Assembly (NCBI GenBank): GCA_947586255.1 | Contig: CANPXP010000017.1 | Span: 1 to 54,382 of the forward strand | DNA length: 54,382 nt | Direction of reading: 5' to 3' | From: an uncultured Lachnospiraceae bacterium | GTDB taxonomy: Bacteria > Bacillota > Clostridia > Lachnospirales > Lachnospiraceae | Shown: positions 1-54,382 of the stretch, in pieces | Layout of the letters: each line of letters starts with the position of its first letter | Numbering within the stretch: position 1 is the stretch's first letter | Notes under the pieces: generated by a model | The model's input: the letters and a program-made list of their open reading frames with translations, nothing else | Database searches by the model: none | What the model was told of the DNA's origin: nothing | Translations under genes and position numbers: made by a program

Positions 1-295
1 CGCCGTACTTCTCCGCCTCCGTGGAGAGATATACCGCCGTGTCCGTGCAGTTGGAGCCCGTACCCGCGATGACGGGAATTCTGCCCTTCACCTTCTCCGC
101 GCAGAACCGGATCAGATCCAGATGCTCCTCGTGGGTCAGCGTGGACGCCTCCCCCGTGGTGCCGCACACGATAATCGCGTCCGTGCCGCCCGCGATCTGC
201 TCCTCCAGCAGCTCTTCAAATTTCTCGTAGTTGATACTTCCGTCCTCATGAAACGGTGTGACGATCGCCACACCCGCCCCTTTAAAAATTGCCAT
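1..295 (-). CDS. dapA: 4-hydroxy-tetrahydrodipicolinate synthase, N-terminal part (cut by window edge)
   Basis: Only the first 98 codons are inside the window. The protein condenses pyruvate with aspartate semialdehyde in the first committed step of lysine and diaminopimelate synthesis. The N-terminus reads GVAIVTPF (residues 8-15), then GTTGEA (45-50), the pyruvate-binding loop of the DHDPS TIM barrel, and IAGTGSN (about 75-81). The Schiff-base lysine and the catalytic tyrosine lie beyond the edge. The start ATG (295-293) is preceded by an AAAGGAG ribosome site about six bases upstream. The gene lies directly below a lysine riboswitch and terminator, so end-product control is expected. A related NAL-family aldolase is possible but the riboswitch makes DapA much more likely. 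Confidence 0.93.
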   Translation of the reverse strand, partial: MAIFKGAGVAIVTPFHEDGSINYEKFEELLEEQIAGGTDAIIVCGTTGEASTLTHEEHLDLIRFCAEKVKGRIPVIAGTGSNCTDTAVYLSTEAEKYG

Positions 296-371
296 ACCCG
301 CTCCTTTCCGTGGTCGCGCCCGCTCTGCCTCCGCGGCAGCTCCGCAGGCTTCCGACTCTGCTTATTCGCGC

Positions 372-402
372 AAAAAAGCCGGCCGCACAGGGCCAGCTTT
401 GA
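372..402 (-). terminator. Intrinsic terminator of the lysine riboswitch
   Basis: On the minus strand a 10-bp stem (AAAGCTGGCC / GGCCGGCTTT, one G-T pair, six-base loop) is followed by six T residues. It sits between the riboswitch aptamer and dapA, where the expression platform is expected. Lysine binding should favour this hairpin and stop transcription before dapA. Confidence 0.88.
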
Positions 403-410
403 TTTAAAAT

Positions 411-577
411 GAACTGATAGCGCCCCATCCTTCGATGACAGTCATACAGCTCTTAACTGTATGCCCAAGAGAAAGCCCTGCAGGCGGGTCTCCCTTTCGG
501 CGCTTCCCCCTTTCGCGATCCCTCCTCTGTGTCTGCCACATACGAACCGCTACTGATGAAAAGCGCAACCTCTATCT
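411..577 (-). promoter_or_regulatory. Lysine riboswitch (L box) upstream of dapA
   Basis: Read on the minus strand the segment begins with the L-box signature GATAGAGGTTGCGC (576-563), continues with AGTAGCG, GAAAGGGGGAAGCGCCGAA and GGGCATACAG, has a TGTATGACTGTCAT stretch, and closes with GGGGCGCTATC (about 427-417) pairing to the 5' end. These conserved junction blocks and the 165-nt size match the five-helix lysine aptamer. It is followed by a Rho-independent terminator and dapA, so it is a transcription-attenuating off-switch. Confidence 0.93.
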
Positions 578-599
578 TCCGCTTTATTTTGTTGTTCTC

Positions 600-629
600 A
601 TCATAGCACTATACCGGTTTGTCTGTCAA
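600..629 (-). promoter_or_regulatory. Sigma-A promoter of the dapA riboswitch transcript
   Basis: TTGACA (629-624) and TATGAT (605-600) are separated by 18 bp on the minus strand, with TGC just before the -10 giving an extended -10. The predicted start lies about 20 bases before the riboswitch aptamer. Confidence 0.8.
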
Positions 630-657
630 CCGTTTCATTTCATATTCTAAACTGCAG

Positions 658-1158
658 TTATTCCCATACCTTGAACTGCATCGTCTCGACCTTCGTCACC
701 TCGTCCGCCAGGAAGCAGGCCTCGTCGTTTAAGGAGATGCCCGTCATGATGATCTCCATGTCCTCCGGCTTGGACGAAAGCAGCGCCCTGAGCTCCTCCA
801 CGGTGATGATCCCGTTGTCGATCAGGCCCAGCACTTCATCCAGAATCAGCAGGGAGCACTCGCCGGTATTCATCACCTTCTTGGCGAAGTTCAGGCCGTT
901 TCTGATGTTCTGGCACTCCTCCGCCTGCCGCTCCTTCTCCAGATTCTTGAAGTCTTCCTCACACTTTTCAAACCGGAAGATCTTGATCTCCGGCTCCAGG
1001 CGCTTCACGAACTCCGACTCCTCAAGTCCCCGCCCTTTCAGGAACTGTATGATCACCACGCTGCCGCCGTTACAGGCGGTCTGTATCGCTCTCCCCAGCG
1101 CCGCCGGGGATTTTCCATGACCTTCTCCGGTATAGATCTGAATCATGCCGTCTCTCAT
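658..1158 (-). CDS. cobO: Cob(I)alamin / corrinoid adenosyltransferase (CobA/BtuR/CobO family)
   Basis: A 166-residue protein of the size expected for the CobA/BtuR family, which transfers the adenosyl group of ATP to the cobalt of reduced corrinoids to make adenosylcobalamin or its precursors. The P-loop-like TGEGHGKS is at residues 10-17; in this family it binds the ATP triphosphate in reversed orientation. IIQFLKG (36-42) and the Walker-B-like LLILDEV (103-109) are also typical. The start at 1158 has a GAGGA ribosome site eight bases upstream; the next methionine (residue 5) has none. It stands alone with its own promoter and no other cobalamin genes nearby, suggesting a corrinoid-salvage role. 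Confidence 0.88.
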   Translation of the reverse strand: MRDGMIQIYTGEGHGKSPAALGRAIQTACNGGSVVIIQFLKGRGLEESEFVKRLEPEIKIFRFEKCEEDFKNLEKERQAEECQNIRNGLNFAKKVMNTGECSLLILDEVLGLIDNGIITVEELRALLSSKPEDMEIIMTGISLNDEACFLADEVTKVETMQFKVWE

Positions 1159-1216
1159 ATGGATTCCTCACTGTTTTTCTCACAAGCCGCGTTATGTACC
1201 GCTTTGGATTTTATCA

Positions 1217-1245
1217 ATCATAGCACAAATGTGATTTCCGTGCAA
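1217..1245 (-). promoter_or_regulatory. Promoter of the corrinoid adenosyltransferase gene
   Basis: TTGCAC (1245-1240), 17-bp spacer, TATGAT (1222-1217) on the minus strand, with TGC before the -10. It lies about 60 bases upstream of the start codon. Confidence 0.7.
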
Positions 1246-1303
1246 CTTCTCCCGTAAATTTATATATCATGAATTTATAGATTGCATCCCGCAAATGTGC
1301 GCG

Positions 1304-1939
1304 TCACGTCTCCTCCTCCACGATCTCCAGCTTGCTGACGGACACCTCGTAGGCCACCCGCCTCTCCAGCCGGTCCTCGGACAGCTTTTTCATATATTCC
1401 CGACTCTGGATGCGTCCCCAGACGGCGCAGCGGCTCCCCACCTCGAAATTGCCGGCGAACCTGGCGTTGCGCCCCCAGCAGATGCATGGGATATAGTCGG
1501 ATTTGCCGTATGGCCTGTTCACGGCTAAGAGCAGGTCCGCGATCTCTCTCCCGAGGGGCGTCTTGCGGTATACCGGCGCCTTGCAGATATAGCCGTCCAG
1601 AAAGATCTGATTCGTCTTGGCGCTCTCCGGAATCTCGTCCACGAATTCAAGCTCCCGCGCGAACACGGACAGCACCAGCCTGTTTTTTCTCTCCTCATGT
1701 CTGTTATAGGAGCGGAACTGTCCCGTGATGCTGATCTTCATGCCCTTGTAGTCCCCGTTCACATCGATCAGCCTCTCCGACACCATCACCGGAATGATAT
1801 CCGTGGAGTCGCTCAGCCGGTCCACGCTGATATCTACCATATAGAAGCCCTCTCCGAAAATCTCGTGGCTGAAGGTAAAATCGCTCACGATTTCCCCCAT
1901 AATCGCCGCCTGGTTGTTTTCAATCACCTTATCTGTCAT
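1304..1939 (-). CDS. Single-stranded DNA-binding protein with two OB-folds (SSB-like)
   Basis: The 211-residue product appears to hold two tandem OB-folds, about residues 8-103 and 110-206. The second has the SSB-like pattern NQIFLDGYICKAPVYR, GREIADLLLAVNRPYGKSDYIPCICWG and VWGRIQSREY, close to what is seen in bacterial SSB proteins (substrate strand runs through the W-G region). The first has the same layout but is more diverged. There is no acidic SSB tail ending in the usual DDDIPF-type peptide; the protein ends in EEET. The start has an AAGGGAG ribosome site. Likely cytoplasmic, binding single-stranded DNA; whether it is the main SSB or an accessory one cannot be told here. It diverges from typA across a palindrome-bearing promoter region. 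Confidence 0.72.
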   Translation of the reverse strand: MTDKVIENNQAAIMGEIVSDFTFSHEIFGEGFYMVDISVDRLSDSTDIIPVMVSERLIDVNGDYKGMKISITGQFRSYNRHEERKNRLVLSVFARELEFVDEIPESAKTNQIFLDGYICKAPVYRKTPLGREIADLLLAVNRPYGKSDYIPCICWGRNARFAGNFEVGSRCAVWGRIQSREYMKKLSEDRLERRVAYEVSVSKLEIVEEET

Positions 1940-1975
1940 GTTTTTCTCCCTTCTGCTACCCTATGGAATTTCCTT

Positions 1976-1993
1976 TTGGTATTGTAATACCAA
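1976..1993. promoter_or_regulatory. Perfect palindrome TTGGTATTGTAATACCAA, candidate operator of the ssb-like gene
   Basis: Arms of 8 bp (TTGGTATT / AATACCAA) around a GT centre, 37 bases upstream of the ssb-like start. It overlaps a possible extended -10 (TGGTATTAC on the minus strand with TTGTCC 18 bases upstream). Symmetry and position suggest a repressor site; the regulator is not identified. Confidence 0.5.
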
Positions 1994-2030
1994 TATATAA
2001 AAGTTTTGGACAAAATAGAACTGTAAAGGG

Positions 2031-2048
2031 TCGCGCAATTGTGCGCGA
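2031..2048. promoter_or_regulatory. Inverted repeat TCGCGCA-ATTG-TGCGCGA in the ssb/typA gap
   Basis: Perfect 7-bp arms around a 4-base centre, lying between the two divergent promoters. There is no T-run on either side, so it is more likely a protein-binding site than a terminator. The cognate regulator is unknown. Confidence 0.4.
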
Positions 2049-2101
2049 GAGTCGAAAAAAGGCAAAACGGCGCACCCCGGCACGATACGCGCCGCACACA
2101 C

Positions 2102-2130
2102 TTGCATACCCAATAAGATAGTGTTATACT
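2102..2130 (+). promoter_or_regulatory. Promoter of typA
   Basis: TTGCAT (2102-2107), 17-bp spacer, TATACT (2125-2130), about 50 bases upstream of the typA ATG. Confidence 0.75.
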
Positions 2131-2179
2131 AATTCAGTTTGAAAAAAGAGTTTTGTTGCGGGAAAGGCACGGTAAGACA

Positions 2180-4021
2180 ATGAATACGACAAGAGAAGAC
2201 GTCAGAAATATAGCGATCATCGCCCATGTGGACCACGGCAAGACCACGCTGGTGGACGAGCTGTTAAAGCAGAGCGGCGTATTTAGAGAAAATCAGGAAG
2301 TCGCGGAGCGCGTCATGGACTCAAACGATCTCGAGAAAGAGCGCGGGATCACGATCCTGTCCAAGAACACGGCGGTCATGTACAAGGGCGTGAAAATCAA
2401 CATCATCGACACCCCCGGCCACGCGGATTTCGGCGGGGAGGTGGAGCGCGTCCTGAAGATGGTGAACGGCGTCATTCTGGTGGTGGACGCCTTCGAGGGC
2501 CCCATGCCGCAGACCAAATTCGTGCTGAAAAAAGCGCTGGAGCTCGATCTGTCCGTCATCGTCTGCATCAACAAGTGCGACCGCCCGGAGGCCAGACCCA
2601 TCCAAGTGGTGGACGAGGTGCTGGAGCTTCTGATGGACCTGGACGCCAACGACAAGCAGCTGGACTGCCCCTTCGTCTACGCCTCCGCTAAGGCGGGCAC
2701 GGCGAGCACCCAGCTCACCGTCAAGGGCCGGGACATGACGCCGCTCTTCGACACGATCCTGGAGCACATCCCGGCGCCCGAGGGCGATCCCGAAGCGGGC
2801 ACCCAGATTCTCATCAGTACCATCGACTACAACGAATACGTGGGCCGCATCGGCGTGGGCAAGGTGGACAACGGCACGATCAGCGTCAACCAGGAGGTCG
2901 TCATCGTCAACCACCACGACCCCGACAAACTGCGCAAGGTAAAGGTCAGCAAGCTGTATGAGTTCGACGGGCTGAACAAGGTGGAGGTGAAGGAGGCCGG
3001 CATCGGCTCCATCGTGGCCATCTCCGGCATCGCGGACATCCACATCGGCGACACGCTCTGCTCCCCCGAAAACCCGCAGCCCATTCCTTTTCAGAAGATC
3101 TCCGAGCCGACGATCGCCATGCACTTCATCGTCAACGACTCTCCGCTGGCCGGCCAGGAGGGCAAGTACGTGACCAGCCGCCATCTGCGCGACAGGCTGT
3201 TCCGCGAGTTGAACACGGATGTGTCCCTGCGTGTGGAGGAGACGGACTCGACGGAGACCTTCAAGGTCTCGGGGCGCGGCGAGCTGCACCTGTCGGTGCT
3301 CATCGAGAACATGCGCCGCGAGGGCTACGAATTCGCGGTCAGCAAGGCGGAGGTCCTGTATAAGACGGGCGAGAACGGCAAGAAGACCGAGCCCATGGAG
3401 CTGTGCTACATCGACGTGCCGGAGGAATTCTCGGGCACGGTCATCGAAAAACTGAGCCAGCGCAAGGGCGAGCTGCTCAACATGGGCGTGGCCTCCGGCG
3501 GCTACAGCCGGCTGGAATTCTCCATCCCCTCCCGCGGGCTGATCGGCTACCGCGGCGAGTTCATGACGGACACCAAGGGCAACGGCATCATGAACACCAT
3601 CTTCGACGGCTACGGCCCCTACAAGGGCGACATCCAGTACCGCAAGCAGGGCTCGCTGATCGCCTTCGAGGCGGGCGAGGCCATCACCTACGGCCTGTAC
3701 AACGCGCAGGAGCGCGGCACGCTCTTCATCGGCCCCGGCACGAAGGTGTACTCCGGCATGGTCGTGGGACAGAGCGGCCGCGGGGAGGATATCGAGCTGA
3801 ACGTCTGCAAGAAGAAGCAGCTGACCAACACCCGCTCCTCCAGCGCGGACGAGGCGCTCAGGCTGACGCCGCCGAAGGTCTTGAGTCTGGAGCAGGCGCT
3901 GGAATTCATCGACACGGACGAGCTTCTGGAGGTAACTCCCGAGAATCTGCGCATCCGCAAGAAGATTCTGGATCCCACGCTCAGAAAGAGAGCCGCGATT
4001 TCCGCCGCGGCGAAACAGTAA
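2180..4021 (+). CDS. typA: Translational GTPase TypA/BipA
   Basis: A 613-residue ribosome-binding GTPase of normal family length. G1 is AHVDHGKT (15-22), G2 RGITI (55-59), G3 DTPGH (77-81) and G4 NKCD (131-134), followed by the EF-G-like domains II, III and V and the BipA-specific C-terminal domain with [17 protein letters not shown]. BipA is known to act in 50S assembly and stress or cold adaptation. ATG 2180 is chosen because [23 protein letters not shown] is the family N-terminus and a GGAAAGG site precedes it; an in-frame TTG at 2153 would add nine unlikely residues. It is one of only two plus-strand genes in the window. Confidence 0.97.
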
Positions 4022-4061
4022 AGCGAATTCCCCGCGTTACACAGAAGATGCGGAAAATACA

Positions 4062-4088
4062 AAATCCCCGCCGCGCAAAGCGGCGGGG
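4062..4088 (-). terminator. Terminator of mgtE
   Basis: A perfect 9-bp stem (CCCCGCCGC / GCGGCGGGG, five-base loop) lies between the convergent ends of typA and mgtE. On the minus strand it is followed by ATTTTGTATTTT, so it serves mgtE; on the plus strand there is no T-run. Confidence 0.8.
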
Positions 4089-4106
4089 ACACAGGGTCCG
4101 GCGAAG

Positions 4107-5540
4107 CTACGCCAGGCCCAGCACGATCGACGCCACCCTGAAGTAGATCAGCAGGGATATGGCGTCCACGATCGTGGTGATAAACGGACTCGCCATAACG
4201 GCCGGGTCCATTCCTATTTTTTTGGCTAACATCGGCAGCGTGGCGCCCACGAACTTCGCCACCACGACCGCGATCAGCAGCGTGACGCAGACCACGAACG
4301 CCACCGCCACGCTCACCCTGTCAAACAAAAGCAGCCGCAGGAAATTGCACAGCGCCAGCGTCAGGCCGCACAGCACGGCGGTGCGGATCTCCTTCCACAC
4401 CACGGTGAGCCAGTCGCCGAACTCGATCTCGTCCAGGGACAGACCGCGGATGATGATGGCGCTGGCCTGGCCGCCCGCGTTGCCGCCCGTGTCCATCAGC
4501 ATCGGGATAAAGGCCGTGAGCACCACATACCGGCTCAGCGCGTTCTCGAAGGACGTGATGATCTTCCCCGTAAAGGTGGCCGAGATCATCAGGAGCAGAA
4601 GCCAGGGAATCCTCTTCTTGTAGGCGTCGAAGATGGACGTCTTCAGATAGGGCTTATCCGAAGGCATCACGGCCGCCATCTTCTCGATATCCTCCGTGGT
4701 CTCCTCCTCCATGATGTCCACCACGTCGTCCATGGTGATGATTCCCACCAGTCTGTCCTCGTTGTCCACCACGGGCATCGCCGTGAACTCGTACTTGCGG
4801 AACATCCTGGCGACCTCTTCCTGGTCCATCAGCGTGTGCAGGGAGACGACGTTCCTGTGCATGATGCTGCCGATCACATCCTCCGGCTCGCTCAGCAGCA
4901 GATAGCGGATCGCCACGGTGCCGACGAGCGTTCTCTTGCTGTCCAGCACGTAGCAGATGTTGATGGTCTCACTGTCCAACCCCATCTTGCGGATCCGCCC
5001 AATCGCTTCTTCCACAGTCTGGTTTTCCTTGAGGTCCACATACTCCACGGTCATGATGCTGCCGGCGGAATCCTCCGGATAGCGCATCAGATGATTGATC
5101 GCCTTGCGGGTGTCAGGGCTGGTGTTGGCGATCAGCCTTTTGACCATATTGGCCGGCATCTCCTCCATCAGCTCCTTGGCGTCGTCGGACATCATGTTGT
5201 CGATGATCGTGCCCGCGTCCTTGTCGGACAGCGATGTGATGACGAGCTGCTGCAGTTCGATCTCCAGATAGGAGAAGACGCTGGCCGCCATATCCTTGGG
5301 CAGGATCCGGAAGACTTTCACGATCTCCTCCTCGTCCATGTCCGCTATATAGTCGGCGATATCCGCGTCATTCAGCTCCTGAACCGCATGCCGCAGCTTC
5401 GTATACTGCCCCTTGTGCAGAAGCTCCAGTATCTCCTCCTTGCCGAAATCCTCATAGCTGTCATGAGGCTTGGCCGCCTGCTCCGCCGCAGTCTCCGGGA
5501 CCGTCCGCACATTGTCTTCCGCTTCTCTGCTGTCACCCAT
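4107..5540 (-). CDS. mgtE: Magnesium transporter MgtE
   Basis: The 477-residue protein has the MgtE layout: an acidic N-terminal superhelical domain (about 33-155), a CBS pair (about 158-285, with SAGSIMTVEYV and VGIITMDDVVDIMEEET), a linker helix and a five-helix membrane domain (about 310-477) with the conserved PMLMDTGGNAGGQAS stretch that forms the pore entrance. MgtE is a Mg2+-gated Mg2+ channel of the cytoplasmic membrane that closes when internal Mg2+ binds the N and CBS domains. The start has an AAGGAG site. It lies 31 bases below the YigZ-family gene with no terminator between them, so the two are probably cotranscribed. Confidence 0.95.
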   Translation of the reverse strand: MGDSREAEDNVRTVPETAAEQAAKPHDSYEDFGKEEILELLHKGQYTKLRHAVQELNDADIADYIADMDEEEIVKVFRILPKDMAASVFSYLEIELQQLVITSLSDKDAGTIIDNMMSDDAKELMEEMPANMVKRLIANTSPDTRKAINHLMRYPEDSAGSIMTVEYVDLKENQTVEEAIGRIRKMGLDSETINICYVLDSKRTLVGTVAIRYLLLSEPEDVIGSIMHRNVVSLHTLMDQEEVARMFRKYEFTAMPVVDNEDRLVGIITMDDVVDIMEEETTEDIEKMAAVMPSDKPYLKTSIFDAYKKRIPWLLLLMISATFTGKIITSFENALSRYVVLTAFIPMLMDTGGNAGGQASAIIIRGLSLDEIEFGDWLTVVWKEIRTAVLCGLTLALCNFLRLLLFDRVSVAVAFVVCVTLLIAVVVAKFVGATLPMLAKKIGMDPAVMASPFITTIVDAISLLIYFRVASIVLGLA

Positions 5541-5571
5541 GACGTCTCTCCTTTACATCTGCCTGCCGCAG

Positions 5572-6219
5572 TTACTCTCTCCTGTAATACAGCGGTTCCG
5601 AGACCGATATCCCGGCCCGTCCCGCCGTCGCCTCCGTGACGGCGCCGACCACGGCGTCCCGCTCCGCAAGCGGCACGTGAAACCGTATCGTCACCTGCTC
5701 TGTGTAATCCGCCTCCATCGGGATGCCGCGCGAACCCAGCAGATACTGCACCTTGCCGACGCCGTTGTAGTCGGTCACAACGCGCACCTCATATCCCGGG
5801 CACATGGTACACACATCGCTGGCCGCAATCCCCGCCTGCGCCGCCCTGGTGTAGGCGCGCACCAGCCCGCCCGTGCCGAGCAGCGTGCCGCCGAAATATC
5901 TGGTCACCACCACCACCGCGTTCCTGAGCCCGGCCGAGGTCAGCACATCCAGAATCGGCCTGCCCGCCGTTCCCGACGGCTCTCCGTCGTCGAAGAAGCG
6001 CATCGTCTGCCCGTCCTCGCCGTACACATAGGCATAGCAGTTGTGGCGCGCGTCCCAGAACTGTTTCCGTTTCGCCTCGACAAAGGCAAGCGCCTCCTCC
6101 TCGGAGAAAGCGGCGGCCGTATGCGCGATAAAGCGGGATTTCTTCTCCTCAATCTCCCCGCTTCCCCCGCGCGCGATTATCTTGTATTCTTCCAACCGTC
6201 TATCGGATTCCATGTCCAC
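5572..6219 (-). CDS. YigZ / IMPACT-family protein
   Basis: A 215-residue protein with the UPF0029/IMPACT N-terminal domain: KKSRFIA (26-32), DDGEPSGTAGRPIL (77-90) and TRYFGGTLLGTGGLVRAY (106-123), followed by a DUF1949 C-terminal domain (about 140-210). This is the usual bacterial YigZ/YvyE size. Bacterial members have no firmly assigned reaction; the eukaryotic IMPACT relative regulates translation-stress signalling. Cytoplasmic, probably first gene of an operon with mgtE. Residue 3 is an alternative start. Confidence 0.9.
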   Translation of the reverse strand: MDMESDRRLEEYKIIARGGSGEIEEKKSRFIAHTAAAFSEEEALAFVEAKRKQFWDARHNCYAYVYGEDGQTMRFFDDGEPSGTAGRPILDVLTSAGLRNAVVVVTRYFGGTLLGTGGLVRAYTRAAQAGIAASDVCTMCPGYEVRVVTDYNGVGKVQYLLGSRGIPMEADYTEQVTIRFHVPLAERDAVVGAVTEATAGRAGISVSEPLYYRRE

Positions 6220-6278
6220 TCCATCCGCCCGCGGACCGCGCCGGCCCAGACCGGCGGCGTTTCTCCCCGTGCCCTTTT

Positions 6279-6308
6279 ATACTACTCCCCCTGGCGTCCG
6301 CGCGTCAA
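6279..6308 (-). promoter_or_regulatory. Promoter of the yigZ-like/mgtE operon
   Basis: TTGACG (6308-6303), 18-bp spacer, TAGTAT (6284-6279) on the minus strand, 60 bases upstream of the yigZ-like start. Confidence 0.6.
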
Positions 6309-6394
6309 GCGCAAGTCTCATGTATAAAAGCGCCGCAAACTGTGAACAATCCATGATGGATTCCTTAATGTATTCTTAATCAAACAGAAAAAAC

Positions 6395-6423
6395 TTTATT
6401 TCACCGGTAAGATTTGCTATAAT
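6395..6423 (+). promoter_or_regulatory. Promoter of the class A PBP gene (extended -10)
   Basis: TATAAT (6418-6423) with TGC immediately upstream forms an extended -10; the -35 at 17 bp spacing is only TTTATT. The start codon is 45 bases downstream. Confidence 0.6.
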
Positions 6424-6467
6424 GCAATGTAGGCTATCAGGTCATGTGAGCGCGCAAGCGCTCCGGA

Positions 6468-9212
6468 ATGGAGAATCTTATGAATTACGGAAAAAGAGGC
6501 GTCCGCAGGAAGCAGCAGGCGCTTCACGCCACATCCAAAAAATGGGCGAGAAAAGTCGCCTTTACTTTTGTACAGGTATTCCTGATCTGCGCAATCGGCG
6601 TGGGAATTATCGGGGTCAGTGCGGGAATCGGCCTTTTCAAAGGCGTTCTGGCGACCGCACCGGACATCGGCAACATCGACGTCACGCCGACCGGCTTCTC
6701 CACTTTCGTCTACGACATCGAGGGCAACCAGACCGCGAAGCTGGTATCCACCGGCTCCAACCGCATCCCCGTCACCATCGACATGGTTCCGCAGCATCTG
6801 CAGGACGCCTTCGTGGCCATCGAGGACGAGCGCTTCTACGAGCACAACGGCATCGACATCAAGGGTATCGTCCGCGCCGGCTACGTCGCCCTGACCACCG
6901 GGGACTTCTCGCAGGGCGCCAGCACGATCACGCAGCAGCTTCTGAAGAACAACGTCTTCACGGACTGGACCACCGAGGACTCCCTGGCGGACAAATTCAA
7001 GCGTAAGTTTCAGGAGCAGTATCTGGCCCTGGAGCTGGAAAAGGTCATGAGCAAGGAAGACATCCTGATCAACTATATGAACACGATGAACCTGGGCCAG
7101 AACACTCTGGGCGTGCAGGCGGCCTCTCTGCGCTATTTCGACAAGTCCGTCAGCGATCTGAATCTGTCCGAGTGCGCGGTCATCGCCGGCATCACGCAGA
7201 ACCCTTCCAAATACAACCCGATCACGCACCCCGACAAGAACGCGGAGCGCCGCGAAAAGGTGCTCAACGACATGAAAGATCAGGGCTACATCTCGCAGGA
7301 AGAGTATGACGAGGCGATGGCCGACGACGTCTACTCCCGCATCCAGATCGCCGACTCCGAGAACGACGACACCACCATCAATACATATTTTGTGGACGCG
7401 CTGACGGACGACGTGCTGGAGGATCTGATCGCGGCCGGCTACAACGAGACGCAGGCGTTTACCCTGCTCTACAGCGGCGGCCTGAAGATTTACTCCACGC
7501 AGGATCCGAAGATCCAGCGGATCTGCGACGATGTGTTCAACGACGCGGCGAATTTCCCGGAGAACACGAAATGGTACCTGAACTATGAACTCACCGTCGA
7601 GAAGGCGAACGGCGACAAGGAGAACCACAGCACGGAAATGTTCCAGTCCTACTGGAAGGAGAACCGTTCCTCCTCCTTCAACCTGATCTACAGCTCCCAG
7701 GAGGAGGCTTACGCGGATATCGAGGCCTACAAGGCGGCCGTCATGGGAAGCGGCGACGAGGTGTTCGCCGAGACGATCAACCTGACGCCGCAGCCCCAGG
7801 TATCTCTCATTGTGGAGGATCAGCAGACCGGCCATATCGTGGCCATGGAGGGCGGCCGCGGAGCCAAATCCGCCAGCCGCACCCTGAACCGCGCGACGGA
7901 CACCGTCCGCCAGCCCGGCTCCACCTTCAAGATCGTATCGACCTACGCGCCCGCCCTCGACAGCGCGGGCATGACGCTGGCCACCGTCATGAACGACGCG
8001 CCCTTCTGCTACGCGGACGGGCGGCCCGTCAACAACTGGTACAGCTCCGGCTACAAGGGGCTGTGTTCCCTCCGCTACGGCATCGAGCAGTCCCTGAACG
8101 TCGTGACGGTCAAGACACTGACGCAGATCACGCCCCAGCTGGGCTACGACTATCTGCTGAACTTCGGCTTCACCACGCTGGTGGAGCGCGAGGAGAGAAA
8201 CGGCAGGGTCTTCTCCGACATCCAGCAGCCGCTGGCGCTGGGCGGCCTCACCGACGGCGTCACCAACGAGGAACTGAATGCCGCCTACGCCTGCATCGCC
8301 AACGGCGGCACCTACATCAAGCCGAAGCTGTACACGAAGGTGCTCGACCATGACGGCAACATTATTCTGGACAACACCACCCCGCAGTCGAGGCAGGTCA
8401 TCAAGGAATCCACGGCATTCCTTCTGACCAGCGCCATGGTGGACGTAGTCACCGTCGGCACGGGCGGTTCCGTCAACTTCGGCGGCATGGCCATCGCCGG
8501 CAAGACCGGCACGACCACCGGGCCTACCGACGCCTGGTTCGCGGGTTACACCCCTTACTATACGGCCACCGTATGGGCCGGCTTTGACAACAATGTCAAA
8601 CTCAACAGCACGGAGAACAATCTGGCGAAGAAGCTGTGGCGCACCACAATGGCCAAGATCCACGAGGGCCTTCCCAACGAGGGCTTCAGCGGCCCGCCGG
8701 CGGGCGTCGTGACCGCCACCGTGTGCTCCAAATCCGGCAAGCTGCCTATCGAGGGGCTCTGCGACGGCACGCTGCGCACGGAATACTTCGCGGAGGGCAC
8801 CGTGCCTACGGAGAGCTGCGACGTACACTACGGCGGGGAGGTCTGCACCTACAGCAATCTCCCCGCCTGCGAGGGCTGTCCGTTCAAGACGGAGGGCGTG
8901 ATCGAGATGACGCCCGTGGAGGACGTCTCCCTGCAGAGCGGCACGGCGATGGCGCTGGGACTGCCGCAGCCCGAGGCCGTACCCGAGACGCAGCCCGGCG
9001 AAGTGGTGACGAACGAGGACGGCACGGTCACGCCGGCGCCGTCACCGCAGCTCAATATGTGCCCGCACAACGCGGAGTTTTTCGCCAATCCCGACTGGGA
9101 AGCCGTGGTCGACGCACAGCGAGCCGAGATGGCGCAGCGAGCGGCCGAAGCGGCGGCAGCGGCACAGGCCGAAGCCGAACAGCAGCAGACCGAGCAGCCG
9201 CCTGCGGAATAA
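6468..9212 (+). CDS. mrcA: Class A penicillin-binding protein (glycosyltransferase/transpeptidase)
   Basis: A 914-residue bifunctional cell-wall synthase. It has a basic N-terminus, one membrane anchor (about 30-56), a GT51 glycosyltransferase domain with EDERFYEHNGID (119-130) and QGASTITQQL (149-158), and a transpeptidase domain with the active-site STFK (Ser485-Lys488), SLN (542-544) and KTGT (679-682). It polymerises lipid II and cross-links the stem peptides outside the membrane. The C-terminal 170 residues carry six cysteines (VCSKSGKLPIEGLC, CEGCPF and neighbours) and a tail rich in Glu, Gln and Ala, typical of variable PBP1 tails. The start ATG at 6468 is in a GGAATGGAG context; a second ATG (MNYGKRG, residue 5) is a reasonable alternative. 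Confidence 0.95.
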   Translation: MENLMNYGKRGVRRKQQALHATSKKWARKVAFTFVQVFLICAIGVGIIGVSAGIGLFKGVLATAPDIGNIDVTPTGFSTFVYDIEGNQTAKLVSTGSNRIPVTIDMVPQHLQDAFVAIEDERFYEHNGIDIKGIVRAGYVALTTGDFSQGASTITQQLLKNNVFTDWTTEDSLADKFKRKFQEQYLALELEKVMSKEDILINYMNTMNLGQNTLGVQAASLRYFDKSVSDLNLSECAVIAGITQNPSKYNPITHPDKNAERREKVLNDMKDQGYISQEEYDEAMADDVYSRIQIADSENDDTTINTYFVDALTDDVLEDLIAAGYNETQAFTLLYSGGLKIYSTQDPKIQRICDDVFNDAANFPENTKWYLNYELTVEKANGDKENHSTEMFQSYWKENRSSSFNLIYSSQEEAYADIEAYKAAVMGSGDEVFAETINLTPQPQVSLIVEDQQTGHIVAMEGGRGAKSASRTLNRATDTVRQPGSTFKIVSTYAPALDSAGMTLATVMNDAPFCYADGRPVNNWYSSGYKGLCSLRYGIEQSLNVVTVKTLTQITPQLGYDYLLNFGFTTLVEREERNGRVFSDIQQPLALGGLTDGVTNEELNAAYACIANGGTYIKPKLYTKVLDHDGNIILDNTTPQSRQVIKESTAFLLTSAMVDVVTVGTGGSVNFGGMAIAGKTGTTTGPTDAWFAGYTPYYTATVWAGFDNNVKLNSTENNLAKKLWRTTMAKIHEGLPNEGFSGPPAGVVTATVCSKSGKLPIEGLCDGTLRTEYFAEGTVPTESCDVHYGGEVCTYSNLPACEGCPFKTEGVIEMTPVEDVSLQSGTAMALGLPQPEAVPETQPGEVVTNEDGTVTPAPSPQLNMCPHNAEFFANPDWEAVVDAQRAEMAQRAAEAAAAAQAEAEQQQTEQPPAE

Positions 9213-9244
9213 CCGGGGCACGCCGCGGGAACAATAAGACATCA

Positions 9245-9286
9245 AAAGAGGTACCGAAGCCGTCTGTGACTCCGGTACCTCTTTTT
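9245..9286 (+). terminator. Terminator of the PBP gene
   Basis: A 12-bp stem AAAGAGGTACCG / CGGTACCTCTTT with a 16-base loop, ending in TTTTT on the plus strand. On the minus strand the A-rich foot also gives a short T-run, so it may stop the gene at 9361 as well. Confidence 0.88.
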
Positions 9287-9360
9287 GTTCTGTCTGTATT
9301 TTCCGGGGATATCATTGTTCCCCGCGCTTCCGGAAAACGCCTCCGGCTTCGAAACCCGTC

Positions 9361-9639
9361 TCAGACACCCTTCAGTTCCTTCATGCGCCTCTCCAGATCG
9401 ACGATCGCGTTCTGCGCGTTCTCGATATCCCTGCAGGCGTCGATGTACTCCTCCTCCGGCGTGGAGCCGTGCTTCTCATAGTAGATCTTCCCGATCTCCG
9501 TGTAGCGCTTTTTGATCAGCTCCTCGCAGGTGTGAATCTGGCCCTTGAGATTGACGATCTCCGCCATATCCTTCGCCTTGTCCGATACTTCCTTCCCCTT
9601 CGTCGAGAGCGTCTCTCCGATCTTGTCAAAGAAATCCAT
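9361..9639 (-). CDS. Small coiled-coil protein of unknown function
   Basis: A 92-residue, highly charged protein predicted almost entirely helical: FFDKIGETLSTKGKEVSDKAKDMAEIVNLKGQI, then LIKKRYTEIGKIYYEKHG and a C-terminal helix. The pattern resembles small Clostridia proteins that carry a zinc-ribbon after the same helices, but no cysteine pair is present here. The ATG has a GGAGGG ribosome site seven bases upstream and its own promoter, so the gene is convincing. No signal peptide or membrane helix. Function unknown. Confidence 0.75.
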   Translation of the reverse strand: MDFFDKIGETLSTKGKEVSDKAKDMAEIVNLKGQIHTCEELIKKRYTEIGKIYYEKHGSTPEEEYIDACRDIENAQNAIVDLERRMKELKGV

Positions 9640-9676
9640 GGTAAACCCTCCGTTTCCGTTCCGCTATGTACCACTC

Positions 9677-9705
9677 ATTCTACACCAATCAGCCGCCCGC
9701 CGCAA
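9677..9705 (-). promoter_or_regulatory. Promoter of the small coiled-coil gene
   Basis: TTGCGG (9705-9700), 17-bp spacer, TAGAAT (9682-9677) on the minus strand with TG before the -10. It overlaps the stop codon of the upstream HD-GYP gene. Confidence 0.55.
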
Positions 9706-10813
9706 GAATCTCCTTGCAGTACCAGTCCTCATCCGTCTGCCGCACATCGTCTCCCTGTCTGATAATGGGGTGCTCGGCGTCATTGATGGGAATAAAAAGA
9801 ATCTCGCCGCGCCGCCCGTCGGACATCAGCACCTGCCTGTTCGTGTACCGCTCGCGCATGTTTTTCAGAAACGTCATGACCAGATTCCTGTCAAGGCCGT
9901 CGAAATCTCCCCGATAGAACATGTCGAACACGTCGAGCGGCAGCCTGGCGCCCTTATAGCTTCTCGCCGACACCATGGCGTCATAGATATCCGAGATCGC
10001 CGTGATCCTGGCGCAGGCGCCCACCTCGTCCCCGGAGATGCCGTCCGGGTAGCCGGTCCCGTCCAGCTTCTCGTGGTGATGCCGGGCCGCCATCCGGACA
10101 TTGTCGTCAAACTTGCCGACCAGCAGCTCGTCAGAATAGACCGGGTGGCGGCGCATAACCGCCAGCTCCCCCTCCGTCAGCCGCCTGGGCGCGTTCAGGA
10201 TCTCCTCCGGTATCATCGTCTTGCCGATATCGTGCAGAAGCCCCGCCAGCACAAGCGTATTTACGTCGTCGGGATCCAGCGCAAGCCACTCGGCCTGCAT
10301 ACCGTTTAAGAGCGCCACGTTGAGCGAATGGCGCTGCAGGCCCTCGTCCATAGGCCTCGGGAAATTGATGCAGGACAGAATCATCACAGGGTCCAGATTC
10401 TCCAGTTTGGAGGCGACCTCCCGGATGAGCGGCGCCAGCTTTGCGCTGTTGAGCCACGTATCGTAATCCCGTCTCTCGAAGAGATCGCCGATGTTCTTCT
10501 GCAGGCGCGTGTAACCGGTGTGGTTCTCCATCATCTTCTGCCGCGCTTCCGGGGAGGTGTGCTCATCCGTCATGATCTCCAGATAAGTCTCCTCATACAC
10601 CATGATGTTCCTGTTGTCCCCGTAGAAGCCCATCAGCTTCTCCAGCCTGTCCCGGGTGATCGTCTCACCCTTCGGCAGAAGCAGAACCTGCCCCGTGTGA
10701 TTGAAGATATCGTCCCGCAGGATGAGCCCGTCCCACAAAAACTCGGCGGGCAGCGTCTGCAGCCGCCTGCCCTTTATTCTGTATTCTTCCGGTCGTTCTT
10801 TCTCTCTATCCAT
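9689..10813 (-). CDS. HD-GYP domain protein, probable cyclic di-GMP phosphodiesterase
   Basis: A 374-residue cytoplasmic protein without receiver or membrane segments. The HD-GYP domain spans about 150-320, with HDIGK (194-198) and HHHEKLDGTGYP (245-256), the metal-binding and GYP signatures. HD-GYP enzymes hydrolyse cyclic di-GMP to pGpG or GMP. The N-terminal 140 residues are a family-variable region with no recognised domain. The start overlaps the 3' end of the PilZ gene by 40 bases and has only a weak ribosome site, so translational coupling is likely. Pairing with PilZ makes a cyclic-di-GMP role more likely than the cGAMP specificity of some HD-GYPs. Confidence 0.9.
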   Translation of the reverse strand: MDREKERPEEYRIKGRRLQTLPAEFLWDGLILRDDIFNHTGQVLLLPKGETITRDRLEKLMGFYGDNRNIMVYEETYLEIMTDEHTSPEARQKMMENHTGYTRLQKNIGDLFERRDYDTWLNSAKLAPLIREVASKLENLDPVMILSCINFPRPMDEGLQRHSLNVALLNGMQAEWLALDPDDVNTLVLAGLLHDIGKTMIPEEILNAPRRLTEGELAVMRRHPVYSDELLVGKFDDNVRMAARHHHEKLDGTGYPDGISGDEVGACARITAISDIYDAMVSARSYKGARLPLDVFDMFYRGDFDGLDRNLVMTFLKNMRERYTNRQVLMSDGRRGEILFIPINDAEHPIIRQGDDVRQTDEDWYCKEILAAGG

Positions 10814-11364
10814 ATCTCAAAAATACGGCAGCCGTACTCCTCCGTCAGCATCGTGACGTTCTGTATTCTGACGATCTCGCAGTCCAGCTCGATCTCGCCC
10901 TCCTCCACCGCAAGCTGCAGCGTAAAAGAATCTCCGATGTGAAAACAGCCGCAGTCCGCCTGGAGCAGCACGCCGCTCGCGCTCATGTTGATCGTCCGCA
11001 TACACATCGGTCTGCGCAGCCGGACCTTCTTCCCGCCGGCGTAAACAGATACGATATCGCCGTCCATCGCCACCGGATATCTCGTCCTGACGCGGTCTTC
11101 CTTCTCCCTGCTCCTGCCGAGAAAGACCTCTATCTCATTGTCCACGAGCACGCCCCGGATTGTGCCGTCATACTCGTACAGGCAGTCCTCCGCGAAGATA
11201 TAGGCGGAAATGTTATAGTACCTTCTCTCCCTCAGACTGTCCGCGCCGATGTGGGCGGAGTTCGTCAGGCTGTCAAACCGGAGAATCTTCGTGTCCGCGA
11301 TCACCTGTCCGTCCTCCGCATTTTTGATCAGTATTCTGCGGTTTTTTAAGTCGTTTTCGTTCAT
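10774..11364 (-). CDS. PilZ domain protein, probable cyclic di-GMP receptor
   Basis: The start at 11364 (MNENDLKNRR) is chosen for its GGAG site eight bases upstream; a longer frame to 11409 has none. The 196-residue product has an N-terminal YcgR-like domain (about 8-88) and a PilZ domain (about 91-190) with both ligand motifs: RVRTR (91-95, RxxxR) and NMSASG (126-131, N/DxSxxG). PilZ proteins bind cyclic di-GMP dimers and regulate motility, envelope or polysaccharide targets. The C-terminal 13 codons overlap the HD-GYP gene. Confidence 0.9.
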   Translation of the reverse strand: MNENDLKNRRILIKNAEDGQVIADTKILRFDSLTNSAHIGADSLRERRYYNISAYIFAEDCLYEYDGTIRGVLVDNEIEVFLGRSREKEDRVRTRYPVAMDGDIVSVYAGGKKVRLRRPMCMRTINMSASGVLLQADCGCFHIGDSFTLQLAVEEGEIELDCEIVRIQNVTMLTEEYGCRIFEIWIERKNDRKNTE

Positions 11365-11431
11365 CCGTATACTCCCGCACGCAGATCGGTCTTCGGGTCT
11401 GTCCCGCATCAGTCTGTACGCGCAGCTGTTT

Positions 11432-11460
11432 ACTATATACTAACACACTTCCTCTCTCAA
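11432..11460 (-). promoter_or_regulatory. Promoter of the PilZ/HD-GYP pair, overlapping the sigF stop
   Basis: TTGAGA (11460-11455), 17-bp spacer, TATAGT (11437-11432) on the minus strand. The -35 is inside the last codons of sigF, so the pair can be expressed independently of the spoIIA operon. Confidence 0.65.
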
Positions 11461-12201
11461 TTGCAACAGAATACGCTTCTCCATACGGCTGACCTGAACC
11501 TGGCTGATCCCCATGTATTTCGCCACCTCCACCTGGGTCTTCTCCTGGAAATACCGCATGCGGATCAGCGTCCTCTCCCTGTCGTCCAGCCGCGCCAGAA
11601 GCTGATCCAGCAGCATATGGTTCAGCACCTTCTCCTTCTCCGCGTCTCCCCAGCCGCCGGACGCCGTCCGTCCCACGCCCGCGCTGCCGCTCTCCCCGAC
11701 AATCTGATCCACCAGATAGATCTCGCTGCCGTCCGACTGGTAGACGGACCTGTAAATAGACTCCACCTCCACGTTGGCGTCCATCGCCATCACAATATCC
11801 TCGACCGCCAGCCCGGTCGCCTCCGACAGCTCCCCGAGGGTGGCTTCCCTGCCGAGCTCCTGGGACAGCCGTGCCGCCGCCTGTTTGACCTGCGCGCCCG
11901 CCTCCTTGAGCGCCCGGCTGACCTTGACCATGCCGTCGTCCCTGAGGAACCGCTTGATCTCCCCCTGAATCATCGGCACGGCGTAGGTCGAAAACCTCAC
12001 GTCATATTTCAGATCGAATTTATCGATCGCCTTGATCAGACCGATGCAGCCTATCTGAAACAGGTCTTCCGTGTCGTATCCCCGCCCTGCGAACCGTTTG
12101 ACGATATGCCGCACGAGTCCCAGGTTTTCCTCTATCAGTCTCTCTCTCGCCTCTTTATCTCCTGCCTGTGAACGTTCAATCAATACGGCAGTCTCTTCCA
12201 T
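11440..12201 (-). CDS. sigF: RNA polymerase sporulation sigma factor SigF (SpoIIAC)
   Basis: A 253-residue sigma-70 family protein of the SigB/SigF/SigG branch. Region 2 reads DLFQIGCIGLIKAIDKFDLKYDVRFSTYAVPMIQGEI, region 3 follows, and region 4 carries the helix-turn-helix TQVEVAKYMGISQVQVSRMEKR. SigF is the first forespore-specific sigma factor. Its identity rests on position: it is the third gene of a spoIIAA-spoIIAB-sigF operon, its start lies three bases after the spoIIAB stop, and its ribosome site (GTGAGGA) is inside the end of spoIIAB. Activity is expected to be held by SpoIIAB until SpoIIAA is dephosphorylated. Confidence 0.95.
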   Translation of the reverse strand: MEETAVLIERSQAGDKEARERLIEENLGLVRHIVKRFAGRGYDTEDLFQIGCIGLIKAIDKFDLKYDVRFSTYAVPMIQGEIKRFLRDDGMVKVSRALKEAGAQVKQAAARLSQELGREATLGELSEATGLAVEDIVMAMDANVEVESIYRSVYQSDGSEIYLVDQIVGESGSAGVGRTASGGWGDAEKEKVLNHMLLDQLLARLDDRERTLIRMRYFQEKTQVEVAKYMGISQVQVSRMEKRILLQLREEVC

Positions 12202-12204
12202 CGG

Positions 12205-12693
12205 CTATTCCTCACCGGCGATCCACGGCGTCATGCCGATTTTTCTGCACATGCGCACGCTCGTCCCTCTCCCGGGCTCGGAGCGCACCTCCAGCTCGTC
12301 CATGAATGCCTCCATGAACGCGAACCCCATGCCGGAGCGCTCCAGCTCCGGTCTGGTTGTGTACATGGGCGTCATGGCGGCTTCCACATCCCCGATTCCC
12401 ACACCGCGGTCCGATATCTCCACCTCCAGCTCATCGCCCCGCAGACGGCATGTCATCGACACCTTGTCGTTTCTGTCGCAGCGGTTCTCGTAACCGTGAA
12501 TGACTGCGTTCGTGACCGCCTCGGAGACGGCCGTCTTGACATCCGACAGTTCCTCCAGCGTCGGATTCAGCGGCATGATGAAGGCGGCCACCGCCATTCT
12601 CGCGAAGGCCTCGTTGTCCGACACCGCCGCGAACTCTACTCTGGCCTCGTTGCTCACCTCTCTGATCTCTCTCTTCTCCACAATCTCGATCAT
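12205..12693 (-). CDS. spoIIAB: Anti-sigma F factor SpoIIAB (serine kinase)
   Basis: A 162-residue GHKL-type kinase. The N box EAVTNAVIHGYEN, G1 box DRGVGIGD and G2 box SGMGFAFMEAFMD are all present. SpoIIAB binds SigF and inactivates it, and phosphorylates SpoIIAA on a serine. It is somewhat longer than the 146-residue B. subtilis protein because of an extended C-terminus (ending MTPWIAGEE). Its ATG overlaps the spoIIAA stop by four bases, indicating translational coupling. Confidence 0.95.
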   Translation of the reverse strand: MIEIVEKREIREVSNEARVEFAAVSDNEAFARMAVAAFIMPLNPTLEELSDVKTAVSEAVTNAVIHGYENRCDRNDKVSMTCRLRGDELEVEISDRGVGIGDVEAAMTPMYTTRPELERSGMGFAFMEAFMDELEVRSEPGRGTSVRMCRKIGMTPWIAGEE

Positions 12694-13025
12694 TGCTTAA
12701 CCTCCCCGCATTTCTTTTTCGGCTCCATAATTTCCACAATCCCCTCAAGGCCGGACATCAACAGAATCCTTCGAATCCGGCTGTCCGCGTTCACCGCGTA
12801 CACCTTGCCCCCGAAGCAGGCGATTTTCCTGTATCTTCCGAGAATGATCCCGACCCCGGAGCTGTCCATAAAGGTTGTCCTCTCAAAATCAAAAACAATG
12901 TTCTCCACTCTGCCGGACATGATATAGCGATCGGCCCTGGCGCTGATGGTAAGCGATTCGTGGTGGTCGATCTCTTCCGGCAGCCTGATCATCAGGTAGT
13001 CGTTTATCACTTTGTAATCTTCCAT
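12690..13025 (-). CDS. spoIIAA: Anti-anti-sigma factor SpoIIAA
   Basis: The start at 13025 (MEDYKVINDYLMIRLPEEIDHH) has an AGGAGG site ten bases upstream; a longer frame to 13079 lacks one and adds a basic stretch unlike the family. The 111-residue product is a STAS-domain protein with MDSSGVGIILGRY, whose serine is the residue phosphorylated by SpoIIAB. Dephosphorylated SpoIIAA releases SigF in the forespore. The phosphatase gene spoIIE is not in the window. Confidence 0.95.
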   Translation of the reverse strand: MEDYKVINDYLMIRLPEEIDHHESLTISARADRYIMSGRVENIVFDFERTTFMDSSGVGIILGRYRKIACFGGKVYAVNADSRIRRILLMSGLEGIVEIMEPKKKCGEVKQ

Positions 13026-13082
13026 TTTCCGGAACCCTCCTTTTTTGTCCCCCGCACGGCGGCGCGGACTTTTCTGCACGCA

Positions 13083-13112
13083 GAAAGGACATGGCGTGTA
13101 CCATGTCCTTGT
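13083..13112 (-). terminator. Probable terminator after the TPR gene
   Basis: A perfect 10-bp stem AAGGACATGG / CCATGTCCTT with a six-base loop, followed on the minus strand by TTTCTG. It separates the TPR gene (stop at 13139) from spoIIAA. The T-run is short, so some readthrough into spoIIA is possible; no clear separate spoIIA promoter was found. Confidence 0.6.
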
Positions 13113-13138
13113 CTTTCGTATCTCTGTGCAGTTTATCC

Positions 13139-14554
13139 TTAGTTCTGATTCTCCAAATCCGCCAGAAACTCCTCGGATTTATTCGCTTTCTCCGTGTCCG
13201 GGAACAGTTCTATCACCTTCTGATAAGTCTCTTTCGCCTGCTCTTCCTGCCCTGCCCGGTAGTAGGAATTCGCCAGATCGTACAGCGCCTCGCCGTTCGT
13301 CGGATCGTACTTGAACGCCTTCTCCAGATTCGGAATCGCATCCTCGAAGTTCTCCTGCCGATACGCGTCGTAGCCGTCGTTGTAGTACGTCTCCGCGATA
13401 TCCGCCCCGACCAGCCCGATCAGCGTATCATAGAGGTTCGTATACGCCTCGGAATGATCCGTCTCACCGTCGGGCGTCTCCTCCTCGATCTCCTCCAGGT
13501 AATCCGCCACCGCGGCGACGTCCTCCGGGTTCGTGATGTAAGCCTGCGCCGCCTTCATGAGGCTGTCCCCGGACTTGAGCGTACCGTCCGTGCCGAGATA
13601 GCCCTGCAGATCCTTCTGCAGCGCGTCATTTTCGGCCGAAAGCTCGCTCACCTGCAGCTGCAGCTCATCGATCGTCGCCGTCTTCGCGTCCGACTGCTCG
13701 CTCACCTTGCGAAGCTCCTCGTCAATCCCTGCCCTGGCCGTCTGTATTCTCGCCGGCAGAATCAGGAAAAACGCGATGGCAACGCCGATCACCACGCCGA
13801 TGCCGAGATTGAGAAGCGATGTGACGCTCTTGCCCTCCCTCATGTTCACGGGCTGGATAATCGTCTCATTGCCGCTCTGGTATTTGATCACATCCTCCGA
13901 CTTGCGCTTCTTCGGAGAGTTCTTGACGCCCTCCTCCGGCAGCAGCATGTCGTCCACTTCCTTCAGATAGCGCAGCGTCACCGTGTTGTTCGTGTCGATC
14001 TCGATGCACTTCGTCAGCTCCCGCTTCGCCTTCTCCCACTCCTCACTGTTGATATACAGGAGCGCGAGAAGCTGATGGGCCCGAATGAACTTCGGGTTCA
14101 GCGAGAGCACCTTCTTCAGCTGGATCACCGCCAAATCCAGGCTCTCCTGATTACAGTAGGTGAGCGCCTGATTGTATTTCTTGATCGTCTGATTGATAAT
14201 ATCCAACCGGCTCTGATTCGTCTGAATCATGTCGATATAGTCGTCCGCAATATTTTTCTTGGGCCGCAGATTCTTGCTGATGACCCACTCGCTCAAGGCC
14301 GCCACCACCTCGCCCGTCTCGAAGTACACCAGACCGAGCAGGTTGCGCGCCTCCACGTTGTTTTTATTAAATTTTAAGCTCTGCCGCAAACTGGTAATCG
14401 CGCCTGTCAGATCCCTGACATTTGCCTTCTCCAGCCCCTCATTGTAAAAGCGGTTGGAGATATAGATAATCTTCTTGTAGAGGGCCACATCGGCACCGCA
14501 GCTTGTGCAGAAATCATGTTCGGACAGCGTACAGCCGCACTGATAACATACCAT
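13139..14554 (-). CDS. Zinc-ribbon, membrane-anchored TPR protein of unknown function
   Basis: A 471-residue protein with an unusual layout. The N-terminus is a zinc ribbon (C3xxC6 and C16xxC19). TPR-like repeats follow (about 30-200, with ARNLLGLVYFETGEVVAALSEW and AHQLLALLYINSEEWEKAKREL), then a single membrane helix (248-267), a coiled coil (about 275-320) and a second TPR block at the C-terminus (about 385-465, NGEALYDLANSYYRAGQEEQAKETYQKVIELFPD). With the ribbon and first TPRs cytoplasmic, the coiled coil and last TPRs would lie outside. This is likely a scaffold protein; partners unknown. It is the last gene of a folC / small gene / TPR unit. Confidence 0.8.
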   Translation of the reverse strand: MVCYQCGCTLSEHDFCTSCGADVALYKKIIYISNRFYNEGLEKANVRDLTGAITSLRQSLKFNKNNVEARNLLGLVYFETGEVVAALSEWVISKNLRPKKNIADDYIDMIQTNQSRLDIINQTIKKYNQALTYCNQESLDLAVIQLKKVLSLNPKFIRAHQLLALLYINSEEWEKAKRELTKCIEIDTNNTVTLRYLKEVDDMLLPEEGVKNSPKKRKSEDVIKYQSGNETIIQPVNMREGKSVTSLLNLGIGVVIGVAIAFFLILPARIQTARAGIDEELRKVSEQSDAKTATIDELQLQVSELSAENDALQKDLQGYLGTDGTLKSGDSLMKAAQAYITNPEDVAAVADYLEEIEEETPDGETDHSEAYTNLYDTLIGLVGADIAETYYNDGYDAYRQENFEDAIPNLEKAFKYDPTNGEALYDLANSYYRAGQEEQAKETYQKVIELFPDTEKANKSEEFLADLENQN

Positions 14555-14570
14555 CTTCTATGCCAATCCC

Positions 14571-14720
14571 CTATTCCTCTACCGTTTTCTTCGATTCCTT
14601 GACGATCTTGACCATCAGATCCGCCATGTCTGTCATATCCTGATTATAGATCGCTTCCTCCGCGTCCTCTACCTCCAGACTGGGATGAAACTTCTTCAAC
14701 TCTTCCTCAAAATTAATCAC
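14571..14720 (-). CDS. Small acidic protein, 49 residues, GTG start
   Basis: A short frame with a GTG start at 14720-14718 and stop at 14573-14571. The product begins MINFEEELKKFHPSL and ends KIVKESKKTVEE; it is acidic, helical and has no membrane segment. The case for a real gene is strong: an AAGGAGG ribosome site lies seven bases upstream, the start overlaps the folC stop by eight bases in the coupled form GTGATTAA, and the gap to the TPR gene is only 16 bases. It is otherwise easily missed. Function unknown; co-expression with the TPR scaffold hints at a partner role. Confidence 0.75.
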   Translation of the reverse strand: MINFEEELKKFHPSLEVEDAEEAIYNQDMTDMADLMVKIVKESKKTVEE

Positions 14721-16035
14721 GTCCGGGCCTCCTTAAAAGGGCTTTGATCTCGCCCGCCAAATATAATGAACCGACAATATACACCCTGTCCTCTTCTCCC
14801 CTGCCGCGCACCATATCCGCAAGGGCCTCCCGCAGACTGCCGTAAGCCGTGCACGGCACTCCGGTATATTGTCCGAAAGTGTCTCTCAGCGTGTCCAGCG
14901 CCAGCGCGCGCTCCCCCTGAAGCTGCACCACGCCGAATCCGTCAAACTGTCCCGACAGCGCAAGCTCCCGTATCACCGTCCGATACTGCTTGTCTCTCAC
15001 CATGGAGAACAGCAGCGTCTTCCTCCCGCCGCCGGCCTGCGATTTCACCGTGTCCAGAAAAGCCCGTATCCCGTCGATGTTGTGGGCGCCGTCCAGGTAC
15101 ACGGACGGCAGGATCTCCTCCATTCTGGCCTCCCAGACCATCCCGCGGATCCCCGCCTGCATGATGGGCGCCGTGAGCCGTTCATCTTCCAGGCACCGGA
15201 GCGCCCTGACGGCCAGCGCGGCGTTCCCAACCTGATAGAGAGCCGTGGTGGACACAGTAAAACCAATATATTCATAATAGTTGAATTGCAGAGAAAAATC
15301 AATCGTTTTATGCCGAATCTTTATTTCTTTTATCGCCTCGGGCGAAACCGGCACACAGACCGCCCCGGCTTCGGCGGCGCAGGCCTCGATGCGCTCCGTC
15401 GCCTCCGGCTGCTGCACGGGATAGACGACCGGAACGCCGCCGCGCATAATCCCCGCCTTCTCGGCCGCAATCTCTCCCAGAGTGTCCCCCAAATACTCCA
15501 TATGGTCGTAGCCGATCGGGGTGATGACGCACAGCGCCTTGTCCTCCACCGCGTTGGTGGCGTCCAGCCTGCCGCCCAGCCCGGTCTCCAACACAATATA
15601 CTCCACGCCCGCGCGGTCGAAGAAATACATCGCCATAAAAAAGAGAAACTCAAAAAAGCTGGGATGATAGGCGGCTTCGGCCAGCGCCGGCGGCAGATCG
15701 GTCAGCCTGTCCGACACGTACCGGAAAGCCTCCAGGAACTCTTCCTCCGAAGCGATTCTCCCGTTCACCGCCATGCGCTCCCGCATATCGACCAGATGGG
15801 GCGAGGTAAACATGCCCGCCGTGACGCCCGCCTCGCGAAAGACGGAACACAAATAGGCACAAACGGAACCCTTTCCGTTTGTGCCGGCGATGTGTATGAT
15901 TCTGCTGTGCTGCCCGGGATTCCCCATATGAGCCAGGAACCTGCGGGTGTCCTCGACGCTGTTCTTGCCGGTGAAGCGTGGAATGGAATTGATATACTCC
16001 TCCGCCGCGGCATAGGTATTGATCTGCTCTGGCAT
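14713..16035 (-). CDS. folC: Folylpolyglutamate synthase / dihydrofolate synthase
   Basis: A 440-residue Mur-ligase-family enzyme of typical FolC length. The P-loop IAGTNGKGSVCAYL is at 49-62, followed by TSPHL, the ETGLGGRLDATN motif and VITPIGYDHMEYLGDTLGEIAAEKAGI, and the C-terminal domain with LDGAHN. It adds glutamate to dihydropteroate and/or tetrahydrofolates, retaining folates in the cell. The start has an AGGACAG site. Since no folP or folB is nearby, mono- versus bifunctional activity cannot be decided here. Confidence 0.95.
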   Translation of the reverse strand: MPEQINTYAAAEEYINSIPRFTGKNSVEDTRRFLAHMGNPGQHSRIIHIAGTNGKGSVCAYLCSVFREAGVTAGMFTSPHLVDMRERMAVNGRIASEEEFLEAFRYVSDRLTDLPPALAEAAYHPSFFEFLFFMAMYFFDRAGVEYIVLETGLGGRLDATNAVEDKALCVITPIGYDHMEYLGDTLGEIAAEKAGIMRGGVPVVYPVQQPEATERIEACAAEAGAVCVPVSPEAIKEIKIRHKTIDFSLQFNYYEYIGFTVSTTALYQVGNAALAVRALRCLEDERLTAPIMQAGIRGMVWEARMEEILPSVYLDGAHNIDGIRAFLDTVKSQAGGGRKTLLFSMVRDKQYRTVIRELALSGQFDGFGVVQLQGERALALDTLRDTFGQYTGVPCTAYGSLREALADMVRGRGEEDRVYIVGSLYLAGEIKALLRRPGRD

Positions 16036-16057
16036 AGCTGTCCTATCACAATTGTAT

Positions 16058-16077
16058 GCCGGGCCCTCAGGCCCGGC
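16058..16077. repeat. GC-rich hairpin between the fapA-like gene and folC
   Basis: A perfect 8-bp stem GCCGGGCC / GGCCCGGC with a four-base loop. There is no T-run on the minus strand, so it is at best a weak terminator or an RNA-processing/stability element setting fapA-like and folC levels apart. Confidence 0.5.
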
Positions 16078-16089
16078 GCTCTGCGCCAG

Positions 16090-17631
16090 TCACAGAACCG
16101 ACGCCTCGATAATGCCCTTGTCGGCGCTGTAGCGCATGAAACGGGTATCTTTCTCCACCACCATCTGCTCGGCGTTGATGCCGATGATGACGTTGCGGTA
16201 GACATAGCCGTCCACCTTGATGCAGGCGCCCCTGCTGCCCTCCACAAGCTCCTCCAGCTGCTCTCTCTCCTGGCTGATCGCGTCCAGCTGCGAGAAAAGC
16301 ATATCCTTCTGCTTGTTCCAGTCGGAGAGTTTCGCCTCCGTCGCCGCCGACGTGCTGGATCCCCGAAGCCGCTTCTCCCGCAGGGCGTCCGTCATGGCCT
16401 CGACCAGATCCGCCAGCGCCTCCCTCGTCTCCGTCTCCTGTCTGCGCATCTCCACCAGCCGCTCATAGGCCTCCGGCTCGTAACCGCAGTGCAGGATCGT
16501 CCGCACCTCCACGTCGCTGCCGACGGACATGGCCTCGATCCCTTTGAGCCCGTGCGCATAGCCGCCGATGATGCAGCCCTTTTTGCCCGTGGTAACGACC
16601 TTATCTTTCGCGTAAATCTGCGCGTTCAGGATGGTGTTGGACTGCACCGTGCCGCCCGCCTCCACCGTCGTATTCTCTATGAAATCGGCGAACACGCTGC
16701 CCCTGGCGGATATCTTGCCGCCGCCCTGGATGCCGCGGGTCAGGATCACGTCGCCGCCCGCAAAGAGGGACGCGCAGCCCGTCGTGCCGTGCACCTCGAT
16801 ATTGCGCCCGGCGCGGATCGTCACACCGCTCTCCACGTTGCCGTTGATGATAACGTCGCCGAAAAATTCAATCTTGCCGATGATCATGGTCACGTCGCCC
16901 ACGATCTGATGCACCTTCTGAATGTCGATCTTGCCCTGCTTCGCCTCAATCTTGCCGTCGGTCATCGCGAAGTACTCATTGTTCTCCCGCGTAATGCCCC
17001 GCCCTCTGATGGGCGGCAGATCCTTGGCCGGCTTCGATTTCAGCTCTCCGCCGTACACCGTAAAGCCGTCTATGCCCTGCACCGCGTAGTGGTAGATGGC
17101 CACCTTGTCTCCCTGGTGCACGTTCTGCAGCGCGCTCATGTTGGTATAGTCAACGGAGCCGTCCTCCCTGATCTTGGGCGCCCCGTACTCGTCCGGCGAG
17201 AAGAGATACTCGAAATAGCCGTCCTTGCCGTTCACGCTCTGCTGTCCCTGCGCCACGACGATCTCACGGTTGTAAACCTTTTTCTTGATCATCGCGGAGA
17301 GGTTGGAGCGGTGAAAGCCCTTGATCACACCGTGGTGCTCCAGAAAGGTCTCCAGGTCGCCCTTGGTGTAATACTGTCCCTCCTCGGGCGGCATCAGATA
17401 GAGCCACGCCGTCATCGCGTCCTTCTCGACGCGCATATAGGTTCCCCGTGCCAACCGGTCCTCCGGCTCCGCGAATATCTCTCCGCCCGCCCGCACCGTC
17501 TGCTGCACAGGCGCCGCGGCCGCCTCCGGCTTCGCCCCGCCGTCCGGCTGTGACTGTGACGCGCGCGTCATGGCGTTCTTCAGTTTATTCATCTGATCTG
17601 CGGAAAATTGCACCCCTGCCACGTGGCTCAC
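16090..17631 (-). CDS. FapA-family protein (DUF342, flagellar assembly protein A-like)
   Basis: A 513-residue DUF342 protein. The central part is a right-handed beta-helix-like repeat region (about 200-380) with the family phrases DLPPIRGRGITRENNEYF, GDVTMIIGKIEFFGDVIINGNVESGVTIRAGRNIEVHG and GGDVILTRGIQGGGKISARGSVFADFIENTTVEAGG. A coiled coil (about 405-460) and a C-terminal strand region follow. Despite the family name the function is not settled, and there are no flagellar genes around it. The start is probably the GTG at 17631; the ribosome site is close (AGAGG) and nearby GTGs are alternatives, so the first few residues are uncertain. Confidence 0.85.
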   Translation of the reverse strand: MSHVAGVQFSADQMNKLKNAMTRASQSQPDGGAKPEAAAAPVQQTVRAGGEIFAEPEDRLARGTYMRVEKDAMTAWLYLMPPEEGQYYTKGDLETFLEHHGVIKGFHRSNLSAMIKKKVYNREIVVAQGQQSVNGKDGYFEYLFSPDEYGAPKIREDGSVDYTNMSALQNVHQGDKVAIYHYAVQGIDGFTVYGGELKSKPAKDLPPIRGRGITRENNEYFAMTDGKIEAKQGKIDIQKVHQIVGDVTMIIGKIEFFGDVIINGNVESGVTIRAGRNIEVHGTTGCASLFAGGDVILTRGIQGGGKISARGSVFADFIENTTVEAGGTVQSNTILNAQIYAKDKVVTTGKKGCIIGGYAHGLKGIEAMSVGSDVEVRTILHCGYEPEAYERLVEMRRQETETREALADLVEAMTDALREKRLRGSSTSAATEAKLSDWNKQKDMLFSQLDAISQEREQLEELVEGSRGACIKVDGYVYRNVIIGINAEQMVVEKDTRFMRYSADKGIIEASVL

Positions 17632-17713
17632 CTGCCTCTTTTTCTGTCAACATACTATCCCTAATAATACTTTACACTAACTCGCCCTATTTTTCCAGTA
17701 TTAAATGCGCAAG

Positions 17714-20413
17714 TTATCCCCGAAGCTGTCCGAGGCGCTCTCTCACCTGTTCGGCCATCTGCGTATACTTCTGCAGCTTCGCGCGCTCCTCCGCCACCTT
17801 CGCCTCGGGCGCCTTCGCCATGAAGCGCTCGTTGTTCAGCATGCCGTTTACGCGCGCCAGCTCGCCCTCCAGGCGTTTCTCCTCCTTCTCCAGACGCTCG
17901 ATCTCCTGGGCGATGTCCACCAGCTCCGCGAAGGGAATATAGACCGTTGCGCCGGGGATCACCACTGACACCGCGTCGTCCGCGATGCCGCTCTTGTCCG
18001 CCTGCACCGTCACCTCGGAGGCGCCGGCCAGGGAGGCGAAGAACAGTCTGCCCTCCTCGAAGACGGAGCGCACTTCCCCGCTGTCGCTGACCACATAGAC
18101 CGCCGCCTTCCTGCTCGGCGCCACGTTCATCTGCGTGCGGATATTGCGGATGCCGCGCACCGCCTCCTTGATCAGCTCGATCGCCTGCTCCTCCGCGCCG
18201 TACGCCCTCTCGTCCGCCTGCTTCGGCCATGCCGAGATCATGATGGACTCCTCCTCGCTCTGGATCGTGCAGAAGATTTCCTCCGTGATAAAAGGCATAT
18301 ACGGGTGCAGCAGCTTCAAGGCGTCGATCAGAACGGTCTTTAACGTCCACAGCGCCGCGTCGCTGCTGTCATGCGCATCCGTGTCCTTCTGGTACAGACG
18401 CGGCTTCACCATCTCGATGTACCAGTCGCAGAATTCGTCCCAGATAAAATCGTACACCTTCTGCACGGCGATGCCCAGCTCGTAGTGATCGATGTTGTCC
18501 GTCACCTCGCCGATGACCGTGTTCAGTCTGGACAGGATCCACTTGTCCGCCGGCTCCAGGTGTTCCCGGATCGCATCATAGCCGACCTCCCAGCCGCGCG
18601 TTCCCGTCTTCTCCTCGGCCTGCTCCATGTTCATCATGATAAAGCGGGAAGCGTTCCACACCTTGTTGGCGAAGTTCCGGCTCGCCTCCACCCGCTCATA
18701 GTAGAAGCGCATGTCGTTGCCCGGCGCGTTGCCCGTGATCAGCGTGAGCCTGAGCGCGTCCGCGCCGTACTGGTCGATGATCTCCAACGGATCGATGCCG
18801 TTGCCCAGGGACTTGCTCATTTTGCGCCCCTGCGAGTCGCGCACCAGACCGTGGAAGAGCACGGTGTGGAACGGCTTCTCGCCCATCTGCTCATAGCCGG
18901 AGAAGATCATGCGGATGACCCAGAAAAAGATGATGTCATAGCCCGTCACCAGCACGTCCGTGGGATAAAAATACTTCAGCTCCGGCGTCTCGTCCGGCCA
19001 CCCCAGCGTGGAGAAGGGCCACAGCGCCGAGGAGAACCAGGTATCCAGCGTGTCGGGATCCTGCGTAAAGTGCGTTCCGCCGCACTTCGGACACACCTCC
19101 GGCATCTCTTTGGCCACAACCGTCTCGCCGCACTGGTCGCAGTAATATGCCGGAATCCGGTGTCCCCACCAGAGCTGGCGGCTGATGCACCAGTCGCGGA
19201 TATTGTCCGTCCAGTTGAAATAAGTCTTGTTCATGCGCTCGGGAATCAGCTTGATCTCGCCGTTCTTCACCGCCTCCGCCGCCGGCTTGATCAGCTCGTC
19301 CATCTTCACGAACCACTGCTTCTTGATTAACGGCTCGATGGTCGTGCCGCAGCGGTCGTGGGTGCCCACGTTGTGCGTGTAATCCTCGATGCGCACCAGA
19401 AGCCCCTCTCTGTCCAGTTCCTCCACGATCCGCTCACGCGCCTCGTAGCGGTCGAGGCCCGCATACTTGCCGCCGTTTTCGTTGATCGTGGCGTCGTCGT
19501 TCATGATGTTGACCTCGGGCAGATTGTGGCGCTTGCCTACCTCGAAGTCGTTGGGGTCGTGGGCCGGCGTGATCTTCACGACGCCTGTCCCGAACTCCAT
19601 ATCGACGTACTCGTCCTCCACGATGGGAATCGCCCTGTTCACGATCGGCAGCCAGACCTGTCTGCCTTTTAAATGGGTATATCTTGTATCGTTCGGGTTG
19701 ACCGCCACCGCGGTATCGCCCAGCATCGTCTCGGGCCGCGTGGTGGCGAACTCCAGGAATTCCGTTTTGCTCGGCTGTCCGTTCTCGTCCACCAGAGGGT
19801 ACTTGATGTGCCAGAAGTGTCCGGCCTGCTCCTCGTACTCCACCTCCGCGTCGGAGATGGAGGTGTTGCACACAGGACACCAGTTGATAATCCTGCTGCC
19901 CTTGTAGATCCAGCCTTTTTCATGCATCTTGCAGAAGACTTCCGTGACCGCCCTGTTGCAGCCCTCGTCCATCGTGAAGCGCTCCCTGTCCCAGTCGCAG
20001 GAGGAGCCCAGCTTCTTGAGCTGTCCGATGATGCGTCCGCCGTACTCTTCCTTCCACTCCCAGGCGCGCTTTAAGAAACCCTCGCGCCCCAGCTCCTCCT
20101 TCGAGACGCCCTCCTCCTTCAGCTTCTCGATGATGCGCACCTCCGTCGCGATGGAGGCGTGGTCGGTGCCCGGCTGCCAGAGCGCGTTGTAGCCCTGCAT
20201 CCTCTTATAGCGGATCAGGATATCCTGCATGGTGTTGTCCAGCGCGTGCCCCATGTGGAGCTGCCCTGTGATGTTCGGGGGCGGGATGACGATGGTGAAG
20301 GGTTTCTTCGTCTCGTCCACCTCCGCGTGAAAATATTTTTTGTCCATCCATTTCTGGTACAGTCTGTCCTCTATCCCTTTCGGATCATAGGTCTTGGCCA
20401 GTTCTTTACTCAT
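17714..20413 (-). CDS. valS: Valyl-tRNA synthetase
   Basis: An 899-residue class I synthetase of usual ValRS length. The HIGH-type motif is PPPNITGQLHMGHAL (44-58), the KMSKS loop is at 531-535, a CP1 editing domain lies between them (with MEFGTGVVKITPAHDPNDFEVG), and the C-terminal tRNA-binding coiled coil is at about 835-899. A Cys4 zinc motif (YYCDQCGETV and CPKCGGTHF) is present in the insertion. The start at 20413 (MSKELAKTYDPK) has an AAGGAG site; a longer frame runs back into the T-box leader and is not used. Expression should respond to uncharged tRNA-Val through that leader. Confidence 0.97.
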   Translation of the reverse strand: MSKELAKTYDPKGIEDRLYQKWMDKKYFHAEVDETKKPFTIVIPPPNITGQLHMGHALDNTMQDILIRYKRMQGYNALWQPGTDHASIATEVRIIEKLKEEGVSKEELGREGFLKRAWEWKEEYGGRIIGQLKKLGSSCDWDRERFTMDEGCNRAVTEVFCKMHEKGWIYKGSRIINWCPVCNTSISDAEVEYEEQAGHFWHIKYPLVDENGQPSKTEFLEFATTRPETMLGDTAVAVNPNDTRYTHLKGRQVWLPIVNRAIPIVEDEYVDMEFGTGVVKITPAHDPNDFEVGKRHNLPEVNIMNDDATINENGGKYAGLDRYEARERIVEELDREGLLVRIEDYTHNVGTHDRCGTTIEPLIKKQWFVKMDELIKPAAEAVKNGEIKLIPERMNKTYFNWTDNIRDWCISRQLWWGHRIPAYYCDQCGETVVAKEMPEVCPKCGGTHFTQDPDTLDTWFSSALWPFSTLGWPDETPELKYFYPTDVLVTGYDIIFFWVIRMIFSGYEQMGEKPFHTVLFHGLVRDSQGRKMSKSLGNGIDPLEIIDQYGADALRLTLITGNAPGNDMRFYYERVEASRNFANKVWNASRFIMMNMEQAEEKTGTRGWEVGYDAIREHLEPADKWILSRLNTVIGEVTDNIDHYELGIAVQKVYDFIWDEFCDWYIEMVKPRLYQKDTDAHDSSDAALWTLKTVLIDALKLLHPYMPFITEEIFCTIQSEEESIMISAWPKQADERAYGAEEQAIELIKEAVRGIRNIRTQMNVAPSRKAAVYVVSDSGEVRSVFEEGRLFFASLAGASEVTVQADKSGIADDAVSVVIPGATVYIPFAELVDIAQEIERLEKEEKRLEGELARVNGMLNNERFMAKAPEAKVAEERAKLQKYTQMAEQVRERLGQLRG

Positions 20414-20429
20414 GGTTGTCTCCTTTCGT

Positions 20430-20735
20430 ACGCAACAAGCGCCCTCTGCCGACTGATCGGCAAAGGGCGCATCACACGCGGTACCACCTTCATTTATCAC
20501 TCTGTGATCCCTGACAGGATCCGATCCGCTAACGTGGATCAGGCGTGAGCGCTTACTGCGGCCTCTGCCCGCGCGGTGCGCGGCATCTCCCTTCTGCGCC
20601 CAGGTTCCAGAGCTACCTTCCGCGATGCCCTTCCGAAGAAGCCTTCCAGCACATGGCTTCTCTCTCTGGCGGCGGCCGCCGCGTACTCCTCTCTGTCATC
20701 ACCTTTATCACAGACCCTCTGGTCTTACATTTCTG
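20430..20735 (-). promoter_or_regulatory. T-box leader of valS
   Basis: The minus-strand leader contains the T-box consensus AAGGTGGTACCGCG (20490-20477) followed by a stem-loop terminator (20470-20439) and the valS start. Upstream lies a structured Stem I region with GAGGAGTA (about 20692-20685) and a GGTAGCTCTGGAAC block (about 20614-20601), in which GTA is a candidate valine specifier. Uncharged tRNA pairing at the T-box would stabilise an antiterminator. The T-box is certain; the specifier is a guess. Confidence 0.92.
20435..20470 (-). terminator. T-box-controlled terminator in the valS leader
   Basis: The stem GCGCCCT(T)TGCCGA / TCGGCAGAGGGCGC is followed by TTGTTG on the minus strand. 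Its 5' arm begins just after the T-box sequence, the standard position. Confidence 0.75.
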
Positions 20736-20740
20736 ATATT

Positions 20741-20769
20741 ACTATAGCCAGCCGCGGTTTTTTTGTCAA
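20741..20769 (-). promoter_or_regulatory. Promoter of the valS T-box transcript
   Basis: Consensus TTGACA (20769-20764), 17-bp spacer, TATAGT (20746-20741) on the minus strand. The predicted start at about 20734 gives a 320-base leader, normal for a T-box RNA. Confidence 0.85.
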
Positions 20770-20818
20770 GGCAAAACTTTGTGCGGATGCTGTGTCGAAA
20801 GCGCGGCCGCCGCGAGAG

Positions 20819-21757
20819 TTACCATTCCTCCCGCTCGGGAATGATCTTGTACACCGCCGTGTTCTGGTACACCCGCGGCTCCGCGTGAGCAAACAGCAGC
20901 GTGCCGTCTATGGGCGAGCGGATCTCGTCGATCACTTCCCCCTCATAGCAGTCCGCGATGCAGGCCAGCACCTGCCCTTTGCGCACGTGCTCCCCCGCCT
21001 CCGCCTTGCCCTCAAAGAACCCGGCCGAGCGGTTCCGCACCGTCACCATATCCTCCGTGGAGACGACCTTCGACACATACCCCTCGAAACCGTCATAGTC
21101 GATCACGTCCGCCTTGCGCAGGAAATTCAGTACGGACTCCACGGCCTGTCTGGCGCTGCTTCGGTCGATCTCCTCCGTGGTAGTCGTGTAGACGGAGAAG
21201 GCCTTCGTCTCCCAGATCTGCCAGTTATAGTTGAGGGTGGCAGTGTCGAAAGGGCGCGGCGTGTGCAGCAGCACATAGGGAAAACCGAATTCCCTGGCCA
21301 GCTCCACATCCTCAAAACCCGTCTTCATCACGCGGATGTGGGGCACGAATCTGCCCGGCATATAGAAGGAGGCGAACTGCAGGCCGTACCGGTAATCCTT
21401 GATCGCCTCGAAGAGTCCGCCGGCGATCCGCTGGGTCGTCTCGCCCTCGTCGTACCCGGGGAACATCCTGTTGATGTCCGTGTTGTCGATGCTCCAGAAG
21501 CGCTTCTTGATATTCATGGAATAGGGATTGACGCAGGGGACGACCAGAATCTCTTTTCCACTGTGAATACGCCCCTCCGCCTCCAGCTCCTTCAATTTTC
21601 TGACCAGCTGGGAGCAGCAGTAGAGCTGCTGGTTTTCATTGCCCCGCATACTGCCCACGACGCAGGCCGCCCGCTCTCCCTGTCCGAAGGAGTAGCCGGT
21701 CACGCGGAAGTCGTCGCGGTACAGCGCCTTGATCTCAAACAGAATCTTTTTTTCCAT
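20819..21757 (-). CDS. AstE/aspartoacylase-like paralogue lacking the zinc ligands (predicted pseudoenzyme)
   Basis: A 312-residue protein clearly paralogous to its upstream neighbour and to the succinylglutamate desuccinylase/aspartoacylase (M14-like) family: same length, same NPYSMNIKKRFW...DINRMFPG block and the same C-terminal barrel (EVIDEIRSPIDGTLLF). The metal site is degenerate. The usual HGxE is MRGNE (His replaced by Arg38), the DIHAS motif is LQFAS with no histidine, and the catalytic VVEMG is VYTTT. The substrate-binding Asn-Arg (NR, 96-97) remains. The start has an AAGGAT site and overlaps the partner gene by 23 bases. A binding or regulatory partner role is more likely than catalysis; a re-purposed active site cannot be excluded. 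Confidence 0.8.
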   Translation of the reverse strand: MEKKILFEIKALYRDDFRVTGYSFGQGERAACVVGSMRGNENQQLYCCSQLVRKLKELEAEGRIHSGKEILVVPCVNPYSMNIKKRFWSIDNTDINRMFPGYDEGETTQRIAGGLFEAIKDYRYGLQFASFYMPGRFVPHIRVMKTGFEDVELAREFGFPYVLLHTPRPFDTATLNYNWQIWETKAFSVYTTTTEEIDRSSARQAVESVLNFLRKADVIDYDGFEGYVSKVVSTEDMVTVRNRSAGFFEGKAEAGEHVRKGQVLACIADCYEGEVIDEIRSPIDGTLLFAHAEPRVYQNTAVYKIIPEREEW

Positions 21758-22679
21758 ACAGTATCCTTCCTAGCAGGGAGCCCTCGCTGACCACGGGATA
21801 TTCCCTGATGGTAAAAAGCCAGCCGTCCGCCGGCGACTTGATCTCGTCGATCACCTCTCCCGTCAGGGGATTCACGATCCTGCCGATCAGATCGCCCGCC
21901 CGCAGAGAGGCGCCGTGGTTGACGCTCTTTAAGAAAATGCCGGAGGCGGAGGCATTTAAGAAGCAGACGTCGTCATTGTCCGCGGAGACGACCGGCGTCC
22001 GCACGTCGAAATCCTCCCCGTCCCAGACGCCGAGGCGCTTCATCAGGTGGACGATGCCCGCGAAGAGCTGATCGCCGTAGCTCTGCGTGATGCGCATACC
22101 GACGCCCATCTCCACCACCAGCGTCGGCGTGTCCGCCGTGTTAAGGCTGTGCGCGAAAGTGGATTCCAGCACCGTGCTCGCGCCGTGGATCCAGATGAAA
22201 TCCACGTTGGCCTCTTTCGCCCAGGGCAGCAGCCTGTCGGCGTGCAGTTCGTTGATGCGAATCTGCGGTACCTCCGTCAGGAAGATATTGCTGGCGTGGA
22301 TGTCCAGGACCAGATCGGAGCCGGCCACGCCGCGCACGATCTGCGCCGCCAGATACTCGTTCATATCCCCCTCCGCGCTGCCCGGAAAAATGCGGTTCAT
22401 ATCCAGATCAAAAGCCGGAATGCCCCGCGTGATAGAATCGATGCCGAAAGGATTTAAAGCCGGGTAAATATCGACCGTTCCTCTCAGGCATCCCATATTT
22501 TTCTGTATATAGTCGGACAGCTTATAGCACACGTACTGTCCCTCCAGCTCGTCCCCGTGAATGCCGGTGACGACGCTGATTCTCCTGCCGTTTCCGCCGT
22601 CCTCCGGCTGCAGCCGCATCCTGCGGATCCGCAGCGTCTCGTCCACCGGAAGTTCGACCTGCACAACCGTCTCAATCAT
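21735..22679 (-). CDS. AstE/aspartoacylase-like zinc deacylase or carboxypeptidase
   Basis: A 314-residue member of the succinylglutamate desuccinylase/aspartoacylase family (M14-like zinc fold). Zinc ligands His41 and Glu44 (GIHGDE) and His128 (DIHAS), substrate-binding Asn95-Arg96 and the catalytic Glu190 (VVEMG) are all present. A C-terminal barrel domain (about 225-310) follows, as in the AGTO-type members. Such enzymes remove acyl or aminoacyl groups from an alpha-amino-acid-like substrate. The start has a GAGAGG site. It is the fourth gene of an operon with ATP-grasp, alpha-E and transglutaminase-like genes, so its substrate may be the product of that ligase. Confidence 0.82.
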   Translation of the reverse strand: MIETVVQVELPVDETLRIRRMRLQPEDGGNGRRISVVTGIHGDELEGQYVCYKLSDYIQKNMGCLRGTVDIYPALNPFGIDSITRGIPAFDLDMNRIFPGSAEGDMNEYLAAQIVRGVAGSDLVLDIHASNIFLTEVPQIRINELHADRLLPWAKEANVDFIWIHGASTVLESTFAHSLNTADTPTLVVEMGVGMRITQSYGDQLFAGIVHLMKRLGVWDGEDFDVRTPVVSADNDDVCFLNASASGIFLKSVNHGASLRAGDLIGRIVNPLTGEVIDEIKSPADGWLFTIREYPVVSEGSLLGRILYGKKDSV

Positions 22680-22717
22680 CTCTTATCCTCTCCGAAACCT
22701 CATGTATGAAGCGCCCT

Positions 22718-23506
22718 CTATACCGGCGTCACCTCCACCAGAATGGTCTGTCTCTGCCTCGCCTGCCCCGTGAAGACGCCCCTGTTGATAGAGCAGTCCC
22801 GGTAGTCCCTGCCGTGGGAGATCTTGATATGGCCGTCCTCCACGGGCACGTTGTTGGTGGGATCGAAGCCCTGCCAGCGCCCGCCGTCACAGACCTCCAC
22901 CCAGGCGTGGCTCTCCCCTTCTCCCAGCAGCATCCCGACGACATATCTGGCCGGTATCCTGTCCGCCCTGCACAGGGACAGCAGAATGTGGGAGTAGTCC
23001 TGACAGACGCCGCGGCCCAGCGCCAGCGCGTCCTCGGCGGAGGTGCCGATGTCCGTCACGCCCTTCTCATAGCGGAGGCTTTCATGCACAGCCTCCGTGT
23101 AGACCCGCAGCCGGTCAGCCGGCGGCAGTTCTCCGGTCCGCTCCCTGCAGCGCGCAAGCAGCTCTCCGATCCGCTCTCCGGGGCGCGTCAGCGGCGTCTG
23201 GTAGCGATAGACCGAACAGTCCGTCGCTTCCTGTTCTTCGCACGAAGCCGTGATGTCCGTCACCGCCGTGCCGTTCACATCCACCTGAAAGAGACTGTGC
23301 GCCTCCTCCGCCTTGCCGTACAGCATTCTGTTGCCGAAGGAATCGGCGCCCTCCCGCACGCTGCTCTCCGGGGATATCCTGTACGCGCACGTCTCGATCC
23401 GCTGCGTTCCCGTCGTCTTCGGCAGACATTTCAGCGTGTAGACGTGACTGTGTACCGGCTCCGAGAACGCGAGCTCCATATGATAGTGGAATCGTAATGT
23501 TTTCAT
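22718..23506 (-). CDS. Transglutaminase-like cysteine protease
   Basis: A 262-residue protein with an N-terminal beta domain of the bacterial transglutaminase N type (about 1-110) and a papain-like transglutaminase core. The triad is Cys168 (RGVCQDYSH), His200 (ESHAWVEV) and Asp215 (GFDPTN). Bacterial members usually act as peptidases rather than cross-linkers. It starts four bases after the alpha-E stop. This trio of circularly permuted ATP-grasp, alpha-E and transglutaminase is a known conserved cassette proposed to make and process a peptide or peptide tag; no substrate has been established. No signal peptide, so cytoplasmic. Confidence 0.9.
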   Translation of the reverse strand: MKTLRFHYHMELAFSEPVHSHVYTLKCLPKTTGTQRIETCAYRISPESSVREGADSFGNRMLYGKAEEAHSLFQVDVNGTAVTDITASCEEQEATDCSVYRYQTPLTRPGERIGELLARCRERTGELPPADRLRVYTEAVHESLRYEKGVTDIGTSAEDALALGRGVCQDYSHILLSLCRADRIPARYVVGMLLGEGESHAWVEVCDGGRWQGFDPTNNVPVEDGHIKISHGRDYRDCSINRGVFTGQARQRQTILVEVTPV

Positions 23507-23510
23507 GTTG

Positions 23511-24179
23511 TCAATCCTTGCGCAATGTATCAGCCAACGCTACGACCCTATCATAGTCTATCTGGTCTTCTTCCGCAAGTTTTTTCAACTCTTTCAGATT
23601 TTTCTCGTCATAGTGCAGATTGGTGCGCGCGATCCGCCCCGCGAGGCGGTGCACCTCCCTGACGATGCTCTCCCTGTTCATCTGCAGCCGTCCGTACAGA
23701 TCCAGACGCTCGATCCGTTTGCCGATCTTGATGACGTTTCGTATGTTTTCATTCTCGATCATGTCGTCCACGATGCCCCAGAATGCCAGAATGTTGTCCT
23801 CCACCTTCTGCAGCCCCACCAGCGGCGCCCTTGACACTCTGCTCTTCTTCATATCATAAACCGAGAGCTGTATATAAGTGATGGGCTCGCTCCCGATCTC
23901 ATTTCTGAGCACGATGGCATTGTCGTACGCCCGCATCAGATTGGAGTAGATCGAGTTGGGATCGTTTTCATCCGAGATATAGCGGTTGCAGAAATCTTCC
24001 CTGGAACTGTATATGTTGGGAATATCCAACTGCCTGCAGAAAGCCGCGTAGTTGTCCATATCCATATCTATCATCCTGTCAAAGCTGTCCGCGAACAGCC
24101 TCGCCGACGTGTAGACCCGCTCGGAATATCTGCCGAGCCAGAACAGTCTGTCTAAGTTTTCTACTGAGATAATACCCAT
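23511..24179 (-). CDS. Alpha-E domain protein (DUF403), short form
   Basis: A 222-residue all-helical protein. The N-terminus ISVENLDRLFWLGRYSERVYTSARLFADSFDRMID is the alpha-E signature, and ENILAFWGIVDDMIENENIRNVIKIGKRIERLDLYGRL follows later. Typical family members are around 300 residues, so this one is about a quarter shorter, apparently in the middle, with both ends present. Alpha-E proteins nearly always accompany circularly permuted ATP-grasp proteins and are thought to assist them, but have no known reaction. Its start overlaps the ATP-grasp gene by 19 bases. Confidence 0.87.
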   Translation of the reverse strand: MGIISVENLDRLFWLGRYSERVYTSARLFADSFDRMIDMDMDNYAAFCRQLDIPNIYSSREDFCNRYISDENDPNSIYSNLMRAYDNAIVLRNEIGSEPITYIQLSVYDMKKSRVSRAPLVGLQKVEDNILAFWGIVDDMIENENIRNVIKIGKRIERLDLYGRLQMNRESIVREVHRLAGRIARTNLHYDEKNLKELKKLAEEDQIDYDRVVALADTLRKD

Positions 24180-25477
24180 GTGTCTTTAAATCCTCCTCCC
24201 TGCGACGAATTGACGATGAAGGAATCCGGATCTCTGGAGAAGCGCGTCAGTCCGCTCTTCCAGACGATCGGTTCGTCCACCATGAGCACGAACGCCCGCA
24301 GATCCGCCTTGCGCGGCGTGCGTCTGGCATTTTCCAGAATATCGATATCCATGAAGTCGATGACCTCCTGGGCGATAAAACGCCTCGGCTCCCTCTTTAG
24401 CAGCGCGATGAAATCCTCCTTCTGCGCGGCGGTCATCCTGTCGGCGAAGACGACGCCGTAACCGCCCGCCTCGGCCACGTCCTTCAAGACCAGCTCGTCG
24501 AAGTGCTCCAGCACATACCGCATATCTTCCTCGTAGTAGGGAAGATAGGTTGGCGCGTTCTGCAGGACCGGCTCCTCGCCCAGATAATAGCGCACCATTT
24601 TCGGCACGAAATAGTAGATGCCCTTGTCGTCGGCCACGCCATTGCCCGGCGCGTTGAGGAGCGCCACGTGTCCCTTGCGGTACACGTCGTATATGTGCGG
24701 GATGCCGATGACCGACTCCTCGTTGAAGGTCATCGGGTCGAGGTACTCGTCGGAGATCCTCCGGTAGACCGCGCCCACCTTCTCACGCTTGCCGGAGTAA
24801 TCGACGAAGTAGAGATAATCGTCCTCCACCACGAGCTCTCTGCCCGTCGCCAGGTGCGCGCCCGTCTTCTCCGCGAAGTAAGAGTGCTCGAAGTATGCCG
24901 CGTTGTAGCGCCCCGGCGTGAGGATCACCGTGTGCCCGCCCGTATTCACATAGTCCATCGTCCAGCGAAGCAGCTTCGCGTAGTCCCGGTTATCCTCCAC
25001 GTGGTAGGTCTCGAAGGTGTCCGGGCTGCTCTTCCTGCAGATCTCTCTGGCGATCATCGGGTAGGACGCGCCGGAGGGCACGCGCAGATTGTCTTCCAGC
25101 ACATACCAGCTCCCGTCTTTGCCCTGCACCAGATCGATGCCCGCGATATGGGTGTAAATTCCCTTGGGCGGCACGACGCCGTCGCAGGGCGCCAGATACC
25201 CGGAAGAAATGTACACAAATTCCTCCGGCACAACGCCGTCCCTGACAATCTTCTTCTCTCCGTAGATATCCCGGATAAAACAGTTTAACGCCATGACCCG
25301 CTGTTTCAGGCCTTTTTCCAGATAGGCGAACTCCTCTTTCTTAATGATCCGGGGGATCGTGTCGAACGGAAAAAGCTGCTCCTTAAACTCATTGTCCTTG
25401 TATATGCCGAATTTGACGCCGTAACGCGCCAGCAGCTCGTTCACCGTCTCCGCCCGCCTGGTCAGTTCTATCTCCAT
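24161..25477 (-). CDS. Circularly permuted ATP-grasp protein (DUF404/DUF407)
   Basis: The start at 25477 (MEIELTRRAETVNELLARYGV) follows a GGAGGCGAGG ribosome region; a longer frame adds 17 atypical residues. The 438-residue product contains the family blocks KEEFAYLEKGLKQRVMALNCFIRDIYGE, GIDLVQGKDGSWYVLEDNLRVPSG (ATP-grasp core), LTPGRYNAAYFEHSYFAEKTGAHLATG and VLKDVAEAGGYGVVF. ATP-grasp ligases make amide bonds through an acyl-phosphate; those of this circularly permuted group are inferred to ligate amino acids or peptides. First gene of the operon, preceded by a 180-base leader with its own promoter and terminator-like hairpin. Confidence 0.9.
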   Translation of the reverse strand: MEIELTRRAETVNELLARYGVKFGIYKDNEFKEQLFPFDTIPRIIKKEEFAYLEKGLKQRVMALNCFIRDIYGEKKIVRDGVVPEEFVYISSGYLAPCDGVVPPKGIYTHIAGIDLVQGKDGSWYVLEDNLRVPSGASYPMIAREICRKSSPDTFETYHVEDNRDYAKLLRWTMDYVNTGGHTVILTPGRYNAAYFEHSYFAEKTGAHLATGRELVVEDDYLYFVDYSGKREKVGAVYRRISDEYLDPMTFNEESVIGIPHIYDVYRKGHVALLNAPGNGVADDKGIYYFVPKMVRYYLGEEPVLQNAPTYLPYYEEDMRYVLEHFDELVLKDVAEAGGYGVVFADRMTAAQKEDFIALLKREPRRFIAQEVIDFMDIDILENARRTPRKADLRAFVLMVDEPIVWKSGLTRFSRDPDSFIVNSSQGGGFKDTWVLSQ

Positions 25478-25548
25478 AATCCTCGCCTCCCGCAACACGC
25501 AACACGCACCCGCAGCGAGATGAAACACGCTTTGCGGGTTGCACGCTC

Positions 25549-25581
25549 ATAAGCAGACTCGCGATGCTTCGCACTGCTTAT
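25549..25581. repeat. Inverted repeat in the leader of the ATP-grasp operon
   Basis: Arms ATAAGCAG (25549-25556) and CTGCTTAT (25574-25581) enclose a nested GCGA-TGCT-TCGC stem. It follows the terminator-like hairpin on the minus strand. The right arm is part of a 20-bp sequence, CTGCTTATTCGCGCAAAAAA (25574-25593), repeated exactly at 358-377 after the lysine-riboswitch terminator. Confidence 0.6.
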
Positions 25582-25587
25582 TCGCGC

Positions 25588-25621
25588 AAAAAAAGACGCC
25601 CGGAATGCTCCAGACGTCTTT
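25588..25621 (-). terminator. Strong terminator-like hairpin in the 5' leader of the ATP-grasp operon
   Basis: On the minus strand AAAGACG-T-CTGGA-GCAT-TCCGG-G-CGTCTTT forms a 13-bp stem (two G-T pairs) followed by seven T residues. It lies downstream of both the kinase-DegV stop (25730) and the promoter at 25664-25692, so it ends the kinase operon and also stands in the leader of the ATP-grasp operon as a possible attenuator. Confidence 0.85.
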
Positions 25622-25663
25622 GTCGCACACTGTTATTTACCTGTAAAAGGAACTACACTATTT

Positions 25664-25692
25664 TATATAGCACTTGCCGCGCGCTTTGTCAA
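25664..25692 (-). promoter_or_regulatory. Promoter of the ATP-grasp/alpha-E/transglutaminase operon
   Basis: Consensus TTGACA (25692-25687), 17-bp spacer, TATATA (25669-25664) on the minus strand. The predicted start at about 25657 is roughly 35 bases before the terminator-like hairpin and 180 bases before the first start codon. Confidence 0.82.
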
Positions 25693-25729
25693 GACCTGTT
25701 TTCACCGCGCTGCCGCCGGAAAGCGCCGC

Positions 25730-28429
25730 CTACCACCACATATTGTCGCTCTTCTTCTTAAGGTACATGAGGCCGAACACGCCCACGCCGCAGTTGCTGG
25801 AGACCGTCGCCGACGCTTTCTGCAGGATAATCCGGTCGAAGTGAACGTATTTCTCCACTTCCTCCTGAATCTCCTCCAGCTGCCGCACGCTGCAGCCGGC
25901 ATAGGTGAGGAACAGAACTCTCTCGTCGATCTGTCTGGCGTGGGAGAGCAGCTGCCTGATATACTTCGCCTTCGCCCGTCTGATGCTGCCCGTCTCAATC
26001 TTCCACAGTTTCAGGTCATTCTGCGACATGCGCAGCACCGGGTGCAGGTTCAGCACATGGCACAGCCCGTGCACCGCGCCGCTGAGCTTGCCGTTGCGGT
26101 ACAGCGCGTCCGTGCTCGGCACGAGGAAGTTGGAGCACACCACGTCCTTAAATTCCTCCAGATCCTGGCAGATCTCCTCGACGCTCTTGCCCTCCTCCGC
26201 AAGCTGCGCCGCGCGCAGCACCATCAGGCCGTGTCCGCTGCTGATGTGGGCGGAGTTGAACACCGTCACGTTGCCGAAGCTTCTGCTCGCCTGCAGCGCG
26301 TTCGGATAAGCGCCGCTCAAGCCCGTCGTCGCCGTGATGTGCAGGACGTGCTCGGCCTCCTTGAGCGTCTCCGAGAAGAATTCCTCGTACTTCTCCGGCT
26401 CGGCGGTGGAGGAGTGCGCGTAGTTGCCCTCCGTCTTCAGATACTCCAGAATGCTGTCGCTGGACACCTCGAACAGATCGCAGAACCGTCCTTCCTTCGT
26501 ATGGACGTAACAGTACATCAGCCTGATCTGATATTTCTCCAAAAGTTCCTTCGGCAGATCGCAGATGCAGTCCGCCGTGACGGCGAGCTTGCGCTTTCTC
26601 GCGCTGGTCACCTGTCTGACCGCGCTCTCCCCCTCGTCCTCCGTCTCCTTCTCCGCGGCGGTGTACTCCACCAGCTCCGGCGGCAGATATTTGAGCAGGC
26701 TCGCCTCGAGAAGCGCCGAGTTGATCGGCTTCGCGAGATAGCCGTCGAAGCCCATATCGCGATAGACCTGCTCCGCGTTCGTCATGACGTTGGCGGTCAG
26801 CGCCAGGATCGGCGTCTTCTGGCAGTAGCCCTTGACCTGGGAGCGCACGGCCCGCATCGTCTCCTCGCCGTCCATATCGGGCATCATGTGGTCCATGAGA
26901 ATCACATGGTACGCCTTCTCCGCAGTCTTTTTCAGGCACTCCCGGCCGCCCGCCGCCGTCTCCACCGTCATGCCCGTGCCGCGCAGGAGCTTGACGGCCA
27001 CCATGCGGTTCATCTCGTTGTCGTCCACCACGAGTATGCTGGCGTCCGGCGCGGTGAAGATCTGCTTATACTTAGAGCGGTAATCCAGCTGCTTCTGGGC
27101 GGAGAAATTGATTGTGCCGATGGGCTTCACATTGACGATGCGCTGCCTGACCTCCAGCGTAAACGTAGAACCCTGGCGATAGATGCTGTCCACATACAGC
27201 CTTCCGCCCATCATCTCCGCGAGCTGTCTGGAGATATTCAGCCCCAGGCCCGTCCCCTCGATATTGCGGTTCTCCCGCCCGTCTATGCGCTTGAAGGAGG
27301 AGAAGAGATTGTCCAGATCCTCCTTGCGGATTCCCATGCCCGTGTCGGCCACCGAGACGCGCAGCAGAATCTCGTCCGGCGCCGTGCGCTCCGCCTTGGC
27401 CGTCAGTGTGACGGCGCCCTTCTCCGTATATTTGACCGCATTGGTCAAAAAGTTTGTCACAATCTGTTTGATGCGCACCTCGTCGCCGTAGAGCATGGAC
27501 GGGATCTCCGGATCGATATCCACCTTGAACTCCAGTTCCTTCTGGTGCGCGCGGATCCAGATCAGATTTACCAGATCGCTGAACATGGCGCTGATCTCAT
27601 ACTGCGCCGGCACGATCTCCATCTTGCCGGACTCAAGCTTTGACAGGTCCAGGATATCATTGATCGTGGTGAGCAGCATCTTGCTCGCATTCTGAATATT
27701 GATCGCATTCTCGGCGATCTCATCGGAGATATCCTCACGCAGAATCATCTCGTTCAGACCGATGATGGTGTTGATGGGCGTGCGGATCTCATGGCTCATG
27801 TTGGCGAAGAAGAGATCCTTCGAGTGCGCGATCTCCTCGATCTCCTCCTTCTGCTGCTGCGCCAGCCGCCGCTCCTTGTCGTAGGTCACGAACTGAATCC
27901 GCATCAGAATGCCGATAAAGATGCTCACCACCACCAGCGTAATGCAGGAATCCAGATAGCTGTACTCGCTGCTCACCACCATGACGAACTGCGGGTGCGT
28001 GTAGGAGAAGATATAGGTGCCCAGAAAAGCCGCCAGGGAGACTGCCATGGCGATCACCACGTCCCGCCCTCTGAACAGCACGAATATGTAGACCAGGCCG
28101 AGCACCAGCCAGACCGGTGTGCCGCTCCCCACACCGCCGCTCATGATAAAGACCAGCGGAAACAGCACGAGATTGTAGATCAGGACAAGCACCCAGGAGG
28201 CCAGCTTCGTCTGCTGCCGCTCCGTCGCCATGTAGAGGGCCACACCCGCCACGACGCACATCGGCACGAGCGCTGCGAGAACGATGGGCGTCACGCCGCA
28301 GGCCACCCTCCCCATACCGATAATGGAGCCGAAGAAGGCAAGCAGCAGAACCATCCGGCTGACCCGTTCCTCCAGACTTAAATTTTCGGGAAACAGCGAT
28401 CGGCTAAATTCTCGTATCTTCCTGATCAT
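25730..28429 (-). CDS. Hybrid histidine kinase - receiver - DegV fusion
   Basis: The start at 28429 (MIRKIREFSRSLFPENLS) has a GGAG site; a longer frame is not supported. The 899-residue protein has about six membrane helices (20-195), a HisKA domain with the H-box MSHEIRTPIN (His213), a HATPase domain (N box NFLTNAVKYT, G boxes DTGMGI and GTGLGL), a receiver domain with phosphoacceptor Asp513 (LMDHMMPDMDG), and a C-terminal DegV/EDD fold (about 612-899: TADCICDLP, SSTAEP, TATTGLSGAY, NSAHISSGHG). DegV/FakB proteins bind fatty acids; here the lipid site would be a cytosolic sensory or output module of a kinase. It is the last gene of a three-gene signalling operon. Confidence 0.9.
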   Translation of the reverse strand: MIRKIREFSRSLFPENLSLEERVSRMVLLLAFFGSIIGMGRVACGVTPIVLAALVPMCVVAGVALYMATERQQTKLASWVLVLIYNLVLFPLVFIMSGGVGSGTPVWLVLGLVYIFVLFRGRDVVIAMAVSLAAFLGTYIFSYTHPQFVMVVSSEYSYLDSCITLVVVSIFIGILMRIQFVTYDKERRLAQQQKEEIEEIAHSKDLFFANMSHEIRTPINTIIGLNEMILREDISDEIAENAINIQNASKMLLTTINDILDLSKLESGKMEIVPAQYEISAMFSDLVNLIWIRAHQKELEFKVDIDPEIPSMLYGDEVRIKQIVTNFLTNAVKYTEKGAVTLTAKAERTAPDEILLRVSVADTGMGIRKEDLDNLFSSFKRIDGRENRNIEGTGLGLNISRQLAEMMGGRLYVDSIYRQGSTFTLEVRQRIVNVKPIGTINFSAQKQLDYRSKYKQIFTAPDASILVVDDNEMNRMVAVKLLRGTGMTVETAAGGRECLKKTAEKAYHVILMDHMMPDMDGEETMRAVRSQVKGYCQKTPILALTANVMTNAEQVYRDMGFDGYLAKPINSALLEASLLKYLPPELVEYTAAEKETEDEGESAVRQVTSARKRKLAVTADCICDLPKELLEKYQIRLMYCYVHTKEGRFCDLFEVSSDSILEYLKTEGNYAHSSTAEPEKYEEFFSETLKEAEHVLHITATTGLSGAYPNALQASRSFGNVTVFNSAHISSGHGLMVLRAAQLAEEGKSVEEICQDLEEFKDVVCSNFLVPSTDALYRNGKLSGAVHGLCHVLNLHPVLRMSQNDLKLWKIETGSIRRAKAKYIRQLLSHARQIDERVLFLTYAGCSVRQLEEIQEEVEKYVHFDRIILQKASATVSSNCGVGVFGLMYLKKKSDNMWW

Positions 28430-28460
28430 CACACTCTCCAACCTTTCCGCATACTCTCCG

Positions 28461-31313
28461 TCACGCCATGCGCTCCGAGATTCTGTTCTCCCATGAATCC
28501 AGAAGCTCCGCCGCGCCGGGGAAGTCAAAATCCTCCACGCTGCGGCCGATCGCCCCGGCCATCTCGCCCAGTTCCATATCCTGCAGGCGGCAGCCCGCGA
28601 TTTTCTTCAGAAGCTCCTTCACACCGTCGCTCTCGAAGTTCTCCAGCTTATCGCGCAGCTGCGAAAGCAGCTCCCGCAGAGCGTCCGCCCCGATCTCCCG
28701 CGCGGCATCCGCCGCATCCTCCTGCGCCCTGTCCTGCCCGGCCCCGGCGGCATGATACCCCTCCGGATAGAGGAAGCGGTTGACCGACAGCGCGCGCAGC
28801 AGCATACCGTGCCGCTCCATCAGCTCCCCGTGGTGCTCCCTGATATAGTCGGCGCGGTTCTCCTTGCCCGCCATCTCCAGCTGCAGGGCCAGCTCCGCGA
28901 GCTGCTCCGCGCCGATCCCCTTGGAATTGCTCTTGAGCGCGTGCACCGCGATGGCATAGTCCTTCCAGTTTTCCTCCGCGTACAGCTTCGCAAGCTGCTC
29001 GTTTCTCGCGGCCCCCTGTTCGTGATACATCCTGACGATATCCCGGAAGCCCTCTCTGTCGCCGCAGTAGGAAAGCCCGGTCTTGACGTTGATGCCCGCC
29101 CGGGCCAGCGCCTCCAGCCCGTCCGTTCCCGCTCCTCCGTTGCCATCCTGCGCGGCGGCGTCTTCCGTCCCGGCCGTCTGTGCCGCATTCCCGGCCGCCG
29201 TCTGTTCCGCGGCCTGCGTTTCCGCCGCCTCAGCCACGGGAAGCTGCTTCTGTTTCGGTATGTAGCGGCGCAGCATACGCTCCAGGACGCTCAGCTCGAT
29301 GGGCTTGGCGATGAAGTCGTTGAAGCCCTCCTCCATAAACATCTCCCGCGCGCCGCCGATGGCGTTCGCGGTAAAGGCGATGACAGGCACGGACTGGAAG
29401 TAGGCTCCCGGCTTCTGCCGCAGCCTGTGCAGTGTCTCCACACCATCCATGTCCGGCATCATGTGATCCAGGAATACGCAGTCGTACTCCATGGTATTGA
29501 TCTTTTCCAGCGCTTCCTGACCGCCCAGCGCCGACACCGTCCTGATCCGGTAGGGCAGGAGCAGCCTCGCCATAACCTTCAGGTTCATGGCGTTGTCGTC
29601 CACCACGAGAACTTTGGCGTCCGGCGCGACGAAGCGGTGCCGGATATCTCCGTGCAGCTCCTCCGGCTGCATCGTCCGCTGCCCGTTGAACACCGCCGCG
29701 ATGGACAGTACCGTAAACGGCTTGTAAATGCGCATCATATTGCTGCCGGCTTCGGGCTCCTGACCGTAGTCCATGACCAGCACGACCGTGAGTTCCCGCG
29801 CCAGCTCCTCGAAGAACGCCCTGTCCTCGCAGTACTCCTCCCAGCCGATAAACACATGGGAGTAATTCTCCAGCTGCCGGCGGCGCTTCAGCTCCGGAAG
29901 ATTCCTGCAGATGCGGAACATGATGCCGAACTGCTCGGCCATGTGCCGGATGCTCCTCTCATATCCTTCCCGCACTACCGGCGAGCCGTACTTATCCATG
30001 TTGATATAGCAGGCCGCGTACAGATTGCCCTTGTTCCGGACGGAGACGATCGGCGTCTCGTCCAGCACCTTCTGCGGAACTGCGAAGCGGAACGCCGTCC
30101 CCTGGCCCTCCGTGCTCTCCACCGTGAGAAAGCCGCCCATATTCTGCACGAGCGCATGGGTGATGGACAGTCCCAGCCCCACGCCGCCCTCTTTTCTGTT
30201 GCGCTTCGAATCCACCTGGCTGAAGCTGCCGAAAATCTTCTCCATATTCGCCGGGCTGATGCCGATTCCGGAATCCCTGATCTCCACGATCAGATTGATC
30301 CCGTACTCTTCCTTGCGGAAGGTGATCCGCATAACCACGCCGCCCTCCTGCGTGAATTTGATGGCGTTGTCGAGCAGATTCATCACGATGCGCCTCAGCT
30401 TCTGCTCGTCGCCCACCAGATTGCTCGGCAGCGCCGCGTCGCAGTCCACGATCAGCTCCAGCTTCTTGCCGTTGTCCTTCGTCACCGCCATATTGATGAT
30501 ATCCGTGATGGTCGAGGTGATATTGTAACTCTCCTCCACCGGTTCCATCTTGCCGCTCTGCAGCTCGGAAAAATCCAGAATGTTGCTGACCGTGGAGAGC
30601 AGATTGCGCCCCGCGGCCTGTATGTCGACGATATCTCCCCGGACGCTCTCCGGCAGCTCCTCCTGCAGAATCGCCTCGCTCATGCCGCATACCGCGTTGA
30701 TCGGCGTGCGGATCTCATGGGAGATATTCACCAGGAAATCGTCCTTGCTCCGCTCGATCTCCTCCAGCTCAAGAATATTTTCCATGAGAAGCTCGTTCGT
30801 CTCAAGCCTTGTGCGTATCGTGATCCAGATGACGAGAGAGATCACATAGGCGGATATGACATGCAGCACGATCCTGATAATCTCATTGGGCGCATCCGCC
30901 GTGACCGTGTGCAGCACGAACATGTGAAGACCTATGATCAGCGTCGTGAAACCGACGCCCATATAGACAATTTCCGGAATAGAAAAAACCCCCATCAGCA
31001 CGATCACCGCAAACATGGTGGACAGCATGGAGGTAAAATTGTCGGAGTGCACCGCGTAGACGGTGAAGTTGAACCACGACAGAAGCGCTATGATCTTGGC
31101 GCGAAAGGCAAATTCCCGAAAATTGCCGATGCAGATCACCCACGGCGCCACGGTGGTGACTGCCAGAATCTCTATGACGAGAATATTCCAGTGAAGCAGA
31201 ATCGCCGAGACGAAGGTGCCGAGAGAAAATACCGTGTAGATTCCCAGCACGCTGTGCTCCAGCTTCCGGTTCATTCTTTCATTGTCAAATCGTCTCTTCT
31301 CCAAGATAAGCAC
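28461..31313 (-). CDS. Hybrid sensor histidine kinase with receiver(s) and Hpt domain
   Basis: A 950-residue protein, GTG start at 31313 with an AAAGGA site. It has about six membrane helices (15-165), HisKA with ISHEIRTPIN (His199), a HATPase domain (NLLDNAIKFT, DSGIGI, GVGLGL), a segment (about 430-560) that resembles a degenerate receiver without the acidic pocket, a full receiver with Asp616 (FLDHMMPDMDG), an Ala/Gln/Gly-rich linker (about 688-735) and an Hpt domain with AVHALKSNSKG (His791). A helical C-terminal extension (about 870-950) may be a further degenerate Hpt. The domains allow a complete His-Asp-His relay. Probable phospho-target: the REC-HD-GYP protein encoded just upstream. 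Confidence 0.9.
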   Translation of the reverse strand: MLILEKRRFDNERMNRKLEHSVLGIYTVFSLGTFVSAILLHWNILVIEILAVTTVAPWVICIGNFREFAFRAKIIALLSWFNFTVYAVHSDNFTSMLSTMFAVIVLMGVFSIPEIVYMGVGFTTLIIGLHMFVLHTVTADAPNEIIRIVLHVISAYVISLVIWITIRTRLETNELLMENILELEEIERSKDDFLVNISHEIRTPINAVCGMSEAILQEELPESVRGDIVDIQAAGRNLLSTVSNILDFSELQSGKMEPVEESYNITSTITDIINMAVTKDNGKKLELIVDCDAALPSNLVGDEQKLRRIVMNLLDNAIKFTQEGGVVMRITFRKEEYGINLIVEIRDSGIGISPANMEKIFGSFSQVDSKRNRKEGGVGLGLSITHALVQNMGGFLTVESTEGQGTAFRFAVPQKVLDETPIVSVRNKGNLYAACYINMDKYGSPVVREGYERSIRHMAEQFGIMFRICRNLPELKRRRQLENYSHVFIGWEEYCEDRAFFEELARELTVVLVMDYGQEPEAGSNMMRIYKPFTVLSIAAVFNGQRTMQPEELHGDIRHRFVAPDAKVLVVDDNAMNLKVMARLLLPYRIRTVSALGGQEALEKINTMEYDCVFLDHMMPDMDGVETLHRLRQKPGAYFQSVPVIAFTANAIGGAREMFMEEGFNDFIAKPIELSVLERMLRRYIPKQKQLPVAEAAETQAAEQTAAGNAAQTAGTEDAAAQDGNGGAGTDGLEALARAGINVKTGLSYCGDREGFRDIVRMYHEQGAARNEQLAKLYAEENWKDYAIAVHALKSNSKGIGAEQLAELALQLEMAGKENRADYIREHHGELMERHGMLLRALSVNRFLYPEGYHAAGAGQDRAQEDAADAAREIGADALRELLSQLRDKLENFESDGVKELLKKIAGCRLQDMELGEMAGAIGRSVEDFDFPGAAELLDSWENRISERMA

Positions 31314-31332
31314 CGATCCTTTCCCAGCGCAG

Positions 31333-32409
31333 TCACGCGATACCGAGATGCGCCTTCAGCTGCGGCAGCATCTCCATGAACACGTCGATGATCGTCGGAT
31401 CGAACTGCGTGCCCCGCCCCTCCGACATGATCTGCATGATCCGCTCGATCGGCCTGACCGGCGGCTTGTAGACACGCTCCTCGTAGAGAGCGTCGAAGAC
31501 GTCCGCCACAGCCATAATGCGCGCCGCCAGCGGGATTGCATCCCCCGCAAGTCCTGTGGGATATCCTGTTCCGTCCCACCTCTCGTGATGGTACATGGCG
31601 ATGTCTTCCGCCATCTTCACGTAGGGTCTGTCCTCCAGATCGCCGAGAATCGTCGGAATAATTTTGCCGCTGTAGGTGGTGTGCAGCTTCATGGTATCAT
31701 ACTCCTCCGGCGTCAGCTTCCCCGGCTTCTGCAGAATCGCGTCCGGTACCTTGATCTTGCCCACGTCGTGCAGAGGCGCCGCCTTGCACAGATTCTCGAT
31801 GTAATCGTCCGTCAACTCCTCCGCGAAAAGCCCGCGCGCGCGCAGTTCATCGGCAATCAGCTTCACATAGTTCTGCGTGTTTTTCACATGCCGGCCCGTG
31901 CTGCCGTCCCTGCTCTCGATCAGGTTCGCCATACCGATGATGACGGAATCCTGGATCGCGCTGATGCGCCTGGCATCCTCCGTGATCTTCTCCGCCTGCT
32001 GCCGTACCATCTTCTCCAGATTGTGCCTGTACTGGTCCAGCTCGATCGTCTTGTCCACACGGCTCAATAGAATATCCGGCACAAAGGGCTTGGTGACATA
32101 GTCCATCGCTCCCATCTGGAAACATTTGATCTCCGTCTCCGCCAGATTGTCCGCCGTCAGGAAGATGACCGGGATCGTCCTCGTCTCCTCCCTGCCCCTG
32201 ATCTGCTCCATCACCTCGAAGCCGTCCATCTCCGGCATATTGATGTCGAGAAGGATCAGATCCGGCCGGTGGTTCTCCAGATACTTTAACGCCGCCCGCC
32301 CGGAATTGGACGCAGCGATGCGGTAATGCGGCAGCAGAATATTCTGCGCAAGCGTAAGATTCGTCTTATCGTCATCCACGACCAGAATAATGTTTTTTTC
32401 CGTATCCAT
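31333..32409 (-). CDS. Response regulator with HD-GYP output
   Basis: A 358-residue protein with an N-terminal receiver (acidic pocket VDDDK at 11-15, phosphoacceptor Asp55 in LLDINMPEMDG, Lys107 in TKP), a coiled linker (about 120-150) and an HD-GYP domain (about 155-350) with HDVGK (214-218) and HHERWDGTGYP (274-284). It should hydrolyse cyclic di-GMP under phosphorylation control. First gene of the operon with the two hybrid kinases, start preceded by GGAGAG. Confidence 0.93.
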   Translation of the reverse strand: MDTEKNIILVVDDDKTNLTLAQNILLPHYRIAASNSGRAALKYLENHRPDLILLDINMPEMDGFEVMEQIRGREETRTIPVIFLTADNLAETEIKCFQMGAMDYVTKPFVPDILLSRVDKTIELDQYRHNLEKMVRQQAEKITEDARRISAIQDSVIIGMANLIESRDGSTGRHVKNTQNYVKLIADELRARGLFAEELTDDYIENLCKAAPLHDVGKIKVPDAILQKPGKLTPEEYDTMKLHTTYSGKIIPTILGDLEDRPYVKMAEDIAMYHHERWDGTGYPTGLAGDAIPLAARIMAVADVFDALYEERVYKPPVRPIERIMQIMSEGRGTQFDPTIIDVFMEMLPQLKAHLGIA

Positions 32410-32451
32410 ACCGACACTCTCCGTTTTCGGTCAAAAAAACTATTATTGGTT

Positions 32452-32460
32452 ATTGTACCA
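32452..32460 (-). promoter_or_regulatory. Extended -10 promoter of the signalling operon
   Basis: TGG-TACAAT on the minus strand (32460-32452) forms an extended -10; no good -35 was seen. The start codon of the REC-HD-GYP gene is 43 bases downstream. Confidence 0.45.
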
Positions 32461-32481
32461 TATCGGCCGGAATTTGTCTCG

Positions 32482-34320
32482 CTAAAAATCTTCGTTTGCT
32501 CCCGCTTTTACGCCCTCATCAAAATAGGACAGAAATCTTTCCGCCGTATCTTCCGGCGGCTCTCCGTTGATCTCCTGGTATAACCCATAGCCGTTGCTGC
32601 ACTTATATCTTTCAATCGCTTCCTCGATACGCAGGCAGACCCAGACGCTGCAAGTCAATTCCAGACAGGCGCCTGTCTCCCTCCCGGCATTCACATCCGT
32701 TTTGTACAGATCAAAACCTTCCATATAGCAGAAATGGCAGCTGCTCGCCTTCAGCTCATCGCTCGTGATACCTTCCCTTTTCAGGCGCTTCGCTCCCGGA
32801 TAGGCGCTCGACGGAAGATATTTTTTTCCGACAATGAAGATGCCGGCCCCTGTCCTTGCATCTATAAACAGAGGCAGGTATACGCCGCTCGCCTGCTCGG
32901 TGTTCTCCTTCAGGCTCGTATAGATCTCCCGGGCCTCCTGCTTAAACGTCTCCGATTCAATATCCGCACAGCCGCCTGAGAACTTCTCTGCCGGCCTTGC
33001 CGACACGCTGATCCCCAGATGGCCGCAGTAGCTGCTTACCAGATCCAGCGCGCTGTTATTGCTGCGCTTTATTTTGTTGCTCAGGAACTCTTTGGCGTCT
33101 CCCTTCAGAATATCGGCCGCCAGTTTTTCCACGGTTCTCTCCAGATTGCCCGGCTCCTTCGCATTCTTCAGGATCCTTTTGTCTTTGCACACTGCCCCTA
33201 CCGTTTCCAGCAGCTCCTCCGACGTCTTCTCATGGAGCTGATAATCCAAATATGCCGCCCGCAGTCTGGTATACTTATTTTTGTCAGGCTTCACGCCCAG
33301 CAGTTCGAGGAACAGCTTTCCCGCCTCATTCAGCTCTTCTTTTCGGTTCTCCAGCATCTCGGCTCTCTCCGGCGCCACACTCAGCCGCAGCTGCCATTTT
33401 TGTACATACTCCTCATACGCCCCCGGCTGCAGAGCCTCCTGCAGGGCCTCCTGCAGAGAAACGCCCTCCGTAAAACCCAGCAGCTTCAGCAGTCTGTCCG
33501 TCTCCCTGCCCGGTCCGCAGCAGCCCGGATTCTCCCGCACGAGCTCCAGCATATCGCGCAGCAGCCTCTCCCGGCCAAAGACCAGCGTATCGCCATCTGC
33601 CGCCGCAATCCGCTTTCTGTCCATTCTGATCAGAAGGCTCGCCTCCTGCTCTCTGTTTTTCCGCAGGAATTCACAGAGGAAGGGTTCTCTCCCGTCCTCT
33701 GCCGCCTCCTCCATATCCGCTTCAATCGCCGAAAATATGTCCGATTTGAATCTGTCCTCGTTCGGCACTTTCTCTCTGGCGCTCTCCTCAACTTCATCCC
33801 TGAAAACCGCATCCAACAGTTCGGTGTCCGACATCTTCTCATTTCTGTCCGGATTTTCGCTCAACAATTCGAGGAACAGCCTCCCCGCCTCATTCAGCTC
33901 TTTTTTCCGATTCTCCAGTATCTCGGCTCTCTCCGGCGCCATGCTCAGCTGCCGCTGCCATTTTTGCACATACTCCTGATACGCCTTTGGCCGCAGAATC
34001 CTCCGCAGGGCGTCATACAGAGAAACGCCCTCCGTAAAGCCCAGCTGTCTCAACAGTCTGTCCGTCTCCCCGTCCGGATTGCCGCATTTCGGATTTTCCC
34101 GTGCGAAATCCAGCATATCACGCAGCAGCTTCTCCTGGCCGGAGAGCAGCGCTTCGGAATCCTTCGCAGCGGCAATCCGCTTCCTGTCCATTCCGATCAG
34201 GAAGCCTGCCGCTTTCTTTCTGTTTTTCCGCAGAAATCCGCTGAGGACCTCTGCCACCTCCTCCGCATCCGCTTCAATCGCCGCCAAAACATCCGATTTA
34301 AATCTTTTCTCATTCGACAT
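32482..34320 (-). CDS. Unknown 612-residue protein with a large internal tandem duplication
   Basis: I do not recognise a family. The start at 34320 (MSNEKRFKSD) has GAGGAGG eight bases upstream; the longer frame overlaps the upstream gene. Residues 6-160 and 190-348 are two copies of one helical, charged unit sharing RFKSDxxxAIEAD, FLRKNR, MDRKRIAA, LLRDML, ENP, ETDRLL, LGFTEGVSL, YVQKWQ, APERAE and ENRK-ELNEAG-LFLELL; they are very similar, so the duplication is recent. The C-terminal 260 residues are different, with a cysteine-rich part (SSCHFCYMEGFD, ACLELTCSVWVC) that might bind metal. No signal peptide or membrane helix. Third gene of a clpP-like / unknown / unknown unit in an AT-richer stretch. 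Confidence 0.8.
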   Translation of the reverse strand: MSNEKRFKSDVLAAIEADAEEVAEVLSGFLRKNRKKAAGFLIGMDRKRIAAAKDSEALLSGQEKLLRDMLDFARENPKCGNPDGETDRLLRQLGFTEGVSLYDALRRILRPKAYQEYVQKWQRQLSMAPERAEILENRKKELNEAGRLFLELLSENPDRNEKMSDTELLDAVFRDEVEESAREKVPNEDRFKSDIFSAIEADMEEAAEDGREPFLCEFLRKNREQEASLLIRMDRKRIAAADGDTLVFGRERLLRDMLELVRENPGCCGPGRETDRLLKLLGFTEGVSLQEALQEALQPGAYEEYVQKWQLRLSVAPERAEMLENRKEELNEAGKLFLELLGVKPDKNKYTRLRAAYLDYQLHEKTSEELLETVGAVCKDKRILKNAKEPGNLERTVEKLAADILKGDAKEFLSNKIKRSNNSALDLVSSYCGHLGISVSARPAEKFSGGCADIESETFKQEAREIYTSLKENTEQASGVYLPLFIDARTGAGIFIVGKKYLPSSAYPGAKRLKREGITSDELKASSCHFCYMEGFDLYKTDVNAGRETGACLELTCSVWVCLRIEEAIERYKCSNGYGLYQEINGEPPEDTAERFLSYFDEGVKAGANEDF

Positions 34321-34331
34321 GGCTGTCCTCC

Positions 34332-35408
34332 TCACCGTGCTCTCTTTTTGGCAAGCCGACATGCGCGGTCCATCTGTATATTCAACTGTTGGAATCTGTC
34401 GTCGTCTGCCAGTCCCGACTTTCCCTCTTCACAGAGAAAGACGATGACCGCATCCTCCAGCGCCTCATAATCTATGCCGATGGCGAAAAACAGTCTGCGG
34501 AACTCTCTGTATGCCTCCAGGAACACCTCCGGATCCTCAAACGTCGCCTTCCACTCCTCCTGGCGCTTCCGCTTCGCAGCCGCCGCAGCCTCATGCTCTT
34601 CCCTCGTCAGAATATGAGGCAAATTTTCCTGCGGCTTCTCCCTGTCAAGCCAGGTTTCCCGCCACGTTTTTCTCTGGTTCTGTGCATACTGCCTCTCCGC
34701 AAGCTGCTGCTCTTCCTCATACTCCCGCTGCTCGTACAGATCGATATCCAGCCCTGCATACTGCTCCCTGACTTCATTCTCCGGCGAAATGACGCTCTGC
34801 CGGCGATCCCAGATCTGCTGCAGTTCTTCCTCCGTCTTTTCCTGCTCGATACGATGACCGGCCAGCAATTCATAGCTCCGGTCCAAATCCCACCAGAAAC
34901 CGCGGGCAGGACGACCCGGTTCCACACGCTGCTCCCAGACACGGAGGTACCAGTCTTTCGCCGTTTCCCAATCACCTTCGCCTGATTCACGCGTGTACTT
35001 CTCCATTCTTTCCATATACTGATCCAACGGCTCCCAGTTGGACTCCCACAGGATCAAATCATCCAGGCTGACATAGTTCTTGAGCAGTTCATCCGCTCTG
35101 TCCAGAAGATCTCCGAACGTTTGCTCCTCATCACTGTATGCCGTGTATGCCCTTGTGAACAGATAGATATATAACTGCAGGCATTTTCTCGCGGCGCCGA
35201 GAATACCGTAATAGTATTTATCGTTCACCTTGGTGATAATGTTTGCCAGCCGATCGGCCAGCGCCGCGATCTTCTGATCGGACACGGCGCCCGCCTCATC
35301 ACACACATACTGCGAAAGAGGCGTATGATACCCGAGAATGCTGTGCCCGATCTCCCTCATCTTCTCTTCCAACAGCTCTTTGCGAAAATAATAATCCTTA
35401 TTCATCAT
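34332..35408 (-). CDS. Unknown 358-residue charged helical protein
   Basis: No family recognised. The product is soluble, aromatic- and acid-rich, with a helical first part (about 1-110, LGAARKCLQLYIYLFTRAYTAY), a Trp-rich centre (WESNWEPLDQYMERMEKY, GDWETAKDWYLRVWEQRV, GFWWDLDRSYELL) and a coiled, Glu/Gln/Arg-rich part (about 190-290). Two ATGs stand in tandem behind an AAGAGGAGG site, so the start may be either. It lies 81 bases below the ClpP-like gene and 11 bases above the duplicated-repeat gene, suggesting one operon and a shared task. Confidence 0.75.
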   Translation of the reverse strand: MMNKDYYFRKELLEEKMREIGHSILGYHTPLSQYVCDEAGAVSDQKIAALADRLANIITKVNDKYYYGILGAARKCLQLYIYLFTRAYTAYSDEEQTFGDLLDRADELLKNYVSLDDLILWESNWEPLDQYMERMEKYTRESGEGDWETAKDWYLRVWEQRVEPGRPARGFWWDLDRSYELLAGHRIEQEKTEEELQQIWDRRQSVISPENEVREQYAGLDIDLYEQREYEEEQQLAERQYAQNQRKTWRETWLDREKPQENLPHILTREEHEAAAAAKRKRQEEWKATFEDPEVFLEAYREFRRLFFAIGIDYEALEDAVIVFLCEEGKSGLADDDRFQQLNIQMDRACRLAKKRAR

Positions 35409-35489
35409 TTTATCCTCCTCTTCTGCACTTTGGTTGTCCGTGCAGGTTTCCTTGTTCTATAAGACATTGCCGGTTTCCTCTTTGCAGAC

Positions 35490-36113
35490 TTAGAATTCCG
35501 GGAGTTCCGTGTTCGTCTTGCCGCACACGCCGGTCGCCAGACCGTACTCGATTGCCTCTGCGGCGTTGAAGTAGGAATCCACCTTGGTCTTTTCGCAGAT
35601 TTCTTCCGCGCTCTTCCCGGTTTTCTCGGCGATGATCTGCACGATAATATCCTGGGTCTGCCGCAGCTTATCCACATACTGCTGCAGCTCATCGGGTTTC
35701 TTGCCCGCCATCATGTCTCCGCTGCCATACGCTGGATCATGGATCATCAGCCTGGTATGCGGAAGCATCTCCCGCTTATTTCCGGCCAGGAACAATATCG
35801 CCCCCATACTGGCCGCCGTCCCGATGCAGACCGTCCGGACCGGCGCTTTCATCATCTGGATATAATCGTAAACCGCCAGACCACTCACCACATCACCGCC
35901 CGGGCTGTTGATGTAGAACGTGATCTCCTTTTCCTGATCCAGCTTCTCCAGAACCATCAGTTTCTTGATCAGTTCAGTGGAGGAATCCCCGTCCACCTGA
36001 GATGTCAGGAAAATCTCCCGGCTGCTGAACAACATATCCTCATTGCTGATATACTCCAGCCCTTTTGCCGTTTCTCTGATAAAATGTGCTTGCTGCGTAA
36101 ATACCTGTGTCAT
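35490..36113 (-). CDS. clpP: ClpP-family serine protease, divergent paralogue
   Basis: A 207-residue ClpP protein with the complete catalytic triad Ser102 (GTAASMG), His125 (LMIHDP) and Asp179 (KVDSYF), and the INSPGGDVVSG strand-loop. The segment after the histidine reads DPAYGSGDMMAGKKPDEL where housekeeping ClpP has a QP(L/S)GGxxGxxxD-type sequence, so it is a divergent copy. No Clp ATPase is encoded nearby. It forms the first gene of a unit with two unrecognised proteins, in a stretch visibly richer in A and T than its surroundings. A strong AGGAGG site precedes the ATG. Likely an accessory or mobile-element-derived protease rather than the main ClpP. Confidence 0.88.
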   Translation of the reverse strand: MTQVFTQQAHFIRETAKGLEYISNEDMLFSSREIFLTSQVDGDSSTELIKKLMVLEKLDQEKEITFYINSPGGDVVSGLAVYDYIQMMKAPVRTVCIGTAASMGAILFLAGNKREMLPHTRLMIHDPAYGSGDMMAGKKPDELQQYVDKLRQTQDIIVQIIAEKTGKSAEEICEKTKVDSYFNAAEAIEYGLATGVCGKTNTELPEF

Positions 36114-36235
36114 CTTTCTTTCCTCCTGTTACTTTCCGTGCTATTGTTTATGGGCTTTCGCCGCGTTGCAATTATGTTATAACACGGGTTTTCGATGGCT
36201 CGTAAATTTTACGGAAAGTCGGATTTCTCCGCCGT

Positions 36236-36262
36236 CAAAAGGCGCGCAGCAAACTGCACGCC
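36236..36262 (-). terminator. Terminator of the polytopic membrane protein gene
   Basis: A 9-bp stem GGCGTGCAG / CTGCGCGCC with a four-base loop, followed by TTTTG on the minus strand, 19 bases after the stop codon at 36281. Clear separation from the ClpP-like gene downstream, which has its own possible extended -10 (TGTTATAAC, about 36173-36181). Confidence 0.8.
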
Positions 36263-36280
36263 TCCTCTGGACACCAATAT

Positions 36281-37792
36281 TTAACGCATGAAATAGGCAA
36301 AAAACGAGTTCTGATAATCCTCCGCAAAAAACTGATATTTGATCATTTCGGCTGTCGGCCACTCACTGTCCGGGATCTCCCCAAAGCCTGGGATCTCATC
36401 TCGCAGCATCTCGTCATCTGTCTCAACCAGGGTATTATGCAGGCTGCGATTGATCTCGCAAAGCGGCGTGCACGCACCTATGGCCAGGGCAATCAGCATC
36501 GCCGCAAGCCGGGGCGTCATTTTCCTTTCGGAATGCACAATCAAAAACTGCGCCACATATACCGTCAGCAAAAACAGCGGCGGAATAGACGCCCTCATAA
36601 TCATATTGTAGTCATCTACATACAGCACCAGCGGAATGAGAAGCAGCTCTGCCGTCGTAACCTTGTAATACCGTTGGTTCGTCCACTCTCCCCTGCCTAA
36701 AATCCATAAATACACCCCGGCCTCCAGGAAGATAAAAACCAGGTAATTACACAGGAAATTTCTTTGCTCCGTGACATCAAACAGCGCATATCGAAAGGCA
36801 CCACCGCCGCCGCTGCCGCTGAGATAAAATGAGCCATAGATTAGCAGCATGATGACCGGAACCGCGATGTTCAACACATTGACCGCGGACAGGGTATCTT
36901 TCCATTTACGCCGGACAGTCCCGACAATCGCTATCGGCACAAGCCCGACCACGGCCCAGGGCGAATATGCCAGCGCCATAGAGGAAACCGCCGCAATGGA
37001 TCTGTTATCCTTAAGCTGCAGAAGAATCCCCATAAGCAACCATACCGGAATGCCCTGATTAAATACCCAGAAGAGCAGCGTTGTATTCGACGAATACTGA
37101 ACATGTGGCACCCATCGTTCCAGATGCTCTATCCAGGTAATCGGAATCTCCTTCAGCAGATTCCCCACGATATCCAGACCGCTGAAACCGATCAGCACAA
37201 CCGGCACAATATAAGAGCACTTTCCAATATATCTGTTGATGCAGTAAACGACCAGAAGGACGCCGGCGAACGCCCACGCCAGCACAATCAGGCTTTTCAG
37301 CAGATTTCCCGCGTGAAGCAGCTTTGCCATACCCGCTGCCGGCAGCCACCAGGTATAGTAATAGGTGAACATGACATCTTCGGTTCCGACGATCCGCCGG
37401 ATCTCTATATTCTGCTGCGCATTGTGAAAGATAACCGGCCACGTATGGTTGCACAAGTCATTATAGACGGCGGTTCTCGCCCAATGATCGTCGCTCTGAT
37501 AGCTGAAGCCGCCTATGCCGGACAGATAGACCCAAAAAAAGCAGATCAGAACCGTTGTGATCCAGTAACTCCTTGTCGCTCTGTCTATGAGCTCTATCCT
37601 GTCCCGCGAAATTTCTTTCCACACGCGATATGCCAGCGCTAAGAACAGGATGCAGAAGGGTATGCCAAATACCGGTTTTAACCATCCGATGAAAAAGATA
37701 CAGATCGGCAGAACAACGTACGCAACAGCCAACGAAACAATCGTCATATCCGCCTTCATCGCTCTGCCGATCTTACACATTGCCTCTCTCAT
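36281..37792 (-). CDS. Polytopic membrane protein of unknown function (GT-C-like layout)
   Basis: A 503-residue integral membrane protein with about ten to eleven hydrophobic helices. After helix 3 there is an external loop with GGFSYQSDDHWARTAVYNDLCNHTWPV and further on FTYYYTWWLPA and PHVQYSSNTTLLFWVFNQGIPVW; acidic residues in the first loop and Trp/Tyr-rich loops resemble GT-C glycosyltransferases that use polyprenyl-phosphate sugars. No exact family is recognised, so the function stays open. The start has a GAGGGA site and a good promoter. Monocistronic, bounded by a terminator. Confidence 0.75.
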   Translation of the reverse strand: MREAMCKIGRAMKADMTIVSLAVAYVVLPICIFFIGWLKPVFGIPFCILFLALAYRVWKEISRDRIELIDRATRSYWITTVLICFFWVYLSGIGGFSYQSDDHWARTAVYNDLCNHTWPVIFHNAQQNIEIRRIVGTEDVMFTYYYTWWLPAAGMAKLLHAGNLLKSLIVLAWAFAGVLLVVYCINRYIGKCSYIVPVVLIGFSGLDIVGNLLKEIPITWIEHLERWVPHVQYSSNTTLLFWVFNQGIPVWLLMGILLQLKDNRSIAAVSSMALAYSPWAVVGLVPIAIVGTVRRKWKDTLSAVNVLNIAVPVIMLLIYGSFYLSGSGGGGAFRYALFDVTEQRNFLCNYLVFIFLEAGVYLWILGRGEWTNQRYYKVTTAELLLIPLVLYVDDYNMIMRASIPPLFLLTVYVAQFLIVHSERKMTPRLAAMLIALAIGACTPLCEINRSLHNTLVETDDEMLRDEIPGFGEIPDSEWPTAEMIKYQFFAEDYQNSFFAYFMR

Positions 37793-37831
37793 ACTTCATC
37801 CCTCGTCCACATGCATATTTTTTCTGGCACT

Positions 37832-37860
37832 ATTATATAACGGCAGTTTGCCTTTCGCAA
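37832..37860 (-). promoter_or_regulatory. Promoter of the membrane protein gene
   Basis: TTGCGA (37860-37855), 17-bp spacer, TATAAT (37837-37832) on the minus strand, about 40 bases before the start codon. Confidence 0.7.
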
Positions 37861-37888
37861 TCAATTTTTACCCGCTGCAGGCCTCCCC

Positions 37889-39031
37889 TTATTGCATGAA
37901 TGCGATATTCACAGTCCCCATGGAACAGTCGATGCTGTAGTCGCTGTCCGCGCCGTTGTCGACGCTGCGCTGCGAGGTCAGCCCCGCATAATCGATTCCG
38001 TCCAGACTGATCGTTCCCATAGAACCGTCGATCTCGTAGTTGTGCGCCTCCGGCGCGCCGCGCAGCATCAGGTTCACATCGCCCATGCTGCAGTTCACCT
38101 CCAGATCGCCGCTGATCTCGCCGTCCAGATTGACGTCGCCCATATCAAGCTCGATCTCCGCATCCGTCGCCGTCATATCGCCGATCTCCAAGTCTCCCAT
38201 ATCTACGGAGATATCCGCCTCTCTGCACACGAGGGACCCCAGATCGATCTCCCCCGCACCCACAGAGAGCGTCACCGCGCCCTGCGCCGCGATTCTGTCG
38301 ACAGAGCATCTGCCCGCGCCCACCGCAATGTCGGCGTCGCCCACGGTCAGCCTGCCGCATTCGATCTCCCCCGCGCCCACCTCGGCGCTCAGATAATTCA
38401 GATCTGTTCCCCGCGGCAGCCGGATGCGGATTGTCCCTGTCGTTCCCGTCAGCACGGTGAAGCGTTCGGACACGTTCGCGATCCGCAGCGCGCCGTTCTC
38501 CGCCAGATAGCGAAACATCTCCGTGTCTCCCTCCACGCTGAGCCGCACATGGTCGTCCGCCGACTCCTCGACCACCACACGGCAGCCGTCCGTGTCGAGA
38601 TACAGTTCCCGCAGCGTGTCCGCCGTGAGATCGAGACGCACGCCGCCCATTGCGTCGTCATCCTCCCCGACGACGTGCTCCAGCCTGCTCCAGCCGTCAT
38701 ATTGATCGTCCGCATCGACGTCACCGAAGCGCGGTACGAAGGCAAACCCGAAGGCGTGGCCGTTGTAGACAAAAGGGATCCCCGTGAGCCCCTTGATGTC
38801 CAGCCCATAGAGCTGTCTGAAACCGCCGAGCAGCCCGCCCACGCCGCTCAGCACGGCTCCCAGGCCGATCGCGGCCAGCGCCGTGTACAGTATCGCTCTC
38901 CCCCATCTGTTTTTGCATGAGCGTTTACTGCCCGCGCTTCCGCCCGCGCCCGCAGCCATATTCTGTCCGGCGTTCACGCCGCCGTTTGCCATCGTCGTAT
39001 CCCTTCCGTTTCCGTTTGTTCTGTCCGTCAT
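37889..39031 (-). CDS. DUF4097-type beta-strand repeat protein, membrane-anchored
   Basis: A 380-residue protein with a disordered N-terminus, one membrane helix (about 47-70) and a long extracytoplasmic beta-solenoid (about 140-380) built from repeats such as VGAGEIECGRLTVGDADIAVGAG, SVDMGDLEIGDMTATDAEIELDMGDVNLDG and CSMGDVNL. This is the DUF4097 pattern found behind PadR and DUF1700 genes in Firmicutes. The function is unknown; an envelope-stress or adhesive role is usually assumed. Its ATG overlaps the DUF1700 stop by four bases. Confidence 0.88.
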   Translation of the reverse strand: MTDRTNGNGRDTTMANGGVNAGQNMAAGAGGSAGSKRSCKNRWGRAILYTALAAIGLGAVLSGVGGLLGGFRQLYGLDIKGLTGIPFVYNGHAFGFAFVPRFGDVDADDQYDGWSRLEHVVGEDDDAMGGVRLDLTADTLRELYLDTDGCRVVVEESADDHVRLSVEGDTEMFRYLAENGALRIANVSERFTVLTGTTGTIRIRLPRGTDLNYLSAEVGAGEIECGRLTVGDADIAVGAGRCSVDRIAAQGAVTLSVGAGEIDLGSLVCREADISVDMGDLEIGDMTATDAEIELDMGDVNLDGEISGDLEVNCSMGDVNLMLRGAPEAHNYEIDGSMGTISLDGIDYAGLTSQRSVDNGADSDYSIDCSMGTVNIAFMQ

Positions 39032-39810
39032 GCCGCGACACCTCCCCTGTGAAAAATCTTCCTAATTAATGCTGCGCAGCCCCGGAAAAGCGCCGGAACC
39101 GCCTGCACCGCACACCAGACCATCAGCCAGACGCCAAGCAGCCCGAGCCCGAAGAGGATAAGCGCCACGCCGACCGTGCACACACCGCCCAGCGGCACAT
39201 GGACAAGCAGGGCGCAGCCGGTGACGAAGAGCGCCACGCCGACGATAATAAAGATCAGCCCAACCGCAAAGAATGCGAGGATAAGCGAAAATACCGTGAC
39301 GATCAGCGAGACCGCCACGCCGAACAACGCCGCCACGCCGATCCAGATCGGAAAAGTCAGAATCGCCGCGATCACGATCAGCGCGATGCTGCCGCCGGAC
39401 ATCTTATGCTTCTGCGGCTCCTCCGCATCTTGTTGACTATATGGGTCATTATTCTGCCTTGTATCCTGTCCGCCGCCGTTTCCGCTACCGCCGTAGATTC
39501 CCCTGCCGCCGTTTCCGCTACCGCCATACGCACGCTCGTCAGCCCGCATGATCTCGTCCCTATGCGCCCGCGCATAGCCGCTGAAACCCGTCTCCGTGAA
39601 CTCACCGCCCGCGCCGCCGTCGTTTAAGCCCGCCTTGATCGCTCCGGCCAGCTCCTCCGGCGCGCCCAGCGAAGCGATGACGCTGCTCTCATTCTCCGCG
39701 CCCGCGTCGTCGAAGTAGTCGTTATAATATTGAATGGCCTCGTCGCGCTCCGCCGGCGGCACATCAGCCAGCAATTCTGTCAGCCGCCTCATAAATTCCG
39801 CTCTATTCAT
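39028..39810 (-). CDS. DUF1700 (HAAS domain) membrane protein
   Basis: A 260-residue protein beginning with the HAAS/DUF1700 domain (MNRAEFMRRLTELLADVPPAERDEAIQYYNDYFDDAG...ASLGAPEELAGAIKAGL, about 1-70), a Gly/Asn-rich linker (about 90-130) and about four membrane helices (132-245). HAAS-domain proteins are associated with PadR regulators and thought to signal from the membrane, possibly controlling PadR or displaying DUF4097 partners. Middle gene of a tightly coupled three-gene operon. Confidence 0.9.
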   Translation of the reverse strand: MNRAEFMRRLTELLADVPPAERDEAIQYYNDYFDDAGAENESSVIASLGAPEELAGAIKAGLNDGGAGGEFTETGFSGYARAHRDEIMRADERAYGGSGNGGRGIYGGSGNGGGQDTRQNNDPYSQQDAEEPQKHKMSGGSIALIVIAAILTFPIWIGVAALFGVAVSLIVTVFSLILAFFAVGLIFIIVGVALFVTGCALLVHVPLGGVCTVGVALILFGLGLLGVWLMVWCAVQAVPALFRGCAALIRKIFHRGGVAA

Positions 39811-40129
39811 GCCTTAATCCTCCCTCAAAGATACTGTTCAGTTTCGCAGAATATCGATACCACTCGCTGATATACAGATTGAGCTGCGCTCTCCCCTTCT
39901 CCGTCACCTTGTAGTACCGCCTGTTCCTGCCCCCGCACTCCATGTCGTAGACTTCCAGGCAGCCGTCCTTCTGCAGACGCCTGAGCACCGGATAGAGCGT
40001 GGACTCGGAAATCTCAATGACCTGCCGCACCTCCTGCGTGATCTTATAGCCGTAGGTTCCCTCCGCTTCTCCGGACACCACGGCCAGCACGATCGCATCC
40101 AGAAGCGCCGCGCCTGTGTTAAAAACCAT
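39803..40129 (-). CDS. PadR-family transcriptional regulator
   Basis: A 108-residue winged-helix protein with the PadR signatures YGYKITQEV, SESTLYPVLRRLQKDGCLE and GRNRRYYKVTEKGRAQLNLY. It overlaps the DUF1700 start by eight bases and should autoregulate through the inverted repeat directly upstream. The upstream ATG-start region is clean. Confidence 0.93.
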   Translation of the reverse strand: MVFNTGAALLDAIVLAVVSGEAEGTYGYKITQEVRQVIEISESTLYPVLRRLQKDGCLEVYDMECGGRNRRYYKVTEKGRAQLNLYISEWYRYSAKLNSIFEGGLRHE

Positions 40130-40175
40130 ACGCCGCTCTCCTTCCCTGTCGCAACAAATGCTGTTATATTTTATA

Positions 40176-40228
40176 ATATTATATGGCGTATAATATTATC
40201 TCTGCCAATACTATACGCCATATAATAT
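40176..40228. promoter_or_regulatory. PadR operator: 17-bp inverted repeat
   Basis: ATATTATATGGCGTATA (40176-40192) and its exact inverse TATACGCCATATAATAT (40212-40228) are separated by 19 bp. One half covers the -10 and spacer of the promoter and the other lies just downstream of the predicted start, 47 bases before the padR start, so bound protein would block transcription. AT-rich ends with a GC core fit known PadR sites. Confidence 0.75.
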
Positions 40229-40238
40229 CCTCTGTCAA
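40210..40238 (-). promoter_or_regulatory. Promoter of the padR/DUF1700/DUF4097 operon
   Basis: TTGACA (40238-40233), 17-bp spacer, TATAGT (40215-40210) on the minus strand. Confidence 0.82.
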
Positions 40239-40282
40239 CCTGTATCTTCATATCTTCAAAATATCTTCATAACACGGCCGGC

Positions 40283-40325
40283 ACAAAAAAAACAGACATC
40301 ATATCGATGCGACATGACGTCTGTT
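40283..40325 (-). terminator. Strong terminator of the DUF6465-like gene
   Basis: A 16-bp stem with a three-base loop (arms 40291-40306 and 40310-40325; two G-T pairs) followed by eight T residues on the minus strand. Confidence 0.88.
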
Positions 40326-40390
40326 ATCCCTTGCTCTCTTATCGTCTTATAAGAATCTTACAATGATAAGAATCATACAATATGCAGCCT

Positions 40391-40699
40391 TTAATCATAG
40401 AAAAGATTGACCTTGCCCACCACGCCGTCGTTGATCACATAGTAGGCCGTGAACTCCTCCGGTTTCATGTAGATCTGTAGGTTTTTGATGGAACCCTTCC
40501 GGTATCCCTTGGAGTAATAGTGTCTCTTGACCCTATCGGTCACCGCCTCGACGTCCACCTCGTAGCCGCGATACTGCAGAACCACCTCGGGCGCGGCGTC
40601 CTCCGGAATCTCCGGCTCCTTCGCGGACGCGCCTGCCGTACCTGCCGTCTCCGCCTTCTGCTCCAGCTTCTCTCTCTTCTTTTCCTCGATAGCGTCCAT
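40391..40699 (-). CDS. Small DUF6465-like protein
   Basis: The start at 40699 (MDAIEEKKREKLEQK) has a GGAGG site eight bases upstream; the longer frame lacks one. The 102-residue product has a charged, Ala-rich N-terminus (about 1-35) and a compact C-terminal domain VVLQYRGYEVDVEAVTDRVKRHYYSKG...IYMKPEEFTAYYVINDGVVGKVNL, a pattern I associate with the DUF6465 family of Clostridia. Function unknown; soluble. It has its own promoter and terminator. Confidence 0.75.
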   Translation of the reverse strand: MDAIEEKKREKLEQKAETAGTAGASAKEPEIPEDAAPEVVLQYRGYEVDVEAVTDRVKRHYYSKGYRKGSIKNLQIYMKPEEFTAYYVINDGVVGKVNLFYD

Positions 40700-40749
40700 A
40701 CAAGTTCCTCCCCTTTGACCGGCCACCGCATCCTGTGTATCTATGTCCT

Positions 40750-40778
40750 ATTGTAGCATTGTTTCTATTTTTCCACAA
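40750..40778 (-). promoter_or_regulatory. Promoter of the DUF6465-like gene
   Basis: TTGTGG (40778-40773), 17-bp spacer, TACAAT (40755-40750) on the minus strand with TGC before the -10. Confidence 0.65.
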
Positions 40779-40785
40779 GGGAATC

Positions 40786-42003
40786 TCACAAATCCCCGAT
40801 ATTTCTTCTCACGACCTCCATACACATCCTGCCGTTGTGGTAGGGGCACTTCCAGGGCTCCACAATCGGTTCCCCCGCGGTCGGCACGCCGGCGGCGTCC
40901 ACCTCCTGGTACCACTCGGAGCCCTCTCGCGGATCTATGACGTGCGCTTTGATAAACTCCCACTCGGCCGCGGCCGCCTCCAGATATTCCCGGCGCTCCG
41001 GCGCAAGCTGATACCCGTTCAAAAATCCCACGACGGCTTCCGCCTGCACCCACCAGATGCGCCGCTCGTCCACCACGCCCCGCTCGCACTCGTTGGCGAG
41101 AGAACGTCCGTCAAAGGCGTCCCTATATACTTGACCAGTCAAGTCAAGTGTGATGGGCCGTATTTTTGCCGCCAGCCCTGCGATTTTTTGAACGACACTT
41201 TTGTCAGATTCCCGTGAAGCCCTGTTTTCCAGCGTCTGAAGCCCTCTCTCCAGCAGCCACGCCGCCTCGATATCATGGCCGTAGGAGTGCAGGTCGAGGA
41301 TAGAATGCATCTCACGGTCGAAGAACACCTCCTGCCTGTGCAGCGCGGGGTTGTAGACCTTGTCCGCGATGGTGTCCAGAAGCCAAAGCAGCCTTTCCCG
41401 CACCCGTTCGTCTCCGCTTACCCGGTACAGCTCCGTGTACGCCTCGAAGACATGCAGCAGCGTGTTCATCGTCCTGTCGGCCATGACGCCGTTCTCGGAG
41501 AGCTTGTCGTTCTCAATCTCGTGAAACTCCCTGTCAAAGGCCTCCCGGTAGCCGGTCTCGTCCGCGCACCGCTCCTCGATGACGCGAAAAAGCGCCAGCG
41601 CCGCCGCAAGCGCCTCCTCATCTCCCGACGCATCGTAGTAGGAGGACAGGGCATAGACGGCAAACGCCTGATTGTATGTGTGCTTCGTCGTATCCTCCGG
41701 CGTCCCGTCAAAGGCCAGCGACCAGTACACGCCGCCCTGCTCCCGGTCCATACAGTATCTGCGCATGAACGCATAGCCGTGCCGCGCCTCCGCGAGCAGG
41801 CTCTCGTCGCCGAGCAGCAGATAGGCGTTGGAAAAGAACCACAGAATACGGCTGTTGAGAATACAGCCCTTCACGGCTTCCCTGTCCAGCACAAGATCGT
41901 AGCCCAGCCAGCCGTAATAGCCGCCGTAACGATCGTCCCGCAGCCCTTTCCAAAAAGGGATGATGTCATTGACCAAATGAGTCTTAATCTCTTCCGTTAT
42001 CAT
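40786..42003 (-). CDS. AGE-family epimerase, probable cellobiose 2-epimerase
   Basis: A 405-residue (alpha/alpha)6-barrel protein of the N-acylglucosamine 2-epimerase family. Arg52 (NSRILWFFSNAY), His184 (NTLLHVFEAYTELY), His243 (LDLHSYGHDIEAAWL) and His389 (PYHNGRMCMEV) match the spacing of the active-site Arg and His residues in cellobiose 2-epimerases of gut Clostridia, and RIWWVQAEAVVGFLNGY supplies the aromatic wall. Those enzymes convert cellobiose to glucosyl-mannose for mannan/cellulose use. A GlcNAc 2-epimerase or a mannose isomerase is the alternative. Cytoplasmic. Confidence 0.85.
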   Translation of the reverse strand: MITEEIKTHLVNDIIPFWKGLRDDRYGGYYGWLGYDLVLDREAVKGCILNSRILWFFSNAYLLLGDESLLAEARHGYAFMRRYCMDREQGGVYWSLAFDGTPEDTTKHTYNQAFAVYALSSYYDASGDEEALAAALALFRVIEERCADETGYREAFDREFHEIENDKLSENGVMADRTMNTLLHVFEAYTELYRVSGDERVRERLLWLLDTIADKVYNPALHRQEVFFDREMHSILDLHSYGHDIEAAWLLERGLQTLENRASRESDKSVVQKIAGLAAKIRPITLDLTGQVYRDAFDGRSLANECERGVVDERRIWWVQAEAVVGFLNGYQLAPERREYLEAAAAEWEFIKAHVIDPREGSEWYQEVDAAGVPTAGEPIVEPWKCPYHNGRMCMEVVRRNIGDL

Positions 42004-42043
42004 TGCGCTCTCTCCTCTCCGTGCCGCACCACTCCGTACCGCG

Positions 42044-43876
42044 TCACATCTGCAGCTGCCTGAGCCGATAGAATTCGCCCCGCTTCTCCATCAGCTCCTC
42101 GTAACTGCCGATCTCCTCCAGCCCGCCGTGGCCGATCACTGCGATCAGATCCGCGTTCTTGATGGTGGACAGCCTGTGCGCCACGATCAGCGTCGTCCTG
42201 TCCTTCACCAGTCTCTCCGTGGCGACGCGGATCTTCTCCTCCGCCACGCTGTCCAACGCCGACGTCGCCTCGTCCAGAATGAGAATCTTCGGATTCCTCA
42301 CGAAAGCCCGCGCGATAGAGACGCGCTGCCTCTGCCCGCCGGAGAGGTTGCTGCCATGCTCCATGACATTCGTGTCGACGCCCTTCGGCATTTTATTGAC
42401 CATTTCAGTCAGATTTGCGGCCTCGATAATCTCCCACAATTTTTCATCGGAGATATCCTCCTTACCGTAGGTGATATTCTCTCTGAGCGTGCCGCTGAAC
42501 AGGATCGGCGTCTGCGGCACTACCGCGATGTGGCTGCGGTAACTGCCCAGATCCAGCTCCTCGATATCGCGTCCGTCGATGAGCACCCGTCCCTGTGTTG
42601 CGTGCAGGAAACCGATGACCATATTTAAGATCGTGGTCTTGCCCGCGCCGGACTCTCCCACGAAGGCGACGGTCTTCCCCGCCTCGATGGCCAGATTCAG
42701 ATGCTCGAACACGGCGCTGTCGCCGTCCTTATAGCGAAAGCCCACGTCCTCAAACCGGATTTCTCCCCGCAGAACGGGCAGTTTCGCCTTGTCCGTATTG
42801 TCCTCCACATCCAGACACAGCAGCACGTCGCCGATGGAATCCACGGATTCCAGGCCCTTGGAGATAATCGGCAGAAGCGTGATGATGCTGGACACCTGCG
42901 CCACGATCGTGCTGAAGTAAGTCTGGTACATAACGACCTCGCCCACGCTGATCTGTCCCCGGCTCGCCAGATATCCCGTGAAGCCCAGGCAAAGCACCTG
43001 GAAAATCTGGAACGCCGCCCAGCTGATCGAGGAAAAATAAGACTGCACCATGTCGAGCCGCAGTCCCGACGCGGCCACATGGCTGAGCCTGTGATTCATC
43101 TTGTCCGTCTCCATGTCCTCCAGCGCATGCGCTCTGGTCACGGGAATCATCTCGATCATCTCCATCACCTGCGCGGAAGTCTCCTCCATATCCTTGCGGA
43201 ACTCTCTGTTGTAGCTCTTGATTTTGCCCTTAAAGACTACCATAATGCAGACGGCCACCGGCACTGTCGCCAGGAAAAAGGCAAACACCGTCAGGCTGTT
43301 CGAGATCACCACGCCGAACGCCACGACGATATTCATGACAATGCTCAGGATCGAGATGAAAACCTGTCTGGAGAGCGTCTCCACCTGCTCCACATCGCGC
43401 ATGATCTTCGACTGCAGCCGGCCGGACTGCATCTCATTGTGATAGGTGATGGACAGCTGCTGCAGCTTCCGCACCAGAGCGCCCCTCAGATCCTTCTCCA
43501 CACTGCGGATCGCCTTGGAGTAGAAGAGCGTGTGAAAATAGTTGGACAGGACATTCTGCGCGATCATGACGGTCATGAAGATCACGTTCAGAACAATGTC
43601 CCTGAGCGCGTTTTCATCCGGGCTGGTGGCAATATTGATGATGTTGGCGGTCACAATCGGCAGGATCCACACCGGCGAATGCTTGATCGCGAAGCACACC
43701 ACCGACAGAAAGAGCGCCAGATAATGCCCCTTGTAGATGCCCACCAGCGTCCGCAGTGAATGATTCTGGTTGCGCTTGAAATTGCCCAGCAGCGCCTGTT
43801 CGACCTCGTCGAAATTCTCCGCTTTCCCGCTCAGCTGATAGTCATATTTTTTCTTTTTCTCTGTCCGCCGTGCCAT
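42044..43876 (-). CDS. ABC exporter, fused permease and ATPase
   Basis: The ATG at 43876 (MARRTEKKKKYDYQ) has a GAGGTG site; a GTG nine bases upstream is an alternative. The 610-residue half-transporter has a six-helix ABC-exporter membrane domain (about 40-330) and a nucleotide-binding domain with Walker A GESGAGKTT, signature LSGGQRQRVSIARAF, Walker B ILILDEATSALD and an H-loop AHRLST. It would act as a homodimer unless a partner lies elsewhere; the substrate is unknown. It lies 40 bases above the epimerase gene. Confidence 0.92.
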   Translation of the reverse strand: MARRTEKKKKYDYQLSGKAENFDEVEQALLGNFKRNQNHSLRTLVGIYKGHYLALFLSVVCFAIKHSPVWILPIVTANIINIATSPDENALRDIVLNVIFMTVMIAQNVLSNYFHTLFYSKAIRSVEKDLRGALVRKLQQLSITYHNEMQSGRLQSKIMRDVEQVETLSRQVFISILSIVMNIVVAFGVVISNSLTVFAFFLATVPVAVCIMVVFKGKIKSYNREFRKDMEETSAQVMEMIEMIPVTRAHALEDMETDKMNHRLSHVAASGLRLDMVQSYFSSISWAAFQIFQVLCLGFTGYLASRGQISVGEVVMYQTYFSTIVAQVSSIITLLPIISKGLESVDSIGDVLLCLDVEDNTDKAKLPVLRGEIRFEDVGFRYKDGDSAVFEHLNLAIEAGKTVAFVGESGAGKTTILNMVIGFLHATQGRVLIDGRDIEELDLGSYRSHIAVVPQTPILFSGTLRENITYGKEDISDEKLWEIIEAANLTEMVNKMPKGVDTNVMEHGSNLSGGQRQRVSIARAFVRNPKILILDEATSALDSVAEEKIRVATERLVKDRTTLIVAHRLSTIKNADLIAVIGHGGLEEIGSYEELMEKRGEFYRLRQLQM

Positions 43877-43977
43877 TTCGATCACCTCGTCACCCTATTC
43901 ACCCGACGCATCGTGCAGCACGCAGGCCGCACTCTCACCGAGTCTGCTCCCGTTCCGCAGCGTCCCCGCCTGCGTAC

Positions 43978-44012
43978 AAAACAGGCTGCGGCGCCGAATC
44001 GCCACAGCCTGT
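43978..44012 (-). terminator. Terminator of the liv operon
   Basis: CAGGCTG-T-GGCG / CGCC-G-CAGCCTG stem with a short loop, followed by TTTTG on the minus strand, 23 bases after the livF stop. Confidence 0.75.
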
Positions 44013-44034
44013 ACATTCACTTGCCTTTATACCG

Positions 44035-44745
44035 CTATTCTCCCAGATACGCCTTCTTGACCGCGTCGTTGTTCAGAAGCTCGTCGGCGTCTCCCGACAG
44101 CGATATATTTCCCGTCTCAAGCACATAAGCCCGGTCCGCGATGGACAGCGCCTTCTTCGCGTTCTGCTCCACTAACAGCACCGTCGTGCCGGACTGGCTG
44201 ACTCGTCTGATAATGTCAAAAATCTCGTTGACGAAGATCGGCGACAGTCCCATGGACGGCTCATCCATCAAGATGATGCTCGGATTGCTCATCAGCGCCC
44301 GCCCCATGGCCAGCATCTGCTGCTCGCCGCCGCTCAGGGTTCCGGCCATCTGCGTCGAGCGCTCCTCCAGCCGCGGGAACCGCTCATAGACCATCTGCAG
44401 CGTCTCCCGGATCTCGTTCTTGTCCTTCCTCGTATATGCGCCCATCATCAGATTGTCGTACACCGAGAGCTGTGCGAACACGCGCCGCCCCTCCGGCACA
44501 TGCGCCATCCCCATCGGCACGATCTTGTAGCCGGGCGTCTTCGTGATGTCTTTTCCCTCAAAAAATATCGTGCCGCTCGTCGGCTTGAGCAGGCCCGTAA
44601 TCGTGTGGAGCGTCGTGGTCTTGCCCGCGCCGTTGGCGCCGATGAGCGCAATGACCTCGCCCTTGTCGACCTCGAAGCTGATGCCCTTGATCGCCTCTAT
44701 CACACCGTAATGAACATGGAGGTCTTTTACTTCCAGCATCTTCAT
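44035..44745 (-). CDS. livF: Branched-chain amino acid ABC transporter ATP-binding protein LivF
   Basis: A 236-residue ATPase with Walker A GANGAGKTT, signature LSGGEQQMLAMGRALM and Walker B IILMDEPSMGLSP. The short NBD and the MGLSP after Walker B are LivF features. One of two ATPases of the HAAT importer. AGGAGG site ten bases before the start; 16 bases below livG. Confidence 0.95.
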   Translation of the reverse strand: MKMLEVKDLHVHYGVIEAIKGISFEVDKGEVIALIGANGAGKTTTLHTITGLLKPTSGTIFFEGKDITKTPGYKIVPMGMAHVPEGRRVFAQLSVYDNLMMGAYTRKDKNEIRETLQMVYERFPRLEERSTQMAGTLSGGEQQMLAMGRALMSNPSIILMDEPSMGLSPIFVNEIFDIIRRVSQSGTTVLLVEQNAKKALSIADRAYVLETGNISLSGDADELLNNDAVKKAYLGE

Positions 44746-44761
44746 AGTTCCGTTCCTCCTA

Positions 44762-45520
44762 TCACTCGCCGAGATATGCCGTGATGACTTCCGGATTGTT
44801 GAGCACTTCCTGCGTATCGCCCTGCGCGAGCACCTCCCCGAAGTTGAGCACCGTCAGCTTCTCGCAGATGCCGGACACCAGCTTCATATCGTGCTCGATC
44901 AGAAGAATCGTCATGTCGAAATGATCTCTCACGAAGCGGATCGTATCCATCAGTTCCTTCGTCTCGTTGGGATTCATCCCCGCCGCGGGCTCATCCAGCA
45001 GAAGCAGCTTAGGCGCCGTCGCCATCGCCCGCGCGATCTCCAGCTTTCTCTGCTGCCCGTAAGGCAGATTTTTCGCCTTGTATCCGGCATACTCCTCCAG
45101 GCCAAACACCTGCAGAAGTTCCATTGCCCGCTCGTTCATCGCCCGCTCTGTCTTAAAATAGCGGGGCAGGCGGAAGATGCCCTCGAAGGTAGAGTACGGA
45201 TAGTGGTTGTGCAGCCCCGCCTTGACGTTGTCCAGCACGGGCAGATCACCGAAGAGACGGATATTCTGGAAAGTTCTGGCGATGCCCGCCCTGCAGATCT
45301 CGATGGTCTTTTTGCCTGTCAGGTTCACCCCGTCCAGGAGGATCGCGCCCTCGTCCGGCCGATACACGCCCGTGAGCAGGTTGAAGATCGTGGTCTTACC
45401 CGCGCCGTTGGGGCCGATCAGCCCGTAGAGCTGTCCCTTTTCCACAGAGATATCGAATGCGTTGACCGCCCGCAGGCCGCCGAAGGAGATTCCTAAGTTT
45501 TTTGTCTCTAACAGTGCCAT
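44762..45520 (-). CDS. livG: Branched-chain amino acid ABC transporter ATP-binding protein LivG
   Basis: A 252-residue ATPase with Walker A GPNGAGKTT, the LivG-typical insert FQNIRLFGDLPVLDNVKAGLHNHY, signature LPYGQQRKLEIARAMA and Walker B LLLLDEPAAGMNP. It starts three bases after the livM stop and partners LivF in driving the importer. Confidence 0.95.
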   Translation of the reverse strand: MALLETKNLGISFGGLRAVNAFDISVEKGQLYGLIGPNGAGKTTIFNLLTGVYRPDEGAILLDGVNLTGKKTIEICRAGIARTFQNIRLFGDLPVLDNVKAGLHNHYPYSTFEGIFRLPRYFKTERAMNERAMELLQVFGLEEYAGYKAKNLPYGQQRKLEIARAMATAPKLLLLDEPAAGMNPNETKELMDTIRFVRDHFDMTILLIEHDMKLVSGICEKLTVLNFGEVLAQGDTQEVLNNPEVITAYLGE

Positions 45521-45523
45521 CTC

Positions 45524-46600
45524 TTACGCCTCCTCCTTTTCGGTTTCCCTGCCCGCAGTCAGACGCTGCTGCAGACGCTTTCTGAAGAAGATCGCGTTCG
45601 GGCTCCAGTTGAAGATCATCATGGCGATCAGCACCACCGAATAAATCAGCATACGGTAATCGCTCAAGCCTCTGAGCATCTCCGGCAGAAGCGTCAGGAG
45701 CACGGCCGCTATGATCGATCCCCTGATATTGCCGATGCCGCCCAGCACCACGAATACCAGGATCAGAATGGACATGTTGTAGCCGAAGTTCTTCGGCAGC
45801 GCGTTCAGCGTGGAGAGGTTGTGCGCGTACAGCACGCCGGCCACACCGGCCAGTGCCGCCGAGAGGGTAAATGCGATCAGCTTGTACTTCGTCACGTTGA
45901 TGCCGATGGACTCCGCCGCGATGCGGTTGTCGCGGATCGCCATGACCGCACGGCCCGTCCGGGAATGGATAAAGTTGAGTACGATGAACAGTGTGACAAG
46001 CAGCAGCACGATACCCACCGTAAAATTCGAGTCGTTGGGCGTACCCGTGACACCCTGCGCCCCCTTGATCAGCACCAGACCGTCCTCCTCTATGTTGAGG
46101 GAGAGCGCGTCCTTCATCGTAAAGTGAACGCCCCTGCTGTCCACGCCGAGGTAGAGGGCGTTGATGATATTCTTGATGATCTCGCCGAAGGCCAGCGTCA
46201 CAATCGCCAGATAGTCGCCCTTCAAGCGCAGCACCGGAATTCCCACCAGAAAGCCGATCAGCGCCGCCGAGGCCGCCCCGATCAGAATCGCAATCAAAAA
46301 GCGCGGTGCGCTCGGCATAGTCTGCTTAAAGGCCAGTGAGAACACGGCGCTGGTAAAAGCGCCCACACACATAAAGCCCGCGTGGCCGATACTCAGCTCG
46401 CCCAGAATACCCACCGTCAGGTTCAGGGCGATCGCCACAATCGCGTAAGTACAGAAAGGAACCAGAAGTCCCTGGATCAGACTGGACACATGGCCTGTCG
46501 ACACGAGAAGCTGCACAATGATATAGGCGAGGATCACCATGCCGTAGGTGATCAGGTCGCTCTTTGTCGTTTTGCTCAATCCGCCTGTTTTCGTCTTCAT
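45524..46600 (-). CDS. livM: Branched-chain amino acid ABC transporter permease LivM
   Basis: A 358-residue permease with about ten membrane helices and the LivM motifs LSIGHAGFMCVGAF, RLKGDYLAIVTLAFGEIIKNI and SRTGRAVMAIRDNRIAAESIGIN (the coupling loop that contacts the ATPase). The C-terminus is basic and cytoplasmic. Confidence 0.95.
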   Translation of the reverse strand: MKTKTGGLSKTTKSDLITYGMVILAYIIVQLLVSTGHVSSLIQGLLVPFCTYAIVAIALNLTVGILGELSIGHAGFMCVGAFTSAVFSLAFKQTMPSAPRFLIAILIGAASAALIGFLVGIPVLRLKGDYLAIVTLAFGEIIKNIINALYLGVDSRGVHFTMKDALSLNIEEDGLVLIKGAQGVTGTPNDSNFTVGIVLLLVTLFIVLNFIHSRTGRAVMAIRDNRIAAESIGINVTKYKLIAFTLSAALAGVAGVLYAHNLSTLNALPKNFGYNMSILILVFVVLGGIGNIRGSIIAAVLLTLLPEMLRGLSDYRMLIYSVVLIAMMIFNWSPNAIFFRKRLQQRLTAGRETEKEEA

Positions 46601-46616
46601 CTCTCCGCTCCTCCCG

Positions 46617-47498
46617 TCAGACTTTTTCCTGAATCTGCCTGCCGAGAAGTCCGGTCGGCTTCACCAGGAGCACGATAATCAGAATGCTGAACACGATGGC
46701 GTCGGAGAGCTGAGAAGAGATATAAGCCTTGCTCAGGTTCTCGATGACTCCCAGCAGGATTCCGCCGATGAAGGCGCCCGGAATCGAGCCGATTCCGCCG
46801 AATACCGCCGCCACGAACGCCTTGATGCCCGGCATGGAGCCGGTATAGGGCGTCAGAGACGGATACGCGGAGCACAGCAGCACGCCCGCAACCGCCGCCA
46901 GCGCGGAGCCGATCGCAAAGGTCACGGCGATCGTGCCGTTGACGTTGATGCCCATGAGCTGCGCCGCGCCCTTGTCCTCGGAAACCGCCGTCATGGCGCG
47001 CCCGATCTTGGTCTTTTTCACGAAAAGTGTCAGCCCGACCATAATGATAATGCTGACGATGACGGTCACGATCGTCACGCTCTTGATGACCAGCTGTCCG
47101 TCGAACAGTTCCAGATTCGGCAGCGTCACCACATTGGTGAAGGCCTTCGTGTCCGAGCCGAACACGAGAAGGGCGATGTTCTGCAGCAGATAACTGACGC
47201 CGATCGCCGTGATGAGCACGGCCAGAGGCGAGGCGCCCCGCAGGGGCCTGTACGCCACCCGCTCAATCGTCACGCCGAGTACGGTGCACACCGCCATGGA
47301 AACGACGATTGCCGCCAGGGGATTCATTCCCAGACTGCTGACTCCCACGAACACGGCGTAACCGCCGACCATGATGACGTCGCCGTGGGCGAAGTTCAGC
47401 ATCTTGGCGATGCCGTACACCATCGTGTAGCCGAGCGCGATGAGCGCGTACACGCTTCCGAGACTGATTCCGTTAATCAAATGGGCTGCAAAACTCAT
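46617..47498 (-). CDS. livH: Branched-chain amino acid ABC transporter permease LivH
   Basis: A 293-residue permease with about eight membrane helices. NGISLGSVYALIALGYTMVYGIAKMLNFAHGDVIMVG is the LivH N-terminus and TKIGRAMTAVSEDKGAAQLMGIN the coupling loop. Forms the translocation pore with LivM. It lies 400 bases below livK, an unusually long gap for this operon type. Confidence 0.95.
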   Translation of the reverse strand: MSFAAHLINGISLGSVYALIALGYTMVYGIAKMLNFAHGDVIMVGGYAVFVGVSSLGMNPLAAIVVSMAVCTVLGVTIERVAYRPLRGASPLAVLITAIGVSYLLQNIALLVFGSDTKAFTNVVTLPNLELFDGQLVIKSVTIVTVIVSIIIMVGLTLFVKKTKIGRAMTAVSEDKGAAQLMGINVNGTIAVTFAIGSALAAVAGVLLCSAYPSLTPYTGSMPGIKAFVAAVFGGIGSIPGAFIGGILLGVIENLSKAYISSQLSDAIVFSILIIVLLVKPTGLLGRQIQEKV

Positions 47499-47898
47499 GA
47501 GCTGTCACCTCTTGCTTTATGAATACTATGTTTCTTGCCTCAATGTTGCCTCAATGCATCGGCACATTCCCATGCAGGCAGGCCTCTGTCCAAATGGGAG
47601 TATGTCGGTATATGTCAGTATGTGTCTATATAGCGGGGCGGACTGCGCAAAGGCGCCACTGTCGGCTCCGTCACATGGATTTTCTATATGTTCCGGCCAG
47701 GTCATTGTCCCCGGACGCAACCGCCCTCTATTCGCCATCCGGGCTCATTTCGGGCTTTTCGGGACATCCATGTCCCGAAATTGCTGTCTGCACACGGAAC
47801 ATCAAGAAAATCTCATGCTCCTGCGCAATGACAGTGTCCCTCTTTGCGCAGTCCGCCCCAAAACATGGAAGGCTCACTTGTGAGCCTTCCATCTTCAC
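47499..47898. other. Non-coding gap between livK and livH with inverted repeats
   Basis: No convincing gene on either strand. It holds a near-perfect 24-bp palindrome (47757-47780, arms TTTCGGGACAT / ATGTCCCGAAA), an inverted repeat TGCGCAA...TTGCGCA (47822-47850), the livK terminator hairpin, and an imperfect 10-bp direct repeat around 47597-47626 (GTATGTCGGT, ATATGTCAGT, ATGTGTCTAT). This may be a structured spacer RNA that lets livK be made in excess of the permease genes. Confidence 0.6.
47860..47892 (-). terminator. Hairpin terminator after livK
   Basis: A perfect 12-bp stem ATGGAAGGCTCA / TGAGCCTTCCAT with a four-base loop, followed by TGTTTTGG on the minus strand, six bases after the livK stop. 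The imperfect T-run suggests partial termination with readthrough into livHMGF. Confidence 0.75.
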
Positions 47899-49164
47899 CT
47901 ACATGGCCGCATACGCGCCATCTTTAATCACTACCGCCTTGGGTGCCTTGGAAGGCTCGCCGGAAGCATCCCATGTGATGCCCTCGCCCGTCAGGCCGTT
48001 CACGGTGATCTCCGTCATCGCCTGAGACAGCGCCGTGCAGATCTCCTCATTGGACATGTCCGCCGTGATGCCTGCCTTCTCGGCCGCCGCCTTGATGGTG
48101 TAGATCGTGTCGTAGCCGTCAGCCGCGAACTGGTTAGGGGTCTCGCCGAATCTGTCATTGTACTCCTTGACGAAGTTCACCGTCAGGTCGTCCGTCGCGT
48201 CAGCCGCGAAAGGAGTCAAGAGCATAACGCCCTCCGCCAGGGATGCGTCGAAGTTCTCCACACCCAGGATACCGTCCAGACCGTCGCAGCCGAAGAACTG
48301 TACGTCAAAGCCCATGCTGTCCGCCTGTGTCAGGATCAGGGAAGCCTCCGTGTAGTAGATCGGCAGGAAGATCAGCTCTGCGCCCGCATCCTTCGCCTGC
48401 TGCAGCTGTACGGAGAAGTCCGTCTTGTTGTCCGCCGTGAAAGCGCCCGCAGCCACGATCTCGAAAGACTGATTTGCCGCCTCCTGTGCGAACTTCTCAT
48501 AGATACCGGAAGAATACACGTCGGAGCTGTCGTAGATCACCGCCACCTTGGATGCCAGGCCGTTCTCACCAATGTACTGCGCGGACGCAATACCCTGGTT
48601 GGGATCTGAGAAGCAAATGCGGAACGCGTTGTCATACTGTACGCAGTCTACCGCGGAGCCCGAAGGGGTCAACTGGAATACCTTGTCCTGCCAAGTCTTC
48701 TCGGATACCGCGATGGAGCACGCGCTGGTCACACTGCCGTCGATGACCTGTGCGCCCCAGTCCTTCAGCACGTTGTAGGCATTGACGGATTTCTCCGCGT
48801 CCAGCTCATCATCCTGGAAGTTCAGCTCCACCGTCATGCCGTTGATGCCGCCTGCCTCGTTGATCTCGTCGACCGCGATCTGGGAACCGTTCTTCGCCGC
48901 TACGCCATATACCGCTGCGCCGCCCGTCAGGGGTCCGATACCGCCGATCTTGAAGGTGCCGCCAGCCGCCGTCGTGTCGGCTGCCTCTGTCGTGTCCGCC
49001 TCCTCGGTGGTGTCAGCTGCTTCCGTCGTGTCAGAAACCTCAGTCGCCTCTGTCTCTGTTCCCGTTGCCGCAGCGCCGTCAGCGGCGCCGTCGGAACCGC
49101 AGCCTGCAAGCAGCGTCGCCATCATGGCGCCCGCAAGCATCAGGCTTACCATTTTCTTTTTCAT
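47899..49164 (-). CDS. livK: Branched-chain amino acid ABC transporter substrate-binding lipoprotein
   Basis: The start at 49164 (MKKKMVSLMLAGAMMATLLAGCG) has an AGGAGG site. The 421-residue product is a lipoprotein: signal peptide with lipobox LLAGC (Cys22), a Thr/Glu/Ala-rich linker (about 27-68) with repeats of the TTEAAD type, then a type I periplasmic-binding domain (Peripla_BP_6) with KIGGIGPLTGGAAVYGVAAKNGSQIAVDEINEAGGI. It captures leucine, isoleucine and valine, or related amino acids, outside the membrane for LivHMGF. First gene of the cluster. Confidence 0.94.
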   Translation of the reverse strand: MKKKMVSLMLAGAMMATLLAGCGSDGAADGAAATGTETEATEVSDTTEAADTTEEADTTEAADTTAAGGTFKIGGIGPLTGGAAVYGVAAKNGSQIAVDEINEAGGINGMTVELNFQDDELDAEKSVNAYNVLKDWGAQVIDGSVTSACSIAVSEKTWQDKVFQLTPSGSAVDCVQYDNAFRICFSDPNQGIASAQYIGENGLASKVAVIYDSSDVYSSGIYEKFAQEAANQSFEIVAAGAFTADNKTDFSVQLQQAKDAGAELIFLPIYYTEASLILTQADSMGFDVQFFGCDGLDGILGVENFDASLAEGVMLLTPFAADATDDLTVNFVKEYNDRFGETPNQFAADGYDTIYTIKAAAEKAGITADMSNEEICTALSQAMTEITVNGLTGEGITWDASGEPSKAPKAVVIKDGAYAAM

Positions 49165-49202
49165 AATTTTTCTCCTCCTTGTCTGTCTGTCAGGATTCAA
49201 AA

Positions 49203-49240
49203 AGAGGGACTTCTCTACATAATAATAAGTAAGAAGTCCC
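49203..49240 (-). promoter_or_regulatory. Terminator-like hairpin in the livK leader (candidate attenuator)
   Basis: GGGACTTCT (49240-49232) and AGAAGTCCC (49215-49207) form a perfect 9-bp stem followed on the minus strand by TCTTTTTG. It lies about 15 bases after the predicted start of transcription and 42 bases before the livK ATG, so it could cause premature termination or act as a stability hairpin. Confidence 0.6.
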
Positions 49241-49259
49241 GCCCTTGAAACCTAGGAAA

Positions 49260-49304
49260 ATGATAGTCAAAATTCACAATTTTGTCAATAGTTTTTTGTG
49301 AATT
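49260..49304 (-). promoter_or_regulatory. livK promoter with flanking operator-like dyad
   Basis: TTGACA (49288-49283), 17-bp spacer, TATCAT (49265-49260) on the minus strand. A perfect inverted repeat, AATTCACAA (49271-49279) and TTGTGAATT (49296-49304), brackets the -35, one arm in the spacer and one upstream. This suggests control of liv transcription by a dimeric DNA-binding protein. Confidence 0.78.
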
Positions 49305-49321
49305 TTATTTTCCTTTCTTTC

Positions 49322-50632
49322 TTATCGCTCCATTTTCCAGAAAAACGCGCTGTAGGGAGGCAGCTCGCTTCCGCCGCCGAAGTCGTGTTTTTCCCCGCTG
49401 ATCAGGTCCACGGCCAGGCCGCAGCCCGCGTCAAAATGCGCCGTGTAGCTCTCCGCGTCCGCGTTGATCGCCACGAGCACCCGCTCGCTGTCGCACTTGC
49501 GCTCGAAAATGCACTGTTTGTTCGTCAGGACGACGGAGCGGAAGTCGCCGTAGTTGAGCGCCGGCGAATTTTTCTTCGCCTCGGACAGCTTCGCGATCCA
49601 CTCGCACAGCTCATTCCACTCCGGCTTCTCGAAGCAGGCCCGCAGCGCCGGATCGCCCTCGCTCTTATTGGCCTTCGCTCCCCACTCGCTGCCGTAGTAA
49701 ACACAGGGAATGCCGGGCATGCCGAAGCACAGCGCGTAGATGAGCGGCAGATGCTTTTCATTGGTTAAGTTGCTGGCAATTCTGGTCACGTCATGGTTGT
49801 CCACGAAGGACAGCATGTGCTTGCCCCTGTACAGCGTCCAGTTCTCCGGCCCGAACTGCCTGAGCAGAGAATGGTTGATCTCGAACATATTCATACTGTT
49901 GAAGCTGGAGAACAGCCCCTTGTAGCACTCATAGTTGGTCGCCGAGTGCAGCATCTGGTCGTTGACCATCTGGTTGTAGTCCCCGTGCAGCATCTCGCCG
50001 AGCAGATAGAAGTCGTCCTTCAGCCCGTCCGTGAAAGTGCGCAGTCTCCTGACAAAATCGTGGTCCAGGCAGTACGCCACATCCAGCCGTAGCCCGTCTA
50101 TGTCGAATTCCTCCACCCAGCCCCGGACGCTGTCCAGAATGTGCCGGATCACGTCCTCGTTGCGCAGGTTGAGCTTCACCAGATCGTAGTTTCCTTCCCA
50201 GCCCTCGTACCACAGGCCGTCGTTGTAGTTGGAATTGCCGTCGAAATTGATGTGGAACCAGTCTCTGTAGGGAGACTCCCATCTCTTTTCAAGCACATCC
50301 CGAAAAGCCCAGAAGCCCCGGCCCACATGGTTGAACACCCCGTCCAGGATCACCTTGATCCCGTTTTCGTGGAGCGCGCCGCACACTTCCCTGAAATCTT
50401 CGTTGGTGCCGAGCCTGCAGTCGATGGTGCGGTAGTCCCTCGTGTTGTAGCCGTGGGTGTCCGACTCGAACACGGGCGAGAAATAAATCGCGTTGATTCC
50501 CAGCTTCTTCATATGAGGAATCCAATCCTTCACCTTCAAAATTCTGTGCATAAGCTGCCCGTCGTTCTCGAAAGGCGCCCCGCAGAAGCCCAGGGGATAG
50601 ATCTGATAGAAAACACTCTCATAAGCCCACAT
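49322..50632 (-). CDS. GH13 alpha-amylase-family glycosidase
   Basis: A 436-residue cytoplasmic GH13 enzyme: no signal peptide, catalytic barrel with DGVFNH (97-102), nucleophile Asp184 (GLRLDVAY), acid/base Glu213 (LLGEML) and transition-state stabiliser Asp278 (FVDNHD), followed by a small C-terminal beta domain. The family I motif and the MPGIPCVYYGSEWG loop resemble cyclomaltodextrinase/neopullulanase or oligo-alpha-1,6-glucosidase-like intracellular enzymes that act on maltodextrins. The exact specificity is not readable. It begins MWAYESVFYQIYPLGF. Confidence 0.92.
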   Translation of the reverse strand: MWAYESVFYQIYPLGFCGAPFENDGQLMHRILKVKDWIPHMKKLGINAIYFSPVFESDTHGYNTRDYRTIDCRLGTNEDFREVCGALHENGIKVILDGVFNHVGRGFWAFRDVLEKRWESPYRDWFHINFDGNSNYNDGLWYEGWEGNYDLVKLNLRNEDVIRHILDSVRGWVEEFDIDGLRLDVAYCLDHDFVRRLRTFTDGLKDDFYLLGEMLHGDYNQMVNDQMLHSATNYECYKGLFSSFNSMNMFEINHSLLRQFGPENWTLYRGKHMLSFVDNHDVTRIASNLTNEKHLPLIYALCFGMPGIPCVYYGSEWGAKANKSEGDPALRACFEKPEWNELCEWIAKLSEAKKNSPALNYGDFRSVVLTNKQCIFERKCDSERVLVAINADAESYTAHFDAGCGLAVDLISGEKHDFGGGSELPPYSAFFWKMER

Positions 50633-51115
50633 AATCGTACTCCTCTTTTTTATTCTTTTCCATCGTATTGTTGAGAACCGACCCGCGCAGCGGCCGGATT
50701 CCGGAGTTTATTTTACCATTCCCGACGCGGTTTTGCAAAGCACATTTCGATTGACCGATCAGGTACCTTTTTGGATAAACAAAAAAGCGTTCCGACGACT
50801 TTTCCACATCTTTTCCTGTAAAAATCATGAAAAACCGCCTCAAAACGCCAAAGAAATCCCCAATTTCCACAAAGTTATCCACATCGACAGGCTTGTCATT
50901 TTTGCATGACTGCCGTTCCTTTTTTGACAAAAGCGACAGTATTTTTACAAATTTCACCTCATTATTTAGACAATTTTCTTTTTTTCGATAATGAAAAATA
51001 AGGGACAATGTCGATTGCCGCCGTCTGATATTGTCGGTCCGGTCAATCCGTTTCGTATTTTGACGCTGCAAGTCAACCAAACGACGCGCACGCCCTCCTA
51101 CGGCACCTTCCGCCG
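50633..51115. other. AT-rich non-coding gap with DnaA-box-like sites
   Basis: No convincing gene. The plus strand has a perfect DnaA box TTATCCACA (50875-50883), a one-mismatch copy TTTTCCACA (50800-50808) and a two-mismatch copy ATTTCCACA (50863-50871), followed by a T-rich stretch (50930-51000). The GH13 promoter is at its left end. Confidence 0.5.
50710..50738 (-). promoter_or_regulatory. Promoter of the GH13 gene
   Basis: TTGCAA (50738-50733), 17-bp spacer, TAAAAT (50715-50710) on the minus strand with TGG before the -10. Confidence 0.6.
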
Positions 51116-53575
51116 CTACAACCATTCATTCCAGAAGCGTTCCACAGCATGACCCACTCGGTCAATACTGACGATCTCATAATTTTTCCATTCCCGCGGG
51201 AACAGTCTGCCGTAAGAAGCGCTCAGGAACCGCTCGTCCAAGAGCGCCACAATCCCGAAATCCTCCGCCGTGCGGATCACCCTGCCGGCGGCCTGCAGCA
51301 CCTTGTTCATGCCCGGATAACGGTAAGCATAATCGAAGCCGTTCTCTCCCCAGCCGTCGAAGTACTGTTTCAAAAGTTCCCGCTCGTGACACACCTGCGG
51401 CAGCCCTGTCCCCACGATGACCGCCCCGATCAGGCTGTCGTTTTTCAAATCGATCCCTTCGCTGAAAATCCCGCCCATCACGCAGAAGCCCAGCAGGCTC
51501 CGCTCCTCCTCCACCTCGATCTCCATTTGAATGAGGGAGGCAAAATCGCAGTCCGCATTGCCCTGAAACCGGCTCAGGAACGCCTCCCTCGCCTGCTCGT
51601 TCATATAGTCCTCCTGCACGATGCACTCCACTGTCCCGTCCGCATTGAAGAAGCGCGTATAGATTTCGTAGACCTGCCGCAGAAACGCGTGCGACGGGAA
51701 GAAAACCATATAGTTTCCGTGCCGCCTGCAGACAATTTCATGGAGATAGGACGCGATCCGGTAGTACTCCGCGTCGCCGCGCCGCGTATATTTGCTCGTC
51801 ACGTCGCTGCCGATGTACAGCCCCAGCTTGTCCGGCCGAAAGACAGACTGCGCGTACACCTCGTAATCTCCCTCCTCCGCGCCCAGCAGCTTCTTATAAT
51901 ACTGGATCGGCAGAAGCGTGGCGGAGAAAAGAATCGTACTCCTCCCCCGCATCATGCACTCCCGCAGATTTTTCGCGGGATTGACGCAGAAGAGTTTCAG
52001 AATGAAACTGCCGTCGGACTGCAGCTCCGAATAGATAATGTAATTCTCGTCGACCAGTTCGTACATCTCCAGGAAATGGGAAACTTCAAAATAAAATTCC
52101 AGAATCTCCCTGCGGACCGGGCTGTCCTCGTGCTCCTCCAGATAGTCGTCTATAGCCGCCCCAAGCCTGCTCAGGGCGCGCACGAAACCGTCTATGTACT
52201 CCACCACCCGGTAAGTCTCGCACTCCCGCTTCAGCGCAAGCATCTCCCTGTTGCACTTGTCCAGATTGCCGGCGATCCGTCCGTCATAGGCCTTGACCGT
52301 CCTTTTCAGCTCCAGGAAGTCCTCCTTGCGAAGCACCGCGCTGTACATATCCCTGCCGCGCTCCACCAGATTGTGCGCCTCATCGACCAGAAAGACGTAC
52401 TCTCCACGGACGCCCTCGGCGAAGAACCGGCGCAGATATACATGGGGATCGAAGAGGTAATTGTAATCGCAGATGACCGCGTCGGAAAAGAGACTCATGT
52501 CCAGACACATCTCGAAAGGACACACTTTGTGCCTGCGCGCATATTCCTCGATCTTCTCCCTGTTGTAGACGTCCTCATGGGTGAGCAGATCGTAGAGCGC
52601 GTCGTTGATTCTGTCGTAATGTCCCTTGGCGTAAGGGCATGCTTCGGGGTTGCACTCCGTCTCTTCCGCAAAGCAGATCTTCTCCTTCGCCGTCAGCACC
52701 ACGCTCTTGCACTGTAAGCCGTGCCCGCGCAGCAGTGCAAAGGTCTGATCCGCCACCGTGCGGGTGATCGTCTTGGCCGTCAGATAAAAAATCTTCTCAC
52801 ACAGCCCTTCGCCCATAGCCTTCAGCGCCGGAAATATCGTGGAAATCGTCTTGCCGACTCCCGTGGGCGCCTCGATGAAAAGCTTGCGCCTGTGATAGAT
52901 GGTCCGGTACACATCGGAGATCAGCTCCTTCTGTCCCTCCCTGTACGCGAAGGGGAACTGCAGCGCCCGGATGGAAGCCTGCCGCGTCTCCTGCCAGCGA
53001 AAGCTGTAATCCGCCCACTTGCGGTACTGTGTCAGCACCTCCCCGAACCATTCCCGCAGCTCGTCCGCCGTGTATTCATAGTGAAAATATCTGAGCTCCT
53101 CGGTTTCCATATGACAGTAAGTCATACGCACGCGCACGGCGGAAAGCCCCAGTTTCTCCGCCAGAATACAGGCATAGCACTTCGCCTGCGCCAGGTGGAC
53201 AGGCACCGCGTCCCGCATCCTCTTCAGGTCGTGAAAGGTACCCTTGATCTCGTCGACCGTCACCGTGATCGCCTGCGCCTGCTCCGGCGCAAGCTGCCGA
53301 TCCGGCAGCTCGGGAACTGCGCTCATATCCCCGACCGACTCCACGATCACGCCGTCCGCCCGGCCTTCGATCAGAATGTCGTAATCACCCGCCGGATACC
53401 GATAGGCAAGCGACACCTCCGCGTGATACTCCGGCCCCATGCGGCGCTGTATCATTCGGTGAATCCGCCCGCCCTCCTGCATGGCATTCTCGGCGGAAGC
53501 CGCTTTTCTGTTGTCGATATCGCCCGAGCGCAGGATAAACTCCACCAGCCCTCGAACGGAAACGCGTATCTCCAT
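51116..53575 (-). CDS. XPD/DinG-type iron-sulfur helicase with N-terminal PD-(D/E)XK-like domain
   Basis: An 819-residue superfamily 2 helicase of the DEAD_2/XPD group. The N-terminal 190 residues look like a PD-(D/E)XK nuclease of the Cas4/RecB kind: IEGRADG (69-75, Asp74), DEIKGT (108-113, Glu109 and Lys111) and HLAQAKCYACIL (127-138). The helicase has Walker A EAPTGVGKT (235-243), cysteines C301, C308, C313 and C352 placed for a 4Fe-4S cluster, and VDEAH (397-401), then the second RecA-like domain with GIFSEGIDL and AAGRVIRT. Likely acts in DNA repair or replication-fork rescue. A GAGGAT site precedes the start. Confidence 0.9.
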   Translation of the reverse strand: MEIRVSVRGLVEFILRSGDIDNRKAASAENAMQEGGRIHRMIQRRMGPEYHAEVSLAYRYPAGDYDILIEGRADGVIVESVGDMSAVPELPDRQLAPEQAQAITVTVDEIKGTFHDLKRMRDAVPVHLAQAKCYACILAEKLGLSAVRVRMTYCHMETEELRYFHYEYTADELREWFGEVLTQYRKWADYSFRWQETRQASIRALQFPFAYREGQKELISDVYRTIYHRRKLFIEAPTGVGKTISTIFPALKAMGEGLCEKIFYLTAKTITRTVADQTFALLRGHGLQCKSVVLTAKEKICFAEETECNPEACPYAKGHYDRINDALYDLLTHEDVYNREKIEEYARRHKVCPFEMCLDMSLFSDAVICDYNYLFDPHVYLRRFFAEGVRGEYVFLVDEAHNLVERGRDMYSAVLRKEDFLELKRTVKAYDGRIAGNLDKCNREMLALKRECETYRVVEYIDGFVRALSRLGAAIDDYLEEHEDSPVRREILEFYFEVSHFLEMYELVDENYIIYSELQSDGSFILKLFCVNPAKNLRECMMRGRSTILFSATLLPIQYYKKLLGAEEGDYEVYAQSVFRPDKLGLYIGSDVTSKYTRRGDAEYYRIASYLHEIVCRRHGNYMVFFPSHAFLRQVYEIYTRFFNADGTVECIVQEDYMNEQAREAFLSRFQGNADCDFASLIQMEIEVEEERSLLGFCVMGGIFSEGIDLKNDSLIGAVIVGTGLPQVCHERELLKQYFDGWGENGFDYAYRYPGMNKVLQAAGRVIRTAEDFGIVALLDERFLSASYGRLFPREWKNYEIVSIDRVGHAVERFWNEWL

Positions 53576-53595
53576 AAACTGCTCATCCTCAAGTA

Positions 53596-53637
53596 AAAAC
53601 TCCCTATCGGGATATCAGATTATCTCAGATAGGGAGT
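53596..53637 (-). terminator. Terminator of the HPr-like gene
   Basis: A 10-bp stem ACTCCCTATC / GATAGGGAGT with an 18-base partly paired loop, followed by TTTTTAC on the minus strand; it separates the HPr-like and helicase genes. Confidence 0.78.
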
Positions 53638-53667
53638 CCATGCCTCTTTTCTTTCTGATCGGCTCTA

Positions 53668-53892
53668 TCATGAAGCCACCGCAAACTGCTTGAGGTATCT
53701 GTCGAAGTCCTCATCATATCCGTTGCAGGATACGGTCAGCACCTGATTAAAATTCAGCCCCAGCACACCGATGAGCGATTTGGCATCCACCACGTAACTG
53801 TTGTAGGAGATGTCCACGTCAAAGATGCATTTCGTTGCAGCCAATACAAAACTCTTCACTTCGTCCGGTCTTAATCTGATCTTGTGTTGCAT
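53668..53892 (-). CDS. HPr-like protein without the phosphocarrier histidine (Crh-like)
   Basis: The start at 53892 (MQHKIRLRPDEVKSF) has an AAGGTGG site. The 74-residue product has the HPr fold pattern, with VVDAKSLIGVLGL corresponding to the Ser46 region; the regulatory serine is Ser39. The active-site segment, normally GLHARPA, reads IRLRPDE, so the histidine phosphorylated by enzyme I is replaced by Arg6. B. subtilis Crh shows the same trait (no His15, Ser46 kept) and works in catabolite repression, not sugar transport. A similar regulatory role is a reasonable inference. Own promoter and terminator. Confidence 0.8.
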   Translation of the reverse strand: MQHKIRLRPDEVKSFVLAATKCIFDVDISYNSYVVDAKSLIGVLGLNFNQVLTVSCNGYDEDFDRYLKQFAVAS

Positions 53893-53972
53893 AACATCCA
53901 CCTTCCTTTTCCATTCCTGTATGCATGCAAAAAGCACACATAGAAAATGTTTTCTTTCTCCTCGTTGACATG

Positions 53973-54000
53973 ATTATACTCTTTTCAGATCATTTGTAAA
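53973..54000 (-). promoter_or_regulatory. Promoter of the HPr-like gene
   Basis: TTTACA (54000-53995), 16-bp spacer, TATAAT (53978-53973) on the minus strand. Confidence 0.7.
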
Positions 54001-54050
54001 GTCATTTTTTATTTCGTTTGAAACTTTCGGAAGTTGCGGTTGGCCGTCCG

Positions 54051-54382
54051 TCATTCTCCCGCGAACTCCACCGCGTAATCCCGAAACCGCAGCGGGAACA
54101 TCTGTCTCTGCAATTCCCTGTTCTCGCGTTCCCCGATGCCGATCGTTCTGTGAAAAAGGCAGAACAGTTCCCTGTATTTCTCCTCCGCCGCCGACCAGAC
54201 AGGCTGCCCCACGGCGGATTCTTCCACGCCGGAGACGAGATACCAGGGTTTCCCCGCCGGATGTACGCCGAACAGTCCCCGTTCCTGATCGCGGATCACA
54301 AAATTCTCGATCGAAAGCCTGTCCGCAAAGTGCGGCATGATGAAGGGCAGTACGTTGTTCTGCGGCCCGATCTCGGCATAGA
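54051..54382 (-). CDS. TIGR03915 / DUF4130 family putative DNA-metabolism protein, C-terminal part (cut by window edge)
   Basis: The frame is open to the window edge, so the ATG at 54338 is internal. The visible 110 residues read YAEIGPQNNVLPFIMPHFADRL (split here), ENFVIRDQERGLFGVHPAGKPWYLV, EEKYRELFCLFHRTIGIGERENRELQRQMFPLRFRDYAVEF, matching the C-terminal end of DUF4130 proteins (probable DNA metabolism protein, TIGR03915). In many genomes this gene follows a radical-SAM protein of the splB-like TIGR03916 family, which would lie outside the window or downstream; it is not downstream here. Function not established, but a uracil-DNA-glycosylase-related fold has been suggested for the family. 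Confidence 0.8.
   Translation of the reverse strand, partial: YAEIGPQNNVLPFIMPHFADRLSIENFVIRDQERGLFGVHPAGKPWYLVSGVEESAVGQPVWSAAEEKYRELFCLFHRTIGIGERENRELQRQMFPLRFRDYAVEFAGE

Follow-up and report, generated by a model that had tools for sequence, protein, structure and literature searches.

What does a CP-ATP-grasp/alpha-E/transglutaminase cassette do in a gut bacterium, and what controls it? This gene set is widespread, and its role is unconfirmed in the portions of the literature available to us. Here we analyzed a copy from a Lachnospiraceae genome in a stretch of 54,382 nucleotides (the window), where two AstE paralogs, AstE1 and AstE2, follow the three core genes. The best explanation, to which we assign a probability of roughly 60%, is a Lachnospiraceae nitrogen-regulon operon with an attenuated leader, amide chemistry, and a mixed AstE1/AstE2 complex. 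The features of the locus are as follows.

25664-25692, minus strand: promoter-like site, TTGACA-17-TATATA, read from the sequence
25589-25627, minus strand: leader hairpin and T tract (stem 25621-25592; R1 score 42.2 bits, -25.7 kcal/mol)
24161-25477, minus strand: circularly permuted (CP) ATP-grasp, likely an amidoligase (Pfam PF14403 and PF04174; CP_ATPgrasp_2 E 5.8e-134)
23511-24179, minus strand: alpha-E, short form (Pfam PF04168; Alpha-E E 1.6e-20)
22718-23506, minus strand: transglutaminase-like cysteine hydrolase (Pfam PF01841, Transglut_core E 4.2e-19, and PF08379)
21735-22679, minus strand: AstE1, AstE/AspA-type zinc amide hydrolase, ligands intact (Pfam PF24827; AstE_AspA_cat E 1e-20)
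20819-21757, minus strand: AstE2, metal-less AstE paralog with an altered pocket (Pfam PF24827; AstE_AspA_cat E 2e-10)
20769-20741, minus strand: right boundary, promoter of the next gene (promoter scan 11/12)
20708-20460, minus strand: right boundary, T-box leader (E 1e-18; 87.6 bits, below the 93-bit gathering score)

All five reading frames are open, full-length, and tightly spaced. ATP-grasp and alpha-E overlap by 19 bp, gaps of 4 bp and 38 bp separate alpha-E from the transglutaminase-like gene and the latter from AstE1, and AstE1 and AstE2 overlap by 23 bp; with the Pfam assignments, this confirms the original prediction of five overlapping or closely spaced minus-strand genes. The ATP-grasp start is an ATG that agrees with its relatives. 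The three core genes are adjacent in the cassette order, and a pattern scan listed neither a promoter nor a terminator at 22680-22717. Beyond the AstE2 side, after the T-box, the next gene is valine--tRNA ligase-like as judged by eye. The same five genes occur in the same order in ten other family genomes (one of which, G036, has an in-frame stop within the transglutaminase gene), in frameshifted form in an eleventh, and in 71 of 80 loci from named records. This repeated order is more than chance would give, and the proposal of one conserved operon is supported.

For the CP-ATP-grasp, a sequence search found the solved relative 3n6x; the same kind of search returned no solved relative of alpha-E, which covers positions 7-164 of the 294-position profile. 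Across 75 sequences of the transglutaminase-like protein, C168, H200, and D215, presumably its catalytic triad, are conserved at 95% or more. In a joint alignment of 105 AstE pairs, AstE1 retains H41, E44, H128, and E190, which we take, following the AstE/AspA family, to be the His, Glu, and His zinc ligands and the catalytic Glu. AstE2 has Arg at the H41 column and Tyr at the E190 column in 105/105 sequences each, and Ala, Thr, Ser, Pro, or Val at the H128 column; it keeps the Glu at the E44 column (105 sequences) and the substrate-binding N-R-R residues. The replaced pocket is invariant in 105/105 sequences, so AstE2 is not decaying, and the idea of an intact zinc deacylase beside a catalytically dead sister holds as far as zinc chemistry is concerned. 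The predicted AstE1 model resembles DoeB 6twm, 3na6, 3cdx, and CphZ 8ein/8eip. The AstE2 model (pLDDT 91.5) keeps the AstE fold and matches AstE, DoeB, and CphZ folds. AstE1 thus shares fold, zinc ligands, and catalytic Glu with the DoeB/AstE/aspartoacylase family, but scores fall far below every NCBIfam equivalog cut-off, that of DoeB included (59.4 and 37.2 bits versus 402.7), and in the pairs examined AstE1 is always accompanied by its metal-less partner.

The pair is found in 12 of 12 cassettes that have the three core genes and room on the contig, among 120 family genomes. However, it also occurs without the cassette, at 18 loci (L149-L166) in 18 of the 120 genomes, often beside purL; at one of these, in G045, upstream sequence is missing. 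The original prediction had tied the pair to the cassette and named a pair mostly found elsewhere as counting against this. By number that is the case, with 18 standalone loci versus 12 cassette-linked pairs, or 13 when counting G076, where the pair is on a contig ending in a piece of the transglutaminase gene. The neighborhood comparison therefore leaves the co-occurrence standing on the cassette side and removes its specificity; since it also stands alone, the pair is an independent module. Cassette-linked pairs form a separate lineage in both trees, with two exceptions. These trees were built by a quick method from 71 of the 105 pairs (all 32 non-cassette or cut rows, a random draw of 38 of the 72 other cassette rows, and the window), and ten gene matches with a stop in the aligned stretch were excluded.

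The enzymes most likely build and hydrolyze a small acidic-amino-acid amide. CP-ATP-grasp and alpha-E would carry out a carboxylate-amine ligation, as an amidoligase, and the transglutaminase-like enzyme would cleave or transfer the resulting amide. AstE1 may then hydrolyze this small product and release acidic amino acids, akin to CphZ, an AstE-fold hydrolase that acts on the dipeptide of an ATP-grasp-made, nitrogen-rich polymer, cyanophycin. AstE2, in which Arg replaces the first zinc ligand, may bind substrate or product and form or tune a mixed complex with AstE1. The ligase-plus-trimming logic of the original prediction is supported. Cyanophycin itself was considered and rejected: a synthetase above the TIGR02068 cut-off was found in 0 of 120 family genomes, the window's own included. 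An ATP-spending ligase is a non-obvious response to nitrogen shortage, which counts against the best explanation.

The first three genes are identical in kind and order to those of the Anbu operon. For that operon, the accessible part of one report describes the gene order, expression in nitrogen starvation, and phosphate release by its ATP-grasp, and states that Anbu of Y. bercovieri showed no peptidase activity and no interaction with other operon proteins (PMC6376114). In P. putida, the cassette and Anbu genes are up on nitrate versus ammonium, according to the available portion of PMC8050072. The Anbu operon is induced by nitrogen limitation in Pseudomonas (excerpts of PMC6376114 and PMC8050072), and the leader sharing described below would point in that direction for the present operon. 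In contrast to the Anbu operon, there is no Anbu as the fourth gene; AstE1-AstE2 stand in that slot, and the pair would occupy the position of the Anbu peptidase in the proteobacterial operon. The Rlo operon of P. aeruginosa also combines an ATP-grasp, a transglutaminase-domain protein, and a peptidase, but its ATP-grasp is RimK-like, its transglutaminase is membrane-bound and inactive, and its peptidase is aspartic (PMC12239564, in part).

Peptide tagging, put forward for the Anbu operon in the accessible text of PMC6376114, would give the same enzymes a different use. Here the cassette would tag or cross-link proteins with short peptides for a pupylation-like turnover in nitrogen shortage, with AstE1 and AstE2 removing or recognizing the tag; the transglutaminase-like gene in the operon is in keeping with this, and nitrogen control would suit amino-acid recycling. 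We consider this unlikely, as the window's own genome (84.8% complete) is without a proteasome-beta gene, with no PF00227 match, and AstE-family enzymes of known substrate use small molecules, judging from the DoeB and CphZ titles and general knowledge.

For the preferred small-amide reading, the placement under nitrogen control comes from the leader. The original prediction put all five genes under one consensus promoter. A promoter-like site is present (TTGACA 25692-25687, a 17-bp spacer, and TATATA 25669-25664), but its second hexamer is imperfect, and for this reason the consensus scan did not list it. A strong terminator-like hairpin separates this promoter from the ATP-grasp gene, with a folding energy of -25.7 kcal/mol and a z-score of -4.28. 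This leader was overlooked in the original prediction and is the most informative part of the locus.

We described it by R1, a covariance model trained exclusively on ATP-grasp leaders. From 84 ATP-grasp upstream stretches, 50 passed a regular expression and 28 were hand-picked as training rows (27 loci and the window; L074 has leader letters identical to training row L067). In the leader alignment 97.3% of cells are paired and 9 of 13 pairs show changes on both sides, with a covariation score equaled by 0 of 500 shuffles. Between the promoter and the ATP-grasp gene, the operon leader matches R1 on the coding strand, with E 2.6e-6 across the whole own genome, the window itself being a training row. 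It is the sole R1 match listed there at E≤1; by eye, glnA in this genome carries the same leader. Across the family, R1 matched 84 of 120 genomes at E≤0.003, versus 2 of 120 for a column-permuted control, in which the 5' flank columns were also permuted and the T tract is slightly altered because A-T pairs moved inward. Of 82 loci with sufficient upstream sequence, 52 have an R1 leader no more than 400 nt from ATP-grasp; for the 55 non-training loci among them the number is 25. Standalone AstE pairs have no R1 leader in front; L163 has a weak match (E 0.088), but some 5 kb ahead of the pair.

Listed matches below E 1e-3, each place being counted on a single strand, gave 103 sites, from a search whose filters lose weak matches. 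Among these listed matches, 57 sit before nitrogen genes (glutamine synthetases, PII/amtB, gltB, asnB, asnA, gdhA, carA, purF, and pyrG, with downstream gene names verified on representatives), and 8 precede ATP-grasp, 6 of them training rows. The other 38 fall outside the twelve gene types tested, and many resemble ordinary 3' ends. Of the 57 nitrogen sites, 34 have an upstream promoter scoring at least 10/12, compared with a mean of 2.2 for shuffled sequences; at 32 of these 34, a distance of 12-20 nt separates the end of the -10 box from the stem. Because this leader is shared with nitrogen genes, we place the operon in the nitrogen-assimilation regulon. The operon is probably controlled by promoter-proximal attenuation, and the shared leader points toward induction by nitrogen limitation. 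By default, transcription from the promoter at 25692-25664 would end roughly 35-65 nt downstream, at the sequence-specific hairpin. If the cell runs short of glutamine or ammonium, a factor may let RNA polymerase continue, or the 5' arm AACAAAGGCGUU may be held unpaired, and read-through would express the five genes alongside glutamine synthetase, PII/AmtB, and glutamate synthase. The Pseudomonas Anbu operon differs in its control, with NtrC/sigma-54 type promoters there versus a leader hairpin here.

The hairpin might instead be a small regulatory RNA terminator or a 5' stabilizer, with operon transcription coming from a different promoter or from constant leakage. The best promoter in the window lies upstream of the hairpin and the scan listed no second one, an arrangement that would yield a short RNA. 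This is nonetheless quite unlikely given the near-fixed promoter-hairpin distance before dozens of protein genes of the same pathway, with the hairpin often 30-100 nt from the coding sequence.

Far less probable is that the leader is an ANTAR site, in which a NasR/EutV-like protein binds an antiterminator made of two hairpins, even though ANTAR sites precede like nitrogen genes in other bacteria and are likewise leader terminators. They require a pair of stem-loops whose loops are six bases long, with A at position 1 and G at position 4 (both points from the available part of PMC3369931). Here there is one hairpin at the transcript start: by-eye inspection of the listed sites showed mostly single hairpins with varied loops unlike the A1/G4 hexamer, and a first ANTAR hairpin has no room because just 12-20 nt separate the -10 box from the stem. 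An ANTAR target is therefore disfavored. The cyanobacterial glnA RNA and Downstream-peptide motif also stand before PII, glutamine synthetase, glutamate synthase, and amtB genes (PMC2864571, in part), but in other taxa and with another architecture than the R1 leader. At 20 leader-bearing loci, cmscan against Rfam gave no family at the leader at E≤0.5, and we found no description of such a leader, or of nitrogen sensing in this family, in Rfam 15 or the literature, mostly non-subscription papers.

Outside the family, R1 matched 10 of 148 other genomes of the phylum at E≤0.001; of 11 non-own sites inspected, a single one is related to nitrogen, L286, which precedes an amtB-like gene. That the regulon is an artefact, R1 picking strong terminators that stand by chance before nitrogen genes, has a very low probability: some R1 matches are indeed ordinary 3' ends, as are the other 10 of those 11 sites, but the permuted control speaks against it, as do the 57 of 95 non-cassette matches before nitrogen genes (binomial tail 3e-88 with an assumed 1% background).

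Taken as a single reading, a family-wide, undescribed RNA attenuation regulon together with an Anbu-less operon carrying an obligate AstE1/AstE2 pair is plausible, at slightly less than even odds. One terminator hairpin about a dozen bases after the transcription start would be read by a new antiterminator, with glnA, glnN, glnK-amtB, gltB, asnB, gdhA, carA, purF, pyrG, amino-acid transporters, and the amidoligase operon as putative members. The zinc hydrolase and its arginine-for-zinc sister would act as the obligate pair on a small acidic-amino-acid amide. What is new here is the sequence-specific leader hairpin, which links nitrogen supply to a set of genes that has long resisted explanation. 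An Anbu-less cassette that shares a nitrogen-gene leader in a distant phylum points to a role in nitrogen economy, testable in named isolates, as Pseudobutyrivibrio and Butyrivibrio records have the operon, and Pseudobutyrivibrio sp. ACV-2 is an example with both operon and leader; the leader also offers a handle on nitrogen sensing in a dominant gut family. In favor of the best explanation, 11 of 87 cassette loci also have an acidic-amino-acid-type ABC transporter, either within the operon or close to it.

The original prediction of a five-gene operon is borne out: the window carries five minus-strand genes with open, almost overlapping frames, their order is kept in relatives, and the operon's existence and conservation are near certain. 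Pfam identifies the genes as follows.

Gene 1, minus strand, CP-ATP-grasp
Gene 2, minus strand, Alpha-E
Gene 3, minus strand, transglutaminase-like, with its bacterial N-terminal domain
Genes 4 and 5 (AstE1 and AstE2), minus strand, AstE/AspA catalytic domains

NCBIfam gave no equivalog for the operon proteins; the nearest model, DoeB, scores AstE1 at 59.4 bits and AstE2 at 37.2 bits, both below its equivalog cut-off of 402.7. Sequence search found solved relatives of the ATP-grasp (3n6x) and transglutaminase-like (3isr) proteins and none for alpha-E, whose gene is single in the window's genome (2.78 Mb, 84.8% complete). The right boundary is a promoter and a T-box-like leader (20460-20769, scoring below its gathering threshold) before a valine--tRNA ligase-like gene. 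Upstream, at 25730-31313, two large ORFs resemble hybrid sensor kinases by eye, the first apparently with a DegV-like end.

The leader hairpin ahead of the ATP-grasp gene is a better finding than the AstE pair: a nitrogen-regulon hairpin, apparently undescribed so far, which sets this long-unsolved cassette within nitrogen metabolism. It matches no Rfam family, and no description was found in the literature searched. The window's copy has a 13-bp stem and a T tract (-25.7 kcal/mol, z -4.28). Relatives share one hairpin sequence type, AACAAAGGCGTTYTGC-loop-GCAGRGCGCCTTTTTT, upstream of ATP-grasp, often past a good promoter. Across 28 chosen leader rows, standard pairs fill 97.3% of pair cells, 9 of the 13 stem pairs change at both positions, and the covariation score was equalled by 0 of 500 shuffles. 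R1, a covariance model trained solely on these ATP-grasp leaders, places a leader within 400 nt of ATP-grasp at E<=0.01 in 52 of the 82 loci whose upstream stretch reaches 120 nt, and in 25 of 55 loci outside its training. In some of the remaining loci the operon extends further upstream, with an ABC transporter and a cytidylate-kinase-like gene before ATP-grasp; the closest matches to the transporter's binding protein are aspartate/glutamate binders, and in two loci (L076, E 0.0034; L096, E 0.0023) weaker leader hits precede the transporter. Members of this solute-binding-protein cluster are found no more than 6 kb away in 11 of 87 cassette loci, and several of these loci are mutual close relatives.

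R1 was run on 16 chosen genomes and later on the 120-genome family sample, where 84 genomes have hits at E<=0.003; when the order of the stem pairs is changed at nearly equal information content (1.208 bits per position versus 1.21 for R1), the resulting control model hits 2. The downstream gene was classed at all 103 R1 places with E<1e-3. Glutamine synthetase III follows the hairpin at 25 and glutamine synthetase I at 11; ATP-grasp follows at 8 (6 being training rows), amtB at 6, glnK at 5, asnB at 3, gltB at 2, and asnA, purF, gdhA, carA and pyrG at 1 each. These 65 sites are spread over 49 genomes, and NCBIfam or Pfam supplied the name of one representative per nitrogen gene type. Many of the 38 other sites resemble ordinary 3' ends, but they also include genes nitrogen-related by family that were left uncounted: amino-acid binding proteins (L201, L281), an ABC ATPase (L210), a PucR regulator (L216), an ornithine-cyclodeaminase-like gene (L252) and an aminotransferase (L260). 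A promoter scoring at least 10/12 stands ahead of the hairpin at 34 of the 57 nitrogen-gene sites, where shuffled sequences give a mean of 2.2; for ATP-grasp the count is 5 of 8 (shuffled mean 0.26) and for the remaining places 11 of 38 (0.82). In 32 of the 34 promoter-bearing nitrogen cases, 12-20 nt separate the end of the -10 box from the stem, so the hairpin starts roughly a dozen bases or less into the transcript; in the window this spacing is longer, about 42 nt. We put the probability that the hairpin defines a nitrogen regulon at about 0.9, and attenuation is the probable mechanism.

In the window's own genome, R1 has one hit, the operon's leader (a training row), and the same leader was seen by eye before glnA, though R1 did not list it at E<=1. 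Outside the family one convincing case was seen (L286). The hairpin also precedes an uncharacterised protein with a pyruvate-phosphate-dikinase-type ATP domain in three genomes (L228, L241, L253), and look-alike LuxR-type regulator genes in two genomes (L203, L234), one of each being checked by Pfam; a LuxR-type regulator inside the regulon is possible.

PMC6376114 makes Anbu the fourth gene of the proteobacterial cassette, and PMC8050072 reports that P. putida PP_2685 (Anbu) and PP_2688 (CP-ATP-grasp) rise by 4.4 and 4.0 log2 on nitrate versus ammonium. Whereas Anbu holds fourth place there, no proteasome-beta gene was found in the window's genome, which suggests that here the AstE pair fills the hydrolase slot. 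Cyanophycin synthetase is an ATP-grasp enzyme. Its system offers a parallel in CphZ, described in PMC12661447 as the last hydrolase of cyanophycin metabolism: an AstE fold can carry out the final hydrolysis of a nitrogen-rich amide that an ATP-grasp ligase has built. Unlike that system, none of the 120 family genomes has a cyanophycin synthetase over cut-off. The operon would run a nitrogen-controlled cycle making and breaking a small acidic-amino-acid amide, although this product is a tentative proposal.

An ATP-grasp search matched 19 of the 120 genomes. Ten, and the window, have the five genes in one order, with all frames open in nine of the ten; in G036, which keeps the order, an in-frame stop interrupts the transglutaminase gene. 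The order is also present in G037, with frameshifts; G076 and G114 are truncated by contig ends, G083 retains a fragment containing stops, and the G005 match is apparently spurious. G094, G025 and G019 hold remnants, and the operon has been lost repeatedly through internal deletion. In G094 (L036, 6700-7065) and G025 (L037, 8231-8518) the ATP-grasp start is joined directly to the AstE2 end, in frame and out of frame respectively; in G019 (L034, 2521-4000) ATP-grasp is fused into transglutaminase. The leader persists in G094 and G019. An AstE2-profile scan of a species-genome collection confirmed at least 581 relatives. Among the best 80, a set selected by AstE2 closeness and so unable to give the pair's standalone frequency, 71 loci carry all five genes collinear on one strand, 62 of them cleanly and 9 with split hits; contig ends, breaks or rearrangements affect the remaining nine, L111 being without the three core genes. 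Copies of the operon also occur under Treponema or Spirochaetales labels (L064, L092, L099; strong leader hit in L092), either by transfer or through mis-binned contigs.

The proposed tie between the AstE pair and the cassette stands in one direction: the pair is present in all 12 cassettes with three core genes and contig room (120 genomes, window included), but an AstE1 search of these genomes also found 18 standalone pairs in 18 genomes (L149-L166; the G045 locus lacks its upstream side). The pair is thus a module used in more than one setting and not the signature of a new pathway. Seven of these genomes carry a cassette or remnant elsewhere (G029, G031, G037, G070, G074, G094, G114). In 12 of 19 fetched loci a large protein (1250-1286 aa, one contig-cut) lies directly after or near the pair; the one such protein that was tested proved to be PurL, the single-chain FGAM synthase, and three of the loci continue with a carA-like gene. 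These neighbours (L149-L165) are alike in being glutamine-using enzymes, and the leader hairpin is absent from the same loci. G026 (L032) combines cassette, pair and purL at one locus, and the G025 (L037) remnant adjoins purL. Cassette-linked and standalone pairs separate in quick trees of both AstE1 and AstE2 (19 'nocassette' rows, 3 changes in each tree versus shuffled means near 17), with few exceptions: cassette loci L031 and L032, whose pairs group with standalone ones, and L167 (G076), a cut contig bearing a transglutaminase piece. This separation places the origin of the live-plus-dead pair before either setting.

The prediction of a catalytically dead sister is upheld as far as the zinc chemistry goes. 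AstE1 retains H41, E44, H128 and E190 in 73 of 73 cassette rows. Across 105 jointly aligned pairs (AstE1 numbering), AstE2 has Arg at H41, Gln at D126 and Tyr at E190 in every row, and Ala (74), Thr (23), Ser (4), Pro (3) or Val (1) at H128; Glu at E44 is kept in all 105. The likely substrate-binding residues N95, R96 and R141 are retained in 105, 104 and 105 rows. Invariant in all 105 AstE2 are R38, G39, E41, Q43, Q44, D94, N96, Q127, S130, R142, D171, N176, W179 and Q180. Columns conserved at 97% or more number 60 in AstE2 and 58 in AstE1, and the two paralogues resemble each other in median identity to the window's copies (62% and 64%); together with the invariant altered pocket, these alignments argue that AstE2 is selected for a function and is not decaying. 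A guanidinium of AstE2 may occupy the metal's place, and a mixed AstE1-AstE2 complex is marginally favoured. Model confidence is high for AstE2 (pLDDT 91.5) and moderate for AstE1 (78.6), and both models match 3cdx, 6twm, 2qj8, 3na6 and CphZ. Three standalone AstE1 rows lack the first zinc ligand.
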